Source: Isoetes taiwanensis (Eukaryota > Streptophyta > Lycopodiopsida > Isoetales > Isoetaceae). Taken from it: a DNA stretch of 64,000 nucleotides. How positions within the stretch are numbered: the stretch's first letter is position 1; each line of letters starts with the position of its first letter. Of the stretch, positions 1 to 64,000 are shown one piece after another. The notes under the pieces were generated by a model. That model saw nothing but the letters and a program-made list of their open reading frames with translations. It was not told the origin of the DNA and searched no databases. The stretch spans positions 4,251,225 through 4,315,224 of the forward strand of contig JAJEKV010000078.1 of assembly GCA_021234155.1 (NCBI GenBank), written 5' to 3'. Position numbers and translations under genes: made by a program.

Positions 1-159
1 AAGATGTTATCCAAAATACTATATAAAAAAAAAAAAAAAAAATGAATTTCACAGACATCTAATTCTTTCAGATCGCTGCACGACGAAAATACTTTCGCGT
101 GCACGCTAAAGATGAAGGTTTCACAGTCTGTGCAGAAAAAAAAAAAGTTTTTTTTTTTT

Positions 160-252
160 TTTTTTGCGTTCGCGTACGCGGTTTTCACTATTTCGCGTAC
201 GCGAAAAAATTTTCGCGTACGCTTTCACGTTGTTTTCGCATACGCGAAAATC
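160..252. repeat. Tandem GC palindromes (CGCGTACGCG family)
   Basis: Three to four successive units built on the palindrome TTTCGCGTACGCGAAA lie here: a perfect copy at 191-206, a half copy at about 210-222 and a variant at 233-250. They sit after two homopolymer runs (A then T, about 130-170). A related perfect palindrome occurs at 59943-59960. No coding sense is evident, although several short frames cross the region. It could be the edge of a transposon or a protein-binding cluster; the sequence does not decide. Confidence 0.7.
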
Positions 253-511
253 TTCCGACGCCGGAATTTTTTTTTTGCCGTATTTTTTACGTTTTATACC
301 GCAAATATGTGCCGTATCATACAATTCATACGTATTCCGTATAAAACGTACAGCGTATTGAACCTATCCCTGCTACCTGGTGCTCCGCATCACCTCTGCT
401 CCAAACCCAGAGTAGGGGTGCTTTTAACTTAGGATTTTGTAAATAGGGCTCTGCCCATAGCGGATGTATATGGGCAATGCCCACCTTTTGTATTTCGGCA
501 CTAATATAATA
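253..511. other. Unassigned AT-rich spacer
   Basis: Repeated CGTATT/CGTAT words occur at 275-360. Hairpins of the TGCCCAT/ATGGGCA type occur at about 452-478. No gene was recognised. Confidence 0.5.
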
Positions 512-540
512 CTAGTAACGGTGCCCAGCGTTGCTGGGCA
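512..540 (-). mobile_element. Putative Helitron 3' terminus
   Basis: Read on the minus strand, a GC-rich hairpin (stem TGCCCAGC, loop AACG, stem GCTGGGCA, 522-540) is followed by a few bases and then CTAG at 512-515, with T as the next base. Plant Helitrons end with a short hairpin a few bases before CTRR and insert between A and T, so this fits. The element would extend to higher coordinates. The matching TC-start was not located, and no Rep/helicase coding was seen, so it would be a non-autonomous copy. Confidence 0.4.
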
Positions 541-1615
541 TAAGTTAAGAACGTGTAAATGATATTCAAGAGAATGAATGAAATGCTCTAACGGATTGGT
601 TTTAGCTCATTATTCCTTAATCAATAAGCCCTATGATGTTGGGCATAATTTGGTGACTCGCAAATGTTGGGCACTTTTAATCGCATTGATATAACTTGCA
701 AATGTTGGAAACTTGTAATTGCATTTCTTTGATATAGCTAAGGGCTCTTTGGCCTTCTCCAAGTTTGGCATGTACCATGATGATGGCAAACCCTATATGT
801 TCCTTGGGGGTTATCAACATTTAAGCATATTGTAATAGTTTGATATATGCAAATGAAAATAGTATTAAACATTGTGTGTTTTCTTTAAAATTTAACATTA
901 TATTGTGTATACATTCCTTGACCCAAGAGAAGGTCACTTAAGACCGAGCAAACAATTTGTTTTGTGGCAATTTAATTGTCTCATTTATACCTTTTAAAGC
1001 ATACCTTGCAATTAGAATAATTGTTGCATTGCTTGGGTACCACCAGATATATGAGGCATTTTATGCCCATGCCATAAGGAACCAACCAACGATCTTTTTA
1101 AGTCTTGATTTTGTAGTGCACATTTTCACGTGCTATCTCTCATACCCGATTTATTGAAACAAATAGAAGAGCAAAAGCGTTTAAAATAAGAGAAAAGTAT
1201 TCCATAAATAGGACTCAAGTTCATAAAGCATCTAGAGCTTTCAATTGTCACATCACTGAATTCATAAAAGATAAAGAAGGGTTGCAAAGCAAATGACAAA
1301 AAAATAAATTATTTAAGTAGTAACATGACGCTTATTTAACACAACATTCAATTAGAGCATTTGCTTCTGACCTTTGGCTATGGCGAAACCATGGCCTCCA
1401 ATGTTCATGCCCACCTTGCAAACACAAATACACAAAAAACACAAATATCAAAAGAAATTTAGACAAAGCTCCATGATCAAGGATCTATGATCCAAAGATC
1501 TTTTAACATATAAAGTCTACTCCCTCTTATTATATTCTGACATATAAGAATTATGTAAAATTGGTCTAGAGTGTCATACCTGGAACACATCACATGATTG
1601 CAAGGGAAACGAAGA
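541..1615. other. AT-rich stretch without recognised gene
   Basis: Only short frames are present and none is recognisable. The first part could be the interior of the putative Helitron ending at 512. Nothing else is supported. Confidence 0.4.
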
Positions 1616-2152
1616 GCGAGGAGCAAGCCGATTCCAAATGCCATATACTTGCTTCTGAAGCTTCAGTTCTAGAATAGTTTTTTTTATTGCGGGGCACTAA
1701 AGCTGGCTAGGCATAAAGAGGCATTCTCGTCTGGAATGCAGGCAACCCATCAAACCACTCTGCTAAAAAATAACTGTTGATTCAACAATACTATGTATTT
1801 CTTGCAGAATAGCAAATGCAACACATAGCTCCTCCTCAAATTTTTCTTCAAGATGGCCTTTACTCTGTCCAAAAAATATTTAATATGATTCACCAATGAT
1901 CCCACCGACAAAAAAAAGTCGGTTTTAAATCAAGAAAAGTAACATAAAAGAAAGCCGAAGTTTTTATACCACAATCTCAAGCATGACATGGAAGAGATAT
2001 GACCGTCTTACAAACCAGAGATGGAAAATCTTCTAACATATGAGGAGGAGAAGCAAGCGGATTCCAAATGCCATATATTTCTTTTCTCGATGCTTCGGGT
2101 TCTACAATTGTCTTTTTGTTCTTGCGGGGGCACTAAAGTCTGGCTAAGCACA
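1616..2152. repeat. Diverged ~100-bp direct repeat, two copies
   Basis: The segment 1616-1715 (a purine-rich start, then CCGATTCCAAATGCCATATA, then GGCACTAAAG and CTGGCTA) recurs in the same orientation at about 2042-2152 with substitutions and small indels. The period is about 425 bp. No open frame is shared between copies, so this looks like a non-coding duplication. Confidence 0.65.
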
Positions 2153-3060
2153 ACCTACAACCTACAATCCACCGAGCAAAATGTTTTCATTAAACACTCC
2201 TTCCAAAAAAGATGATTATGGAGACATAATTTTACATAGATACTTTATAATCAAGATGCTCCCCGCCCAAAAGCTAATACTGAAAATGCTAACCTTAGGA
2301 AATCTATGAATAGAGATGGTGAACTTGAGCTCCAAGAAGAGCCTTCAAATTGCAATCCAGAACCAGGAAGCCCCTAAGCAAACTGCTTAGGATGCCCTGA
2401 ACCAAACTCCGGCCATATGATGTTGTAGAAGTTCGTCTGATCACTTCAAATAGAACCCAACTGATTAGATCCTTGAAAATGGCATGGCCTCATGTAATAT
2501 TGCTCCGCATGAGATTATAATATTTAGAGATAATAAAATGTGAATCCTACAGCCAGAGATGAAAGTTTGGAGCTTCAGTTTAGGCTTTAAAAGAGAAGCT
2601 TCTCCTCCTGCCATAGCTGTGGAGCTCTGCCGAAGATATAACCCTTCCAAAAACTGGGTAATCAACAGATGAGATCCACTCCACAAAACCGGCACGGGAT
2701 CCCATAGCCCGGCATAATACTATCAGGTGCCACAAAACCGAAAAATGAAGGTCCTGGCCCCTGGGCACATCAGCTCAGCGGAGCCGCAAGCAGGGGATGC
2801 CATCACTGTTGGAAGCAACAATCCACCATGGTCATCGCCATAGGAAAAATCCGGGACCATGGAAGGAAAAATCCGGAACCGTGGAGCTTCTGTTGGTTCA
2901 TGCAGCATTGTGGCCTCTTCCTGAAGGAATCCGACGGCCTCTTCCTAACCCGTCGCTAGAGCTATCTCAGCCATTCACTTTTAGGTTAATCTCAACCGCC
3001 CAAATTAGGGCGCGGTGCACTACTTACGCCAAAACATTATAATATAGGATAAATATGCCT
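2153..3060. other. Unassigned spacer next to Ty3 element
   Basis: No convincing gene. A 3' LTR of the neighbouring minus-strand Ty3 element would be expected here, but I could not match this sequence to the right flank of the element (8.9-9.7 kb). Confidence 0.35.
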
Positions 3061-3061
3061 C

Positions 3062-3409
3062 TTAGTCACTATCTGTGGAGTCGGAATTTTGTTGTTGATC
3101 CTGTGTATGAACGCTTGTATCTTCTGTATGAAATTGCTTTAGGCGAAAACCATTAACCAGTGTAGGTAATGGAGTGCCATCTAATTTGGCCAGCTTGAAA
3201 ACACTGGGTTGGACAACTTGAATAATTTGATAAGGACCAAGCCACCTGAATTTTAACTTGCCTGGAAAAATTTTGTAACGAGAATCATAAAGCAAAACCA
3301 AATCACCTTCTTGAAAAGTTTTGGTCTTCAGATGTTTGTCATGCAAGGATTTTCGCAACTGTTGGCCATGAAGAACCCGAATATAAGCATCTCGCCTAAG
3401 TTCATCCAA
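3062..3409 (-). pseudogene. Ty3 integrase C-terminal domain
   Basis: The start of this block (L-D-E-L-R-R-D-A-Y) directly follows an in-frame stop at the end of the integrase frame at 3410, so it is the tail of the same polyprotein. It shows the integrase C-terminal pattern: H-D-K-H, F-Q-E-G-D-L-V-L-L-Y-D-S-R, then F-P-G-K-L-K-F-R-W-L-G-P-Y. In the retroelement this part binds DNA and helps position the integration complex. I see no clear chromodomain after it; the tail is glutamine/serine/aspartate-rich. Confidence 0.8.
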
Positions 3410-4690
3410 TTATTCAAGTTGGTAAACTCGTTCTTGAAGAGCTGCAGGTAGATTACATGTGGTAGCGAGTTGGAAGCGAAGTATCGGAAGAACATATTCT
3501 AAGGGCATCAAAGCTTCTTGACCATAAACCAACTTAAAAGGAGTATGACCAGTAGCAATCTTGAAACAGCAGTTGTAAGCCCAAAGAACAGTAGGTAACT
3601 TTTCTTGCCAATCCGTGCGAGAGGCATCACATATTTTCCTCAGAATAGTGATGAGAGTCTTGTTGGTGCTTTCAGCCAGACCATTCCCTTGAGGATAGTA
3701 AGGTGTGCTTTTGCGGTGATGTATGTGCAAATAATCCGTCAGCTCTTTGATAGTGTAATTAACAAAATGGACACCACGATCACTAACAAGTTCCGTGGGA
3801 CAACCAAAACGCATGATGATGTGCGTGTAGAGAACCTTGGCCGTGCTGGCTGCAGTGTTGTCTGGAAGGGCACAAGCCTCAGCCCATTTGGTAGCGTAAT
3901 CACTGATGACCAAAATGTAGCGGGCACGGGTGTGCCGCGCGGGAGGATCCATGGGCCCCACAAAGTCCATTCCCCATTTGCTGAAGGGAAGTGGCGTGGC
4001 GACCGGCGTCAACGGAGTGCGCGTCCGCGGGCGTGGAAGCAACACACGCCGACAAACGCCACACGTGTGGGCGTGAGCGTGGGCATCCTTGAAGAGCGTG
4101 GGCCAGAAATAGCCTGCGAGAAGGATTTTGCGTGCCGTGGTGTCACCTTGGAAATGACCACCACCAAGCCCCTCATAGGCTTGTCGAACGATATCGGGCA
4201 CTTCATGAAGAAGAACACAGCGTCGGAGGACTATATCCTTGCCACGTTTGTACAGATGGCCCGCAACCATGGTGTAATCACGGACCTCACGGACAAACTG
4301 TCGGTGGCGGGATCGAAGCTTTTCAGGAGAAAGCGTGGGATCTTCGGAGGGAAGAGCACCAGTGAGAAGATACTGCTGAAAGTTATGGAACCAATGGGGC
4401 GTGGCCGTAATAAAAAACGGTTGTGCGTCAGGAAAGGCATCTGAAACACCCGTGGAGGGATCATCGGTGTGGATGCGTGAGAGATAATCTGGGATAACAT
4501 GAGATTTGCCAGCTTTATGAACGATTTCAAAAGGAGCGAATTCTTGCAAAAGAAGGACCCAACGAGCAATCCTGCCCATGGGCGTGGACTTGTTAATCAA
4601 ATAGAGAAGATCCTGATGATCAACAAAGAACTTGATCTGACTGCCCAACAAATAATGACGGAAGCGTTGGACACAAAAAATTAAACCCAA
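3410..4690 (-). pseudogene. Ty3 RNase H C-terminal part and integrase core
   Basis: The first ~90 residues are the end of RNase H (F-F-V-D-H-Q-D-L-L-Y-L followed by A-R-W). They are followed by the integrase HHCC zinc-binding region (G-G-G-H-F-Q-G-D, then H-T-C-G-V-C) at roughly residues 170-215 and the catalytic core: W-G-M-D-F-V-G-P for the first Asp, L-V-S-D-R-G for the second, and Y-P-Q-G-N-G-L-A-E for the Glu. The three catalytic acidic residues are all present, so this part is the best preserved of the element. RNase H begins upstream in another frame (4681-4893, with S-P-F-A-I-G-A-V-L-S-Q), showing a frameshift. Confidence 0.85.
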
Positions 4691-5463
4691 GGCCTCCCTC
4701 TCGGTAGCGAGTAGTTGCGCCGTAAAGAGATTGAGTTTTTTGGCGGCATAGCGGTTGGGTTTATCTGCGGTGCGTCACATGCTTGAGAGAGAACAGCACC
4801 AATAGCAAACGGAGACATCGACATGAACATGGAAAGGCTTGTCCCATTGAGGAGGAACAAGCACGGGGGCCCGAAAGTAAGCAAGAGCTTCAACTGTTGG
4901 AAAGCAAAGATCCGCCGGGAATTCCAAGCCCGTGTAGATTCATCACCGTGAGTTTATGAATGGGATCAGCAATAGCCGCTAGTCCAGAATGAAGGTGGAA
5001 TAGTAATTTACCTTGCCCGTGAAAGAACATGTCTCTTTGATATTAGATGGTGCTTGAGCCTTAAGCACACAACCGATTTTAGCGGGATCCGTGGTGATAC
5101 CTTCTTTCTTGCACCACATGACCTAACGAGAACACCGGAGGTGACGCTTGAAGGTGCATTTTCGGGATTTAGACAAATACGGACTCATCACATTTCTGAA
5201 AGACGAGCTCTAACTTATCCGGTGATCATCCATGGAATCAGAGGCTGAAAAGTCATCTTGAAAGATCGGAGAAAGGGTTTCTCCTTCATATAATCGTGAA
5301 AAACCGAGAGCATGATGCGTTGAAACGTGGATGGAGAGTTGGATAAACCAAAAGGAACCACCTTGTAGGCAAAAGTGCCCCACGGGGTGGTAAAGGTAGT
5401 CTTGAGTTGATCTGCCTCTTTGATTGAAATTTGATTGTAGCCTGAAAAACCATCCATGATCAA
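4681..5463 (-). pseudogene. Ty3 RT palm/thumb and RNase H N-terminal part
   Basis: From 5463 downwards the minus strand carries RT motifs: D-G-F-S-G-Y-N-Q-I, then T-P-W-G-T-F-A-Y-K-V-V-P-F-G-L-S-N, then the catalytic F-Q-D-D-F-S near 5235. RNase H begins near 4860. At least two frames are used. The N-terminal RT block expected just before 5463 is instead found on the plus strand at 5465-6235. Confidence 0.75.
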
Positions 5464-5464
5464 T

Positions 5465-6235
5465 ATCTATCATGTTCGGGCTCCACCTGCGAGTCCGCCT
5501 CTTTCATCCTATCCTCCGAATATCTTTGATCCTTGGGCGAGATGACTCGGATCGGGGACGAAGCGTGGCTGCACCGCTTTCGACCCTTACCTGGCTCCTT
5601 GCAATCGCATCCAACGACTTGACCATTTTTCCGACACTGTACTTCCTCCAGACACCGTGGACGTCCAAGCCGTCATGAAGCAACCACTGCTAGATGACGC
5701 TCAGCAACCGTTTTTCTTCACCACACAAAATGCAGCTCATCCCGTCATGCTTCAACCTCCTGCTCACGTTGTTCAAGACACGGAAGTTGTTCCACACATT
5801 CAGACTCCAGAGGTGGAGATTGTGGACGTTGGCAACAATCACTCCCGACCACCTATCGCGCACGCGCCCTCACGCTATTCCAAAAATTCAAACACATTTT
5901 TGCCTGGAGCTATAAAGATCTTGGGGTATCAACAAAGACTTGGGGAACTCACCATTCCTACCAAACCGGATGCACGTCCTGTCTAGCAAACGCATGCGAT
6001 CTGGGCTCAACCCCAATTACCGGACCGGTGTCAAGGGCGAAATTGATAAACTCCTAGCTGCAAATTTTGATTTATGAGGTCAAACATTCTAAATGGGTGA
6101 GCCCCATCGTCATTGCTCTCAAACACAACGGTAAGATCCGCGTCTGCGTGGACTATCGCAAACTCAATCAGGCCACGGAGCGTGATCACTTCCCGCTTCC
6201 CTTCACAAACCAGGTTCTGGAAGAGGGGTGTCCAA
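5465..6235 (+). pseudogene. Inverted Ty3 segment: pol spacer and RT N-terminal block
   Basis: The plus strand here encodes the RT entry region: L-N-P-N-Y, V-K-G-E-I-D-K-L-L-A-A, K-W-V-S-P-I-V-I-A-L-K and G-K-I-R-V-C-V-D-Y-R-K-L-N-Q, ending F-T-N-Q-V-L-E-E near 6228. This is exactly what should precede the minus-strand motif at 5463. An inversion with breakpoints near 5465 and 6235 restores colinearity. Stops and shifts break the block (for instance after L-A-A-N-F near 6070). The proline-rich spacer at 5657-5986 has no recognised domain. Confidence 0.75.
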
Positions 6236-6456
6236 ATCCATGGTAGCAATTGAGATGACCATCTGTAATGACGAGCTGGTCCGTGGCCCCAAGAATGAAT
6301 ACTTTTGCCCGACGGAGAAAAGGTCTGGCCACACCAACATTTCATAATCACCGGGATCTTCAGGCTTTCCAAACACCAAATTCGAGAGGGAATCTGAGGT
6401 CTCCTATATTGATGTGAAGAAGGGGTGTGACGCCTTGAGGGCGCGTGATATGACCA

Positions 6457-7080
6457 TTAGCCAACTTGTGTCATATGGGGCACGGTAAAGTTGTTTGATG
6501 CCCAATTATTTTTGAGCTTGTCATTAATAAGATTGACAAATGGGCTCCCACCATCGATCCGCACATGATTGACTTGATGATTGCCCACCGTGGCATGCAC
6601 CGTGGGTGTAGAGGTAGCCACAAACCCAAACCGGAACCGTGGGAAGGGGCAACCGGGTCCTTTAGAGCGGGACAAAGTTTCAAAATGGTGGCTAAACTCA
6701 AAGGAATTTTGATTTTTGCAAGTTCTTCTTGGGATTCCAAAGGAACATGAGAAAACTAATCGGTAGGGATCCAAGGGAGTCGAAGTCCGGGGTAAAGAAG
6801 CGTAAACTTTTGAAAAGCTCCACCCCAAAGAATATTCGGATATGTCCGAGAGGCGTGGAGTGTGAGATGACTGAGGTGCGCCATGATCTTTGTTGAGCCC
6901 CGGTGGTGGCGTGTACATTAGCAAGTGTGCGGCCTTCGCGACTGCATGAGGTTGAGGATACTTTGTCTTACCTTTGGGCATGACATGAGGCATGAGTTTA
7001 TCCAAGTCCGGTGCAAAGTGAACCTTTTTTTCCTCTTCATGAGGGATCGCGTGTCTACGCAAAAGCGGTAGCCGTATCAT
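6457..7080 (-). pseudogene. Ty3 aspartic protease region
   Basis: Near the end of this frame the motif V-R-I-D-G-G-S follows T-V-G-N-H-Q-V. This matches a retroelement protease flap and active site in which D-G-G replaces the more usual D-T/S-G, a variant I know from some plant Ty3 elements. The preceding ~150 residues are a poorly conserved linker. It overlaps the end of the gag frame by about 26 bases in a different reading frame, compatible with frameshifting or simple decay. Confidence 0.6.
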
Positions 7081-8377
7081 GAGGAGTGATGGTCAAGGGC
7101 GTGAAGCCCCGGTGCCGCGAGACCAAACCAACCCGGTTGTGGTTGGACGAAGGATTGAGAGCTTGGTAAATTTCTTCCTGAGCTTGTTGATCCATAGGAG
7201 GAGTTGAGGAAGGAGCTGGTTGATACCGAGATTGTTGAGGCACGCGTGGTGGCTTTCGAAGAACAGGACGAGGGCCTTGTTTGCCATTAGCGATCCAAAG
7301 TTGATAGGCCGTGAGGCATACTGACGTGGTTTGATTCGTGCCTGGAAGTTGGACTTGAACTTGAGGAAGTTCAGGGCATGCTGTGGTGGTATGACCCCAT
7401 TCCAGACAATGATAACACTGGGCTTTAGAAGGATCAAAAGGAGCACGGTTGCCTTGTCCTCTTGGCTGCTGAGATTGCTGAGACTGTGGATATGGTTGAA
7501 GTGGTTGAGCTGGAAATTGCTGAGGTTGGTATGACGTTTGTTGCTGAGGCGTGGTCTGGACTTGATAAACCATCTTTTGTCGGAAGGGTGTAGGATGAGT
7601 ACGAGTGCATTCTTCCGTGGCATGATTGCACATGTTGTAGCGTTTACAATGAGGAGGGCCATTGGAGGAGTTGCACTCATTGGCCAAATGACCTTGATAT
7701 TTGCAGAGGTGGCACCAAATTTGACTGCGTTGAGGATTTGAGTGTTGAGGCTGAACTGCAGTCTGAGGAACCATGACAGGAGGAATGAAAGGTAGCTCTG
7801 GAGGGCCACGCCCAGGGGGAGGAAACATTAATGGCGAATGATTGACAAGTTCGATGACCTGCTCCAAAGTCTTGGGGCTGGTATTGATCATGAGACGAAT
7901 AGCCGGAGGAAGTCCTCAGAGAAACCAGACGAGGATCCGGGCTGCGTGGGGTACTCTTGAAGTTTGCTGAGGAGGATGTGAAGGCGATCCAAAAATCCCG
8001 AAATGACTCCGTGGGCTCTTCTGCTGAAGATCATTGAGTTGCTTGAGAAGAAGTTGATCATCATCGGTGGTGCCATAATGAGAAAGGAAAAGCGGTCTTC
8101 ATTTACGTCGGTTTTGTTTCCAATGACTTTTGTTTGCCATGAGCCATTGATGAGGGGATCCACGCAGCGTGGTGGAAAAGATATGGAACTTCAGTTGAGG
8201 TTGAGCGTGACCATTTAGAATAGCCAAAGCCTCAAATTCTTCCATGTGGGCTTGAGCACTTTGATCCAACGGTTTGCCTTTAGTACTGCCAAAAGTGGGA
8301 TAGGTTAGTTTGAGAGTCCGAAAAAGAAGATGGTGACGGACCTTGTGCATAGAGCGGCTGAGTAGGAGGAGGCACAT
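7055..8377 (-). pseudogene. Ty3 gag with zinc knuckles
   Basis: The block 8099-8377 has a capsid-like start (L-T-Y-P-T-F, then L-R-G-S-P-H-Q-W). The block 7055-7891 is glutamine/proline-rich and holds two clean CX2CX4HX4C knuckles (C-H-L-C...H...C and C-Y-H-C...H...C), with a degenerate cysteine cluster between them. Gag packages the element RNA into particles. A frame change separates the blocks. It lies directly upstream, in element sense, of the protease. Confidence 0.8.
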
Positions 8378-8399
8378 AATGAGGTGGTACAGCCATAGT

Positions 8400-9682
8400 C
8401 TCGGTATGGTGTGTCAGAGGGGCAGAAAAACCTTAAGAGTCCTGAAAAGGAGCATCCTGTGGGGAAGGTCCTTGAGAGCTTTGTTCGTGAGGTTTGAGAT
8501 CAGTGAGAGTGTAAACTGGAAGAGTATGGTGAAAAGAAGGGGATTGGGGATATGTCTGAAACAGGGGAGGGCGAAAAGAGACATGGGGATAACCCATTCC
8601 TCAGGGGAGATGATGGTTGTGAAGGCAGAGGAATATGGCGGAGGAGATATGAATGTAGGCACTCTCGGAGTGTGGAAATAAGTTGGAGGGGCTGAGCAGG
8701 TGTATGATGGGGTGGACCGAGGTTGTGAACAATGTTTACACGCTGGAGGAGAGCCGGGGCGAGTGAACACGAGAGGTAGGTGGCGTTGATTGAGCTTCGT
8801 GGCGAATATGGCCTCCCTCAATATCATAACTAACCCGGTGTCATACATATCTCGAGCAACCAAGCGGCGTTGATGGCGCCCAAACGCAGCGCCGTCTACC
8901 TAAAGCTCCTCGAGGGGGTGAAAGCTTCGAGGCGAACATGGTAAAAGAAGGAAGGAAAAAAGAAAATCAGACCCGCGGGCGGCGGTGTTTGGGGTGCAGG
9001 TTGGGAACTCCCGCAAGGCAGCCCTCTGTGAGGACCCTTGAATCAAGCAGGAGAATCCGGTAGCTGTGTCACGCGGGATTTGCAAAAGAAACAAAGGAAA
9101 AGGAAAAGAGAGAGAACAAAAGAAAACCGAGAACACACAACGATGGGAACAAGAACTCCTTGATGTCAATGGTGATACATGAGCTCTCGCAATCGAGAGA
9201 AACAAAATGGAGACAAGACCAAAAACTTATCTAAAAACTCGAGTGCTAGCTCTACTCATATATATAGTACAATGGCCTCTGGCCCAATATAGACACTTTG
9301 CAGATCTCGGTGCCGACTCCTAGAAGGAGGCCCGATTTGATGGGAATCTTGGCGGTGCCTCTTGAAATGCACGAAATCCCCGTGGCCTTGGCCGGCCCGG
9401 CGCCCGTCACTTGTCTGTTCTCTGCCTCTTCTTTGGCATGGGCGTGGCCTACTTGGTCTGCTGCTTGGTCTGCTACTTGGTCTACTGCTTGGTCTTCTGC
9501 GGGGCTTTTGATGACTGACCTGGACCTGACTGTGGCTCCTTGTTCTTGACCTGGTCCTCCGTGTGCATGAATAGTCCTGTACCAGGACGTACAGAACTAA
9601 CAGAATCTTTGCGTCTTGTTTTAAATTTGAGCCCCCAGATCGATGGGCCAGGTCTAGGGCCACCGTTTTCTGGATCAAACAC
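8400..9682 (-). other. Probable 5' leader/LTR side of the Ty3 element
   Basis: In element orientation this DNA precedes gag and has no convincing conserved coding. A TGGGCGCCAT word at about 8872-8881 (minus strand) resembles a tRNA-primed binding site but is not exact. A TG start near 9682 could be the LTR edge. The partner LTR was not found, so the limits are uncertain. A CT/TG-rich minisatellite (cttggtctgct-type, 9450-9500) lies inside. Confidence 0.35.
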
Positions 9683-9960
9683 TACTATTGCAAAGAAAAA
9701 GCTCAGCCCTTTTCTACGACGGGGGCGATGGATTTTCCCATATTTTCAACTGAATTAGCCTGGTTTTATCCTGGAATTGTCTGGTTTTATCCTTGCCAAA
9801 GACACAGAGTAGTTTTTGGAGCGATGGATTTCCTCACCGGAATTGAAAGGAAAGGTTAGCTATTTGGTTTCTGTTCGCTTAGTCCAAAGCAAATTGAGAC
9901 TTGTGAAGCATGGATTTTTCAGGTGATTTTTAACTATAATGGGTAAATGAAGAGTACATC
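9683..9960. other. Short spacer without recognised gene
   Basis: There is one internal near-repeat (CCTGGTTTTATCCT / CTGGTTTTATCCT at about 9760-9793). Otherwise nothing is recognisable. Confidence 0.4.
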
Positions 9961-10115
9961 TTATTGTGTGAATAGAATAGAATAGAATAGTTTGGAGACC
10001 AATAGGTCATGGGACCCATACAATGGGCTAGTACAATCATTACTACTAGGATTAAAAAATCCCTGCCTCGAAAGGTTTTCAAGGGAATTTAAAGTGCCCA
10101 GTGTCGTAACTGTTT
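9961..10115 (-). mobile_element. LINE 3' end fragment with (TAGAA)n tail
   Basis: After GAATAGAATAGAATAG the sequence GGAGACCAATAGGTCATGGG and the following ~90 bases match the 3' end of the larger LINE at 11.57 kb (GGAGACCAATCGGTCTATGG). Both are in minus orientation with a microsatellite at the same edge. This is a heavily 5'-truncated copy. Confidence 0.7.
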
Positions 10116-11356
10116 TTCAAACTCTAATGAATGAATCAATATGGCCCATTCTAAAGTAGGCTCCATTGGACTTGGTGCAATGGTGCCTAATCCACCTTTT
10201 TTATTGCAAACGTTTGTCTTCAATTCTTCGGAGCGCAGAAAAGTTTGTTTGTTTAAGTAACTGGGACTTGACTTCGCTCTTCTGCTATCATCATCAGGTG
10301 CTGTAGCACAGAGTGGCCACGCTTCTCCTGATCAAATGCACGCCATGCTTCTCCTAATCAAATGCACAAGGCCAAGGATTCAAGCTCTTCAAGCGGCAAA
10401 TCCTCTTCTGCAAATGGCAGTCGGCAACAAACCAGGTTAGGACGCGAAAGCTTTTGTAGGTTGTGCAACACAAGAGCAAGCTCTGAACCCTTTTGTTTTA
10501 TATGTAAGTCTCTGCTTTAGGCTGATTAAGTCTGCATCTAAAATTCTTACATATTTGAACTTACATGTTTGCTCTAGTTATACAAGGATGAAAACATTTA
10601 TCATTTTTGTCAAATTTACATGGATATCTCATTTGGCTTACAGGAAAACATATTTGAAGAAATTTAGGTGGTCGAAGTACAGTGGCGGCAAAGCAGGTTG
10701 TTTTCATATGGCAAGCTATTGCACACAATTACTTTGCAAGTGCTTTAGTAAAACCTTAAGTTCCGATTCTTCTGTTGCCACTGTTACAGATGGTGGTATG
10801 AAATTGTAGATCATTCAGGCACCTATGGTGGAGACCTAGATCGATGCCATTGTCATGCTGAAGGTAAGATTTGTGTGTTTCACCATTTTTGAGATCTCTT
10901 AATATTGTTGTTCATCTCTTTTATTTCATTGTCCACACATTGTTTGGCAGGAATTCAACCAATATTTGCGTGGCTTTTAATTTTTTAACTCTATTAGAAT
11001 GTGAAAGCTGAGAACTGCTGTGTTGACAATTCTTCCAAGCCGTAACTGGCCCCTCTTATGCTTCCACATGTGGTTGGAGGATATCATCACTTGGTTGCTG
11101 AAATGTTGAATTGATTGAGACGATTTCGTGAATCGTTCATAAAGGTGGAGTAGCATTGCTCATGTTCAGGAAAACGCGTGCTTCTTCAGAAAAACAAAAG
11201 TTCAAATGCTTTGGGACAATCAGATAAAACATTGGCACATTTATTGCTTTGGAACAAGCTACAAAAGTTTTTCATGAGGAAACAAGTTGGAGAGGTTATT
11301 GTACAGACAGTTGCTTTATTAGAGACAATGAAATGTTGAATTCTCAAGTTTAATAT
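10116..11356. other. Unassigned stretch with short tandem repeat
   Basis: A ~25-bp tandem pair (CGCTTCTCCTGATCAAATGC / TGCTTCTCCTAATCAAATGC) lies at about 10319-10367. Possible intron-like sequence surrounds it. No protein family was recognised in the short frames. Confidence 0.4.
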
Positions 11357-11412
11357 AATTGTTCAAGTGCATAGCTTACAAATATGTTTAGTTTGGAGAC
11401 TCCACTAGTATA

Positions 11413-13888
11413 TTAAATTAAGGGAAAACTACCAAAATACCCCTATGAGTTTGTGTAATTACCAAAGTACCCTTATGAGTTTCAAAATTACCAAAATGCC
11501 CTTGTGTATAGTAGGTGTGTAGGGGCATTTTGGTAATTTTGAAACTCATAAGGAAGGAAGGAAGGAAGGAAGGTATTTTTATCGTCCACGGAGACCAATC
11601 GGTCTATGGGACCCAATACAAAAGCGCACAAGCGGATTACTACCTGGATTAAAAACCCCATACCAAGGGTTTTCGAGGGAAAACCGCGGCAAACAATCAG
11701 CCAGCGGACAAACTGTTCCAATATAACGAGAAATATAAAACACACAAATATATACACTCATGTACCGGTACCCATAGTGCCCGACAATGAAAGCAACCCC
11801 AAGGGGGCAAAGGTGGGCTCGCAGATCCACCTCACGAATGTACGACCCTAGGGCACGCATCTTGGCCGGTGCGTTCATCAACAAATGTAGGGCAAGTCCT
11901 ACCGTACTAAGGGAACGTGATCCGCCCGGATTTGATCGGAATCCCGGCAACTCGGAAAGTGTGAGACTCATCCTCAATGGCACCCATTTGACAAAGACCG
12001 ACAGAGCTTTGTGGTTGGCGGGGCTCCCCACCACCCCGCCCGCCTCGATGCGGAGATGGTACCCGTGTCGCGAATGGAGGCAATGAGTCCGCTTTTCAGT
12101 GTATTTGGGAACGCAGGGGTAGAGCTGCGGCCCCAGACCAACAGCGGGGTTGATGTGCTCCTTGTAATGGGCCGCTTTTGACTCCTTTCTAGAGCGCCGG
12201 GGTCCCGTGAGCTTGCCAAGGAAGCAAGCGGGCCCGTATTCCCAAGCTGTCATGATCGCCTCGTGTCCACTTGCACGACCAGGTTCCCGTTGACGCTCCA
12301 TCCGGCGAACCACCGACTCTTTACCCCTCCAACAGGGCCCCGAGCCGCCAAGGGCCCATTGCTGGCCAGAAGCCAAAAGCGTAGAGCCGAGCATCACCCA
12401 TATTAACCACTTTCTGAAAGTAGACGATGTGTCTATCAAAGGACTACCTGCTGGAAGCGGCAAGAATCCGTTTCCTGCAGCAGAATCTGATAGGGGATGA
12501 AGGTTTCACCCCAAGTGCCCGTGCCAAAAATGCTTTACACTTTTTGCTCCAAGTCATTCCGTGTCGCCAAAAGGAGACCACCGCCCCAAACTCTCGGCCG
12601 CGTCTGAAGGGCCGAGGCTCGACCCGGCCCGAAGCAGATGTATGTGGCGGCCCCAATCATAGAGCTCTCCGATGGTGTTGTTACGCATGGCATAAAGCGC
12701 TTTCCGGCTGATGTCACCCATAAGCGGATGGGCGTCTCCCAACAGTGAGGAGGGAACTCCACCCCTAGGTACTTGTAGGTGGGCGTGACCTTCCGCGGTC
12801 CTCGATATGTGAGTGCGGGGGCGTGGGGTGGCATGAAGGCGATATGAAAACCACCACGGTCTTGGCGATTCATGCGCATGTGCGTAGCTTTGGGGGGAAT
12901 GTGTTTAGGGCATCCGGATGAGGCGCATAGCTTCCCGGGATGTGGGCGGAAGGTCAACATCGTCTGCATAGATGAGCTGGCGGATGACCTGGTGCAAAAG
13001 CTGTATGCCATCCCCCATGCTCAGTAAGCCAGGGCTCTAACTGGTCAATGTAGAGGCCAAAAAGTGTTGGTGAGAGGGGGCAGCCCTGTCGGACCCCGAT
13101 ACTACTGGTGAATGCTTGGCCCGTCGGTGCATCCCGCCAAAACAACTCTCATACGCCTGTATATGGCATTCTGCGGCAGGCGGCATTCATTGGCTTCTTG
13201 ATCCAGCCCACGACTTTTCGGGGACCGTATCAAAAGCCCGCGAACTCCACAGCGGCAAGACAAGTCCCGATGGTTTCGGCTACATCTTCAATCGATTGCC
13301 CGATTGTAAAGATATAGTCAATTGTTGAGTGCGGGGCCTAAAGCACGCTTGTGTGAGGGCTCGCACATCTTTACCCTCGCGGCTGGGTCAACTCTTGCTT
13401 TCGAGAATGCCCGACCAGCGGTTTGGCAAAATCTTGAGCCCGACCATGATCGTCGGTGGTAATTGGTAGGACGATTATTAAGTCGCCGCCCTTGTGAATG
13501 GGGAGCAGCCCTACTTGTGGTCCATTGTGGGGGAAACCTTCCGCAATGCTCGTTGAACAGGGTAGTGAGGATCGCACCGGCCGCCACCCCGCCCATTTGA
13601 GTAACTTTCGCCACGCGATACGAGTCGAGGTCACCGCCTTCCCATTAGCCCGGCCGTTGCGGGCCCTCCACAACATCCTCCTCGCGAGAACCAATGGGGG
13701 CCATCCGGTGGGGGTATGGGCGTCACAGCGTCCCTGGTGGGTCATATTTCTTTGCAAAATCTTGCTCCCTTGCCGGGTGTGATGTGTCCAGCAGGCCGAA
13801 CATCTCCCCCTGGTGCCTGGCAAGGTAAGGGCATTTTGATAATTACATAAACTCATAGGGGTAGTTTGGTAGTTTTCCCTTAAATTAA
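11413..13888. mobile_element. MULE-type element, 9-bp TSD TTAAATTAA
   Basis: The element 11422-13879 begins GGGAAAACTACCAAAATACC and ends with the inverted match GGTAGTTTTCCC. It is flanked on both sides by TTAAATTAA (11413-11421 and 13880-13888), a target duplication length typical of Mutator-like elements. The other arm of the surrounding inverted duplication shows the unoccupied target with a single TTAAATTAA. The element's own interior is short and palindromic, and most of its length is an inserted LINE. Its ends resemble those of the MULE at 50828 (GGGAAATTTACCAAAATAAC). Confidence 0.88.
11548..13815 (-). mobile_element. LINE (non-LTR retrotransposon), (GGAA)n-tailed, decayed
   Basis: The minus strand encodes fragments of a LINE ORF2. 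RT motifs are I-G-V-R-Q-G-C-P-L-S-P-T-L-F (12954-13145), the catalytic Y-A-D-D (12958-12972, in another frame), and upstream L-F-N-E-H-C-G-R-F-P-P-Q-W (13371-13614). The 3' edge ends in a GGAA/TTCC microsatellite at 11550-11572. Frame changes between all motifs show a dead copy. It sits inside the MULE-type element. The tail type and the RT signature differ from typical seed-plant L1 elements. Confidence 0.85.
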
Positions 13889-14599
13889 TATGGACATCCT
13901 CGGATGTGCTAACAAGCTAGAAGGAAATAATTTTTCAAGTGCATATTATCAGTGTAGTAACCAATACACATAAAGTTTATCTATGTTTGCTTTTTTCCAA
14001 TATAACAATCAACACACAACAATCATTAACATTATTGACACAAACCATTGCATCCAACGCATTTAAATTAAAATCCCCCTGAAACCCCCTTTGGTTTGGG
14101 TGCATATTCACACGGGGGGTTACTCCGGGCACCGAGAGCTGTCGGATGGGCATATTTGCCTTTTATTCCTTGATCTAGACCGTACATAGTGATCCTCGTT
14201 TGTGGGGTATGCCTGTACAAATTTTTAGATACTATATATTGAGGTTTGCAAAATACTATAAGGTTTGAGAGAATGTACTTAATGGTGTTAATTTTGTACA
14301 TGTACCCCTGTGTGAATATGCACCCAAACCAAAGGGGGTTTCAGGGGGATTTTAATTTAAATGCGTTGGATGCAATGGTTTGTGTCAATAATGTTAATGG
14401 TTGTTGTGTGTTGATTGTTATATTGGAAAAAAGCAAACATAGATAAACTTTATGTGTATTGGTTACTACACTGATAATATGCACTTGAAAAATTATTTCC
14501 TTCTAGCTTGTTAGCACATCCGAGGAGGTCCATATTAATTTAATATACTAGTGGAGTCTCCAAACTAAACATATTTGTAAACTATGCACTTGAACAATT

Positions 14600-15570
14600 C
14601 AAAAAAGGAACTACATCCAACAAAAAAATTTGCGTCTAAATGACCTTTACAATAAGTAGTACCCATGGCTCACCTCATCATATGAGATGCATCTCCCATT
14701 TCAAATTTTCTACAATCGTGAATGGATCTGCGCAGACATTTCCAAGTTGTTACGATGCATTCCCGCAATCACAAATTAATCACAACAAACACATAGCCTA
14801 ACGTGCCTGATGTACCTTACATGTTGGAACAGTTTAGGCCCAAAAACTCGTCAAACTTTTGATCTAAATATTTGCTGGAGCGAGTGATAAATACGCTGCA
14901 CGTGGTGTGAAATTAGTACTTTATAAAAACATACTGGAATTGCATTTGCAAAACAATAGTTAAAACTTTCAATATATATCATTCACTATAAAAGCATCCG
15001 CATTACAATGACATATATGGCAAGTCAAAACCTCATATCATTACATCTGTATCTCAAAACCTCATATTTTGAGATGTACTTTTGCCTTGAATTAATGAAG
15101 CAAGATAATGTCACAGATTCAAACAATCTCCTTTGGATCATCTCCTCCCATGCGCTTCAAGGAGAAACAAAAAACCTGCAATAAACAAACAGAAAAGCAG
15201 ATGTGTTAATTCTCGAACCTAAACAGAGGAAAAGATTAGGCAAAATGAAAAGTGGGCAAGAATGTGATTGTGAATCTGAAGTCTTCAATTTCCAACTGTG
15301 TTGCAAAGGGTATGCCAATGACAATACATTTTTCTTTTGCAAAATAAAGCTGTTATATCTAGAGCTAACAACTGAATTGCAGAAAAATATAATGCCATAA
15401 ATTACTCCATAACAGTGGCAGTAAAAAAGTACTCTCCCAAATTTCCACGACCTTGCAAAGCTGCTCTTTTTGCCCTTAACAGTAAGAGCTGCAATCGGAC
15501 AAAGCATACCCTTAATTTCCAAGATTACAAAAAAGAGCTTAAATAAGGAGCATGCTATTTGGCCAGCGTG
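14600..15570. other. Unassigned AT-rich stretch
   Basis: A minus-strand frame of 195 codons crosses 15157-15744 but has biased, non-conserved composition and overlaps a DNA minisatellite, so I do not call it a gene. Confidence 0.4.
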
Positions 15571-15690
15571 GTGTAGGAACAGTCCATTCACATTTAGTCC
15601 ATCCAAAGAGCAGTGTAGAACAGTCCATCCACAATTACTCCACCCAGAGCGCGAGTAGAACAATCCATTCACACTAAGTCCACCCAGCTG
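15571..15690. repeat. ~41-bp minisatellite, three units
   Basis: Units start at 15571, 15613 and 15653 with the shared words TAGAACAGTCCAT, CAC and AGTCCA(C)CC. Divergence between units is moderate. It explains the repetitive protein seen if the minus strand is translated. Confidence 0.75.
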
Positions 15691-16773
15691 TCCACTTGGA
15701 ACATTCAAGCTCGGTAAACCTGAGAACTCCCAGGCATCTTGCATGTGTTAGCAAAGTTGTCCATCCTATTCAAAGAAATTGATTAAAGTCAACCTTGGCA
15801 TATAGGAGCAAAGTTTTGAAAAAGAAGTTCATGCTCTTGTGCTACTACATGCAGTCCCTTATAGAATGCTTCAAGCTAGAGTAGGGACTTTGGTTCATGT
15901 TGAGAGATGGGTTTTGAGGTAATAATGTGTTGGTCTATGTCCAAGATGCTGTCTCTATATAAACTTTGACTGAACAACGATGGTATTCCCCTGCTCAAAG
16001 CCAGTTTACCCTTCTAGTCTTTAAGAATGATAGCATGCATAGCATAGAAACTCTATAATTGCATAGCTGAAATCAGGGGCCTAAGATGCCAAACAACATC
16101 TATAGATCATACGCTACTATGGGCTACAATAACCCAGCAAGCTTGTTAAGTAGTCAAGAAATGCCGCATAACGCTTCGAATTTTTTATAAAATTTGAAAT
16201 TTAAATCATAGTGTAGATCCTAATATTTAACCTTTCCACTGATCAAGCAAGTTAAGGTCTTCATGCCAATATTCAAAATTTTGATTAAAGCTATCAAAGA
16301 AAGACACGCCAACAGAATCTGAACCCGTCCTTTAATCCACTTTAGATTAAATGCATGATAAAAAATTTTCAATCTAAATCTCTTACCTAGCAATATGATG
16401 CTGAAATTTCAACTATCCTGCCTTTTGCAAGCTTTCAAAATGATGCCATAATGGATCCCAAGCTGCAACAACTCCAACTTCTGCCATAATATTTTTCAAA
16501 TAAGAGAACATAATAGAACCGGTCATTTTGAATTGATTGTAAAGTTGTCTTACCATTTAGAATTGCAGAAAAACATGTATGAAGAAGCAAAGACTTTCAA
16601 AATTATGCAAATTTATTTACCTGAATATTCTGGCATAGTCCTACATGCCTATGCGAGCAGTATAGAGCTCTTGTACTATCTAATACTGAGGATATCATGC
16701 ACCAGCTGATCTCGAAGCAATCCAAATGTACAACCAAAATGCTAGTGCAAAAAAGGAGGTACAATAATCAAAC
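15691..16773. other. Unassigned AT-rich stretch
   Basis: No conserved frame, terminal repeat or RNA gene was recognised. Confidence 0.4.
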
Positions 16774-18600
16774 ATCCAAATCAATCAATCAATCAATCAA
16801 TCAATATATATTGATCATGCCATTTTTTGGGACCCTCAGGTCCATATGGCAAACAGTACATTTACATTTACATTTTAGGCGCCAATATGGCACATAAATC
16901 ATCAAAATATAAATAATCCAGAATTTTCAAGCAGTGTCATGTGATCATATAAGAGTATGATGTCTGATCTTTCCTTAAAGATAGTCTTCGGATATGATCC
17001 GGCTTGGCCTAGGTTAAACGGAATAAGTCTTGAAGATTATCGGAAGTGATGGCAAAAGCTTCACGGATATGCTCATAAGATGGACAAAAGAGCAAAGCAT
17101 GGGCCTCGTCCTCAATTTGTGGTTCTGTCAAGCAGCAGGGACATAGCCGGTCTTTTTCGCCCAATCCTTGCCATCCGCCAGTTTCTATGGCAAGGTGATG
17201 GGATGAGAGTCGTTGCGGAGATGGTTTTTCTTAAATTAGATGCCGATCCATTCCTGTGTATGGCTGCTCACCATAGGTGTCAAGATTGTTAATTTCCTTT
17301 CTCAGAGAAGTCCGCTTTGACACTAGTATCACAATCCATCCGAGCTTTTTGCAACCGCTTTTGCGCATACAAATGCTTGCAATTCATCCCATTTGTGAGG
17401 CCGGTTTGCCGGGCATTATATCCCGTTTTTTCGCCCATTTGATTATTGCATTATACCATCCGTTCATTTTTCTTGAGAGTGCATAAGTGCTAGAAGGCAG
17501 GGGAGGCGTCGGAGTCAAGATTAGAGATCCCCGGCCCAAGTAATGTAGCGTTTGACAGAGCGCATCAATCTCGATTGGGACTAGTCCTGTTTTACGCCAA
17601 GAGCATATTATATGGTGTTTGGGCCTTTACTCCCAATTCCTCCGGGAGGAATTTTTTTGTATTCTTTCCGGCTTGGCCCAACCTTTGATCTTGCCAATCC
17701 AGTGCCGGGATGGGCAGCCATAGAGCATTCTTGGTTTAACTAGAACACCAAAAAAGCTTGCATGTAAATGCCAACCTTCTAGGTTATTTTGTTCACATAC
17801 TTGGAGCATGCCAAATAATGCTTTCAGCCCACCTAATGCTCTCCTTGATGCTGCGGTGACCATTTATAGTTGGAAGACATTTCAATCCCTAAATATTTAT
17901 CTTGAAAGTGATGACTTCCAAAGCAACACCTCCAACCGAGAAATCAGCATGGGGCTTGAACCAAAGACCATGATTTTTAGATTTGGAATGGTTGATAGAC
18001 ATACCTTTATGCTTGCAAAAGCGTCAAAGACATCTAGATGTGATCTGCAGACCCAATTGTGTTTTGGAGATGAGTACAATATCATCGAAAAAACAATGAC
18101 AACTTCACTACATGGTCATATAAATCAGCACCAATTCCACTACGGTCATTGAGCCAAGATTCTACTTCATCAATGAACAGCCCAAAGAGTCTTGGTGAGC
18201 GAGGGGCAGCCTTGTTTAACCCCTATGGTGCTGGAAATGCGGTATCGAGCGTAAAGGGAACGAGAGTTCCACCAATACCTTATGATATAGGCAAGCAATC
18301 GCTTCTTTGAGAGCATGAGGGACCCCAATTGCATCCATCCTGTCTTGAAGCTTGCCTCGATCAACACGATCGAATGCCTTTGCAAGGTCCATGAATGCGA
18401 GGTATAGTTTGTTCCCCCGCCCCTTAGCATTTTCTGTGAGCACCCGGAGTGTCACTAAGTGATCAATAGTAGAGTAACCAGATCTGAAACCAGCTTGGCC
18501 TGTTGCAATAACATCTGCATCCTTGGCCCAATCCACTAGCTTTTGCTCAATCAAAGAGGCAAAAGTTTTAGCCATAATATTACCAACTAGAATTGTCCTG
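16774..18600 (-). mobile_element. LINE, (CAAT)n-tailed, decayed
   Basis: The minus strand encodes RT domain fragments: G-Q-A-G-F-R-S-G-Y-S-T-I-D-H, then F-M-D-L-A-K-A-F-D-R-V (18216-18575), then I-G-V-K-Q-G-C-P (about 18200-18240). The catalytic region survives as F-D-D-I-V-L-I (18069-18089), where F-A-D-D is expected. The 3' edge starts with CAATCAATCAATC at 16780-16805 followed by GGGACCCTCAGGTCCATATGG, related to the 3' edges of the copies at 9.96 and 11.57 kb. Several frames are used, so the copy is inactive. Confidence 0.85.
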
Positions 18601-19990
18601 TAGTTATGTATGTCCTGTTACTTATATGCCCAATCTCCAAGACTAGCAATTGTAATATCTTTGTCTGTCCTAAACAAACGAATTTCACAAAAGGGCAAAA
18701 CATGAAGGGTTCAATTACAATAGATTATCCATATCCTTTCATTGAAAACACTACATCTCCTAATCTTGCAAGTTTGAAGGGGTTTTATCACCCCTAGACA
18801 GAGCAGGGGTTGTTGAAAGTTGGTGTGGAGGGCCCAAAGCAACCACCATGCCATTGGTGTGATTTGTCCTTTGCCATTTTGTGGCCATAGTATAGAAATT
18901 GCAATTATATAATATTACACATAATGCACAACTGGACTGACGTGTATGGCCAAGAGCAACAATGTGGTCCAAAGGAGCATGTTAGATATGGAAAGATGAG
19001 CTAGGCCAGTAATGAAACTGGAAAAAAAAGGTCTCACTAGAGAGGCTAAGACTTTTAACCTTAGAATTAAAGTGAGATCGTTTAATTTCAATGGAACTAT
19101 ATGGTAGGTGCTTAAGTTAATAAAGGAATCATGTAGAAAACGAAGTCGTTTGAGAACGACTGAGGGGTTAGGCGTACTGCGTCTCTAAGTTTGACACAGA
19201 GAGTACACAAATGGGATGTAGCGCATTTCAGAAGGGATTATAGGGGTAGAACATGTACCGACATAGCACATGGGAAAGGTTATTGCATGGGAAATGGCTT
19301 AGCATAATGGGGTGTAAGATTGTTGGAATGCAAAATTTCAAAAAATAAAGTCATGAGATTTGAAGCAAGAAATAGGGCATTCATTCTAGTCGAGTAGAAC
19401 TCAACAAATTATTAAACAAAAAGATGAGGGCCAAAGTTTTATTCCATTAGACTTGATAAAATCGCTCCCGACCGACCGATCGACTTAGGCCAAACGATTG
19501 CAACACACGGTATTACTCATTGGGTTCTTAGCCAATCACCTTGCATTAATTTATCTTGGTAGACTAGGGTGGAGACATTTGTATATGAGCTGAAAAATGT
19601 TTGATAGATTGGGTGGCCCTTTAGGAACCATGAGCACCGACCACGAGGACCACCAGCCTTCTCAACCAAGGGTGCCAATAAATTACAATAAACCATACGG
19701 CAAGATCTCTATGAATAAAGACAGAATCTTTTGGAATCCGCAAGATACTTGTCAATCCCCGCATCCGACTGCTGTTCCTGTTCCAAGGATTCTTTTGTCA
19801 TCCCCCGGTGTTCAGTGCGTATCAGGCAAAGGGAAATGGATCCCTGTTTCTAGCTCTTGCAATGCGAGCTTTCGACGATTTATTCTAGGCAAATCAATCA
19901 TCCCAGCTGCTAATTCTGTGTCTTGCGCGAGATATTTCTTTCCTTAGAAAAATAAACTTTTCAAAATGGCTTTGCTCATCCGAGTAGCTT
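18601..19990. other. Unassigned stretch with possible coding remnant
   Basis: A plus-strand frame at 19597-19947 (proline/serine-rich, four or more cysteines) is open for about 116 codons, but I do not recognise it. It precedes the FLA relic and could be unrelated flank. Otherwise there are only short frames. Confidence 0.35.
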
Positions 19991-20019
19991 CTCTACCCTT
20001 CAACATGCAAGCTCGAGCT

Positions 20020-20453
20020 CAGATTCTTGATGATCCGATGATAGTTCCATCCAAAGTTCCAAATCGAGCCGCATTGTTTCTCTGCTCATTCATTTTGCTT
20101 CTCGCTTTAATCCGGCGGTTTATCGGCTCCCCACGCATCAAGTTCCGTTCTAGCAGCATTGCTTGAGTCGCATTAACAGATATGGTAGAGCTCATTGAAG
20201 CAGCTGGGCTTTGTTAGAAGGTACAGTTTCTAACGGAAATGTGACAATTTTTGCATTTGAGAATGAATATTTGGAGTGTCAATTTGATTCCGAGTTCAAG
20301 GCTTATCTGTTGCAACCCGCCAATTTGAAGGCTCTTCAGAGAGTGCTAAAATGCCATGTAATAGATCGACGGATTGGTTCTCGCAGAGTGGAAAACTGGA
20401 CTATTGTTTCTTTATCAAATGATCCCCTTCATATTTCACAAAGAAGAAAATGA
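20020..20453 (+). pseudogene. Fasciclin-like arabinogalactan protein (FLA15-18 type) 5' relic
   Basis: The last frame (20211-20453) matches the first FAS1 domain of the FLA15-18 group: N-V-T-I-F-A, then F-K-A-Y-L-L-Q-P-A-N-L-K-A-L-Q, then H-V-I-D-R-R-I. Just upstream, in other frames, come S-S-V-L-A-A-L-L-E-S-H and D-M-V-E-L-I-E-A-A-G-L, the usual lead-in. A hydrophobic signal-like segment (L-F-L-C-S-F-I-L-L-L-A-L-I) lies before that. These proteins are secreted cell-wall/surface glycoproteins. At least two frameshifts and an early stop after about two thirds of the FAS1 domain make it a pseudogene; the rest is missing. Confidence 0.6.
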
Positions 20454-21465
20454 GTTTCTTGAATCCACTCCCTACTCGGTGGGATGATGATGGTCGTTAA
20501 CCTTAACAACCGGTTTTTTTTTTTTTTTTTTTATCTCTCTCTTTTCCACTGTTTTGTCCATCGCTAGAAAGCTTAACCAATTCTAGCCTTACCCTTAAAC
20601 CACCATAGCCAATTCCGATGTTTTCCTCTGTAGCTTGCCGCTGCAGCATTTTTTCCCATTTCCGTCACGAGAATTAAGTAGCTTCTTTTATTTCTCCGTC
20701 ATCGCAATAAAAAGGCTGCAGTTTTTTATTCAAATCTTGTCCTGCCTGCTTGCCGCTGCCTCTGAAGCCCTCCCGCCGCCGGCTCCATCGATCCATTCTT
20801 TCCCTCTGCCTTTGGAGCTTATATGATACGTGTCAAAAAAAAATTCTAAAGAAGTGTTGTGCACGAAATTGTCTGAGGTGTCGAGATTTTAGATAGGAAT
20901 CTCAGAATAATATTCTAAAAGAATCGCCCTCTAATAATTATATATGTTAAGATACTATAAATGTGCACATGATTACTACCCATACCTCATTTAGCTTTGC
21001 CATGATATGGTAGCCTTCTTGCTGCTGGAAAGTTACCAGATTTTTGCTTTCTGTTCCGATACAGGACATAATACAAAAATATGTACAAAAAAATTCAGAG
21101 AAATTGTTTGTAGGTTTGAGAGAACTTGTGAGACAAATTGCTTGTGAAAACTTTGTTCTCATAGGAGCTTAAGGAAATCCCTTACAATTCTGCTAGCCAA
21201 TTGTTGCCTTGCGATTCAATCTCTGCCATATATGACTTTTAGGCCACTTGCCCACTGTTTTAAGAAAGGATATTTAGCGATTTGGCCATATTTAATCTCA
21301 TATTTTCCGACCATATTGTAAACCTTGGATTGCAGATTTAGCCTGTTTTTTGGAATTTCTGTTTTGCCTTGCGTTTATATTTCCAGTTTAATAATTTCGC
21401 GTTTAGATTTTAAATCTTCTAACAATTTAAAAAATCTAGATTCGAAGCCTGCCTTAAACCTAGCT
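20454..21465. other. Upstream region of PNSL1
   Basis: It contains a T-run at 20517-20532, a CT-rich GC-richer patch (20620-20820) and AT-rich DNA after it. The patch could be promoter or leader for the downstream gene, or belong to another relic. The PNSL1 frame is open upstream of its ATG back to about 21325, but no earlier ATG lies in it. Confidence 0.35.
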
Positions 21466-22328
21466 ATGGCAACTCTGTTTATGGCCATGGCTACCACCAA
21501 GCCAAGCTTGCCATTGCCGAAATTCTCACCGGAGCCTTTTTACAAACAGATTCCTCAATCAATACAGGTGCAATGCAAACTGTCACGCAGATCAATTATC
21601 TTATCTATGCTTCTTGCGTCAGAACGGATGGTTTCCCACACAAATTGGGCATTGGCAGATGCGGGTTTCAAGGACTATACAGATAATTTGGACGGCTATT
21701 CATTCTCATTTCCCAGTGGATGGGTAGAAGTCCGGGGCGCAGGGTCTGATGTGTTTTTTAGAAACCCTATTAATTTGGATGAGAATGTGGTGGTTGGGTT
21801 TAGCTCCCCTTCTTCCTCGCGCTATAAAGGGATAGAGGATTTGGGTACTCCAGAAGAGGCTGCACAGAGAGTTTTGAAGCAGTATTTGACAGAATTCATG
21901 TCTACCAGGCTTGGAGTAAAAAGGGAGTCCAACATTCTGTCTGCAAACTCAAGAATAGGTCTAGATGGCAAACTTTACTACGAGATTGAGGTACTTATTT
22001 AAAACAGTTGGATTTTTCCTTGTGTAATACTAGGGTTTATGGGAACTAGTTTTTTCTTTATTTTTGTCTTGTTTTGTTTAAAGTTTTGAAACCATGTTGT
22101 TTCCAGATCAATGTCAAATCATTTGCAAACAGAAATCAGTTGGCAGTCATGGCAGAAGACCGAGTTCCCCAACTTGAATGGAGTAGGCGTTACCTTTCTG
22201 TTCTTGGAGTTGAGAATAACAGGCTTTATGAGTTGAGACTGCAGGTTCCTGAAAGATCACTACCTCAAGAAGAAATGGATCTCAGAAAAATTATGAGCTC
22301 CTTTCAGGTTATTAAGCTTGCTGCATAA
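21466..22328 (+). CDS. PNSL1: Photosynthetic NDH subunit of lumenal location 1 (PsbP-like PPL2), two exons
   Basis: Exons are 21466-21990 and 22107-22328, joined in phase 0 (GAG|GTACTT donor, TTTCCAG acceptor, 116-bp intron), giving about 248 residues against about 240 in Arabidopsis. A chloroplast transit region is followed by a thylakoid signal with twin arginine (S-R-R-S, about residue 45) and a cleavage-like A-L-A near residue 70, as expected for a Tat-imported lumenal protein. The PsbP fold follows, with Y-S-F-S-F-P-S-G-W, R-G-A-G-S-D-V-F-F-R, L-G-T-P-E-E, Y-L-T-E-F-M-S-T-R-L-G-V-K-R and R-Y-L-S-V-L-G-V-E-N. These signatures point to PNSL1 rather than PsbP, PPL1 or other PPD proteins. 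The product supports the chloroplast NADH dehydrogenase-like complex in cyclic electron flow. The start was chosen as the first ATG giving M-A-T-L with a plausible transit peptide. Confidence 0.92.
21991..22106 (+). other. PNSL1 intron
   Basis: It begins GTACTTATTT and ends TTGTTTCCAG, with T-rich content before the acceptor. Splicing joins Y-Y-E-I-E to I-N-V-K-S, which restores the family sequence. Reading through would stop three codons into the intron. Confidence 0.9.
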
Positions 22329-23010
22329 TGCACATTCAGGCTTTCATTCAAGGTATATCCCTGTTGCAATTTCCAGTTTTGTAACGTGCCCTTCTACCGG
22401 CCAAAAATGAGAAATGGAAGAATATGATCTGGCCAATATTTTATGTGGTTTCTCACTCGTGGATATTGAGCTTCATCATCCAAATTTTTTCTTTAAGTTG
22501 CTTATGTTATAACCAAATAGTCACAATAAATGAATGCAAAGGATGTTACAAGAGATAATTTCCGCGACAGATCTCATGCTCATCTTTTTTGTTCTGAAGG
22601 AATGATTGAACAGCTTTAATTACCAAGTATCATCTGAATTTTCCATGGCCATTGAGATTGATGCAATGGAATAATGAGCAAGAGATACAGATCATACTTT
22701 GGTGGTATAATTTTGCGAAATGTACATGCTTATTGTTAAAGACATAATATGCTATAAATCTAAGATGCCTAAGAAGATTATTTTGCTCTGGAGGTTTTGG
22801 CTATGTTCCGAATCTCTAACTTTAAGGTCAAGGCAAAATGGTAAGTTGCTTAGAAAGATTTATGGAACCATATCAATGATCTTTTCTCTCCACTTTACTC
22901 TAGACTTCTACTCATGCAGCTTAATCTCTGTTGACTAATGGCAAAGAGGAATTGCATTCATAATCAGTATGAATAAAGACAGGGAAGGAGCAGAAAAGAG
23001 GAGTTAGCTA
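22329..23010. other. Spacer between PNSL1 and caspase-like relic
   Basis: It holds the PNSL1 3' region. Words near 22795-22830 (G-F-G-Y-V-P-N-L, then L-T-L in another frame) resemble a caspase p20 beta-strand segment, hinting that the relic starts here, but this is weak. Confidence 0.35.
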
Positions 23011-23013
23011 GTC

Positions 23014-23810
23014 TGGATGAACATAAAGAGAGGGGATTGTTTTCTATGTTTTGTAAATGCTCACGGAAATATGGATGAAATTGGAAATGGTTACATGGTT
23101 GACAATGAGTAAACCAAATTACTTCTCTTTAATGATATAATAAAACTCTTTTTGGATTCAAGGCGTCATGAGAACAAGCCCAATGTATTCTTCATCAATG
23201 CATGCAGAGGAAATAATACAGTCACTACTTCTGAAAAGAGAGCTGCATCCTCCAAGGAAATTGCAGGAAAAAAAAGTCTGCAAAAGATGAGAGATCGCCT
23301 AGAGAACAGAGCTGATGTTTTGATTTTCTTCTCCATGGATGTGCATGGCAAGTCTTGGAGATGGGAAACAGGCAGGTGGCTCTTTGTACACGCTTTGCTA
23401 AAGACTCTGGCTTCCAACAAAACAAAGGCCATGTATTAGACATGATGACCACCCGTATTGCTAAAGTCTCCAAGATGGAGGTTCAAAATGTAGTTCCTGC
23501 CACTCTTCTCTTCATTGGGAAAGTGGTATACCAGGCTCCTGTGGCATATGCATCTGGATCAATCCTTACCGTGGTCTCTGTGGTTGGAGGGTGGGAAATT
23601 TATCATCACAAGTCTAGAGAATGTATAAGTCCTCATTGTAGGGGGCTGAAAAAGGCAATGGAATTTGACATACAGCTTGAAACAGAGCAGTGTGTGAAAG
23701 CTTCTTCTGGCATTAATAGAGCTTTTGAACCCACTCTAGACCAAAAGGAGCTTGATGCGGAGTTGAGGAGAATGGCTCCAGCTAAAGGTAGGGCTGTTCT
23801 TATTTTTTGA
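23014..23810 (+). pseudogene. Caspase-type (C14A-like) peptidase relic, p20 end plus p10
   Basis: One frame (23014-23439, one in-frame TAA at 23110-23112) reads G-D-C-F-L-C-F-V-N-A-H-G with the catalytic His at 23062-23064. It continues K-P-N-V-F-F-I-N-A-C-R-G-N with the catalytic Cys at 23203-23205, then p10-like A-D-V-L-I-F-F-S-M and S-W-R-W-E-T-G-R-W-L-F. After a frameshift near 23430 it continues as V-L-D-M-M-T-T-R and N-V-V-P-A-T-L-L-F-I-G-K-V-V-Y, matching the end of p10. A ~90-residue tail follows. Motif order and spacing match caspases; plant metacaspases carry D-S-C-H-S-G instead of N-A-C-R-G. The first p20 half is missing or degraded. The stop and the shift make it a pseudogene unless they are assembly errors. 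Confidence 0.72.
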
Positions 23811-24916
23811 GCTCCTTGTGGGCGTCCTGCCAAGAGGTGGGTTTGGATCCTCAGCATCATGCAACATGAAATCTCTTGCAGTTAACCATGAGGTCCCACG
23901 ACCTCGACCGCCTCGACCTGAGGAACACGACCTCGATTGTATGGTCGGTATTACATAATGAGTATCCTATAATGAGTAAGCCTGCAGTCTTCCCTAATGT
24001 AAGCTACTCTGTTATTTTCTCAGGCATTCCAAGAGCTTCCACTGCATCCTCTGCTACGCTCATTGAGAGTTGCCAACTACATATTCAGAAAAGAACATAT
24101 GCTATCAAAATACGGATTCCTTTGTAGCTGATATTGGATTGCCTACTGAATTGAGATCATGGGATTACCTATTGAGAATGCAGTTAGACTGAACAAATCT
24201 ATCGAGAAAGATGTACATTTCTTGGCACCAGTAAAGGACACGAATCCAGACAATTTATATTATTTTAGCCAATAAAAGTTATCTACACGGTGCAGCTTTA
24301 CATTCAAGTTCACTTCTTACATGGCTGCTGGTCAAAAGTACAATCATAGAAGGCATGTTGGATAAAGCCAATGAAATGGAGCGCATGACCATTGCTCATC
24401 CTGTGTTCCATGCTAGCTTCCCACTACTCAAATGAGCTGAGACCAACCAACTTCATAAGTCACGCTAACTTCCACTCTAACAAGGTGAGGATTCTAAGAG
24501 TCACTAGATAGACATTTCAGAAGATGCTTTTTACAATCATCCTTGTCACCTTGATGACATTTATGTGTTAGTCTAATGCTAGAGGCCTAATGCTATCCTT
24601 TCGCATTCATTTAGAGATGCACCAGAAGCAATAAAGTAAGCATCTACTTTAATATTAATCTGTTGAGATTAATATTACATGATATTTATCATGACAGGGC
24701 AAACATATCTCTTTTCTAAATGCGTTATCGAGAGATTTTTGTGTCATTAGAACGCTTAAATGCTTAAATGTGGAATTGAACCCACAACTATATCTCTTGT
24801 TGTTCTTGAAGACATTCAAGCGCATGTGCTTTTATAACACATTCGTTCGAGATCCAAAAGCATTGGAACCACTAGTCGTGAACTATAACATGGTCTCACT
24901 TTTTTGGAAACAAGGT
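23811..24916. other. Unassigned stretch
   Basis: Short frames only (for example 23876-24127 plus). A weak repeated word ACCTCGACC/GACCTCGA occurs at 23900-23935. Nothing was recognised. Confidence 0.4.
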
Positions 24917-24960
24917 AGCAAAAGAATCTAAGCATCTTGTCATGGAAAGAACCACAAACC

Positions 24961-25066
24961 CATGAACTAGCAAAATAATTTGTATATTGAAGAAGTAAGT
25001 TTGTAACTTGATTCATGAACTAGCAAAATAATTTGTATATTGAAGAAGTAAGTTTGTAACTTAATT
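24961..25066. repeat. 53-bp tandem duplication
   Basis: Two nearly identical 53-bp units start at 24961 and 25014 (CATGAACTAGCAAAATAATT and onward). The right arm of the surrounding inverted repeat has one unit, so this duplication arose after the palindrome. Confidence 0.9.
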
Positions 25067-25642
25067 TTTTATTGTTATTTAGTGACATAAATATTTTCAA
25101 TGACTTAGGTAACAAGAACGCTGGAGGCTCAACATAGAGTTGGTTCAATAAGTCTGATGAGTTATGAGGTAATCTTATGGAAGTCTGCAAAATAGAATGG
25201 CAATGATGTTGAAGTATTTATACGTTATCATCAGAGTTGTCATCAGAATTAAATTTGACATTTTTATTCTATAGTTTGTAGGACACGGCAATATCGAATG
25301 AAGCAAAAAGCTGGTATGTTCTTGGAGAATAAAACTTCAAAGCCTAGCCATGCAAGTGATGAGTTCTCAAAGTGGGCAATTAGAGAGCTCCAGTTGGATA
25401 AGACATAAGATGACAGACATATACAACAAGAAGAGCAGTTGCAGCATAATCTTACAATTACTTGATGTAAGGTTTATCGAAGTGGTTATGATGCCGTGAA
25501 AGAGAAGTTCTGGCGTGGCCCATCAATTTGGAAGTGATGGTGAATCTACATTTGCCACAAAGTTTGTAAGTTTCTTGACGTATGCATTTTTATTATTTGA
25601 TTAAAAACAAAAGTTAACAATATTTCAGTACTAGAAATATAG

Positions 25643-27007
25643 AAAATAGGCAACATTCTTGGGCCACTGGATTTTGATTAGCATATTCTTAGGCACCCAA
25701 ACGGCTGCACTTACTGTGGCCAGGCTAGGGACTGTTGCACTCACTGCAGGCAGTAAATTCGTTGCACTCATTGCAACTAAGGTTTGTTGCACTCATTGCA
25801 GGGCTATGCTTTCTTGCAAACTCTGGTTCTTTGTTGCTTTTGGGAAGGCTTGAGGAGCTGCCTACAGAGATTTCCCTCAGTTTTTTAGACATTGAAGAAG
25901 CATTATCCTTACAATGTTCAGGTGTTAATGTTTTAGGTTCCATGGGGATGGGCAGGACACGGGGGCATAGCAGCCAAAGATTTGAGAGTAGCCACCTCAC
26001 TTGTTTATGTTTTGGGATACATTTTGGTTGCTTTGGTCGGGTATCTGTGGCAATGGGGAAGAGTGCCCGGATTTATTGAGTAAGGCATCTCGGGTGCTTC
26101 AATGTTGCAGCATCTATCAAGTAGCCAGAAAAACCTGGAATGTAGTGACCATTGTTTTGAGCAGTTTATTTTATGTGAGACATTTCGGGGAAGGAGCATA
26201 AGGAGCATTTAATAGACTGTAAGAAATAAGGAGGCCTTAGTTTGGAAGCGTGATTTGGAGAAGTGGTTAGCTTAAGTGTTCGAATCTGCGATTTTCTTTA
26301 GTCTAGCTTTCTTCAAGGAATTCTATGCAGAATATGTGGATTTTGTAGGACCTTTGTTATTTTATGTAAGCCCTCTCCTATCCCGACTAGGGAGGTGTGG
26401 GATTTAGAGAAAGCTTAGTGAAGGGAGATCAAGAACAAGCAGGATATCAAATTGCCACTTGGTACGGGAGGATTAAGCGGCATTTTAGCTAGTAAGAGCA
26501 TTTAGGGAGACGAAAACTCAAGCAAGAGATGGAACAAGTGCAAGGGAAGTGGACCACCCATTTATTTGGGGAGGGCCTTAGAGACATATGCGCTGGAGAA
26601 GACGGTGAGGGCGTTGCACTTAGTACACTTTGGAAAAGTGTTGTGCCTTCTCTCTAGTATCTGGATGCATGTGGGACTGCAGGCTCTAGTTAACGCGCGG
26701 AAGGAAGCTCTCTTTCTACTCGCTACATCTACTTGTATCTTCGGGGTGGAACATCAGGGGGTGTCGTCTTCAGCCTGTCACATGATATCTTGCTTCTAAT
26801 GGTCTTGTGGAGCTATGCTTTTCTCTCTTCACGCATCTGGGTTAGTGCAGAACTACTCTATCTGATCCATTAAGGGATCATTATATAGCTTGAATTCTTC
26901 CTATTTGATCCATAAGGGATCCTTTGTGTTTAAATTTTTCCTATCAGGCCTATTGTGGAGCCTCCAATAAGTGTAATCTGTTCACTATATTAATATAAAA
27001 ACTCTTA

Positions 27008-27046
<39 letters not shown>

Positions 27047-27055
27047 GGCAACATT
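25643..27055 (+). mobile_element. 5'-truncated poly(A) LINE with 15-bp TSD
   Basis: The target duplication AAAATAGGCAACATT occurs at 25643-25657 and again at 27041-27055 directly after a ~30-base A run (from 27013). The inserted DNA (25658-27040) ends TATTAATATAAAAACTC plus TTACCCTC and the A tail, an ending I know from plant L1 elements. No complete RT frame is left. Repeated TTGCACTCA/TTGCA words occur near its 5' part (25730-25800). Removal of the insert restores the arm of the surrounding palindrome. Confidence 0.88.
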
Positions 27056-28538
27056 TGATTAGACCCGATTTGGTAAAAGAATGTCTTATGCTAAGTTTAT
27101 GCTTTATCTTGCTCAACATACACATGGCCCTTGCATCATGCTAAACAAGACGTAAGTTTGTATGATATTATTTAGGCAATAACATTGATCCTCGATGTAT
27201 ATTGAAAAGAGCAGTGACAGAGGATTATGGCAATGCTAAGTGATGTGGGAGGGGAGATATTGGTCATCCTAACATAAATTCTGCTAACAATAACATTTCG
27301 CTTGGCGTAGAGGGTGATGAGATACGCAGGTGTCAGGATGATTTTGATGGAGATGGCAATAGAAATAGTGGTTATGTTGTAGAAATTTGTTGAACACTTT
27401 GAACGATACTTGCGAAGTAAAAAGCACGCTGCAAATTTTTTACATGATAGAAAATAAAGTATATAAAAAGTATGGTTTAAAGTGTTTCAACACATTTATG
27501 CAACATAACTACTCTCCTATCATTAGTTCCACTAGAATCATCCTGACATATGTGTATCTGATCATCCTTTCGACAAGGCGAATGCTGTTCTTAGGAGGAT
27601 CAACACCCCCTCCCCCCTCAATTACCTAGCATTGCTCTATGCAAAAAACATTATGACATCAAGGATCATGTCATTGCATAGATAATGTTATACAAACTTA
27701 CATCTTGTTCAGTATGACGCACGGGCCATGTGTTATGCCGAACAAGATAAAGCTCCAGCTTAACATAGTACATTCTTTTAGCAGATTCGGTCTGGTCAAA
27801 TCTCTATTTTCATATTTGTGGTACTGAAATAAAAAATATTAATTGTTAACTTTTATTTTCATTCAAATAGTTAAAATGAATATGTCAAGGAACTTACAAA
27901 CTTCGTAGCAAATGTAAGTTCACCATCACTTCTAAGTCAATGCGTCACACCAGAATTTTTCTTTCTCGCACAGCAACATAAACACTTTAATTAAAAAATT
28001 AAAATAAAAACAAGATATATCAAGCAATTGTAAGACTTATGCTGCAATTTCTTTTTGTTGTGCATATATGTCATCTCCTATCTTATCCAATTGGGCTTCT
28101 CTAATTGCCCACTGTCAGAACTCATCACTTCCGTAACTAGGATTTGGAGTTTTGTTCTCTAAGGGTATACCAGTTTCGTGCTTCATTCGGTAACATCGTG
28201 TTCTAGAAACCATAGAGTTAAAATGTGAGATTCAACTCTGACAGCATATATGAATACCTCCAACATCAAAACATCTTTAACATTATGCATTGCAATTCTA
28301 TTTTGCAAATTTCCACAAGATTATCTCAAAATTAATCAGACTTTGAATCCAACCCTATGTTAAGCCTCCAACGTGCTTTTTACCTAAGTCATTGAAAATT
28401 TTGCTTACATTTTAACTGTAGGTAAATAACAATAAAAAATATAGCTATAAACGTACTTCTTAAATGTGCGAATTATTTTGTTAGTTCGTGGGTTTATGTG
28501 GTTCTTTCCATAACAAAATGCTTAGATGCTTTTGTCAT

Positions 28539-29442
28539 TATGATGACAAAAATGCTTAGATGCTTTTGCCATGAACTCCTCATGATCATTACTTCTTTTC
28601 TCAAATATGCAATTGGTAAAATTTTTATTATTACTATAGGTATTCGTCAACAATGTTATATTGTCATGTTCTTCCACGCTACCATCAATAAGGGTTCTTA
28701 TTGCCTCGCTACAGTCCAAATCATCCCCATAATGCATGTATTGTTATTGTAGCCATAAACCATCATGCAAAAAGAATAGTATATTAGCTCCTTCCACTCT
28801 AATGCATTATATTCTGGGCCCCTATAGATCATCAAAGGAATAACATCTTGGGCAAAAAATTACCTTCTTTTGGCACAAGGGGTCATTGACTGTTTTAATA
28901 CATTTTGACGATCCCAGTAATCATCTTTCGGTGAATTCCTCACCTAAACTTGGGAATGGACCATTAAACATATCTAATCTTCTTTGATAAAGATGTCTTA
29001 TTAAATTCTCAATAAAATAAGACATCGCTAGATCGGGTATATCACAAACTATAATATAGTTTCCACTTCCACAAACAACAACCATATGCAAGCGTCTTAC
29101 AGGCCTTATAACGAGATTTACTCTGTGTAAAATCTCTTTCCTTCGAAGTGCCTCCAAGCTCCCCTCAAAAAGTAATTATGGCTTGTAATGTTGAAGCATG
29201 TTAGAATATCAATCACAAAACAATTAATCTGCATTTTCTAACAGTTGATGCATAATTGTTAGCATTACTAGCATCCCTGTGGTAGTGCCGAATGATAAGG
29301 CATACCAAAACGACTACAAAAGTTCTCAGGAGCTTCTCAATAGGTACCAAATGACTTAAGATGGCGGTCAATCATCATAGGCAATCAGTTATATACACAA
29401 GATGCACACCCAATGTCCTCTAGGAGCTCGTGATACTGCCCT
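28539..29442. other. Unassigned stretch
   Basis: A minus-strand frame at 28921-29157 (78 codons) is unrecognised. Two copies of AAAATGCTTAGATGCTTTTG (28514 and 28548) sit at the left edge. No other structure was seen. Confidence 0.4.
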
Positions 29443-29554
29443 TGTAACTAGCATAACTATGTCAACAAGCTCTTTCAATCTCTTCCTCCTAGTGATATCT
29501 CTTCCTCCTAGTGTAACTAGCATAACTATGTCAACAAGCTCTTTCAATCTCTTC
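29443..29554. repeat. 66-bp direct duplication flanking the hAT insertion
   Basis: GTAACTAGCATAACTATGTC and the next ~22 bases occur at 29443 and again at 29513, with a small CTTCCTCCTAGTG repeat between. The second copy is the target of the adjacent hAT-type element. Confidence 0.8.
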
Positions 29555-30230
29555 CAGTGATGATTTTAGTGGCACTATAAAGTAATCTGGGTATAACTAT
29601 TCTGGCGATAATTTTAGATTCAAATTTTTTTTGGAAGGCGATAAATTTTGCCCATTTAAGAATTTGCGTAGTGCATATGACGATAAATGTTAATCACTAA
29701 AGTATGTGTGTAGTACTTGTGGCGATGCCTAAAATTCTACCACATCATTGATGTCACGAGTGCAACATAATGACATACATAAGTGTCACTAATTAATGTT
29801 GTAAGCTCCCATTTTATTTTGGTGATTGTATCACAGAGTACTATCTTCTCAATATTCCATGGTAAAGACATAAAATGGTATGGCTTTATCATGCATTTAA
29901 GGCATAAATATGGCACAAATCAGAATTCAAGATCTTCACCTCTATACTCCCTGGCTATATGGAATTGGTAACTCAATGGTTTTTAAATAGGCGATCTGTT
30001 AGAGATTAAAGAATTGAGATTATTGATAGACATGCGAAAAAGCTCCTTCACTAAGTTCATATAGTTGGCGAATGTGGTAGAAGAGGGAAGGCTTTTCCAG
30101 AAAAATTTGGCGAATTAATCTCATATTCTTACTGAATGAAGCCTACTAAATATAGTGGCAAAATTCTCCAAAATCCAAAAATATAGCAATTTTGCGATAA
30201 ATAGCCACTAAAATCAACACTGATCTCTTC
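29547..30230. mobile_element. Non-autonomous hAT-type element, 8-bp TSD
   Basis: The element 29555-30222 (668 bp) starts CAGTGATGATTTTAGTGGC and ends with the inverted repeat GCCACTAAAATCAACACTG (one mismatch over 19). ATCTCTTC flanks both ends (29547-29554 and 30223-30230). An 8-bp duplication and a CAGTG terminus are hallmarks of the hAT superfamily. No transposase is encoded, so it must be mobilised in trans. The good ends suggest a fairly young insertion. Confidence 0.9.
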
Positions 30231-31885
30231 CTCCTAGTGCTTGAAGCACCCAAAAGAGAAACTCGAATGGGAAAGTTTTCCAACAACTATACTAAAGATA
30301 TTTGTATTATAAAATGTCACGCGTTACAAAGGTCACTTACCATAAAATACAAATTTTACAATTTATAGCACGGTCAAAATTGGTTTATCAACATTTTGGT
30401 GACGCATTACAAGTATTTAATGTTTGTCAATCATTATAACAAAGTTTGTATCACATGTGACAAATCTAAAATGACGTAGCAAATTAATTTGCCGCACAAA
30501 TCAATACATTACATCCACTTGACTCTAACTGTGGTCAGTGGCATAAGCTTGCAATATATATGGTCAAAATCTTTCTTCTCTTCCCCTTTTTCTTTTTTTG
30601 TGTGTGCTTCCAATACCTGTTTTGAACAATGTGTGATACCTGCAGTAGATTGAAATGTACCAACACCTACCAAAACAAACGAAATGGAAATGTAAACCAA
30701 CAAAAAGAGAATCTAAAGCTTACACAAATGCATATAGTAAATGCAATGAGAAATGCGATGAGCTAGAAAATACTATAAGTAATAGTTCAAATCCATCATT
30801 TTTCCTGGATAGAAAAGAATGCAATGCCAGAAAGCCAGAATACCTCTTTTGCTCTTACAATGCTATAAAGAATCTTTACTTTTCCCCACTGGAAGACTAA
30901 AGCAAGATGCATGGAGCATAATTCACAAAAATGAAATCACAACTTCAAAATGGGCAATGCTTAAAAAAGAAATGGCATCCTGCAACCACAACATGTTGTA
31001 TGAGAAACATTATCTTTACAAAAACAAAATCACAACTTGGAAGATGCAAAGGCATCCAAGGAAACAAAATGGCAGGAAGGGATTATCTTTCATGAAAATA
31101 GCAATGAAATATAAGGCAAGGATTTGAAAGTGGCCATCTTGAATGATCCACAATTTTATCTGACCAAATGATGATTAAAATGAGAACATACACTTCCCTG
31201 TTATGGTAGACAACATTCATGCAATTGAAGAGTTTTTGTGCTCAAGACATAAAAAGCATGAATAGAAAACATATACCTTAAGATATACACAGCTTCAGAC
31301 TCTTGAAACTAAATCAATATAAGGTACAAGAAAATCTTGATTTCCAGGCTGATCACCATTAACAACTCGATTTGATCTTTAATGCAATATTGCCTCTTGG
31401 GATTGGCATAGGAATACTAGTATGTTCTAGATAATTTTATCTTCCTGTCTGGAGCCCAAAGCACAAATCTTACCAGACATGCTTCAATTCAAAAGACCTT
31501 CAATAGAAATGATACCTTTGATTCATCTACATCTTTTATATAAAATAGATACAAAATAGTAATAATTGTGGCTCAACATACGCAACATCAAGAATGTCAA
31601 ACTAAATAAGCAAATTCTTTAAATTTCATGATCTGATCATATAGTTGTGCATTACAGTTACTGCATGAATTCATTAATTACAGAAAATATGTTTTCTCGT
31701 TCGAGCACGAAATAGGTCGCGGACAGTGCGTAGACAGGGATTTAAGGTCCTTGTGCACCTAAATGAACTACTACAGAACGCAATATCGGCCGGAACTTTA
31801 ATTTAGCGCGAGATCGAGCATTATTTCTATGATTAGCATGCTAAGTGCCAGCATTAGACCAGGCATGTCATTATCACTAGTTGTC
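30231..31885. other. Unassigned AT-rich stretch
   Basis: Lysine-rich short frames (30655-30900, 30819-31127 plus) are products of A-rich DNA. No conserved protein was recognised. Near 31800 a TTTAGCGCGAGATCGAGCAT segment may be a decayed copy of the palindromic element described below. Confidence 0.35.
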
Positions 31886-31889
31886 CGAA

Positions 31890-32014
31890 AGATCGCGGTG
31901 GCGATCTTTAAATGCTCGGGCATAGCCTAAAAATCTATGAACCTGCTCTGGGCAGCTGTAACATTTGACAAAAAACCTACCGCTAATAGCTCAAGGAAAT
32001 CGCTGCCGCGATTT
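31890..32014 (+). repeat. Palindromic GC elements, copies 1 and 2
   Basis: AGATCGCGGTGGCGATCT lies at 31890-31907 and AAATCGCTGCCGCGATTT at 31997-32014. They lie just beyond the 3' end of the ParB/methyltransferase-like gene. They belong to the family found at 34155, 35814, 35904, 35969, 36032, 37156, 37354 and 37452. Confidence 0.85.
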
Positions 32015-32819
32015 CTTTTATTGCGATTGCACTCGCAGATTCATAAATTAATATTCTCTCAAAAGGAAACCTGACATAAAATTACAAGAACTTGAACGAT
32101 TATATTTCATAAAAATGTCTTGAAACAAAGCTTCACATTTATGAACGAGAAAAAAAATTACATTTATCATTTGAAAACACAGGTGACGGTCTAAGTATTG
32201 TACTGAGTCTCTTGTACTGAGTCTGGGGCAATTCCCAATTCATTCTCCATTCTGGCCACATGTTCAGCGCCTCTTGCAATAGTCTGGGAGAGGTCCATTT
32301 CGGTATAGCCTGTTGTATCTGGTATATCAACGTTCATTGCAACAGCCAACTGTTGCACATGGCCTGCCTCATAAGATTCATCAAACTGGGGTGTTTCCTG
32401 CATGTCGTCCAATTTCATGGCATCTTCCTGTGAATCTGCTGTTTTAAATCTTTTGTGGAGCTGTCCCATTTCTAGCTCCACGTTTTCAGATTCATTGGGA
32501 CCCATATATTCAAACCGTTTGCCAGACAACAAGGGCATGACATTATCCAGACTCTGGTTTAGTGCCTCGAGCTTTTGGAATTGAGGATCCAGTGCATCAA
32601 GAGTTTTCGCGGTGCCCTCTATCAGATCTCTGGTCTTTTGAAGCCTCTGCTCAAAACCTTTCTCGTCTAACTTATCCAATATGTCATCCACTTTGCTAAT
32701 ATCCGTATGCTGAGTGATATTCAAATCCGGCTTCTCTGCGTCAGACAATACATCTGGTTTGTTTTCCTCAACTTTTTCTTCCACGCTAGGGGTAAGCATT
32801 TTCTCTAGGGTCTCAAAGA

Positions 32820-33791
32820 AAGCATTCAAAAACCGACGCACCTTGTCGTCGAATTCAAAGGCTACGCTGCGTTTGCCTTGCATCATTGCTACTCTTGAGG
32901 CTGTCCCCGCGGAAAAGAAATCAAGCACGCACCCGTCTACTGGCACTAGTTCTCTCACCATCTGGTAGACATAAGTGGTTTTTGCCTATGATTTAAGCAC
33001 AAAGTCTCCTTCAATACCTGCCCAAGTATACTTTGGTTTGCCAGTGAAGTATTGTAAATACTTCTGCTTGGTTTTGGCGTCCACTTCCTCATTGCCTGTT
33101 ATTTCATACTTGGGAAGCGGGGTGCTCTTGGGGCAGCTTGTGGCCTGTGTTAGTCGGAGTTCCAACTTTGGAACAATTGGTATTACCCGAGCCCCACTTC
33201 TGTTGACAAACATATGTGTGACATAATATTGAAACTCTTTCACATTTTTTTGTTGATCCATCCTTGCTCTTCATAAGCTCCAATTGACACATGAGACCCA
33301 CCTTGGATTTGTAGAGCCGGGGCTGCATGCAGCGATTCGGAAGTTCTTGCCGACCTCATAAAAATTACAAGATGATATACTTTGGCCGTTGTGATGCCTG
33401 CAATCCTGTTAAATAAATCCTGATATTTTTTAACTTCCCAAATCGTACTAAAGGCGCGCATGTCAATAAAGACCATCGTTGCATTTTCTTGCGCAGGTGC
33501 TGTGACGGGAATGCCTGCCGTGGTTACATGATGCACTGAGTTTCTTTTGGTCTTCAGTAGCAGCGCTTCCTCTGGCACGACTATAGATCTGATTGCCTCC
33601 AAAAAGGCACTAGGAAGATTACCCTGGACGTTTTCTTTATTGTAATTTGCCTTTATGTATTCAAAATCCGTATCTGAGATGCTCAAAAGCCTATCCTCGG
33701 TCAAATCTGGAAAATGAGACACCAACTCTTCGAAAGAGACATATTCTTTGTCCAGCACACTGCTTGCATAGGATAGCACTTCACGGCGCAT
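32820..33791 (-). pseudogene. Beta-type DNA methyltransferase-like domain
   Basis: This is the catalytic half of the gene above. The position of motif IV is occupied by I-D-M-R instead of D-P-P-Y, so even an intact version might lack base-amino methylation activity. The SAM-binding loop F-F-S-A-G-T-A and the following acidic F-E-F-D strand end are well formed. An in-frame TAG separates G-D-F-V-L-K-S from A-K-T-T-Y-V-Y-Q-M-V-R-E-L. The target-recognition part between them carries W-A-G-I-E-G. Alternatives are an RNA methylase or another Rossmann enzyme. Confidence 0.5.
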
Positions 33792-34154
33792 GAGAGACAG
33801 TGTCCTAATATCTAGGGCTCATTTGTCCGTCCGATGAATCTGCCAAGATAACCTTCTTTGAACCTTCAAGAAGGTTTTGCCTTCCAAAATTTCGTCCATC
33901 AATAAAGAAACTTCATCGTTATTCATACCACGGAGATACCTAAGAAAGGTCTTATTAAAGAATTCTTTGCTGGGCTTATCTGGTAATTCTCCATGGTCGT
34001 CCTTCAACTTACGTCCAGGCCCAATGAGCAACAACACGTTAACCCGACCAAGACGATTCCGCAAGATAAAATGAATTGCTTCTCATCTTTTAATTCTTTG
34101 ACCTTCAAAGTAGTGGTCGCAACATCAACAAAATCCTGAGGAAGCGGTGGTTAG

Positions 34155-34170
34155 GATCGCGGCCGCGATC
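34155..34170 (+). repeat. Palindromic GC element, copy 3 (perfect)
   Basis: The perfect 16-bp palindrome GATCGCGGCCGCGATC, followed by TTTTCAAGC, lies in the putative intron just after the ParB-like exon (donor AAG|GTATTTTC at about 34213). Confidence 0.9.
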
Positions 34171-35813
34171 TTTTCAAGCTGTAAGAGCGAAATAAAGCAA
34201 AGTGTAGCAAGAAAATACCTTCCACCGGGTTACATTTGTTTCGGTTGGGCCTTGTGGTGGGCAGCCAAAAGCTTTGTGTTGATTTCTCAGCTGTTGGAGT
34301 TTTTCGATAAGAGGCTCCCTGTAAACAGTATCAGCTATTATTTCGTTACACTGTATAGAGAGCTGGATATATTCTTTATCCGTGAGATTTCCATTCAGGA
34401 TCCTGGACCTCCTCCTCGCATAGGCTTTAGCAAACTCTAGACGTTGAGCGATCTCTCCTACCATTGAAAGGAGAACCTGAGCAGCAAAGATGCTGTGGTT
34501 TCCAGATATAATATAAAAAATTTTTCCAACCAGATCCTCTGGCTTTGACCAAGTTACTCGTTTCCTGCATGGAGCATTAAGTGTCACCTTCGAGCAAACT
34601 TAACAGAAAGCAAAGAATGAAGCTACTTACCATGTAATAGGATCGAAAGGCACCAAGTCTGCAGGTGTCAGAACTTCAGTTGGACATGTTTTGAAGCTCT
34701 TGACCAACGTGTGCACATGGTCATTGAGTGAGTCCGTAAGGCCATGTTAGCCGGGGCAGATTCACAATAAAAAATGCTGACCGTCATAAACCAGTTTACA
34801 CCCATAGGATAAAACTTTTTAAATTGCTCCAGTTTCAGTGCTGTCTGCTCAGCAAGTTTCTTTTCTTCTTCTGGATTAAATTTTAAAGCATAGGGAATCC
34901 TAGTGGCTATCGGCCACGTAAGAGCAGATGATGCTGCATCATGTCGGTCAGATGACGATGGAGTTGTGGATGTGGATGCGGTCTCTAAACTGCCCAATGG
35001 CAATTTTATTTTAAATGGTCTAATTTTCTGGGACGGAGGATCAACAGGTGCTGGCATAATCATCTTGGGCGCCATGGGATCGACAACGGCAGAAGCAGTG
35101 GGGTTAACAGGTGTAATGGGGTCTTCGAGCTCAACAGGGGACTTAGGGGCAGATGATTCACCTATTGCAGCTAATGGGATGACGCTCCTTTTCTTTGCTG
35201 TCGCTCGCAACCAGTTGGTATCCATCCTCTGTGGCATCTTGTTGTCTCTTGTGGCCTTGATAGCACAGGACGGAGGTTTTTTATCGGAGGCTAGCATTTA
35301 CTGAAGCCTACCAGTATATCCCTGTTTCCTTTAATACTTGACAACGCTAATGAATCGTAGGAAGGGAGGGTCCAGCCAAAGCCCTTTGCGCTAGTTGGTG
35401 CCCCTTTACCACTGGCAGGTTTGTTCGTCTTGCTTGCAAGCATCATATTCGGGTCATAGCTTTGCCAGCGTAAAATGTACTCAACAAATGCCAACTGTTG
35501 TGTGTCTTCCACGCTGCAGATAAGGGCGTCCTGGACGTTGTTCTTCGTCCCCTCCCACATGGCTATGACGATACCCATTTGTTCAGTCGATTCCATATCC
35601 TTGCCATTTCTTATAAATAGGCATAAATCCTTTCTTCGATCACCTTTTGTCTGCGGTATAGCCTGTGCAATTTCTATGCACCACCTACGGGTAGGGCCCG
35701 GAGTTACTATGCTTAATGGGCTCCATGTTGGGGCCACACGGTAACCCAGAGCTGCAGAGAAAAAACGTATCAACGAAAATATTCGGAGGCATAGACAACC
35801 TAAGAGATAAACA

Positions 35814-36047
35814 AAATCGCGACCGCGATTTCTCCAAGCACTTGGAGATAGGTAGTTGATACTATTGACAAAGAATTCAAATCAAGAACATTAGAACTAA
35901 ACAAAAGCGCGGCGGCGTTTTTGACGAGCACGCACAGTTCCTATCTACACAATGAAATTCCTAAAGGAGATCGCGGCCGCGATCCTTCGAACAAGGCCTT
36001 TGCTATATTTGTTGGAGGCCAAGCTCAGAAGGATCGCGGTCGCGATC
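35814..36047 (+). repeat. Palindromic GC elements, copies 4-7
   Basis: Copies are at 35814-35831 (AAATCGCGACCGCGATTT), 35904-35920 (AAAGCGCGGCGGCGTTT), 35969-35984 (GATCGCGGCCGCGATC) and 36032-36047 (GATCGCGGTCGCGATC). Each is followed by a related flank (CTCCAAGCA, TTGACGAGCA, CTTCGAACA, GTGTCGAGCG). They lie upstream of the first detected exon of the ParB/methyltransferase-like gene, spaced 60-90 bases apart. All read in the same direction, opposite to that gene. Confidence 0.88.
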
Positions 36048-36244
36048 GTGTCGAGCGTGGCCGACCCTTGAACTACGTAATGAAGTGCTCGACTCAAAGA
36101 TCGCTAAAAGAAAGCGCGGAAATTACCTTGTTGGAGGGCTTGCTGGCGAGCCATGAAGGCGCTGATTCTTGGACGCAGGCGCGGCTTCCGGTCGAGGCGC
36201 TGAAAATTTTCGCGAGAATTCTAGAAAGTGTTTATATATAGGGT

Positions 36245-36460
36245 ATGAATTTATGACGGGCGCCGGTATTAATGACGGGCGCATTAATGACTGCCGGGTA
36301 TTAAATACGGGCACATTAATGATCGACGCGGTGTTTATGACGACGGGCGATTAATGTGGCTTCGGTATTAATGACTGACGGGCGCATTAATGACTGACGG
36401 CCGTGAACATTGTGGGTAAATAGTGAATGGACTTGACAACGACGGGCGCATTAATGACTG
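36245..36460. repeat. Degenerate ATTAATGAC minisatellite
   Basis: ATTAATGAC or close variants recur about eight times between 36268 and 36460, alternating with GGGCGC and GACTGACGG words (ATTAATGACGGGCGC type). The spacing is irregular, 15-45 bases. It lies between the palindrome cluster and the next AT-rich spacer. Confidence 0.75.
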
Positions 36461-37061
36461 AGATCCGCATAACTGACGACGTACAGATGTCTGACGGACG
36501 GCAGGAGGGCGTAAGAATGGGATGATATTGACGTGTGACCAACAGTCAACGTCAAGATAATGCCATGTCGTAACCATAATTACTCATGTTCAAACATTTT
36601 CGAATTCAAATTCATACATTTTGAATTTGCATTCAGAACCCAATGAGAAACTTATTCATAGGCGCTTCATTCCAATTTTGTGGGCGCTCCGTTGCCGATT
36701 GTGGGCGCTGCTTGTTGTTTTGTGGGCGCTGTGCCTGGGGGAGCAGGCGACCTCAGATTTGCGAAGTTTTTGCTCGATTCGAAAGGTTCAATTCAATTTC
36801 CTATATCTGCGTATTTCCTGTTCGATCCAATTTTCAATTTGCCTGTTCAGATACATGTGTAGATGCATGTTCAGATGCATGTTAAGATGCCCCTTTGTTT
36901 GCATGTATTTGGTATGCATATCTGTGGAGTTCTCTATTGAATCTGTGGAGTTCTCGATTGAATCTGAAGCACACATTGAGTAGTTTGCCCACCTGATGCA
37001 AAAATTGGCTATACACCTCCAATTGCCACATCATTTGTTAAGGGCGCATTCACTTGATTTA
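36461..37061. other. Repeat-rich spacer
   Basis: It holds TGTGGGCGCT words three times (36679-36732), TTCAGATGCATGT-type repeats (36847-36890) and a 21-bp tandem pair starting ATCTGTGGAGTTCTC (about 36920-36962). No gene was recognised. Confidence 0.55.
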
Positions 37062-37380
37062 TTTACGAAGGAGGACATTGGCATGATTCATTGATGTTTT
37101 ATCCTGAAGCAGCATTTCAAAGGCTCACCATTGGTCACATAGTTTCATCTCTGTAAGATCGCGGTGGCAATCTTGTCAAGCCACTTCAGTTGTCCGATCA
37201 TAATCACTTCAGATGCATGTTTAGATCCCTGTTTCGGTGCATGTTTAGATGCCTGTTTCTTTACGAAGGGGAATATTATCATGATTCATTGATGTTTTAT
37301 CCTGAAACAGCAATTGAAAGGCTCACCATCGGTCAAAACGTTTCACCTAACCAAAATCGCCGCGGCGATCTTCTCGAGCA
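37062..37380 (+). repeat. ~120-bp direct duplication, each copy ending in a GC palindrome
   Basis: Copy 1 (37062-37181) and copy 2 (37260-37380) share TTTACGAAGG, CATGATTCATTGATGTTTTA and AAGGCTCACCAT. Both end with a palindromic element at the same internal position: 37156-37173 AGATCGCGGTGGCAATCT and 37354-37371 AAATCGCCGCGGCGATCT. The palindromes differ more than the rest of the unit. The spacer between copies has TTTAGATGCATGT repeats. Confidence 0.85.
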
Positions 37381-37451
37381 AATTTAAGGTAATATGTACT
37401 CTCATGTCAAATGCCCCTATTGTTGTTCCAGACTTAAGATTTGGTCCACTG

Positions 37452-37467
37452 GATCGTGGCCGCGATT
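37452..37467 (+). repeat. Palindromic GC element, copy 10
   Basis: GATCGTGGCCGCGATT, one change from the perfect palindrome, lies 34 bases upstream of the exon starting at 37501. Confidence 0.8.
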
Positions 37468-37500
37468 TATAACACTACTTTCTCATGTTATTGTTGCAGG

Positions 37501-37840
37501 ATGGAGCTAAAGTGCATGTCATACAATGGCAATAAAGTTGCCGAGGGCAAAGTCCACAGCTTTACTACTCATCATAATTTGCCCCTGCCTGAGGGATTCA
37601 AGGTCGTGTCGCTAGAAAGTATTTTCAATGGAGATCTGCCGTTGCCCTATCCTGAACCTGAGATTGATACACTTGAAGAGTCAAAGGGGTCATTTATTCT
37701 TTGGCTCAGCAATGACATCTCAGACCCAGAAACTGCAGTAGATAATGCCGTCACACCACCGGCACAGGTTAAATGCATAAATTGGTTGTGCATTGAAGAC
37801 AAAGATGCAGAGCCTGAGGCATGCCCTCGACATGAAGGTA
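37501..37840 (+). CDS. Exon resembling a plant transposon-associated domain
   Basis: The acceptor TTATTGTTGCAG precedes 37501 and a donor-like AAG|GTATTTC follows 37839. The frame reads M-E-L-K-C-M then V-A-E-G-K-V, L-P-L-P-E-G-F-K-V-V-S-L-E-S-I, L-P-Y-P and K-G-S-F-I-L-W-L-S-N-D-I. The pattern of V-A-x-G, a P-L-G-like turn, P at L-x-x-P, and S-x-I-x-W-P ending resembles the C-terminal domain of proteins in plant CACTA-like transposons. The match is by pattern only. Upstream and downstream exons were not found. It may belong to the same mobile unit as the ParB-like gene on the other strand. Confidence 0.4.
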
Positions 37841-37855
37841 TTTCAAGAGAGGAAC

Positions 37856-38775
37856 TCATGGAGAAGACTTGCTCGTTGTTGCACGAGTGTTGTGGTCAAC
37901 CATATGCATCGGGCGTGCAGTTGCCGACATGAAGTTGGGAGAAGAGTTCTTGGGTGTGACAATTATGAGGTTGTATCCAATGCCAGAAAGAACGTCTATG
38001 AGATGCCAGGCTTGTGCCGAGGCACCCCAACCTATCTCATCTTCATCTTCTGAAGTCTCTTCATCCTCCACAATGGTCTTTTTCCTTGGCCTCTTCTTCC
38101 TCCCATTCTGCATCTCTTTCCTCTTCTCCTCCCTCTCTAATCTGGCCTTCTCTTTTCTTGCCTTATCCTCCTCTTTCTTCTTAGCCCTCTCCTCTCTCAA
38201 CCTTGCTTTGTCTTCTACTAATTTCTTTCTTAACTCCTTGGCCTCCTCTAACTGTTTTAGATGCTCTATTTTTGCTGCCACAAACTCATCAGAAGTTACA
38301 TAAAGCTTTTTCTTTAGTGCAGGTGGAAGTCTGCATGATTTTCTTACAGCCTTAGACCCCTCGTTGCAATGCAAACTTGCAGCTCTGGCCAACGTTTGCA
38401 GGCCAGCAGAAGGTGCCTCAGAATGTGGCACAATTGGATTGCCATTTGCTAAATCATTTGCACCTGGATTGGCTGCTGCATTCTCACCTGGATTGGCTGC
38501 TGCATTCTCTCTTGCATCCTCACCTGCATTAGAATTAACATCATCACCCTCTTCTCCATCACCTTCTCCATCCTCACAAGATCCTTGCTTGGAAGATCAT
38601 CTGGTCTGGCTTGGATGTTAGCAGAAGTATTCTTCTTCTTCTTATGAGCAGCAGAGGCACTAGCAACATGCTCATTAGCAACTCCTATAGAATTAGGAGC
38701 AGGCTGTGGTGGTGCAGCAACAACCCTATTTCTTCTAAGTTGCATGGTAAGGAGTATCAAGCAAGAAGAATGCAA
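37856..38775 (-). CDS. Lysine/glutamate-rich coiled-coil protein, unknown, one frameshift
   Basis: The minus strand reads an Ala/Asn/Gly-rich N-terminal part starting M-Q-L-R-R-N-R near 38744, then after a frame change near 38570 an E-N-A-A-A-N-P-G repeat, then a long charged helix (K-A-R-L-R-E-E-R-A-K-K-K type, about residues 95-160) ending K-K-R-P-R-K-K and an acidic D-E-E-T-S-E-D-E-D-E patch. The basic cluster could be a nuclear localisation signal. No enzymatic motif is visible. It shares orientation with the ParB-like gene, but its relation to it is unknown. Confidence 0.4.
38460..38515. repeat. 26-bp tandem duplication in coding sequence
   Basis: CACCTGGATTGGCTGCTGCA recurs with a 27-base period, giving two E-N-A-A-A-N-P-G units in the minus-strand protein. 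Confidence 0.85.
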
Positions 38776-38829
38776 GATACCAGCAAGGAGGATTAAGCAC
38801 CTTGGACCTGCAAAACGAATAAGCAATCA

Positions 38830-40215
38830 GCAACATGCACAAAGTAGAGAATCAAATGGAGACATAATCTCAAATGCTTACCAAGCAAGCTTTGAAACAA
38901 AATGCTAACCATTTGTGAGCCAGTGTGCAGGTGGAAGTGTTCTTGGGCGCTCAACATTTTATACCTCTAAAACAAAGCATTCCATGTTCAAAGTTGCCAC
39001 AGTAGCAGCTTCAAGCCAAGCATTGAATGGAGTAGATTTTGCCATGCAAGTGATCCTTCTTCTCAACCGCAAGATCAAGCATTCTAATGTGCTGGATCAT
39101 GTCCTGAAAGGGCGCCCAAGAACACTTTGAAAATTTGAACTCACTACTAATGGAGGGAATGAAATCAAAATTCAAAATTATTGCATGATCCTAGCATTTC
39201 TATTGTCAAATGCATGAAGCAATACTACCTGGATCCCAAAGCAGCCGCCTAAGTTAAGATTCTTAGTCTTGGAGCTGCTGCAACAAGCATAGCAGGTGAG
39301 GGCAGAAGGTGCGCCAACAAGGGCTACGGTAGTAGCCATGCAGGGCCAGCTGAAATCCGGCCAGGGCTGAGCATAATCCATGGCGGCGCATTCAAGCGCC
39401 ATGAAGAACAGAGTCGCCGCCTAAACAGAGTTCGTCGGTGCGCCAAACCCTAATCTCAATCGTGCCAAACAGGTAAGAACCCTAAACCGGCTAGGGTCTC
39501 CACGTCGCCAAGTCACCGGCCAATATGTGCCCACGTGGATTCGCCATCGATGGGCCTATCGCCATTCATGGACCACTCCCCTTAAAAAAGCCAGAAACAA
39601 AGGGCAAACATACACTACAAAAACACGAATAACATATCTGGCCTTTCCTGTGATAACCCGCATGTCCAGTGCTCTAGCCGCTCTAGCCGCCTAGATTGTC
39701 CAGAGAACTTGGTTGAAATGAAAACGGCCAGCAGCAATTCAAGACATCGCCAAAAGCCAGAAAGCTAGAGTCAGACTGGAGAATCGCTTCCTCAATAAAT
39801 CAAAAGCAGAATCCCTTCCTCAACAAATCAAAAGCTGAAAAGCAAAAACCCAAATCGCCTGAAAGCAAAGGCTACGAAATCTAATAGATCAAAACAAGTA
39901 AAAACTCTGAATAGAGATGATTGAAACAAAAACCCGTTGGGCAGAAACAATGAATGAGGTTAAAAAATGTATTGGGTAAAGAGAGAAAAACTTGTGGAGC
40001 CAAAGATGAATGGAATGGAATGGAAAGGAGCTCAAGAGAACTCCGTACAACAACAAGATTCAGCTCAGAGGAAACGCCGATGAGGAATGCAGGAAGACAC
40101 AAGGCTTTTATGGGAGAAAAGGCCAAAGAAAGCCTGCGCTATAGCAGGCTTGTGCCAAAGAAAGCTTGGATCCAAAAGCAGAGCTGGCGCCAAAATTGGC
40201 GTCCCTTTCCCTAGA
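38830..40215. other. Unassigned stretch with a possible minus-strand exon
   Basis: A minus-strand frame at about 39226-39402 starts M-A-L-E-C-A-A-M-D-Y-A-Q-P-W-P-D-F and reaches a donor-like ATCCAG|GTAGTA. It could be a first exon of the gene downstream on that strand. It is cysteine-containing and unrecognised. The rest has no recognisable content. Confidence 0.35.
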
Positions 40216-40218
40216 CTG

Positions 40219-40250
40219 ATGGTTCTCTTCTATATAAGAAGAGAACCATT
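40219..40250. repeat. Perfect 13-bp-arm hairpin with TATATA loop
   Basis: ATGGTTCTCTTCT is followed by ATATA and the exact reverse complement AGAAGAGAACCAT. The loop overlaps a TATATAAG box, so it could also be a core promoter. A short frame downstream (to 40422) is unrecognised. Confidence 0.8.
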
Positions 40251-40429
40251 GCATTCTTGTCTGCCCATATCAGTGTTTCCTTTCATTTCACCTCGGTTTT
40301 CCAGATTAGCCTGTTCGGTAAAATCATTTGAGTTCGATCCAAATCATCCGATGCCCTCAAATTTCTGGCATAAGCCTCTGCCAGACCATGATCTAAATGA
40401 AGTTGAGGCATACAGGAAGTAGCTTGACA

Positions 40430-42235
40430 TTGGATCTATATTGCTTGCCAGTCTGCTATAGAAAAGAGAGAGTGAAGATCTGAATCCACCTCTTCCACCC
40501 TGATGTTTTATGGGTCTCGATCAACACTGTTTCATTTACCGCAGCTTCCGATCTAGTAATGGATGCTCTGACAAAGAAAGTTGTTGAATAAAGTATCTGA
40601 ATCACATTGTCTTCCACTCATCCTCCTCTTCTCTCTGCCTTATCCTTATCCTCCTCTACTTGGTCGCTATTTGGATGCTCCTTCCTTCCCTTGATCTGCT
40701 CTCCCCTTAATATCCTTGATGTCCTTTTTTTATTTATAAAAGGTAATTGTTCCCTATTTTAACCTAAAGGTTATACTTGAATAACCTTTGCCTTTTTTTT
40801 ATTATAAGATCACCGGGCATAAGGATGCTACAGGCGTCCACTTTTGGAACCAACTAAAGTACTTACACTAGGTACTTCAGGACTGGTACTATTTCCTTGT
40901 AAGATCAGAACTACTTCAAAAATTCAAAGCAAAGATCAAAGCATTTTATTGTAAGGTTAAATAAAGACAAGACTATCAGCAATAGTCAAAATGAATGCAT
41001 CCAATTTAACACTTATTAGTTATTGAGACAATAAACAAGTACCAAGTACCAAGTACGAAGTACCCATATTAGGTACTTTGCTAGGTAGTTTTATGGTCCC
41101 TAAATAATTTTTTTTTTGGTACATAGTAGCATATTTGTGCCCATCTTTAACCTTCTTTATTAAAAAAAGGATAATGTTGGTATTTGGGCTAGAAGACCGC
41201 ATGCATTGTTCCGTCTACCCTGTTGCACAATTTTTTGATATGTATTTTCCTTTATTGCGCCCTTTCTTTGCTCTGTCCATTTATGTTTGGAATCCATCCC
41301 TCTTCTAACTATGGATTCCTTAGCGATATTGTTGCATCTCTTTCTAATGGATTTTTTCTGAACCTAAGCTTTCCTTCAATAGATGAGTTTTTTCCAAGCT
41401 TCATCTGCTTTGGCAAATTCACAAAGTTGAAAGGTAATTTCTATTGGAGTTCTATGGGGAAGATTCATAATCTGGGCTCTATAGAAGGGAAAACCTTATC
41501 TAGAACATATTAATATTTTTATGCAGATTTCAAGAGGCAATGTGCAACAAAAATAAAATCTAATTGTTGTTGGGCGATCATGTCAAACATCAAGGCAAAT
41601 TGCCTGATGACATGAGAGTTAGAATATGTGAGGGAATATTTTAATTCATATATTAAATGGGTTATGACACCATAGTGCGACACCAAAGAAATGAAGTCAT
41701 GCCCATCCTGACTTGCAATCATGACTGGAAAATAAAGGAGCATTGCTGAGGTTTAACGCAACTTCCTAGCAGATAACAAGCCTTGATGGTAAGCACAATC
41801 ATTGTATGAATCAAGCAGGATATAGATCTCTTGGTCTCTATATCAATGGACTAAGGATTTCTCTTGGATTACGAAGAAGTGAAAGGATACTTTTAATGCC
41901 TTATATACAGAACATGAATATGGTAAAGCTTAAGACCATGATAGAGGTTTTTGAAAAGGTACTTTTGATGACTTAATGCAGAAATTAGTGCTATCTTATG
42001 ATGATTCAGTTTGACATGCCAAAACTACCTTCATTAACTACTATGCAGTTGAATTTCCTACTAAGCATGATTTCATTAATTGGAGAAAATAACGCAATTT
42101 TGAGAATTTTAAGCACACCTAATTTGCTCAAGCACAAATACTTTCACCTAGTTCTCGAGCCCAAGAAACATGAGGTAATTAACATACACATATACATACA
42201 AATTATGTGTTATACTTGTACGTGTACATGATACT
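40430..42235. other. AT-rich stretch without recognised gene
   Basis: Short frames only. AAGTACCAAGTACC-type short repeats occur at 41037-41060. Nothing was recognised. Confidence 0.4.
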
Positions 42236-42341
42236 TGTAGAAGCCCAATAATGGCCCTACATTCTACACCAATAATTCACATCAATAATTTTACTCCACT
42301 ATAAAAACAGTTCGACTCGGGGGGTAGAGGTCATTCATCTT

Positions 42342-42588
42342 CCATGGCTTCCTCGATGCCTCGTCCAGAGCACATCCGATCTTTCAAGTGCTACTTGAGC
42401 TACAACGATCTGAAGCTAATGCGCTTAGAAATGGTATTAATCTTGATCCATGGCTCCAATCTAAAGTCGATGGTCCCGCGCTAGTGCTTGCAAGTCACTT
42501 TCGTGTTGTGGTCCACATTTATCGGGCTTCCCCGATCGAGATCTATGAGTCGAATAGCATCACGAGCTTTGGTGTTGATGATGAGTGA
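42342..42588 (+). pseudogene. Small gene, first tandem copy (possibly OTU-like)
   Basis: The promoter has CACTATAAAA at 42298 and an ATG at 42342 (M-A-S-S-M-P-R). That frame soon stops; the longer conserved reading (L-D-P-W-L-Q, then F-R-V-V-V-H-I-Y, then G-V-D-D-E and stop at 42588) is in another frame. Aligned with the second copy (L-D-P-Y-L-R), the pattern of an L-D-x-x-L stretch followed by a hydrophobic strand vaguely recalls OTU-type peptidases, but no catalytic triad is visible. Confidence 0.3.
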
Positions 42589-42874
42589 ATCAGATCCGCC
42601 GGGATATAATAATGACATGAGTAGCTATGAACTATGTATTACACTCAATGTTATCAGTGATGACTACTGTATTTGTTTATGATATAATAATGGTATGAGC
42701 ACCTATGAACTATGTTTTAAAAGCATACATACGAAAGATGTATTATACTTGTATGTATACAACAATCTTATACACACGCAATAATGGCGGTAAGTCTACC
42801 CCAATAATTCACCTCAATAATTCTACCTCACTATAAAAGCTTCTCACTTCGGGGCTAAAGTTCACTCATCTCCC

Positions 42875-43069
42875 ATGGATTTCTCGCCTTCATCAGTTCA
42901 CCACATCGAGGCGATCAAGTGCTCAATGAGCCACTCTGATCTTGTTGGTTGCCTAGACAGGCATCTTCTTCTTGATCCCTACCTGCGAAGAAAAGCTTTG
43001 GGCGCTGAGATTCGTTGCCCTGCGTCAATTCATGTTATGATCCATCTAATTTGGCTTCCGAGCGCATGA
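42875..43069 (+). CDS. Small gene, second tandem copy (possibly OTU-like)
   Basis: The start ATG at 42875 follows the TATA box CACTATAAAA at 42829 at normal distance. The 64-residue product (M-D-F-S-P, then L-L-L-D-P-Y-L-R-R-K-A-L-G-A-E-I, then I-H-V-M-I-H-L-I-W-L) ends early. Beyond the stop another frame continues to resemble the first copy, so a frameshift near 43065 is likely. Function unknown. Confidence 0.3.
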   Translation: MDFSPSSVHHIEAIKCSMSHSDLVGCLDRHLLLDPYLRRKALGAEIRCPASIHVMIHLIWLPSA

Positions 43070-43291
43070 GCTATGAGATATCAGGGATCACTACTACAGA
43101 TCCTGAAGATGAATGAATCACTTGTTCAACATGTTATAGTGTAAGAGCTCTTGTGTTAAGATGAAAAATGCAAGACGCATCACCTATATAAGATGCAAGT
43201 TTGTTTAAGATATATTATGATATAATAGTTATGTAGAAGAAAAGTTGTGTTGCTGAGTGGATGAATAATGCATATCTTACCTTAAATAGCC

Positions 43292-45852
43292 TCAAGTGTC
43301 CGCTTCATCTTCAGCATCTTCTTTAGCTAATAGTTCTTGGAGCTGGAGTCCTACACTTGTAGGGATCATTACTTGTGATGGCTTGTTCTTGACCAACCAA
43401 CCATAGTCAACAGTTTTCAGATGTTGGTATCGCGGTGGGTCATTTGGATTTGGCCTCCACTTCTTCTCCCAGCAATCTTTGTACTGCTGGCTATAGGTGG
43501 TTCCTTTCCTCACCACTGGCTCCCACCAAGACACAAGCACTTCCTCGTAATGTGGAAGAGTGGGATCCTGTATGGGCTCCTCTTCTGCATAGCCTAGCCA
43601 TGTCGGACAAGCATCTCCAGGTCTAATAAGCAATAACATACCTTTCTTTACATCCTGGTATGGGTCAAAAACCTGTACCGGGTTTCTAGGCTTATCCTTT
43701 GTGTCCTACATAAGGCGGGGTGCATCGTACTCATCAACCAACATGCTTTCGGCTCAACCAAGCACATCTTGCCTTGTGATAGGACAGAAGTCCTTGATTT
43801 CTACAATGCTTGTGGAAACCGCACTTAGGACACGATTAGATCCGACCCCAAGAGTCAATAACATCACTCATGTAAGCATTAGACCACGAAGTTCTCACCT
43901 CCCCTAGAAATATGGGCCCAAAGGCATCATATATTTTGCAATAGATGATCTTAATGCTCCAATGTCTTTTAAGCTACCATACGGCATCACCGGTCTTTGG
44001 CGAAGCCCCGAGGCATCATGGGCAAATCATTCTCGCCCGCTTTCCACATTCTAATACCTTTGTGAGGCAACCATTCTCGATGACCTGGCCTCATCTTGTA
44101 ATACATTAAAGGCCATCCATCTCTCATACGTGTAACTTGAAAAGCAGGGGTCCCAAGTGACTAATCAATCGATCTTTTTTATCTGGGATGTACCCTTTCA
44201 CAAAAGACTTCCAATCCGGAACCCCGGTCACTAGGTATGGTTTGGGTGCTTTGGTCCGCATTCGAAAAAGTTGCATAAGCTCCGAATAGTCGAGCATCCG
44301 TCTGCGTGAAGCGTAGTCGAGTAGTTACCGAATAGAGCATCAATATCATCGCGTGTGTGTGACCCACCGGTCATGAACCCGAAGCTGTATTTGCTCAAAA
44401 CACCCAAATGAAACAAGATAGGAAAGGTAAGAGAAAAGATATCTATTTTATTCGCCAAAGACAATTGTCTAATTGCAAGTAGAGCCTCAGGGGAGCTTTT
44501 TTATGCTGAGGTGGTGGTGCTGGTGGGGCCACAAAAGCAATGCCTTTGTTGTTGACCTTTTGGTCTTCAAAGCAAGTAGTGTTTAATATTGTAGCACCCC
44601 ATACGCATTAGGAAGGGATGACTCCCTCAAATTTCCCCCAGCTTGTCCAAAGAGGCGCCCTCCATAGTTTTCAATGTATGGTTCAATGACCCAATATGAA
44701 AATTAGAGTCATCTTTCCAAAGGTCAAGTGAGAAATGCCCCAAGGCACCTATGCCATGGCCATGCATGAGTGCACCACCAAACTTACTTTCAAACGCTCT
44801 CCCCTCCACACCGACTTGACTAACTTCTCAAGTCTAGGCAACATTGTCTTATTCTCGTCCATTTTGTCGTGTATGATTGTGAGTGCATGCTCCTGGGAGA
44901 ACGGTGTGAAAGAGCTCTCCATGACCAATAAAGGCTTCTCGCAAGACATCCGGCGATCATGTGAGCCTTCTGTCCATCTGCAGCTCCCTTCTCTCTTTTG
45001 GATCTCTTGTCTTGGCTAATTTCTCTTTTATTACAATACAGCCTATTACATTTAGAGAAGGCAATCCTTTTGGCTATTCCAACCTCTTTGTGGTGCTCCT
45101 TCCATACATTCAAGAACTAATTTAAGGAGATATGTGCTTCCTACCATCTCCATTACGCCTTGGTCAACCTCATGAAGAATATCTTTTTTCGTCAAGACAG
45201 AGAGGGGTAGTCGCTTCACATTCTCCCTTGCACCTTGTGTGGTTACTTTGGATCTATAGGGCATGACCCTCGCATTCTCATCTATGTACATAGTTAATAT
45301 GGCATTCCGGCCGTGGTATGGGATCCGGTTTTCTTGAGTCCAAGTGTTACCATGTTCAGCTATTCTATGCCCCCATAAACAATTTCCGCCATTTATAGAA
45401 TGTAGACAAGTGGTATACCATAAGTCTGTATACCATGCTTTCAAGCATACTTGTTTGTTGTTTATCATCGGCCTTTTGACCGACCATTCTCTCGAGCAAA
45501 GGTATAGCATGTTATAAGTGAAGGTGGTTCTCGTCTCTGCGCTTTTCATATTCCAATAGAACGCCCTAATGCATGTGATCTCACACGTTGTAAAATTTGC
45601 ACAACATCTTCGAATGCAGCAAATTGACGACTTGAAATCCCGAATCGCTTGGGCAGTGATTTTCCTTGTTGCTTTGCTTGGCGGAGCAGGCTTTCGTGTT
45701 CGATTGATCATTCTATATGGTCTTCTTCTAACAGACTCCCCTTCGAATTTCAGGGCGTATGGCTCCACTTCCATGAAGTCCTCTCTCACAGCCTTAATGA
45801 GCTTGAAGACAGGAACATTATCCACTGTCACAAAGTCGTTGTGCCATCTCAC
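43292..45852 (-). pseudogene. Decayed DNA transposase (G-H-T-H-x-D-I-D family)
   Basis: On the minus strand the blocks follow one protein. The N-terminal zone (45852-45052) has C-C-I-R-R-C-C and I-R-A-F-Y-W, a cysteine-helix signature, then V-C-L-K-A-W. A catalytic-domain end (44464-44231) has G-G-S-H-T-R-D-D-I-D-A-L-F. V-P-D-W-K-S-F-V-K-G-Y-I-P lies near 44200 and D-G-W-P-L-M-Y-Y-K near 44110. The C-terminal module (43720-43292) has V-F-D-P-Y-Q, L-I-R-P-G-D, V-S-W-W-E-P-V and Y-K-D-C-W-E-K-K-W. I know this arrangement from repeated transposase-like proteins with a G-H-T-H-x-D-I-D motif in mosses, lycophytes, ferns and some animals (possibly the DUF7869 group). Many frame changes show it is dead. 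Terminal repeats were not identified. Confidence 0.6.
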
Positions 45853-46470
45853 TAAGTCAATGGAAGTGGTTTATAGGACCAGCAAAATATTTTAGTTTTT
45901 CAGGTCCAAATCAATGTATTAGGATCTGGAGCATAATTTCTGGTCATTACCAGGTTGTATGGGCACTTCCACATCAAGTTATATCGATTCTACCCTTAAG
46001 TTCACATTCATGGACCACTCCCCTTAGAATGTCTTTGTCGGTGGATGAATGGAGGAATAGCATGAGCTTCAGTTAAAAGCTTTCGATTTTTGTTCACCCC
46101 TTATAATTCTGTCTGGATCACAGCATTTTGATCGACTTTGAAATCTCATTTGGATCTGTAATCCATACCTACAAACTCCGTTCTGTTGTATATTGAATTG
46201 AACCAGGGTTCTGGACACTCTATGCTTGGTTAAGTTGCAGATTCATCCTTTAAATTATACCCATATCTGAGACGGTGCGCTGCTTGATTTCTGCGGTAAT
46301 GTCTGGTTTGAGTTTGAGTGGAGGTAAGCAGATCAACCCGCGGTATTTGTCTGCCCGATTCTGGCCCTGTCTTCCGTTGTGCCATCCTCTCGATTACGAC
46401 ATGCATCAGGACAGCTAGGTGGTTGCTAAAAAGTTGATTTAGTTAAGAAATCATAAAGCTTTTTCAATGT
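45853..46470. other. Unassigned spacer
   Basis: It contains, at 46005-46026, a 22-bp exact repeat of 39563-39584. No gene was recognised. Confidence 0.4.
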
Positions 46471-46477
46471 CGTTGTG

Positions 46478-46700
46478 TTGGCTCATTGGTATCTGCTTCT
46501 GCTTGTTGTCGTGGAGGCCAGGGTTCAAATCTCGATTTGCACAAGCATGTTTTATGTTTTTTGTATTTCATTTGTAGACGGAGTATATTGTATTTGAAAA
46601 TATGGTTCGAGATGCACCAAGGTTCAAATCCCGATTTGCACAGGTATGTTTCAAATGTAATGTACTTGAAAACATGGTTCGAGGTTTGTTACTATGTGGT
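46478..46700 (+). mobile_element. tRNA-derived SINE-like unit
   Basis: A box-A-like TGGCTCATTGG (46479-46489) is followed after 33 bases by a box-B-like GGTTCAAATCTC (46522-46533), an RNA polymerase III internal promoter spacing. A partial second copy of the box-B side (AGGTTCAAATCCCGATTTGC) lies at 46619-46639. No cloverleaf forms, so it is not a functional tRNA. Confidence 0.5.
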
Positions 46701-48406
46701 TCAAATCTTTGTTATTGTATTCGGAGACATAGTTCGAGTCCCATACTACATAGACCGAGTATGTTTTTTATTTTGATATTTAAGAAGGTTTCATTTCTCT
46801 TCGAATTTGCCTTAGTGAACATTGATCTCATGTGAGGATGCCTCATTGGATTGTCCCTTAAATCTAGTTTCTTATGTTCTTGCCTCATTATGATGACTCT
46901 ACTTGCTTCTTATATACATGTTGTGTTTTCTCATCATTGTGTAAGTTGGAAACTCATGGTTACCATTCATTTCTTCTTTGCATGGACCATTATAGGTTAC
47001 ACAAGGTTGAGACCTTAGGCTTGTATGCCCCTTTTTTAAACATTTTTGTCATCTCTTAACAACAAAATTGAATTTTCATAGGCTTTATATGATTGTCATC
47101 ATGATTTTGGCTCGTCAATCAAGTCTTTGAACCATTGTCGTTGTAATGGGTTATACTAAGCATTTTTTGCGTGAAGCATCATGGTTTTTGGATTATCTCA
47201 AATTGTTTCATTATTCCATTATCATAGTTTATATAGGTGACATCATGTGGTGGGGCTTGCCTCATGTGGTTTTGCATGAATCATGATATCGGTTGTGGTT
47301 TCTCATGGTCTCGATGTAATTTTTACTAGTTTGCAAGTGGTTTACACATATTCACCATTTGTTTGCCATGTTGGGCCTTTTCTATATGGAGGTATCATGA
47401 CTATGTCATCTTTCTACACTTTCTGCTACTTCCATATAGTCGGACCTTTTCTTTCACTTTATTTCCTTATTTGTTTGCTTGGGGTTCTCGCATTTTAGCA
47501 CCCATTCGTCTTTGTTGACCCAGGTAGCATGATTGGGTATGGTATTTTAACATATGGCTGGTAATGTCTTCGTCCCATAGTAGTTTGAGTTGTCTGTCCT
47601 TCCCTAGTTTTTTATGTCCGATGATGTATTTTGTGGATACAAGTGCTATGTGCTTGGTGCTAATGGTTGGGTTGATTTGCATGTTATGACTTGATTATTG
47701 TGTCCTAAGGGTTTCAGTCTAAGGGATAGTTCGTGTCTTGGTCTTGCATTGCATATGTCTCTTCTCCTCTTGCATAGTTGTCATGGTTGCAATAGTTGTT
47801 TGGTGTTATTTGTGGTCTAGAGCTATCAGTAGTTGGCTAGTCGCACATGTTTGTTGGATGTTCCTAATATGGCATAAGTTCCCTTGCTAAGTTCATTATT
47901 TCCATCCGCCCCATTTTTGCACCATCAGCAGAAGTTTCTTTGTTCCCACTGCTTCTTTGATTCCGTTTTTCTTCAAGCCATCTTTGGCCCTGTGCTTTAT
48001 TATCTTGTCAGGTTCCATAGGTCGCAATTATTAAACATTAATAACCAAAGGTCTTGGTGCATATTGTTAGACATTAATAACAAAAGGTCCTAGTGCATAG
48101 GTTGGTTGTGCCTAGGTTGAGTTTGGTCCGTCTAATCGACGCCTTATTTTTCCCTTGTTGTTTTGATGTCCATTGTGCCCTTTTATTTTTGATTATAAAC
48201 ATTAAACCTTTTTTGTTATAAGCATTATAATAAGGGGTCCTTGTGCATAATATTATTAAACAAGAAAATTAATACGTCCTACGGCGCATTGTTTCAGTTT
48301 TAGCATGTCCTTATATTCCCTTTAATTCTCCTGGATTCCCTTACATTCTAGAAATTTCTAGAACATTTTAGAACTTTCTGGAACATTTTGAAACTTTCAA
48401 AACATC
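46701..48406. other. T-rich stretch without recognised gene
   Basis: Many short plus-strand frames reflect T-rich composition. TATTAAACATTAATAACMAAAGG-type words recur at 48029-48090 as a diverged tandem pair. From 48340 TTCTAGAA-type words begin. Confidence 0.4.
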
Positions 48407-48487
48407 CTAGAATATTATAGTCTATTTTATCTTAATTAGAACATTACCCTTAAGTATATTTGCAACATAAATTATTCATAAAATTAA

Positions 48488-48560
48488 TGCTTGGTCTAGT
48501 GGTTAGAGTGGGGGGTTGGGGGGTTGAGGACCAGGGTTTGAATCCCCCCAATAATATAAA
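48488..48560 (+). mobile_element. tRNA-derived SINE-like unit, left arm
   Basis: Box A TGGTCTAGTGG (48492-48502) and box B GGTTTGAATCC (48535-48545) are separated by a G-rich linker. This is a tRNA-like head, with an AT-rich tail after it. Confidence 0.65.
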
Positions 48561-49380
48561 AAATTTTAAAAGCCTTTCCTTAAGGAACGAGCATTCAATA
48601 TGAGCCTTAGGATCTTAGACTTGATCAACGATCAAGATCTCACCATATAAAAGCAATATGAGCCGTAGGATCTATTACATATAATTCCCAAAGCCACGTG
48701 GACCGTAGGATGTGTCCCCAAGCCACGTGAGCCGCGGGGATTCGGGCCGGCGGTTAGGATCGATCAACGGACCGTAGGACCATGGTACACATATTATATG
48801 TAAACTTAGGGCCAGATCAGGATCGTCCCAAACCCGTGAGCGTGCCGGATCTCGAGCGGACGGCCGGATAAAGCATAAAACATAAGAACATATATCCGTT
48901 ATTTTCTACTCTATATATGTTCTTATGTTTGTCGCTGGGCTTTATCCGGATCGGGTCCGCTCGAGATCCACGGCTCACATGGGCTTTGTTACGCATCCTA
49001 CGGCCCCGATGGTTTGGGAGTTTATATATAATTCGTGATAGACGCAATCCCACGGTCCAGTTGATTTGATCCCGATCGTCGATTCCGAGATCCTACTACC
49101 ACGTTGCTTTTGGAACACATCCTATGGTGCACATGGCTTTGGGAATTATATGTAATGGATCCTACGATCCAAGTTGATTCGATCCTGATCGTCGATCCAG
49201 AATCTTACGGCTCACGTGGCTTGGTACATATCCTACGGTGTACATGACTTTGGGAATTATATGTAATAGATCCTATGGCTTATGTTGCATGAGATCTTGA
49301 CCCTTGATCGAGTCCAAGATCCTACGGCCCAAGTTGAATGCTCATCCCTTAGGAAAAGGCTTTTAAAACTTCTATGTTGT

Positions 49381-49447
49381 GTGGGGGATTCAAACCCTGG
49401 CCATTGACCCCCCCAACCCCTCATTCTAACCACTAGACCAAGCATTA
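49381..49447 (-). mobile_element. tRNA-derived SINE-like unit, right arm
   Basis: This is the inverted partner of the unit at 48488: box A on the minus strand at 49430-49440 and box B (GGTTTGAATCC) at 49386-49396. Confidence 0.65.
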
Positions 49448-49525
49448 ATTCCATGAACAATTTATGTTTCAAATATACTTAAGGGTAATGTTCCCATTAA
49501 GATAAAATAGACTATAACATTCTAG

Positions 49526-50170
49526 CTAGTTCAAGAAGGTTCTAGGATGTTCTGGAAGGCTCTAGAAAGTTCTGGAATCTTCTAGAAAGTTCTAGAACAT
49601 AAGAGAATCTAGGGGGGATCTAAGAAAATTCTTCCAGAAAGTTCCAAATTGTTCTAATAAGTTTTAGAATGTTCTAGAATGTAGGGGAATCTACGGGAAT
49701 GTAAGGAAATCTAGGGAAATACTTCCAGAAAGTTCTAGAATATATTGAAAGTCTTAGAATGTTCCAGAAAGTCTTAGAATGTTCTAAAAAGTTATAGAAT
49801 GTAAAGGAATCCAGAAGAATCTAATAGAATGTAAGAAAATCTTATAAAATGTAAGAGAATCTAGGAAAATATTTACAAGCCTAAGGGAATCTCTTAAAAT
49901 CTGGGGGATCTAAAGGAATCTTCATAAAATCTACGGGAATCTAAAAAATGGTGATGAAATCTTAGAGTATCTAAGGGAATCTTTATAGAATCTCTTTGAA
50001 TCTTATGTAATGTAAGGGAACCTAGGGCAATCTCATAAAATCTAAATGAATCTAAGGGGATCTTCATAGAATCTTGGAGAATCTAGGGAAATCTAATAGA
50101 ATCTAGAGGGACTCTTATAAAATTTAGAGAAATGCTCACGAACCCTCTAAGAGAACCTTGGTAGAATCTA
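49526..50170. repeat. TTCTAGAA / GAATCT degenerate array
   Basis: The first part (49526-49810) repeats GTTCTAGAAAG-type units of about 10-14 bases, which resemble heat-shock-element words (nGAAnnTTCn). The second part (49800-50170) repeats GGGAATCTAnnGGAATCT-type words. The second part is the reverse-complement style of the array at 62.5-63.4 kb. Confidence 0.8.
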
Positions 50171-50375
50171 TCAAGAGATTCTTTTACAAGAACTTGCACG
50201 TAGGAACATGCTAAAACTCGAACATGCACCGTAGGACGCAATTTTTTATACTTACATTTATATATTCAAAAAGTGACGAAAAGAGACAATTTTAATTTTA
50301 TAACTTCCAAAAAGGATATTTTACATAATTTTTGTCACAAAATTTGTACAATAGAGGAGAAAGAGATTTCCACAA

Positions 50376-50826
50376 TTAGTGAAATTCCCCTCGGATTCTT
50401 CGCGCGAGCTGGATATCCTTGGGCATTATAGTAACCCGTTTAGCATGAATTGCACACAAGTTAGCATCGCTCAAAATTTCAACAAGGTACGCCTCCGCGG
50501 CTTCCTGAAGTGCAAGTATAGCGAATGCTTGGAACCTCAGGTCGGTCTTGAATTCCTGGGCAATTTCGCGGACCAGACGCTGGAAGGGTAGCCGGCGTAT
50601 CAAGGGCTCAGTAGTCTTCTGATACTTACATATCTCGCGTAGGGCTACTGTGCCCGGTCGGAACCTATGGGGCTTCCTTGGCTTGGCAGTTGCCTTAAGC
50701 AATGGCATGGACTTCCCGCAGGTCGAGGGACGTTTCGCCCTTTGCACAATCTGCTCCCGATGCTGTGCCGACGTTTTCTTGCCAATTGCATCATCCTTCT
50801 GCAGTCGGGTCTTGTATATATATACA
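50376..50826 (-). CDS. Histone H3-like protein with divergent N-terminal tail
   Basis: The minus strand encodes an H3 fold: [15 protein letters not shown], then [21 protein letters not shown], then [16 protein letters not shown] and [24 protein letters not shown]. Loop 1 has normal H3 length, so it is not a CENH3. Changes from canonical H3 include I-C-K for I-R-K, E-I-L-S-D for G-L-F-E-D and a Phe-His end. The N-terminal tail is poorly alignable and lacks the A-R-T-K start. The frame stays open into the target duplication of the adjacent MULE without an in-frame ATG, so the start is lost, frame-shifted (an ATG-ATG pair lies at 50793-50798 in another frame) or in a separate exon. It is probably a pseudogene or fast-evolving variant. 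Confidence 0.7.
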
Positions 50827-52683
50827 AGGGAAATTTACCAAAATAACCCTAATTTTTGCTGTATTTCCCAAATTGCCCTTTGTATTTTCGAAATTCCCAA
50901 ATTACCCAAAAATAAAATGGAAATTCCGAAAATGGACTTGCCGCTAAAAAAATCCTCCCGTTCTGATTTCTTCTCGGTTCTGCATGCTTCTCGGTTCTCG
51001 CTGATCTGTTGCCGAATGCTGGAAGCTTTTAATTTTTCTGTAAGCATATCTTGTGTTACATATTCTTACTGTTTAGAAAGGCTCTGAAAAGCAGCGACAA
51101 CCAAAATTGAGTGGCCTTTGTTTACACAGGTAATAAATTATGAATGGCCAATAAAGGATGCATATTTTTGTTTGTGGAGCGCCACAAGTTGAACTTTTAG
51201 AAGCACAGCCGATCACTAGGAAAATGCATCATCTTCACCCAACTGTTGTATTGTAAAACATTGGCCATTCCGCATCATTTTTTTTGGTTTATGGTAAACC
51301 TCATTCTGTAAGCATATTTACAATCTCGGCACAAAAAGATCTTAGCGTACTTAATAGCTTATGGCAGTCAGATTTCACTAGATTTGGGCAATAGATACTC
51401 TCCAGGTTCCAGACAATGTAACTTTTGTTTCTGATAGAATGAAAGGTTTATTGCCAGCTATGGATCTTGTGTTTCCAGGAGTTCATCATGCTTTTTGCAT
51501 GAGACATTTGGACGCTAATCTTAAAAAGAAGTGCAACAATGGTGAATTCATCAGGTTCTTTTGGCAAGCTGCATATGCTAAATCTGTGGAGGGCTTTAAT
51601 GAAGCTATCCAAAGCATGAGGGCAATCAATAACAGTGTTACAGATTGGATGCTTGCTTCAGCACCCGCACAACATTGGGCAACTGCACACTTTAAAGGAA
51701 CACGGTTTGGTCACTTGACTTCTAACATTGCAGAGGCTTTAAATTCTTGGCTTCTTGAAGCTAGAGATAAACCTATCATTCCAATGCTAGAAATTATTCG
51801 AAGACAACTAACTGAACGCTTTTACAAGAACCGTGTTGAAGGAGAGGCTTTGTGGGCGTCTTGTGGAGAAGCTGCTACATACACTCTAGTGAAAGATGCT
51901 CAACAACATATTACAAAGGTCACTGAACGAGCTAGAAGGTATATAGTATTTCCTTCTGATGCATTTGTGTTTGAAGTACAAAGTCCAGAGCGATCAGTTG
52001 TGGTTAACATTGAGTCTAAAACATGTTCGTGCTTGGAGTGGCAAATGTTAGGATTGCCTTGTGGTCATGCAGTTGCTGCTATTCTTTTTCGACGACAACG
52101 TCCAGAGCTTTATACACATCCAGGTTACTTGTTAAGTTCATTTTGCTATTCATATGCTGGAGCTATTTATCCACCAAATTTTGAACTTGTTGAAAGTAAT
52201 GAATTACTACCTCCTGCAACACGTCGTCCTCCTGGAAGGCCTAGAAGGAAACGGGATAGGATAGAAGACAGAGATAGAGAAAAGCGGGTGTACAAGTGCA
52301 CACGCCAGGCAGTATGGCGGCCATAATGAACGCATTTGCGTAAATCCTATTTGACATTGCATATTTCTGTCATAATTTCATGTTGTGAAAATTATTTTGG
52401 ATGTCACGAATATGTGGTATTAAGCACTTTCATTCCATCTGTAACTTTGTAACTTTCATTCCATCTGCTATTGTGAATTTGGAAAGTTGCATGCATTCCA
52501 TCTGTAAGAATAATATATGAATTTGGAACGTTCCACGGCTTTTTGATAATTTTTAGCATAGAAAGGGCTATTTGGGAAAATACCAAAGAATTAAGGGCAA
52601 TTTGGGAATTTTGAAGATACGAAGGGCTTTTTGGGAAATAAGTCAACAATTAAGGTTATTTTGGTAAATTTCCCTATATACAA
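50819..52683. mobile_element. MULE with transposase remnant, 9-bp TSD TATATACAA
   Basis: The element 50828-52674 (1847 bp) has long terminal inverted repeats starting GGGAAATTTACCAAAATAAC (about 80 bases with internal CCCAAATTGCCCTT) and perfect TATATACAA duplications at 50819-50827 and 52675-52683. It lies between the histone H3-like frame and its likely promoter. It carries the 3' half of a MULE transposase, so it is an internally deleted copy. Its ends resemble those of the element at 11422-13879. Confidence 0.92.
51403..52326 (+). pseudogene. MULE (MuDR-type) transposase, C-terminal part with SWIM zinc finger
   Basis: The frame enters at V-T-F-V-S-D-R-M-K-G-L (second catalytic Asp region) and continues with F-P-G-V-H-H-A-F-C-M-R-H-L, then A-H-F-K-G-T-R-F-G-H-L-T-S-N, and the SWIM finger C-S-C-L-E-W-Q-M-L-G-L-P-C-G-H-A (near residues 195-210 of the 51439 frame). 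An R-R-P-P-G-R-P-R-R-K-R AT-hook-like tail follows. The first half (DNA-binding domain and first catalytic Asp) is absent; a TAG lies at 51379. It cuts and joins element ends in intact relatives but cannot act here. The reading frame itself is uninterrupted for about 295 codons. Confidence 0.85.
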
Positions 52684-52830
52684 TTATATAAGCTGCCCCC
52701 TTGTTTGTAACCCGAGGTGTCGCCGTTTGGACGGTTCAGATTGTGAGATCTGACGGCTGAGAGGAAGCCAAGTCATCATCCCCAAGCAACCCACTTAAAT
52801 TGGGGCTTCTAATCTTAGCCCTTGGAATTA
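52684..52830 (-). promoter_or_regulatory. Probable promoter of the histone H3-like gene, displaced by the MULE
   Basis: On the minus strand a TATA box (GCTTATATAA, 52686-52695) lies directly beyond the MULE target duplication. Upstream of it are CAGCCGTCAGATCTCAC and CCGTCCAAACGG words similar to GATC/CCGTC-rich plant histone promoter boxes. Before the MULE inserted, the TATA box would have been a few tens of bases from the H3 frame. Confidence 0.5.
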
Positions 52831-53507
52831 GGGCATTTCATCTGGGCCGTCCAATGTGCAATGATTGCAAATTGATGAGTTGGTACTAACATTTAATGAG
52901 CCTTCATGACGTGGCATAAAGTCTTCAAGAGGGAAAACACAAGATTAATGCTTAATGGTATCTTATTAATATAGGTTGAGTAGACGTGTGTGTGATTTTT
53001 TCATAACTTAGGGCCATTTCATCTAGATCCTTGATTAAAAAGAAAAAGAATTAATGCCCCCGTGAGGTGGCAGTGCAATGAGGGGATAGATTAAATTGGA
53101 GGTATATTGCAATGAATGGCACGATACCTCTTATGACGTGGCATAGGGCCTTGAGGAGGAAAAAGAATGTAGGGGAAAAAAGGTGGCGCCACCTCCTATG
53201 TCACTTTTCTCATTTCATAACAACATTTTTGAGTGCCCCTTCTTCCCACACTTTCGGCCTTCGTTGCCTGCCGCATAGCTGTAGTCTCCTACCTTTTTGA
53301 AGCTCTGCTCTTTGCAGCAGAGATATTGGCAGGGGAACCATGGCAGTTATGGCGAGCTTGAAGAAAAGCCATCAGTGGGTAGTGCATTTTTTAAGTTTTC
53401 TTATCCTTTCCTTATTCATTCGGCAATGGAGCGACTGCTCCGGCGAAAACCATCAGTTGGCAAAGTTTAGTTTATTTTTTAAGTTTTCTCATCCTTTTGT
53501 TATGTAG
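52831..53507. other. Spacer with ACGTGGC boxes
   Basis: TGACGTGGCATA occurs at 52909 and 53135, within a diverged ~200-bp direct repeat (ATGACGTGGCATAAAG.. and ATGACGTGGCATAGGG..). A short M-A-V-M-A-S-L-K-K frame starts at 53340 but is not recognised. Confidence 0.4.
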
Positions 53508-53800
53508 AATGGCATGGGGGAAGCCATTCTTGCTGCCCCCATGACCTGCAGAATCAGGTAGTGCTGCCCCCATGACCTGCAGAATCAGGTAGCCCGGCTA
53601 CCTGATTCTGCAGGTCATGGGGGCAGCAAGAATGGCTTCCCCCATGCCATTGTACAACGTCAAGGCAAGAAGAACCGGATTCTACAGGTTTTGGGGACCC
53701 ATTTTCCATTCTTGACAAGAATGATCAGAGTATCAGGCAAGAACACATACCCACTTGCCTTGACGTTATTGATTCGGCAATAGAGCGACTGCTCTGGCGA
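53409..53800. repeat. Outer nested repeats around the 54-bp hairpin
   Basis: ATTCGGCAATGGAGCGACTG (53418) recurs as ATTCGGCAATAGAGCGACTG (53770). AACGTCAAGGCAAG (53657) pairs with CTTGCCTTGACGTT (53755). The whole 0.4-kb patch is built from direct and inverted copies of a few segments. Confidence 0.8.
53508..53651. repeat. Perfect 54-bp inverted repeat with internal 31-bp duplication
   Basis: The left arm 53508-53561 and right arm 53598-53651 are exact reverse complements. The left arm's inner half (TGCTGCCCCCATGACCTGCA and next bases) is repeated once more at 53562-53592 in the loop. The transcript would form a very stable hairpin resembling a young miRNA/siRNA precursor. Confidence 0.95.
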
Positions 53801-53929
53801 TTCTCTCAATATGTGGGGGCTGGCTAAGCCTGTACTAGTTCTGTTCCAGCTTTTCGCAGGTAGGCAACGATTTCAATTTGGTCTGTAAGTTTGTTTTTTT
53901 ATCTAATGAAGGTTCTTTATTTGCAGGTG

Positions 53930-56900
53930 CAACAAGGCCGATTTAGCTAAAGCTGCTCTGAATTCGTATTTCCTTGGTGCTGCATATCAGGCTGCTTAGT
54001 TCGGTGCCAAGAGCTTCTCCCACAAAGCTTTGTTGCTCCGGTGGGTAGCCATATCTTTTACATCACAGTGTAAAGAAACACCCAGTTTAGCCCTCAAAAG
54101 ACTTGAGCCTCTGCTTTTTATCACATTTTCTTTTGGTCCAAAAGGGTCTATATTCGAACCCATTTGAGAAGATTCTTCGCGCCTCAGAGTTTCCATAGCT
54201 GGGCTTGAGCGTGGAGAATTGAAGCCTGGGCTGCCATAGCCCCCGGAGTTGTGCAAATATGGGGATTATGGCAGAGCCAAGTATCAGAAATATCGCTATG
54301 TGAAAACAAGGACTTGATATGATCCTGCTGCATCGCCGGATTTGCAGCTGCTGCTGCGGCCATTAAAGAATCAAATATCACAGTTTTTTCCTTCTTTGTT
54401 TTCTTTTCCTTTCTGTCGGATTTGTTCTACAAATTCTAGCGACTCTCAAGCCGGTTTGATCATTATCTGGTCAGATGCCTTTGTTGCCACATCCTTGGCC
54501 GGTAAGAAAGCTGCTATGGGGATATGGTACCGATGATCTCGGCTTCAAGCGCCCATTTGGAACTTCAAATCTGGACAAAAAAAATGGTCGGATTTGCATA
54601 GATCAACCCCGGCGACAGAAAGGGAGAAAAATCTCAACTGCCCAGGTGCCAGATCGAGGAAAAAATGGAGCAGAAATGGGGATTTATGGCCTGGAAGCAG
54701 AGGAAAAAATGATGCGAATGGGTGGCATGAACCATCGGAAGAAGATGTGGGAAATACTTGTGCGATCGGTGGCCCATGTACAGGTTCTTTGGATATTTCG
54801 AAAAAGATCCTCGGCCGTCATTACTGTCTGAGAACTCCAAGGCACATGATAATTTGGCATTTGATTAAGCTTCCAGCAATCTTTGCACATCTTATAGATA
54901 ATACAGGTGGATCGCTTTAAGAAGAACGTGATGCAAAGCAGAGTATTCTGCTTGAAGCCAATCCTCAAGAACTCCGGTTTCGAGCTTTCTATCATGCCAG
55001 GAATAGCAGATAAGGTCACCGGTCACTTCGTTGCTCCGTTCCCTCTTTGCCGGCTCTGTTTCACTGATATTTTCTCTTTTTTAAAGCAGATGACCATTCT
55101 TCAGCTACAACTTCAGAAAATTAGATGAGGTAAGTTCAGAAGGCAGGTGAGCTTCCTATGCCACAGTGAAAAACAGGATCGAATTTCGATGGTCTGTGCA
55201 GGGACCTACAGGGGAGGGCAAGCATTGGTATTGGGTTAAAGAGTGTATTCTGGAACAATAGGTTTGTTGGTGTGATTCATAATAATCCGTTAGTGTTCTT
55301 CCTTCTGTTTTTATTGCTGGTTTCGTTTTGAAATATACCTCAGAAATTGATTCTTACGCATGTTCACAAATCTGTTTGCAGGCAACAGAAAATGACCTCG
55401 CATATTGATACAACACATGGGAAACCGACTTCCATTTTCCAATGTCTGCCCATCAGGTACGGCCTTGCAACGATAAAGCTAAGAATTGCTGATTTCTGTT
55501 TGATACATACTAAGGAGCCATTCGTTCATCGTGTTATGCAGTCATGATCTATAGAGGAGAAATCGATTTAAGACGAGAGTTTTCATAAATAGAATTACCA
55601 GCTCAGCTTGCATAAAGATGGCAACAAAACTCCCATCTCCAGGTAAAAACTGCAATAGATTTCTTAAGCACTACGTAGTCTACCTACCATGTCCTTGGTT
55701 TGGAATTTGGCTCAATTTTCTTGCTTCTGCAATTTTTTGATGAATGGGCGGGTACGTTTCTCACGCTAGATTTTATGGCCTCATGAAATGAAACATTATT
55801 TAAAAAGTAATACATCATTGCCATATTTTTTCATATGCTTTCTCGGCATGTACGCACTCTTCTTTCCACCTTATCTTTTTCAACTTTATAAGATTCTCAT
55901 TATATCATTGCACCTGTAGCTTCTTCTTCTCTAATTCAAGTCTTTGTCTTGCTCTTTTCAAGTTCTCCTCCTCGTGGCATTTACTCTGCCTAATCGGTCC
56001 TTTTCATCTGCATCATTTATCTTCCTCGCTCAAGATTTTGTTTCATTATATATTCAGATCTTTCTTGAAGCCACTAGAAAGCCTTTTGTTTTTTAAGCGA
56101 CCGTTGAATATTTTGAGGCAGGACATAAAATTTAAATCAATAATCTTTTAACATGGCGCATTGGCACAAATTTGTTCTAATTTTGTTATATGCAGGTTTT
56201 GTTCTAATTTCAATACTGATGGCGTTCTGTATCCAGACTATGGAATGGACTCTCATGCATTTTACACGGCCAATGCAAATACAGATGGCTAAGATTAGAA
56301 ATGTTTGCTCTTCAAGCTCTCGACTGATATAGATGCAAATGTTTATGGTTCGGGGTTAACAGCACATGAAGAATTTGTGACACTGTGATCGGACCAGGAT
56401 TTTGCAGTTAAAGAGTAGAATGCATTGGATTGAGTTTGGTGTGATGCTGGAATTCTGAGATTCTGTGTGAGGGCATAATGGCCCTGTATGGCAGATCGGT
56501 TGGCTTATCCCAAGTTCAAATCCATTATTGCTTTTTGTTCTCATGACCGCAGAGTTCAAAGTTTCCTATGATCCAGGATGGCAGCCTAGCAAGAAGCTGG
56601 AAATATTGCAGTTTAAACCTTGCATGATGGATCCTTGCTTGCCATGTTGACAGTCCATCTCGTCCTTAGTTTTACGTTAATATTGTCTTTATAGGATCAC
56701 TTTATATGTTGAATGGATGACCTTTCTATCTGTAGAGCCCTTCTTGAGGCCTTTGGAAAAATGCCAAAACAAGTCGCAGTGATAATTCCAGGTAAATAGT
56801 GTTGTCGGTCAGATTGTGGCAGTCCTATATATAACATTTCATCAAATCCTTTTCTCCTGATAAGCTCAGGATTTATATTTTATGTGCGGCTGCTTTGGGA

Positions 56901-57130
56901 AGTTTGTTGAAGTTCAGTTTGATAAGAGTGGTCGGATGTCAGGTGGATTAAAAATGGATTAAAGCATGGAATACAATTAACTGCAGGATGAACACAACAA
57001 GGACAACTTGGTGTTGCATTAACGGCATTGGTGTGGCTGGCACTTCCATGGTGCTTGCCTCTTTATTTTTTGGTTTAGGGTTGCAAATGTTAAAATGTGC
57101 AACTGTAATTTTGGAATACTCTTTTTTGTT
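53930..57130. other. Long stretch with possible coding remnants
   Basis: A minus-strand Ala-rich frame at 54184-54381 (M-I-F-D-S-L-M then A-A-A-A-A-A-N-P-A-M-Q) seems to continue in another frame at 53996-54256 (Ser/Pro-rich), which may be a broken gene end. Plus-strand frames at 54475-54920 are unrecognised. The rest is AT-rich, possibly intronic. Confidence 0.35.
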
Positions 57131-57138
57131 GAAGGCAG

Positions 57139-57193
57139 GGACGTGGCAGTATATGGTTCTTGATGAGGCCCAAGCGGTCAATAGTGCAAACAA
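57139..57193 (+). pseudogene. INO80-like SNF2 ATPase exon fragment
   Basis: After an acceptor-like AAGGCAG, the frame reads T-W-Q-Y-M-V-L-D-E-A-Q-A-V then N-S-A-N-K and a stop. W-Q-Y-M-V-L-D-E-A-Q-A-I-K-S-S is the Walker B/DEAQ segment of INO80; the DEAQ rather than DEAH/DEGH box favours INO80 among SNF2 ATPases. No neighbouring helicase motif was found within several kilobases, so this is either an isolated relic or one exon of a gene with very long introns. Confidence 0.5.
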
Positions 57194-58430
57194 GTGACAT
57201 GTCTAGTCTTCATCATCAAATATCTACCACATGCTTGGTGATTTCCAGTACGTTCATCTCATGACAGAAAATACAGTATTGGCATCCTTGAAAGGAAATT
57301 CAAATTTCTTCCGGCTATCAAATTTTCCCCTTTTCAATTGGAAATTCAGTTAAAAATCTCTTCCTGCTGGTGTAGGATATGCATTACTAGTAAGGCCAGC
57401 CTCATAGATTATAATATTGTTGCAGAAGCATCAGAAAATGGTGGCTTTCTGTGCCAGCCAGGTAATTTTTGTTTCTTCCATGGTAATTTGTTCTGCCAAA
57501 ATATCATTGTCATTTTAAAATTTGTTTGCCAACTGTGTACAATGGCGATTGGAAGCCTACTGGACTTGAGTATTTAAATCAGTGCTCCATGGCATTTCCG
57601 TGAATCAAAGAATCACAAAGTCTGGGTTGGCTCTTTCCATGTTTTTAAATGCACTTGCTTCTGTTATGACACGAAATGGAATGAATAAATACTTCCACGG
57701 ATTTGCAGTGAATGCCAGACAATAGGAACTTTTGCACTGATATCCAACATAGTATTTACTTGGATGCAGTTGTGTGTTAACATGGCTTACGATAACAATG
57801 CAGTTGTCCCACAGACATAGGAATTGAACTCTTTGAAATTCAGGAATAAATTACTATTCAAAATACTGCACAAGCAGGAAAGGCAGACTATGATGATTTG
57901 TCTACAACTATGAAACAGTTTACAAAGCTACTTGGGCGAAACAAGATGGAGATGGACAAAATATGTTAGAGGAATTGCATCAAATCTTGATGTTTATTAG
58001 GTCTGCTTTGTGGATCTGGCTGTCTAGGCCCATTACTAGGCTAATTGATGGTTCTGTTGGAGACACAAAGAGCTCATTGGAGTTGGCCACCCTGGGTAAT
58101 CATTTTTCACTAGCTATTTCTGTTAAGGGATTCTAATGTAGATACTTGCTGCAAGAATGCTTTAGAAAGAAAAGTTCGCGAAGATAAGAATAATGCTATT
58201 CCTTTTATGGTTGATATGAACTGCTAATAGTGCTAACGTCTATTTTGCCCTTATTTTTTATGGCCACTGCTACAATAGTGAATTATGATGCCTTATTTAC
58301 AGGAGGTTTTAAAAATTTAGACAACCATATTGATCTATTGTCTAATTGAACATGTTTTGTCGACCTTTGATACAAATGTATTATCGTAGGTACCCATGAG
58401 CACATAATATATTCCTTGAAAATTTGTATG
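57194..58430. other. Unassigned stretch
   Basis: A plus-strand word K-A-D-Y-D-D-L-S-T-T-M-K-Q-F-T-K-L-L-G near 57881-57940 looks coding-like but is unrecognised. Otherwise AT-rich. Confidence 0.35.
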
Positions 58431-58769
58431 ATAGCAAATGGTAAGGCATTTCACATAAAGAGTAATGGTGTCAATTCGTTAAGGAAATAATAGGATTATT
58501 TACTTTCAGCTTTCAAAACTACCCATTTTTTGTGTTATGCGGGATAGCTTGCCAAGCTCAACCCTTGAATTATGTTGTACATGTTGCTATTGGCATTTAA
58601 TAGCAAATGGTAAGGCATTTCACATGAAGAGTAGTGGTGTCAAATTGTTAAGGAAAGAATAGCATTCTTTGCTTTCAGCTTTCAAAACTATTCCTTGAGT
58701 ACGTTATGCGAAATAACTTGCGATGCTAAATAGTTGAATTATGTCGTACATGTTGCCATTGGCATTAAA
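58431..58769. repeat. 169-bp tandem duplication
   Basis: The units start at 58431 and 58600 (ATAGCAAATGGTAAGGCATT onward) and end with TGTACATGTTGCTATTGGCA-like sequence. Identity is roughly 85 percent by eye. Confidence 0.85.
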
Positions 58770-59942
58770 GTTCCTTTTTTTTTGTGTGAGAAAGGTGAGA
58801 GTTTGGGAATTCATTAGTAAAGAATAATGCCATTATGCTAAAGTTTCTTTGGGAATTCAAGAATTTTAAGACAAGTTCACAACATGCCTAGAGAATATTG
58901 CTAATCTTTGTGTTAATGCGAATGCAAATTTCACCACATGGTATGTTCATTCAAAATAAAAACTTGTTAAGGAATTATTTGACAGTTTACTTTTGCATAA
59001 GACTTCTCCATCCGTAGAATAAGAACGAATAAATGGTCCTTTCGGAAACTCCAAATTGCTATTCTATTGGATTTCGCCTCGTCATTTGAGACATTGTTGA
59101 GTGGCACCAATATATTCGTCCTAAGGAGTTTATTACTATTGCCTTCCTTTCTTGAATCCTAACTTTAGATGCAATTAGAGAATCTTTATGAGTAGAAAGT
59201 GGTCTGGTAGTGAAAATAATATCACCATTATAGAATTTTTGATGAAAAGTTTTGATGATGTGTCCCAGCCAGTAGCTAAAAAAACGAAATGGATATGACT
59301 GGAACTCAAGTAGAGCTCAAAGATCTAGTAATCTATTAAGCAGATTCAAATTATTCTGGTAAGAAGAGAATGTATTTAACATTGGTGCTTGAGAAAAATG
59401 GCAGTTACTGCTAGAATTTTTTTACATTTACCTGTTGGAAGCAATGAGGCAAGATAACTCGAAATGGAAGCAACAATCTACCTGCTGTATAAATTTGTTT
59501 GTTGCCTGGACGATTCCACGAAATGCAGATCATATATCCTCCATGTTTTAGCAGGAGCAGGAGACCTAGACCCTGAAAAATGGCCGATTCTGTTATTAGA
59601 GGATGAATGGAAATGATAAGAGAAGCTGAAGAAGCATAATATCATATGACCTTTCAAAAGCTCTGTTCAATCCCATCTTCACATAAAATCGATCTGACTT
59701 CGCTTAAATCCTCCAGAATCTTGCATTAGAAAATCTGTCAATGCCCTTAGCTTGTGCAATCGATCCCTCTACTCTACATCGTAAAGCGGCTTGGAGAACA
59801 GATATTTTAGGGTTGGGAGGTCGAAAATAGCATTAGGGTTCTAAGGTAAACCCTGACAAAAAAAATATTATTATTTTTACCCATATTTTGTAACGTACTG
59901 GACGTACGAAATAACATATAAGGTACTATATGCCCAAATTGA
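58770..59942. other. Unassigned AT-rich stretch
   Basis: No conserved frame or terminal repeat was recognised. Confidence 0.4.
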
Positions 59943-59960
59943 TTTCGTACGCGTACGAAA
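59943..59960. repeat. Perfect palindrome TTTCGTACGCGTACGAAA
   Basis: This 18-bp perfect palindrome shares the TACGCG core with the cluster at 160-252. A related half (GGACGTACGAAAT) lies 45 bases upstream. Confidence 0.85.
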
Positions 59961-62480
59961 ACAACACTGATGCCTACAAGAGGAACAGGTACATAGGTCA
60001 TCAACTGAGTTTTGCCACCTTTTGTATTTACAATCATGGGCAAGAGACTCTAGTGGAACCATCTTCTTATAAGATAGTGTGGAACAACGGAGGTGAAGCC
60101 TCCAAGCCCTAGGAATAGGATTAATAAAGGACTTGAATGGTATTATCCCATCCATTAGATAGTACACAACCTAAAAGCAAAAACCATAACATACACTAAA
60201 TAACATTTTGAAGCATTGATGTCACCGCCAGTAGTTTATCAAATGGATGGATCTATTATTTCGAGGAAATTGGGTTATCATCGTCTTAAAAAGGGACTAA
60301 CCATTCCCTTTGAAGAAATGTTGAATTAGTTAACATCTTTCGGGTTTCAAGGTTGTCATAGCCAAATCCTAGTTAGAGCTCATGAAAAAGTCCTTTGCAA
60401 AGCCTTTCAACATTCGTTGAATGTTATTCTCTTCCCTGCAAAACAAAGAAAAGTCCAAATAATGCCGAGATAAAAGTTTGATGTTGGAATAAAATTCGCA
60501 AATCCATGATGTTTCACATCTTCAACGACATTGCAAGAATAGGATTTACATTATCTAATCCACTGCTCATTCACATGAGAGCAGCAAAAACATAACGAAT
60601 GTGATATTTCTAAACAATGAAAATATCATAATTGCAAAGACATAAGTAGAATTTCCTTGAGTGCATTTTGACCTCGCTTCAAGTACATTTGTGTTAAGTA
60701 CCTATTACATTTACACACGTCGACAAAGCGAAAGTCTAATAAATTTCATAGACCTTCTGTCGCGCATTGCATCTATTCTATTCTATTCTTTGGAAGCAAT
60801 GCAAAATTATCAGTTCGTAGGGTTTTAACTTCCTGCCCAATTTTTACTGCTGTAGTGTAATCTTGGGATCCTTGATATAAAAGAAGAAGGATGCAAGTTA
60901 AAGTTTCCTCGGCAACAATCTTTGGCTCTAACAATTCAAACTATCTATATATTCTACTTTATTCCATTTTGTGGGTACACTCACTTTCTGTATGCTATTT
61001 TAGTAGCCTACTTTTTGTAAGGGCATTCAACAAACATCCTTGCATAAAGAAGGTTGTTCACAACGAGATTGACTTGGGAGTTTGATCCAAGTTGGCTATG
61101 GCTGTTGACTAAGAATTTGACCATCTAAATGTTCAATATATGTTGATTGGTTAGAACTGAGTATCCCTAGAGGTACATACCCACAGTTCCCAAGGTCTAT
61201 AATGTCCCTTGATACATGGATTTTAGGTTAAAGGGTTTAAGATCTACAATCAGAGTAACTATTGACTACTAGCATTGGTTTAGGGTTAAGGGTTCAGGAT
61301 TTTAGGGGTTACTCTCAGGTTTAGTGTTTGGAGTTTATGTTATTTAGGTTTCATATGGTATACTTTCTCACTCAAAGAAACAGTAACAGGTTAATAAAGT
61401 CTTTGCAACCTGTTGACTTTGTAAAATCTCTCGTAGTACAACCTCTTACAGTACAACCCCTTAAAGTACAAAAACTTGTGTACATCGCCCAGGCTAGGAT
61501 AGCCAGACAGCTCGGGACAGGGACAGATAGATAACGCTTTTCCCAGGCTGAGTCTGGAGTAACTTCTGAAGGCGATTTTGGTTGACCTCAGTTGAGACAC
61601 AGATGCACAGTGGCATGCTGGATTGGAGCTAAACACTAGCTGTAACAATGGGTTCCACTGAGGAACAACAAGGATTGGAAGGGATGGAGACTAACAACCA
61701 GGTTCTTTTCTACTTTGGTTTTTCATAAAGCATCTGTTATGAAATCCAACAAATGGATTATTGCTGTATTATTGCCAAATGATGGCAAAAAACATAGTTA
61801 ATGATGAGGATTTTCTCAAACTATGTTTCAAGCTTGATAGAGCACTATGACGTTGATAATGGATGTGATGATTATGCCGTACTCACATATGATTATTGAA
61901 GCATAATAGTCCCATCATTCTAGTGGTAGATTTTACCATTTCTGTTATGCTCATCTAGACATATTGGTCTAGATATAGTTATAGATGTTTTTGTTAAAAT
62001 ATTTTTCATTGTGGGTGAATAGACCATCTATGTAGTAATTGTATAAGGGAGATATTTGAGCATGTAGACCACCAATATGATTTCTCTAATGTAGGAACTC
62101 CTATGACACCGATAGCAAGGGGGGGTATTTTAAAAGCTATGACTTTTTGCATTCTGTAGTCGACAACGGTTCTAACTCTTGTTTTACTATGGCCGGTTGC
62201 AAAAATGACTTTCCCCACCTAGGAGTACATGTTCTATATTAGAAGATCATAATATGGTCGGTAAATTTGTATTCTTATATGCTCATTATGACTCAAGTAA
62301 CAGATGAGTCTAAAATGCGTAGGAGTATAATTCAATGTTGCTATCTGTTGCTATCTGTTTCTTTCACTTTAGTTATTGGATCCCAGTCAATGGAAGGTTG
62401 CTTGAGATAAGCAAAATTCATATATATACATACATATATATACAAGTGGTTCTACTATGAGGGACTGCACAAATTCGACC
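59961..62480. other. Unassigned stretch
   Basis: It includes degenerate telomere-like words (GGTTTAGGGTTAAGGG at about 61277-61292) and short TAGTACAACC/CAGTACAACC repeats (61434-61462). No gene was recognised. Confidence 0.4.
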
Positions 62481-62494
62481 GGAAGCCAATGCAG

Positions 62495-63385
62495 AGTCAT
62501 TCAATGAAGATTCTATAAGCATTTCCCTAGATTCTTTATGTTTCTATGAAGATTTCCCTAGATTCTCAAAGATTTTATGAAGATTCCCTTATATCTCCTA
62601 TGTTCACAAAGATTCTTTTTAGATTCTTCTAGATTTCCAAAGATTATGCCAAGATTCTTCAAGATTCTATGTAGATTCTCCCAGATTCTCCAAGATTTTA
62701 TGAAGATTCCTCTAAATTTCCTTATATTTCCCTAGATTCAGAGAAGTTCTCTTGATATTTCCCAAGATTCCTCAAGATTCCCTCTAGATTCCCTAAGATT
62801 TTATGTAGTTCTATTGAATTCTCCAAGATTTGATGAAGATTCTCCTAGATTCCTTTAGATTATAGGAAAATTCTCCAAGATTCTATCATGATTTCACTAG
62901 ATTCTCAAAGCCTTTAGAAAGATTCCCTTAGATTCCCAAAGATTCTCTTAAGATTCATCTAGATTCTCTAAGATCCTATGAAGATTCCCTTAGACTTTAC
63001 ATGATTCCATCAAGATTCCTCTAGATTCTTAAAGGCCTTGGATTCCCTTAATTTCCCAAAGATTCTCTCGTGATTCCTATAGGTTCCCTTTGATTTTCCA
63101 AAGGTTCTCTTGAGATTCCCTTTGATTCCCAAAGATTCTCTTGATATTCCCATAGATTCTATAAAGATTACTCTAGATTCTCCAAGATTCCATCAAGATT
63201 CCTCTAGATTCTCTATGTATTTATGAAGATTCCTTTAGATCCCCTCAGATTCCTATGGATTCCCTTTAGATTCCCTAAGATTCTCTTGGAATTCCTCTAG
63301 ATTCTCTAAGACCTCTGACGATTCCCCAGATTCCTATAAATTACTATGAATTTCGTAAAATTCTAATATTCCAAAAGATTCTTAG
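62495..63385. repeat. AGATTC degenerate array (~0.9 kb)
   Basis: Words such as AGATTCCCTTAGATTC, AAGATTCTC and TTATGAAGATTCC recur every 10-15 bases. The reverse complement matches the style and words of 49800-50170. The composition excludes coding. Confidence 0.85.
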
Positions 63386-63985
63386 TGTTCGATCACGTTG
63401 GCTACAACTGCGACGAAATAGTGTCAAAGTACCACTCATTGGAAAGCTCTCGACGAGAGGAATCCAATGGCGTGGGTCCCACCTTCATCCGACCCCTCTA
63501 CCGCAAGCTACGTGCCTTTGAAGGCGATTAAACAAAAGGAAGCTTCCTAGAAAGTCTAATCATAAATATTTTGCCACCTCATCACTTTTTTTATTAATGA
63601 GGGTGACAACTTTTTATTAATGAGGGTGACACCTCACCTCCTTTTAAAAAAAATCAATTTAATATTAAAAAGTTAATGGCTAGGATTTATGCTCACCTTT
63701 TGATCTAACGGTTAAGATCTGCTACACCAAAGTCACTTTAAGGGACCTTCCTTGCACCTTCCTTACAAAAAATCAAGGGCTAGGATTTATCCTCTCCCTT
63801 TGATCCAACGGTCCGGGGATGTGGTGCATGCCCCCATGCATGACCCATGCATGCCCATAAGGAATGGATGGCCCTGATGCTGCCACCTCACTGGCCCCAC
63901 CTTAAACGGACGGCATACGGGCATGTATGAATCAAACACATTATATAGAAAAGTTTCATGATATACCTTTATATATACAAGAAAT
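63386..63985. other. Terminal spacer with two short direct repeats
   Basis: TTTTTATTAATGAGGGTGAC is tandemly repeated at about 63588-63632. GGCTAGGATTTATnCTC followed by TTTGATCyAACGGT recurs at 63678 and 63777. No gene was recognised. Confidence 0.6.
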
Positions 63986-64000
63986 TTATCGCGGCGGCCA
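63986..64000 (+). repeat. Palindromic GC element, truncated by the window end
   Basis: TTATCGCGGCGGCCA matches the left half of the family at 31.9-37.5 kb (compare AAAGCGCGGCGGC at 35904). Confidence 0.55.

Follow-up and report, generated by a model that had tools for sequence, protein, structure and literature searches.

The feature under study belongs to a family of two-gene DNA transposons, termed family 1; this copy, located in a 64-kb window of the Isoetes taiwanensis genome, has decayed and been rearranged internally. Gene 1 of this family codes for a ParB-methylase-like protein. On balance, this protein probably binds the arrays of a 16-bp palindrome that its own family carries, the palindromes being its candidate docking sites as judged from their sequence and placement. 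Three such families exist in this one plant genome, and the 16-bp palindrome of each is different and present in hundreds to thousands of copies. The three palindromes represent candidate sites with three natural specificities.

Structure of the element and its two genes

Family 1 elements (about 10 kb) harbor two divergent genes and short inverted ends, and occur in many genomic copies. The left and main part of the window copy (31663–38031) is collinear with other copies, and its left boundary lies at 31663–31667 in all eight copies read there. Comparison with other copies identified the right part, now inverted, at 42065–45859. In seven of eight copies read, position 38031 directly adjoins the reverse complement of 45859. 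Running from 31663 to 38031 and continuing inverted at about 42065–45859, the element exceeds the extent given in the initial annotation.

A terminal inverted repeat of about 28 bp is present at both ends of copies A and B and of the window copy, with flanks that differ among copies. The left repeat in the window is GCATGAATTCATTAATTACAGAAAATATG (31663–31691, plus strand). The right repeat, displaced by the inversion, is GCATGATTTCATTAATTGGAGAAAATAA (42065–42092, plus strand). In copy C, the first bases of the left repeat are missing. Terminal inverted repeats common to copies with unrelated flanks place the family in class II. Candidate target-site duplications of 4–5 bp were found in two copies (TATGT, ACTA), and none was clear in the other two two-ended copies. 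Family 1 is abundant in the genome of its host, a lycophyte. A host gene with incidental palindromes is ruled out by the many copies and their common ends. The mobile element suggested initially is supported, as a two-gene transposon.

Gene 1 is a genuine multi-block gene on the minus strand with GT-AG introns, and the two motifs read in it initially, SGNHSIFAAQ and DFFSAGTA, are both present. The 28-nt first exon is followed by exons of about 1.1, 0.35 and 2 kb. Exon 1 (36127–36154, minus strand) encodes MARQQALQQ; a candidate first exon, equally 28 nt long, was found in four of seven diverged copies examined. Exon 2 (34631–35751, minus strand) is frameshifted in the window copy. Exon 3 (34219–34564, minus strand) contains the ParB-like motif SGNHSIFAAQ. 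Exon 4 (32191–34135, minus strand) covers a degenerate beta-class methylase-like domain with DFFSAGTA; in the window copy it is split into four open pieces and shows IDMR in place of DPPY. The product of about 1,150 amino acids comprises a ParB-like segment, followed by the beta-class DNA-methylase-like domain.

Other family 1 copies have open gene 1 reading frames. Subfamilies share 58–77% protein identity and are saturated at silent sites (pS 0.79–0.92). Eleven close gene 1 pairs gave dN/dS values of 0.11–0.40, in copies picked for long open frames, a choice that favours low values. The open copies appear to be under selection. The decay noted initially thus applies to the window copy and not to the family.

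The 5′ part of gene 2 (37501–38031, plus strand) is divergent from gene 1. The rest of gene 2 lies at 43292–45859 (minus strand), where the inversion has moved it, and is broken in the window copy. The gene 2 protein matches DUF7869 in Pfam (E 2.3e-42), a domain of unknown function. The genome contains 9,908 first-look DUF7869 candidates, a rough count like the others from the genome protein and family searches, which listed the best 150 of many first-look candidates. Judged by its position within the element and by this number of candidates, the gene 2 protein is probably the transposase. A literature search found no paper with DUF7869. Each of the transposon families has its own DUF7869 protein, and the partner in the sister elements is homologous to that of family 1.

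Palindrome sites in the window

Nine sites with up to three mismatches to GATCGCGGCCGCGATC were found, all within one 6.4-kb stretch, versus 0.05 expected (dinucleotide shuffles: mean 0.05, maximum 1). No further site at this threshold occurs in the rest of the 64-kb window, the right part of the element (42065–45859) included. The initial annotation had counted ten copies; the cluster is real, and the tenth (near 35901, repeat family D2) is more degenerate. All nine sites are non-coding on the gene model. Two are located past the 3′ end of gene 1 (31891–31906, two mismatches; 31998–32013, three mismatches). A perfect copy lies in the third intron of gene 1 (34155–34170). The first intron contains three sites, at 35815–35830 (three mismatches), 35969–35984 (perfect) and 36032–36047 (one mismatch). 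Three are intergenic, at 37157–37172 and 37355–37370 (three mismatches each) and, just upstream of gene 2, at 37452–37467 (two mismatches); their non-coding status leaves aside a 5′ exon that gene 2 may have in this region.

CACTA (En/Spm) transposons carry TnpA sites, repeats that help synapsis. Family 1 resembles them in having two genes and repeats that are candidate binding sites for a protein. Assignment to CACTA was rejected: neither end begins with CACTA, the Pfam match of the partner gene is to DUF7869 rather than Transposase_21, and the sites do not occupy subterminal positions at both ends. Synapsis might still be served by the palindromes if the DUF7869 protein, as transposase, bound them and gene 1 had a different role. 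Each family pairs its own DUF7869 protein with its own palindrome, so the binding protein cannot be told from the fact that palindrome and family vary together, and two sites are indeed found in the stretch from gene 1 to the left end. However, the sites cluster in gene 1 introns and in the intergenic stretch, asymmetrically with respect to both ends, and the right part has none with up to three mismatches. In the sister copy L048, moreover, the array sits between the exons of the methylase gene. Binding by the DUF7869 protein is therefore considered unlikely, and binding by the gene 1 protein is preferred.

ParB-like and methylase-like parts of gene 1

The motif S-G-N-H-S-I-F/C-A-A-Q is kept in nine of nine aligned copies, rows preselected by a pattern requiring GNHSI. 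This pattern matched 19 of the 27 copies examined, nine of which were aligned; two of the 19 (L014 and L031) deviate at the A-A-Q end. D-F-F-S-A-G-T-A is preceded by an I/V-D-x-R block. A catalytic motif of the D/S-P-P-Y type is absent, and I/V-D-M/I/F-R is found instead in all 14 aligned family 1 copies (14 rows, L008 left out). The initial annotation described the order of these blocks as permuted. This was incorrect, as the catalytic block precedes the SAM motif in the sister methylase and in CcrM as well.

The assignment of family 1 gene 1 depends on the sister family. In this sister family of transposons, a ParB-like domain is followed by a clear beta-class DNA methylase (N6_N4_Mtase, E 5.7e-19; CcrM, E 1.8e-11). 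The methylase domain matches bacterial and phage enzymes of the beta class (CcrM, phrog_67) over most of its length, with the motifs DLPY, present in all three sister copies read, and FSGSGT. The sister ParB-like part matched phage DUF6551, which we take to be ParB-like, below the cut-off (E 0.0023 and 0.01) and a PHROG named ParB-like at E 0.23. It gave no match to PDB sequences. In a profile comparison of family 1 with the sister family, both motifs align in the right order, and none of 200 column shuffles was as good for either. The matches extend over 69 and 20 columns only, hhalign gives them probabilities of about 20% and 10% despite E-values of 0.001 and 0.003, and the margin of the ParB-like part is slim (24.6 versus 23.5 for the best of 200 shuffles). 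Homology in the region of the SAM motif, by profile match to the sister methylase, points to the beta class. The likeness of family 1 to CcrM and phrog_67 runs via the sister around the SAM motif only, and a DPPY-like motif is lacking.

A gene 1 product of unknown fold, a plant-transposon protein resembling ParB and methylases by chance, would agree with the direct searches. No Pfam model exceeded its cut-off in family 1 gene 1. Pfam yielded no family 1 match to ParB_N (PF02195), for which nothing in the genome exceeded the cut-off, and no HTH match of gene 1 over the cut-off. N6_N4_Mtase matches were sub-threshold, in five of 14 members (best E 0.032), and were outscored by Cas9_PI, presumably a chance match (E 0.0022 in two of 14). 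The best Pfam models for the ParB-like part, presumably also by chance, were NTS (0.0066) and SieB (0.027). PHROGs gave neither ParB nor methylase for family 1. One search against PDB sequences returned a single match (E 1). Another returned 61, cytochromes and others, without a methylase among the best 60 of the 61; the best (E 0.00089) was a cytochrome trimer, reached via sub-threshold pieces. Viral contigs contained 203 pattern matches to the family 1 ParB-like alignment, none of which was confirmed. Against a chance resemblance stand the two motifs, each beating 200 of 200 shuffles in its match to the sister protein, and the homologous DUF7869 partners of family 1 and the sister elements. 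Such a coincidence is considered distinctly unlikely. The reading of gene 1 as a ParB-like segment plus a methylase-like domain with a lost catalytic motif is partly supported by these comparisons. The ParB and methylase folds proposed initially thus found no Pfam match for ParB and a sub-threshold one for the methylase, and gained their support through the sister family.

In ParB-parS partition systems, parS is a palindromic site of about 16 bp, and the canonical ParB motif is GxxR. Family 1 is similar in that a palindrome of about this length adjoins the gene for a ParB-like protein. It differs by the GNHS of gene 1, which lacks the arginine of GxxR, by the missing Pfam match to ParB_N, and by the location of its sites, which occupy introns and intergenic DNA within a transposon.

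Palindrome arrays across families and proposed mode of action

The exact 16-letter palindrome occurs 362 times in the 1.66-Gb genome, versus 0 for the reversed control. A family 1 element (gene 1 or its partner) was present at each of the 17 palindrome loci examined. These loci do not sample the 362 sites at random: five were chosen from the exact-site list, four for clustered exact sites and one as a single site, and the other 12 came from the same list, skipping sites beside already known matches. Palindromes equally common far from such genes were thus not seen. The claim that the element has its own binding sites stands for their location in family 1, and their binding by the protein is inferred. 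ATCGC-N4-GCGAT was found 112 times, in 21 of the 22 loci fetched for the gene and not for the site, versus at most two for each of 59 other arm-letter arrangements. Across all 39 family loci, 17 of which had been fetched for the palindrome itself, it was found 184 times, again versus at most two. The arms are conserved around four central bases that vary. The palindromes thus persist in non-coding DNA across subfamilies whose silent sites are saturated.

The sister family and a third family possess different 16-bp palindromes, with 3,392 and 7,218 exact copies. In loci of families 1, 2, 2 and 3, the three cores occurred 184/0/0, 0/19/0, 0/22/0 and 0/0/25 times, without cross-occurrence in the loci read. 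A point against the favoured account is that sister ParB-methylase coding sequence was present in only one of five 1.4-kb stretches around the sister palindrome. Several sites occupy the first intron or the space separating the two divergent genes, as would suit sites of host transcription factors, captured as promoter or enhancer. Three unrelated palindromes in three families, none found in another family in the loci read, argue against such capture. The element was also present at 17 of 17 site loci, so that no host-gene use was seen, and host sites are regarded as very unlikely. Passive, hairpin-forming repeats spread by tandem duplication, with no binding protein, are the least probable account: recurring spacings of 34 bp (family 1) and 42 bp (family 2) suggest growth by duplication, but the arms are kept around differing centres across silent-site-saturated copies, and the 59 other arm arrangements have not accumulated. 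Helical phasing was considered: spacings are near whole turns in family 2 (42, 84) and family 3 (about 31, 63) and not in family 1 (34, 63, 107); shared descent of the arrays was uncorrected in this comparison, and phasing was kept out of the evidence.

In the favoured account, the gene 1 protein would bind, in dimeric or oligomeric form, to the non-coding arrays in the introns, the divergent promoter and the 3′ flank, recognise the DNA of its own family and alter its chromatin or expression. The proteins of the sister families would additionally methylate their own element DNA. Lacking the catalytic residues, the family 1 protein would act by binding only. Family 1 may provide a natural, predicted catalytically dead version that would separate binding from methylation. 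A wider reading is tentative and somewhat less probable than not. It proposes a land-plant transposon clade with prokaryote-type self-recognition, in which the ParB-methylase-like protein and the private 16-bp array of each family change together. Two families would have an active methylase, now or recently; family 1 would be a dead reader that loads on, and perhaps spreads from, its arrays, counteracting silencing or controlling transposition.

ParB-methylase proteins in algal transposons have been published. Ectocarpus Sola1-1 encodes a 1,104-amino-acid ParB-like and N4C/N6A methylase protein on the strand opposite to the transposase, and accessory proteins of this type are also reported from green and red algae (Iyer 2011 and Petroll 2025, cited in PMC12477816). 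The authors suggested that a protein of this kind may bind to the transposon that encodes it and modify it; the available parts of the article name no binding site and do not mention dense family-specific palindrome arrays like those found here (PMC12477816). The sister family likewise combines both domains in one gene. Family 1 is likened to the algal protein by description, not by sequence, through opposite-strand genes and two domains recognised by short profile matches. The lycophyte host, the DUF7869 partner and the catalytic motif lost in the window family are different. A literature search did not find family-specific site arrays for ParB-methylase transposon proteins, and the available parts of PMC12695648 do not mention ParB, Isoetes or lycophytes.

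The proposed mode of action may be compared to that of the anti-silencing VANC proteins on VANDAL transposons, which remove DNA methylation from their own family. In Arabidopsis, the element-encoded VANC is associated with arrays of short motifs in non-coding DNA, some of them within introns of its own gene, and the motif varies between related families (PMC5735166). Family 1 likewise combines an element-encoded protein with family-specific motif arrays in the non-coding DNA of the element, a likeness of layout. If confirmed, VANC-type self-targeting would have arisen here independently, out of components of bacterial type, and the elements could be a source of non-5mC DNA methylation in a vascular plant. 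The VANC motifs measure 8–9 bp and have one orientation in the available parts of the source (PMC5735166), versus 16-bp palindromes in family 1.

Structure of the transposon

The minus-strand ParB-methylase-like gene (gene 1) belongs to a DNA transposon family of about 10 kb with two divergent genes (family 1), present in the window as a decayed and rearranged copy. In a DNA search of the genome with part of gene 1, 40 of 766 candidates were scored and yielded 47 matches. In a protein search with another part, the best 150 of 2,480 candidates were scored and all 150 matched (E ≤1.5e-61), many in frames that stay open for 500-700 aa. The eight close copies read all share a left end at window 31663-31667. 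Beyond 38031, seven of them carry on in reverse complement from 45859 towards lower coordinates; in the eighth (L011), the match stops at 37418. Three copies read further placed the second end at 42059-42063, and the two ends match as a ~28-bp inverted repeat. Candidate target-site duplications of 4-5 bp flank two copies (TATGT, ACTA), with no clear one at the other two that have both ends. Given these ends and the comparison of copies, the element measures ~9.7-10.3 kb, and an inversion of 38032-45859 best accounts for the rearranged window copy.

Gene 2, divergent to gene 1 and open over 849 aa in one copy, encodes a DUF7869 protein (Pfam, E 2.3e-42), which is probably the transposase. A genome search with DUF7869 yielded 9,908 first-look candidates, of which the best 150 were scored and 150 of 150 lay over the cut-off. 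By these numbers, DUF7869 seems to make up a large share of the genome repeats. In L018, the flank of one element copy (copy A) holds an open frame with the look of a PIF1-type helicase (GGTGKTFLFNS), Helitron-like by eye. On the plus strand at window 51382-52326, a fragment of a Mutator-type transposase with a SWIM zinc finger was found (Pfam SWIM, E 3.8e-9; MULE, E 6.4e-5, below cut-off). An open frame resembling histone H3, by eye a diverged one, occupies 50376-50834 on the minus strand (Pfam Histone, E 6.4e-44).

Palindromic sites of family 1

The palindrome GATCGCGGCCGCGATC has nine sites with up to three mismatches in the window, all within 31891-37467 and all non-coding according to the gene model, compared with 0.05 in shuffled window sequence. 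In the genome (1,658,258,908 bases, 1,110 contigs), 362 exact copies occur; the reversed GATCGCGGCCGCGATC, a control itself palindromic and of equal composition, has none. The four central bases vary, with GGCC, GACC and CACC among the variants, and the palindrome extends through adjacent bases to about AARATCGCGRYCGCGATYTT. Together, the 39 family 1 loci (204,488 bases) contain the arms ATCGC-N4-GCGAT 184 times and any other arrangement of the arm letters at most twice. Since 17 of these loci had been fetched for the site, the 22 retrieved through the gene (157,671 bases) were counted separately. They gave 112 occurrences in 21 of 22 loci, and at most two for each of 59 alternative arrangements. 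Coding sequence of gene 1 or gene 2 is present in 17 of 17 loci fetched for the exact site. The palindromes belong to the family 1 element.

The initial annotation had read the gene as a decayed mobile element with its own binding sites, possibly derived from a ParB system. That reading is supported in part. The mobile element is borne out by the many copies and common ends, and the sites as its own by the 17 site loci carrying gene 1 or gene 2; the ParB fold stays putative, with no match to Pfam ParB_N, and binding of the protein to the sites is what we infer.

Across the arrays in L005-L055, family 1 sites recur at spacings of 34, 63 and 107 bp. The ratio of observed to expected CpG is 0.82 in the element at 31663-38031 (0.76 without the sites); in two stretches beside the element it is 0.48 and 0.56.

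Gene 1 protein and its sister family

Gene 1 starts with an exon of 28 nt in the window type, for which a candidate of equal length was present in four of seven diverged copies examined. Three more exons with GT-AG introns follow. The window copy is split among several frames; another copy is open over 1,157 aa across the last three exons, including a few intron residues at the start. Subfamilies share 58-77% amino-acid identity and are saturated at silent sites (pS 0.79-0.92). Among 12 copies picked for open frames, 11 close pairs had dN/dS values of 0.11-0.40.

Pfam ParB_N did not match gene 1, and a search of the genome with it yielded nothing above the cut-off. For N6_N4_Mtase, 5 of 14 copies gave a sub-threshold match, with a best E of 0.032; the unrelated model Cas9_PI reached E 0.0022 in 2 of 14. 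The proposed ParB-methylase kinship finds its support in profile alignment to a sister family with a clear beta-class methylase (family 2). At the SAM motif, the alignment (E 0.0013) scored 34.2 versus at most 29.6 over 200 column shuffles, and at GNHS (E 0.0034) 24.6 versus at most 23.5, with 0 of 200 shuffles reaching the real score in either case. Catalytic activity is predicted to be absent from the family 1 protein, because I/V-D-M/I/F-R stands in place of the catalytic motif in 14 of 14 aligned copies.

A genome search with N6_N4_Mtase gave 1,444 first-look candidates, the best 150 of which were scored and all lay over the cut-off (E ≤1.1e-12). Three of these loci, of family 2, were read. 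The exons comprise a ParB-like one (VLGGNHSFKA), complete in L048 and L050, a DLPYG exon and a DAFSGSGTT exon. The methylase part matches Pfam (E 5.7e-19), CcrM in the PDB (E 1.8e-11) and phrog_67 (E 5.3e-26), with 24-29% identity among the 20 phage records listed. The N-terminal part matched phage DUF6551 below the cut-off (E 0.0023 and 0.01). In a phage tblastn, only four records matched it, at E 5-7, not significant alone; the three inspected are DUF6551 proteins carrying DGQHT at the equivalent place. Among the matches listed, the first 20 of the best 150 ParB-like matches include 10 with a methylase match ~2 kb downstream and 6 with a DUF7869 match ~3-5 kb off on the opposite strand. Family 2 (L048-L050; genome-wide) is a second, large transposon family whose beta-class DNA methylase is apparently intact.

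A third family (family 3) adjoins a family 1 copy in L025 (L025:1-6000). Its protein is related to that of family 2, and the two are 43-55% identical in the ParB-like and DLPY-exon pieces; the last exon is broken and of lower identity, and HIPY replaces DLPY in the L025 copy. A DUF7869 match lies ~0.3 kb outside the L025 locus, on the side of its start, near family 3.

Private palindromes and their proposed recognition

In L048, TGTATTCCGGAATACA lies between the exons of the family 2 methylase gene, spaced 42, 42 and 84 bp. It has 3,392 exact copies genome-wide, and the reversed control none. The core of GGTATAAATTTATACC occurs 25 times in 6 kb of L025 (family 3); 7,218 exact copies were counted genome-wide, and again none of the reversed control. 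Cross-tabulation of the three cores, in the order of families 1 to 3, counted 184/0/0 for loci of family 1, 0/19/0 and 0/22/0 for those of family 2 and 0/0/25 for family 3. Each of the three families carries its own palindrome.

The model with the best support is self-recognition, in which the ParB-methylase-like protein of an element would bind the palindromes of its own family. Such binding might serve to counter silencing, to autoregulate, to assist transposition or, in sister families, to direct methylation. The nearest worked-out analogue is VANC, whose motifs are described from non-coding DNA and introns as family-specific and altered among related families (PMC5735166). The protein kind is already known, since another report describes a ParB-like and methylase protein encoded by the Ectocarpus transposon Sola1, notes similar proteins from green and red algae and suggests for them a possible role in binding and modifying the transposon that encodes them (PMC12477816). 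A lycophyte host, a DUF7869 partner, a dead variant or family-specific palindrome arrays were not found in the literature searched, as far as its partial texts extend.

The main rival is binding of the palindromes by the DUF7869 protein instead of the gene 1 protein, because the DUF7869 protein likewise differs from family to family. Against self-recognition counts that only one of five 1.4-kb windows around listed family 2 palindromes contains ParB-methylase coding sequence; all five hold at least two copies of a looser family 2 core. The spacings of 42 and 84 bp in family 2 and of about 31 and 63 bp in family 3 are near whole helical turns.
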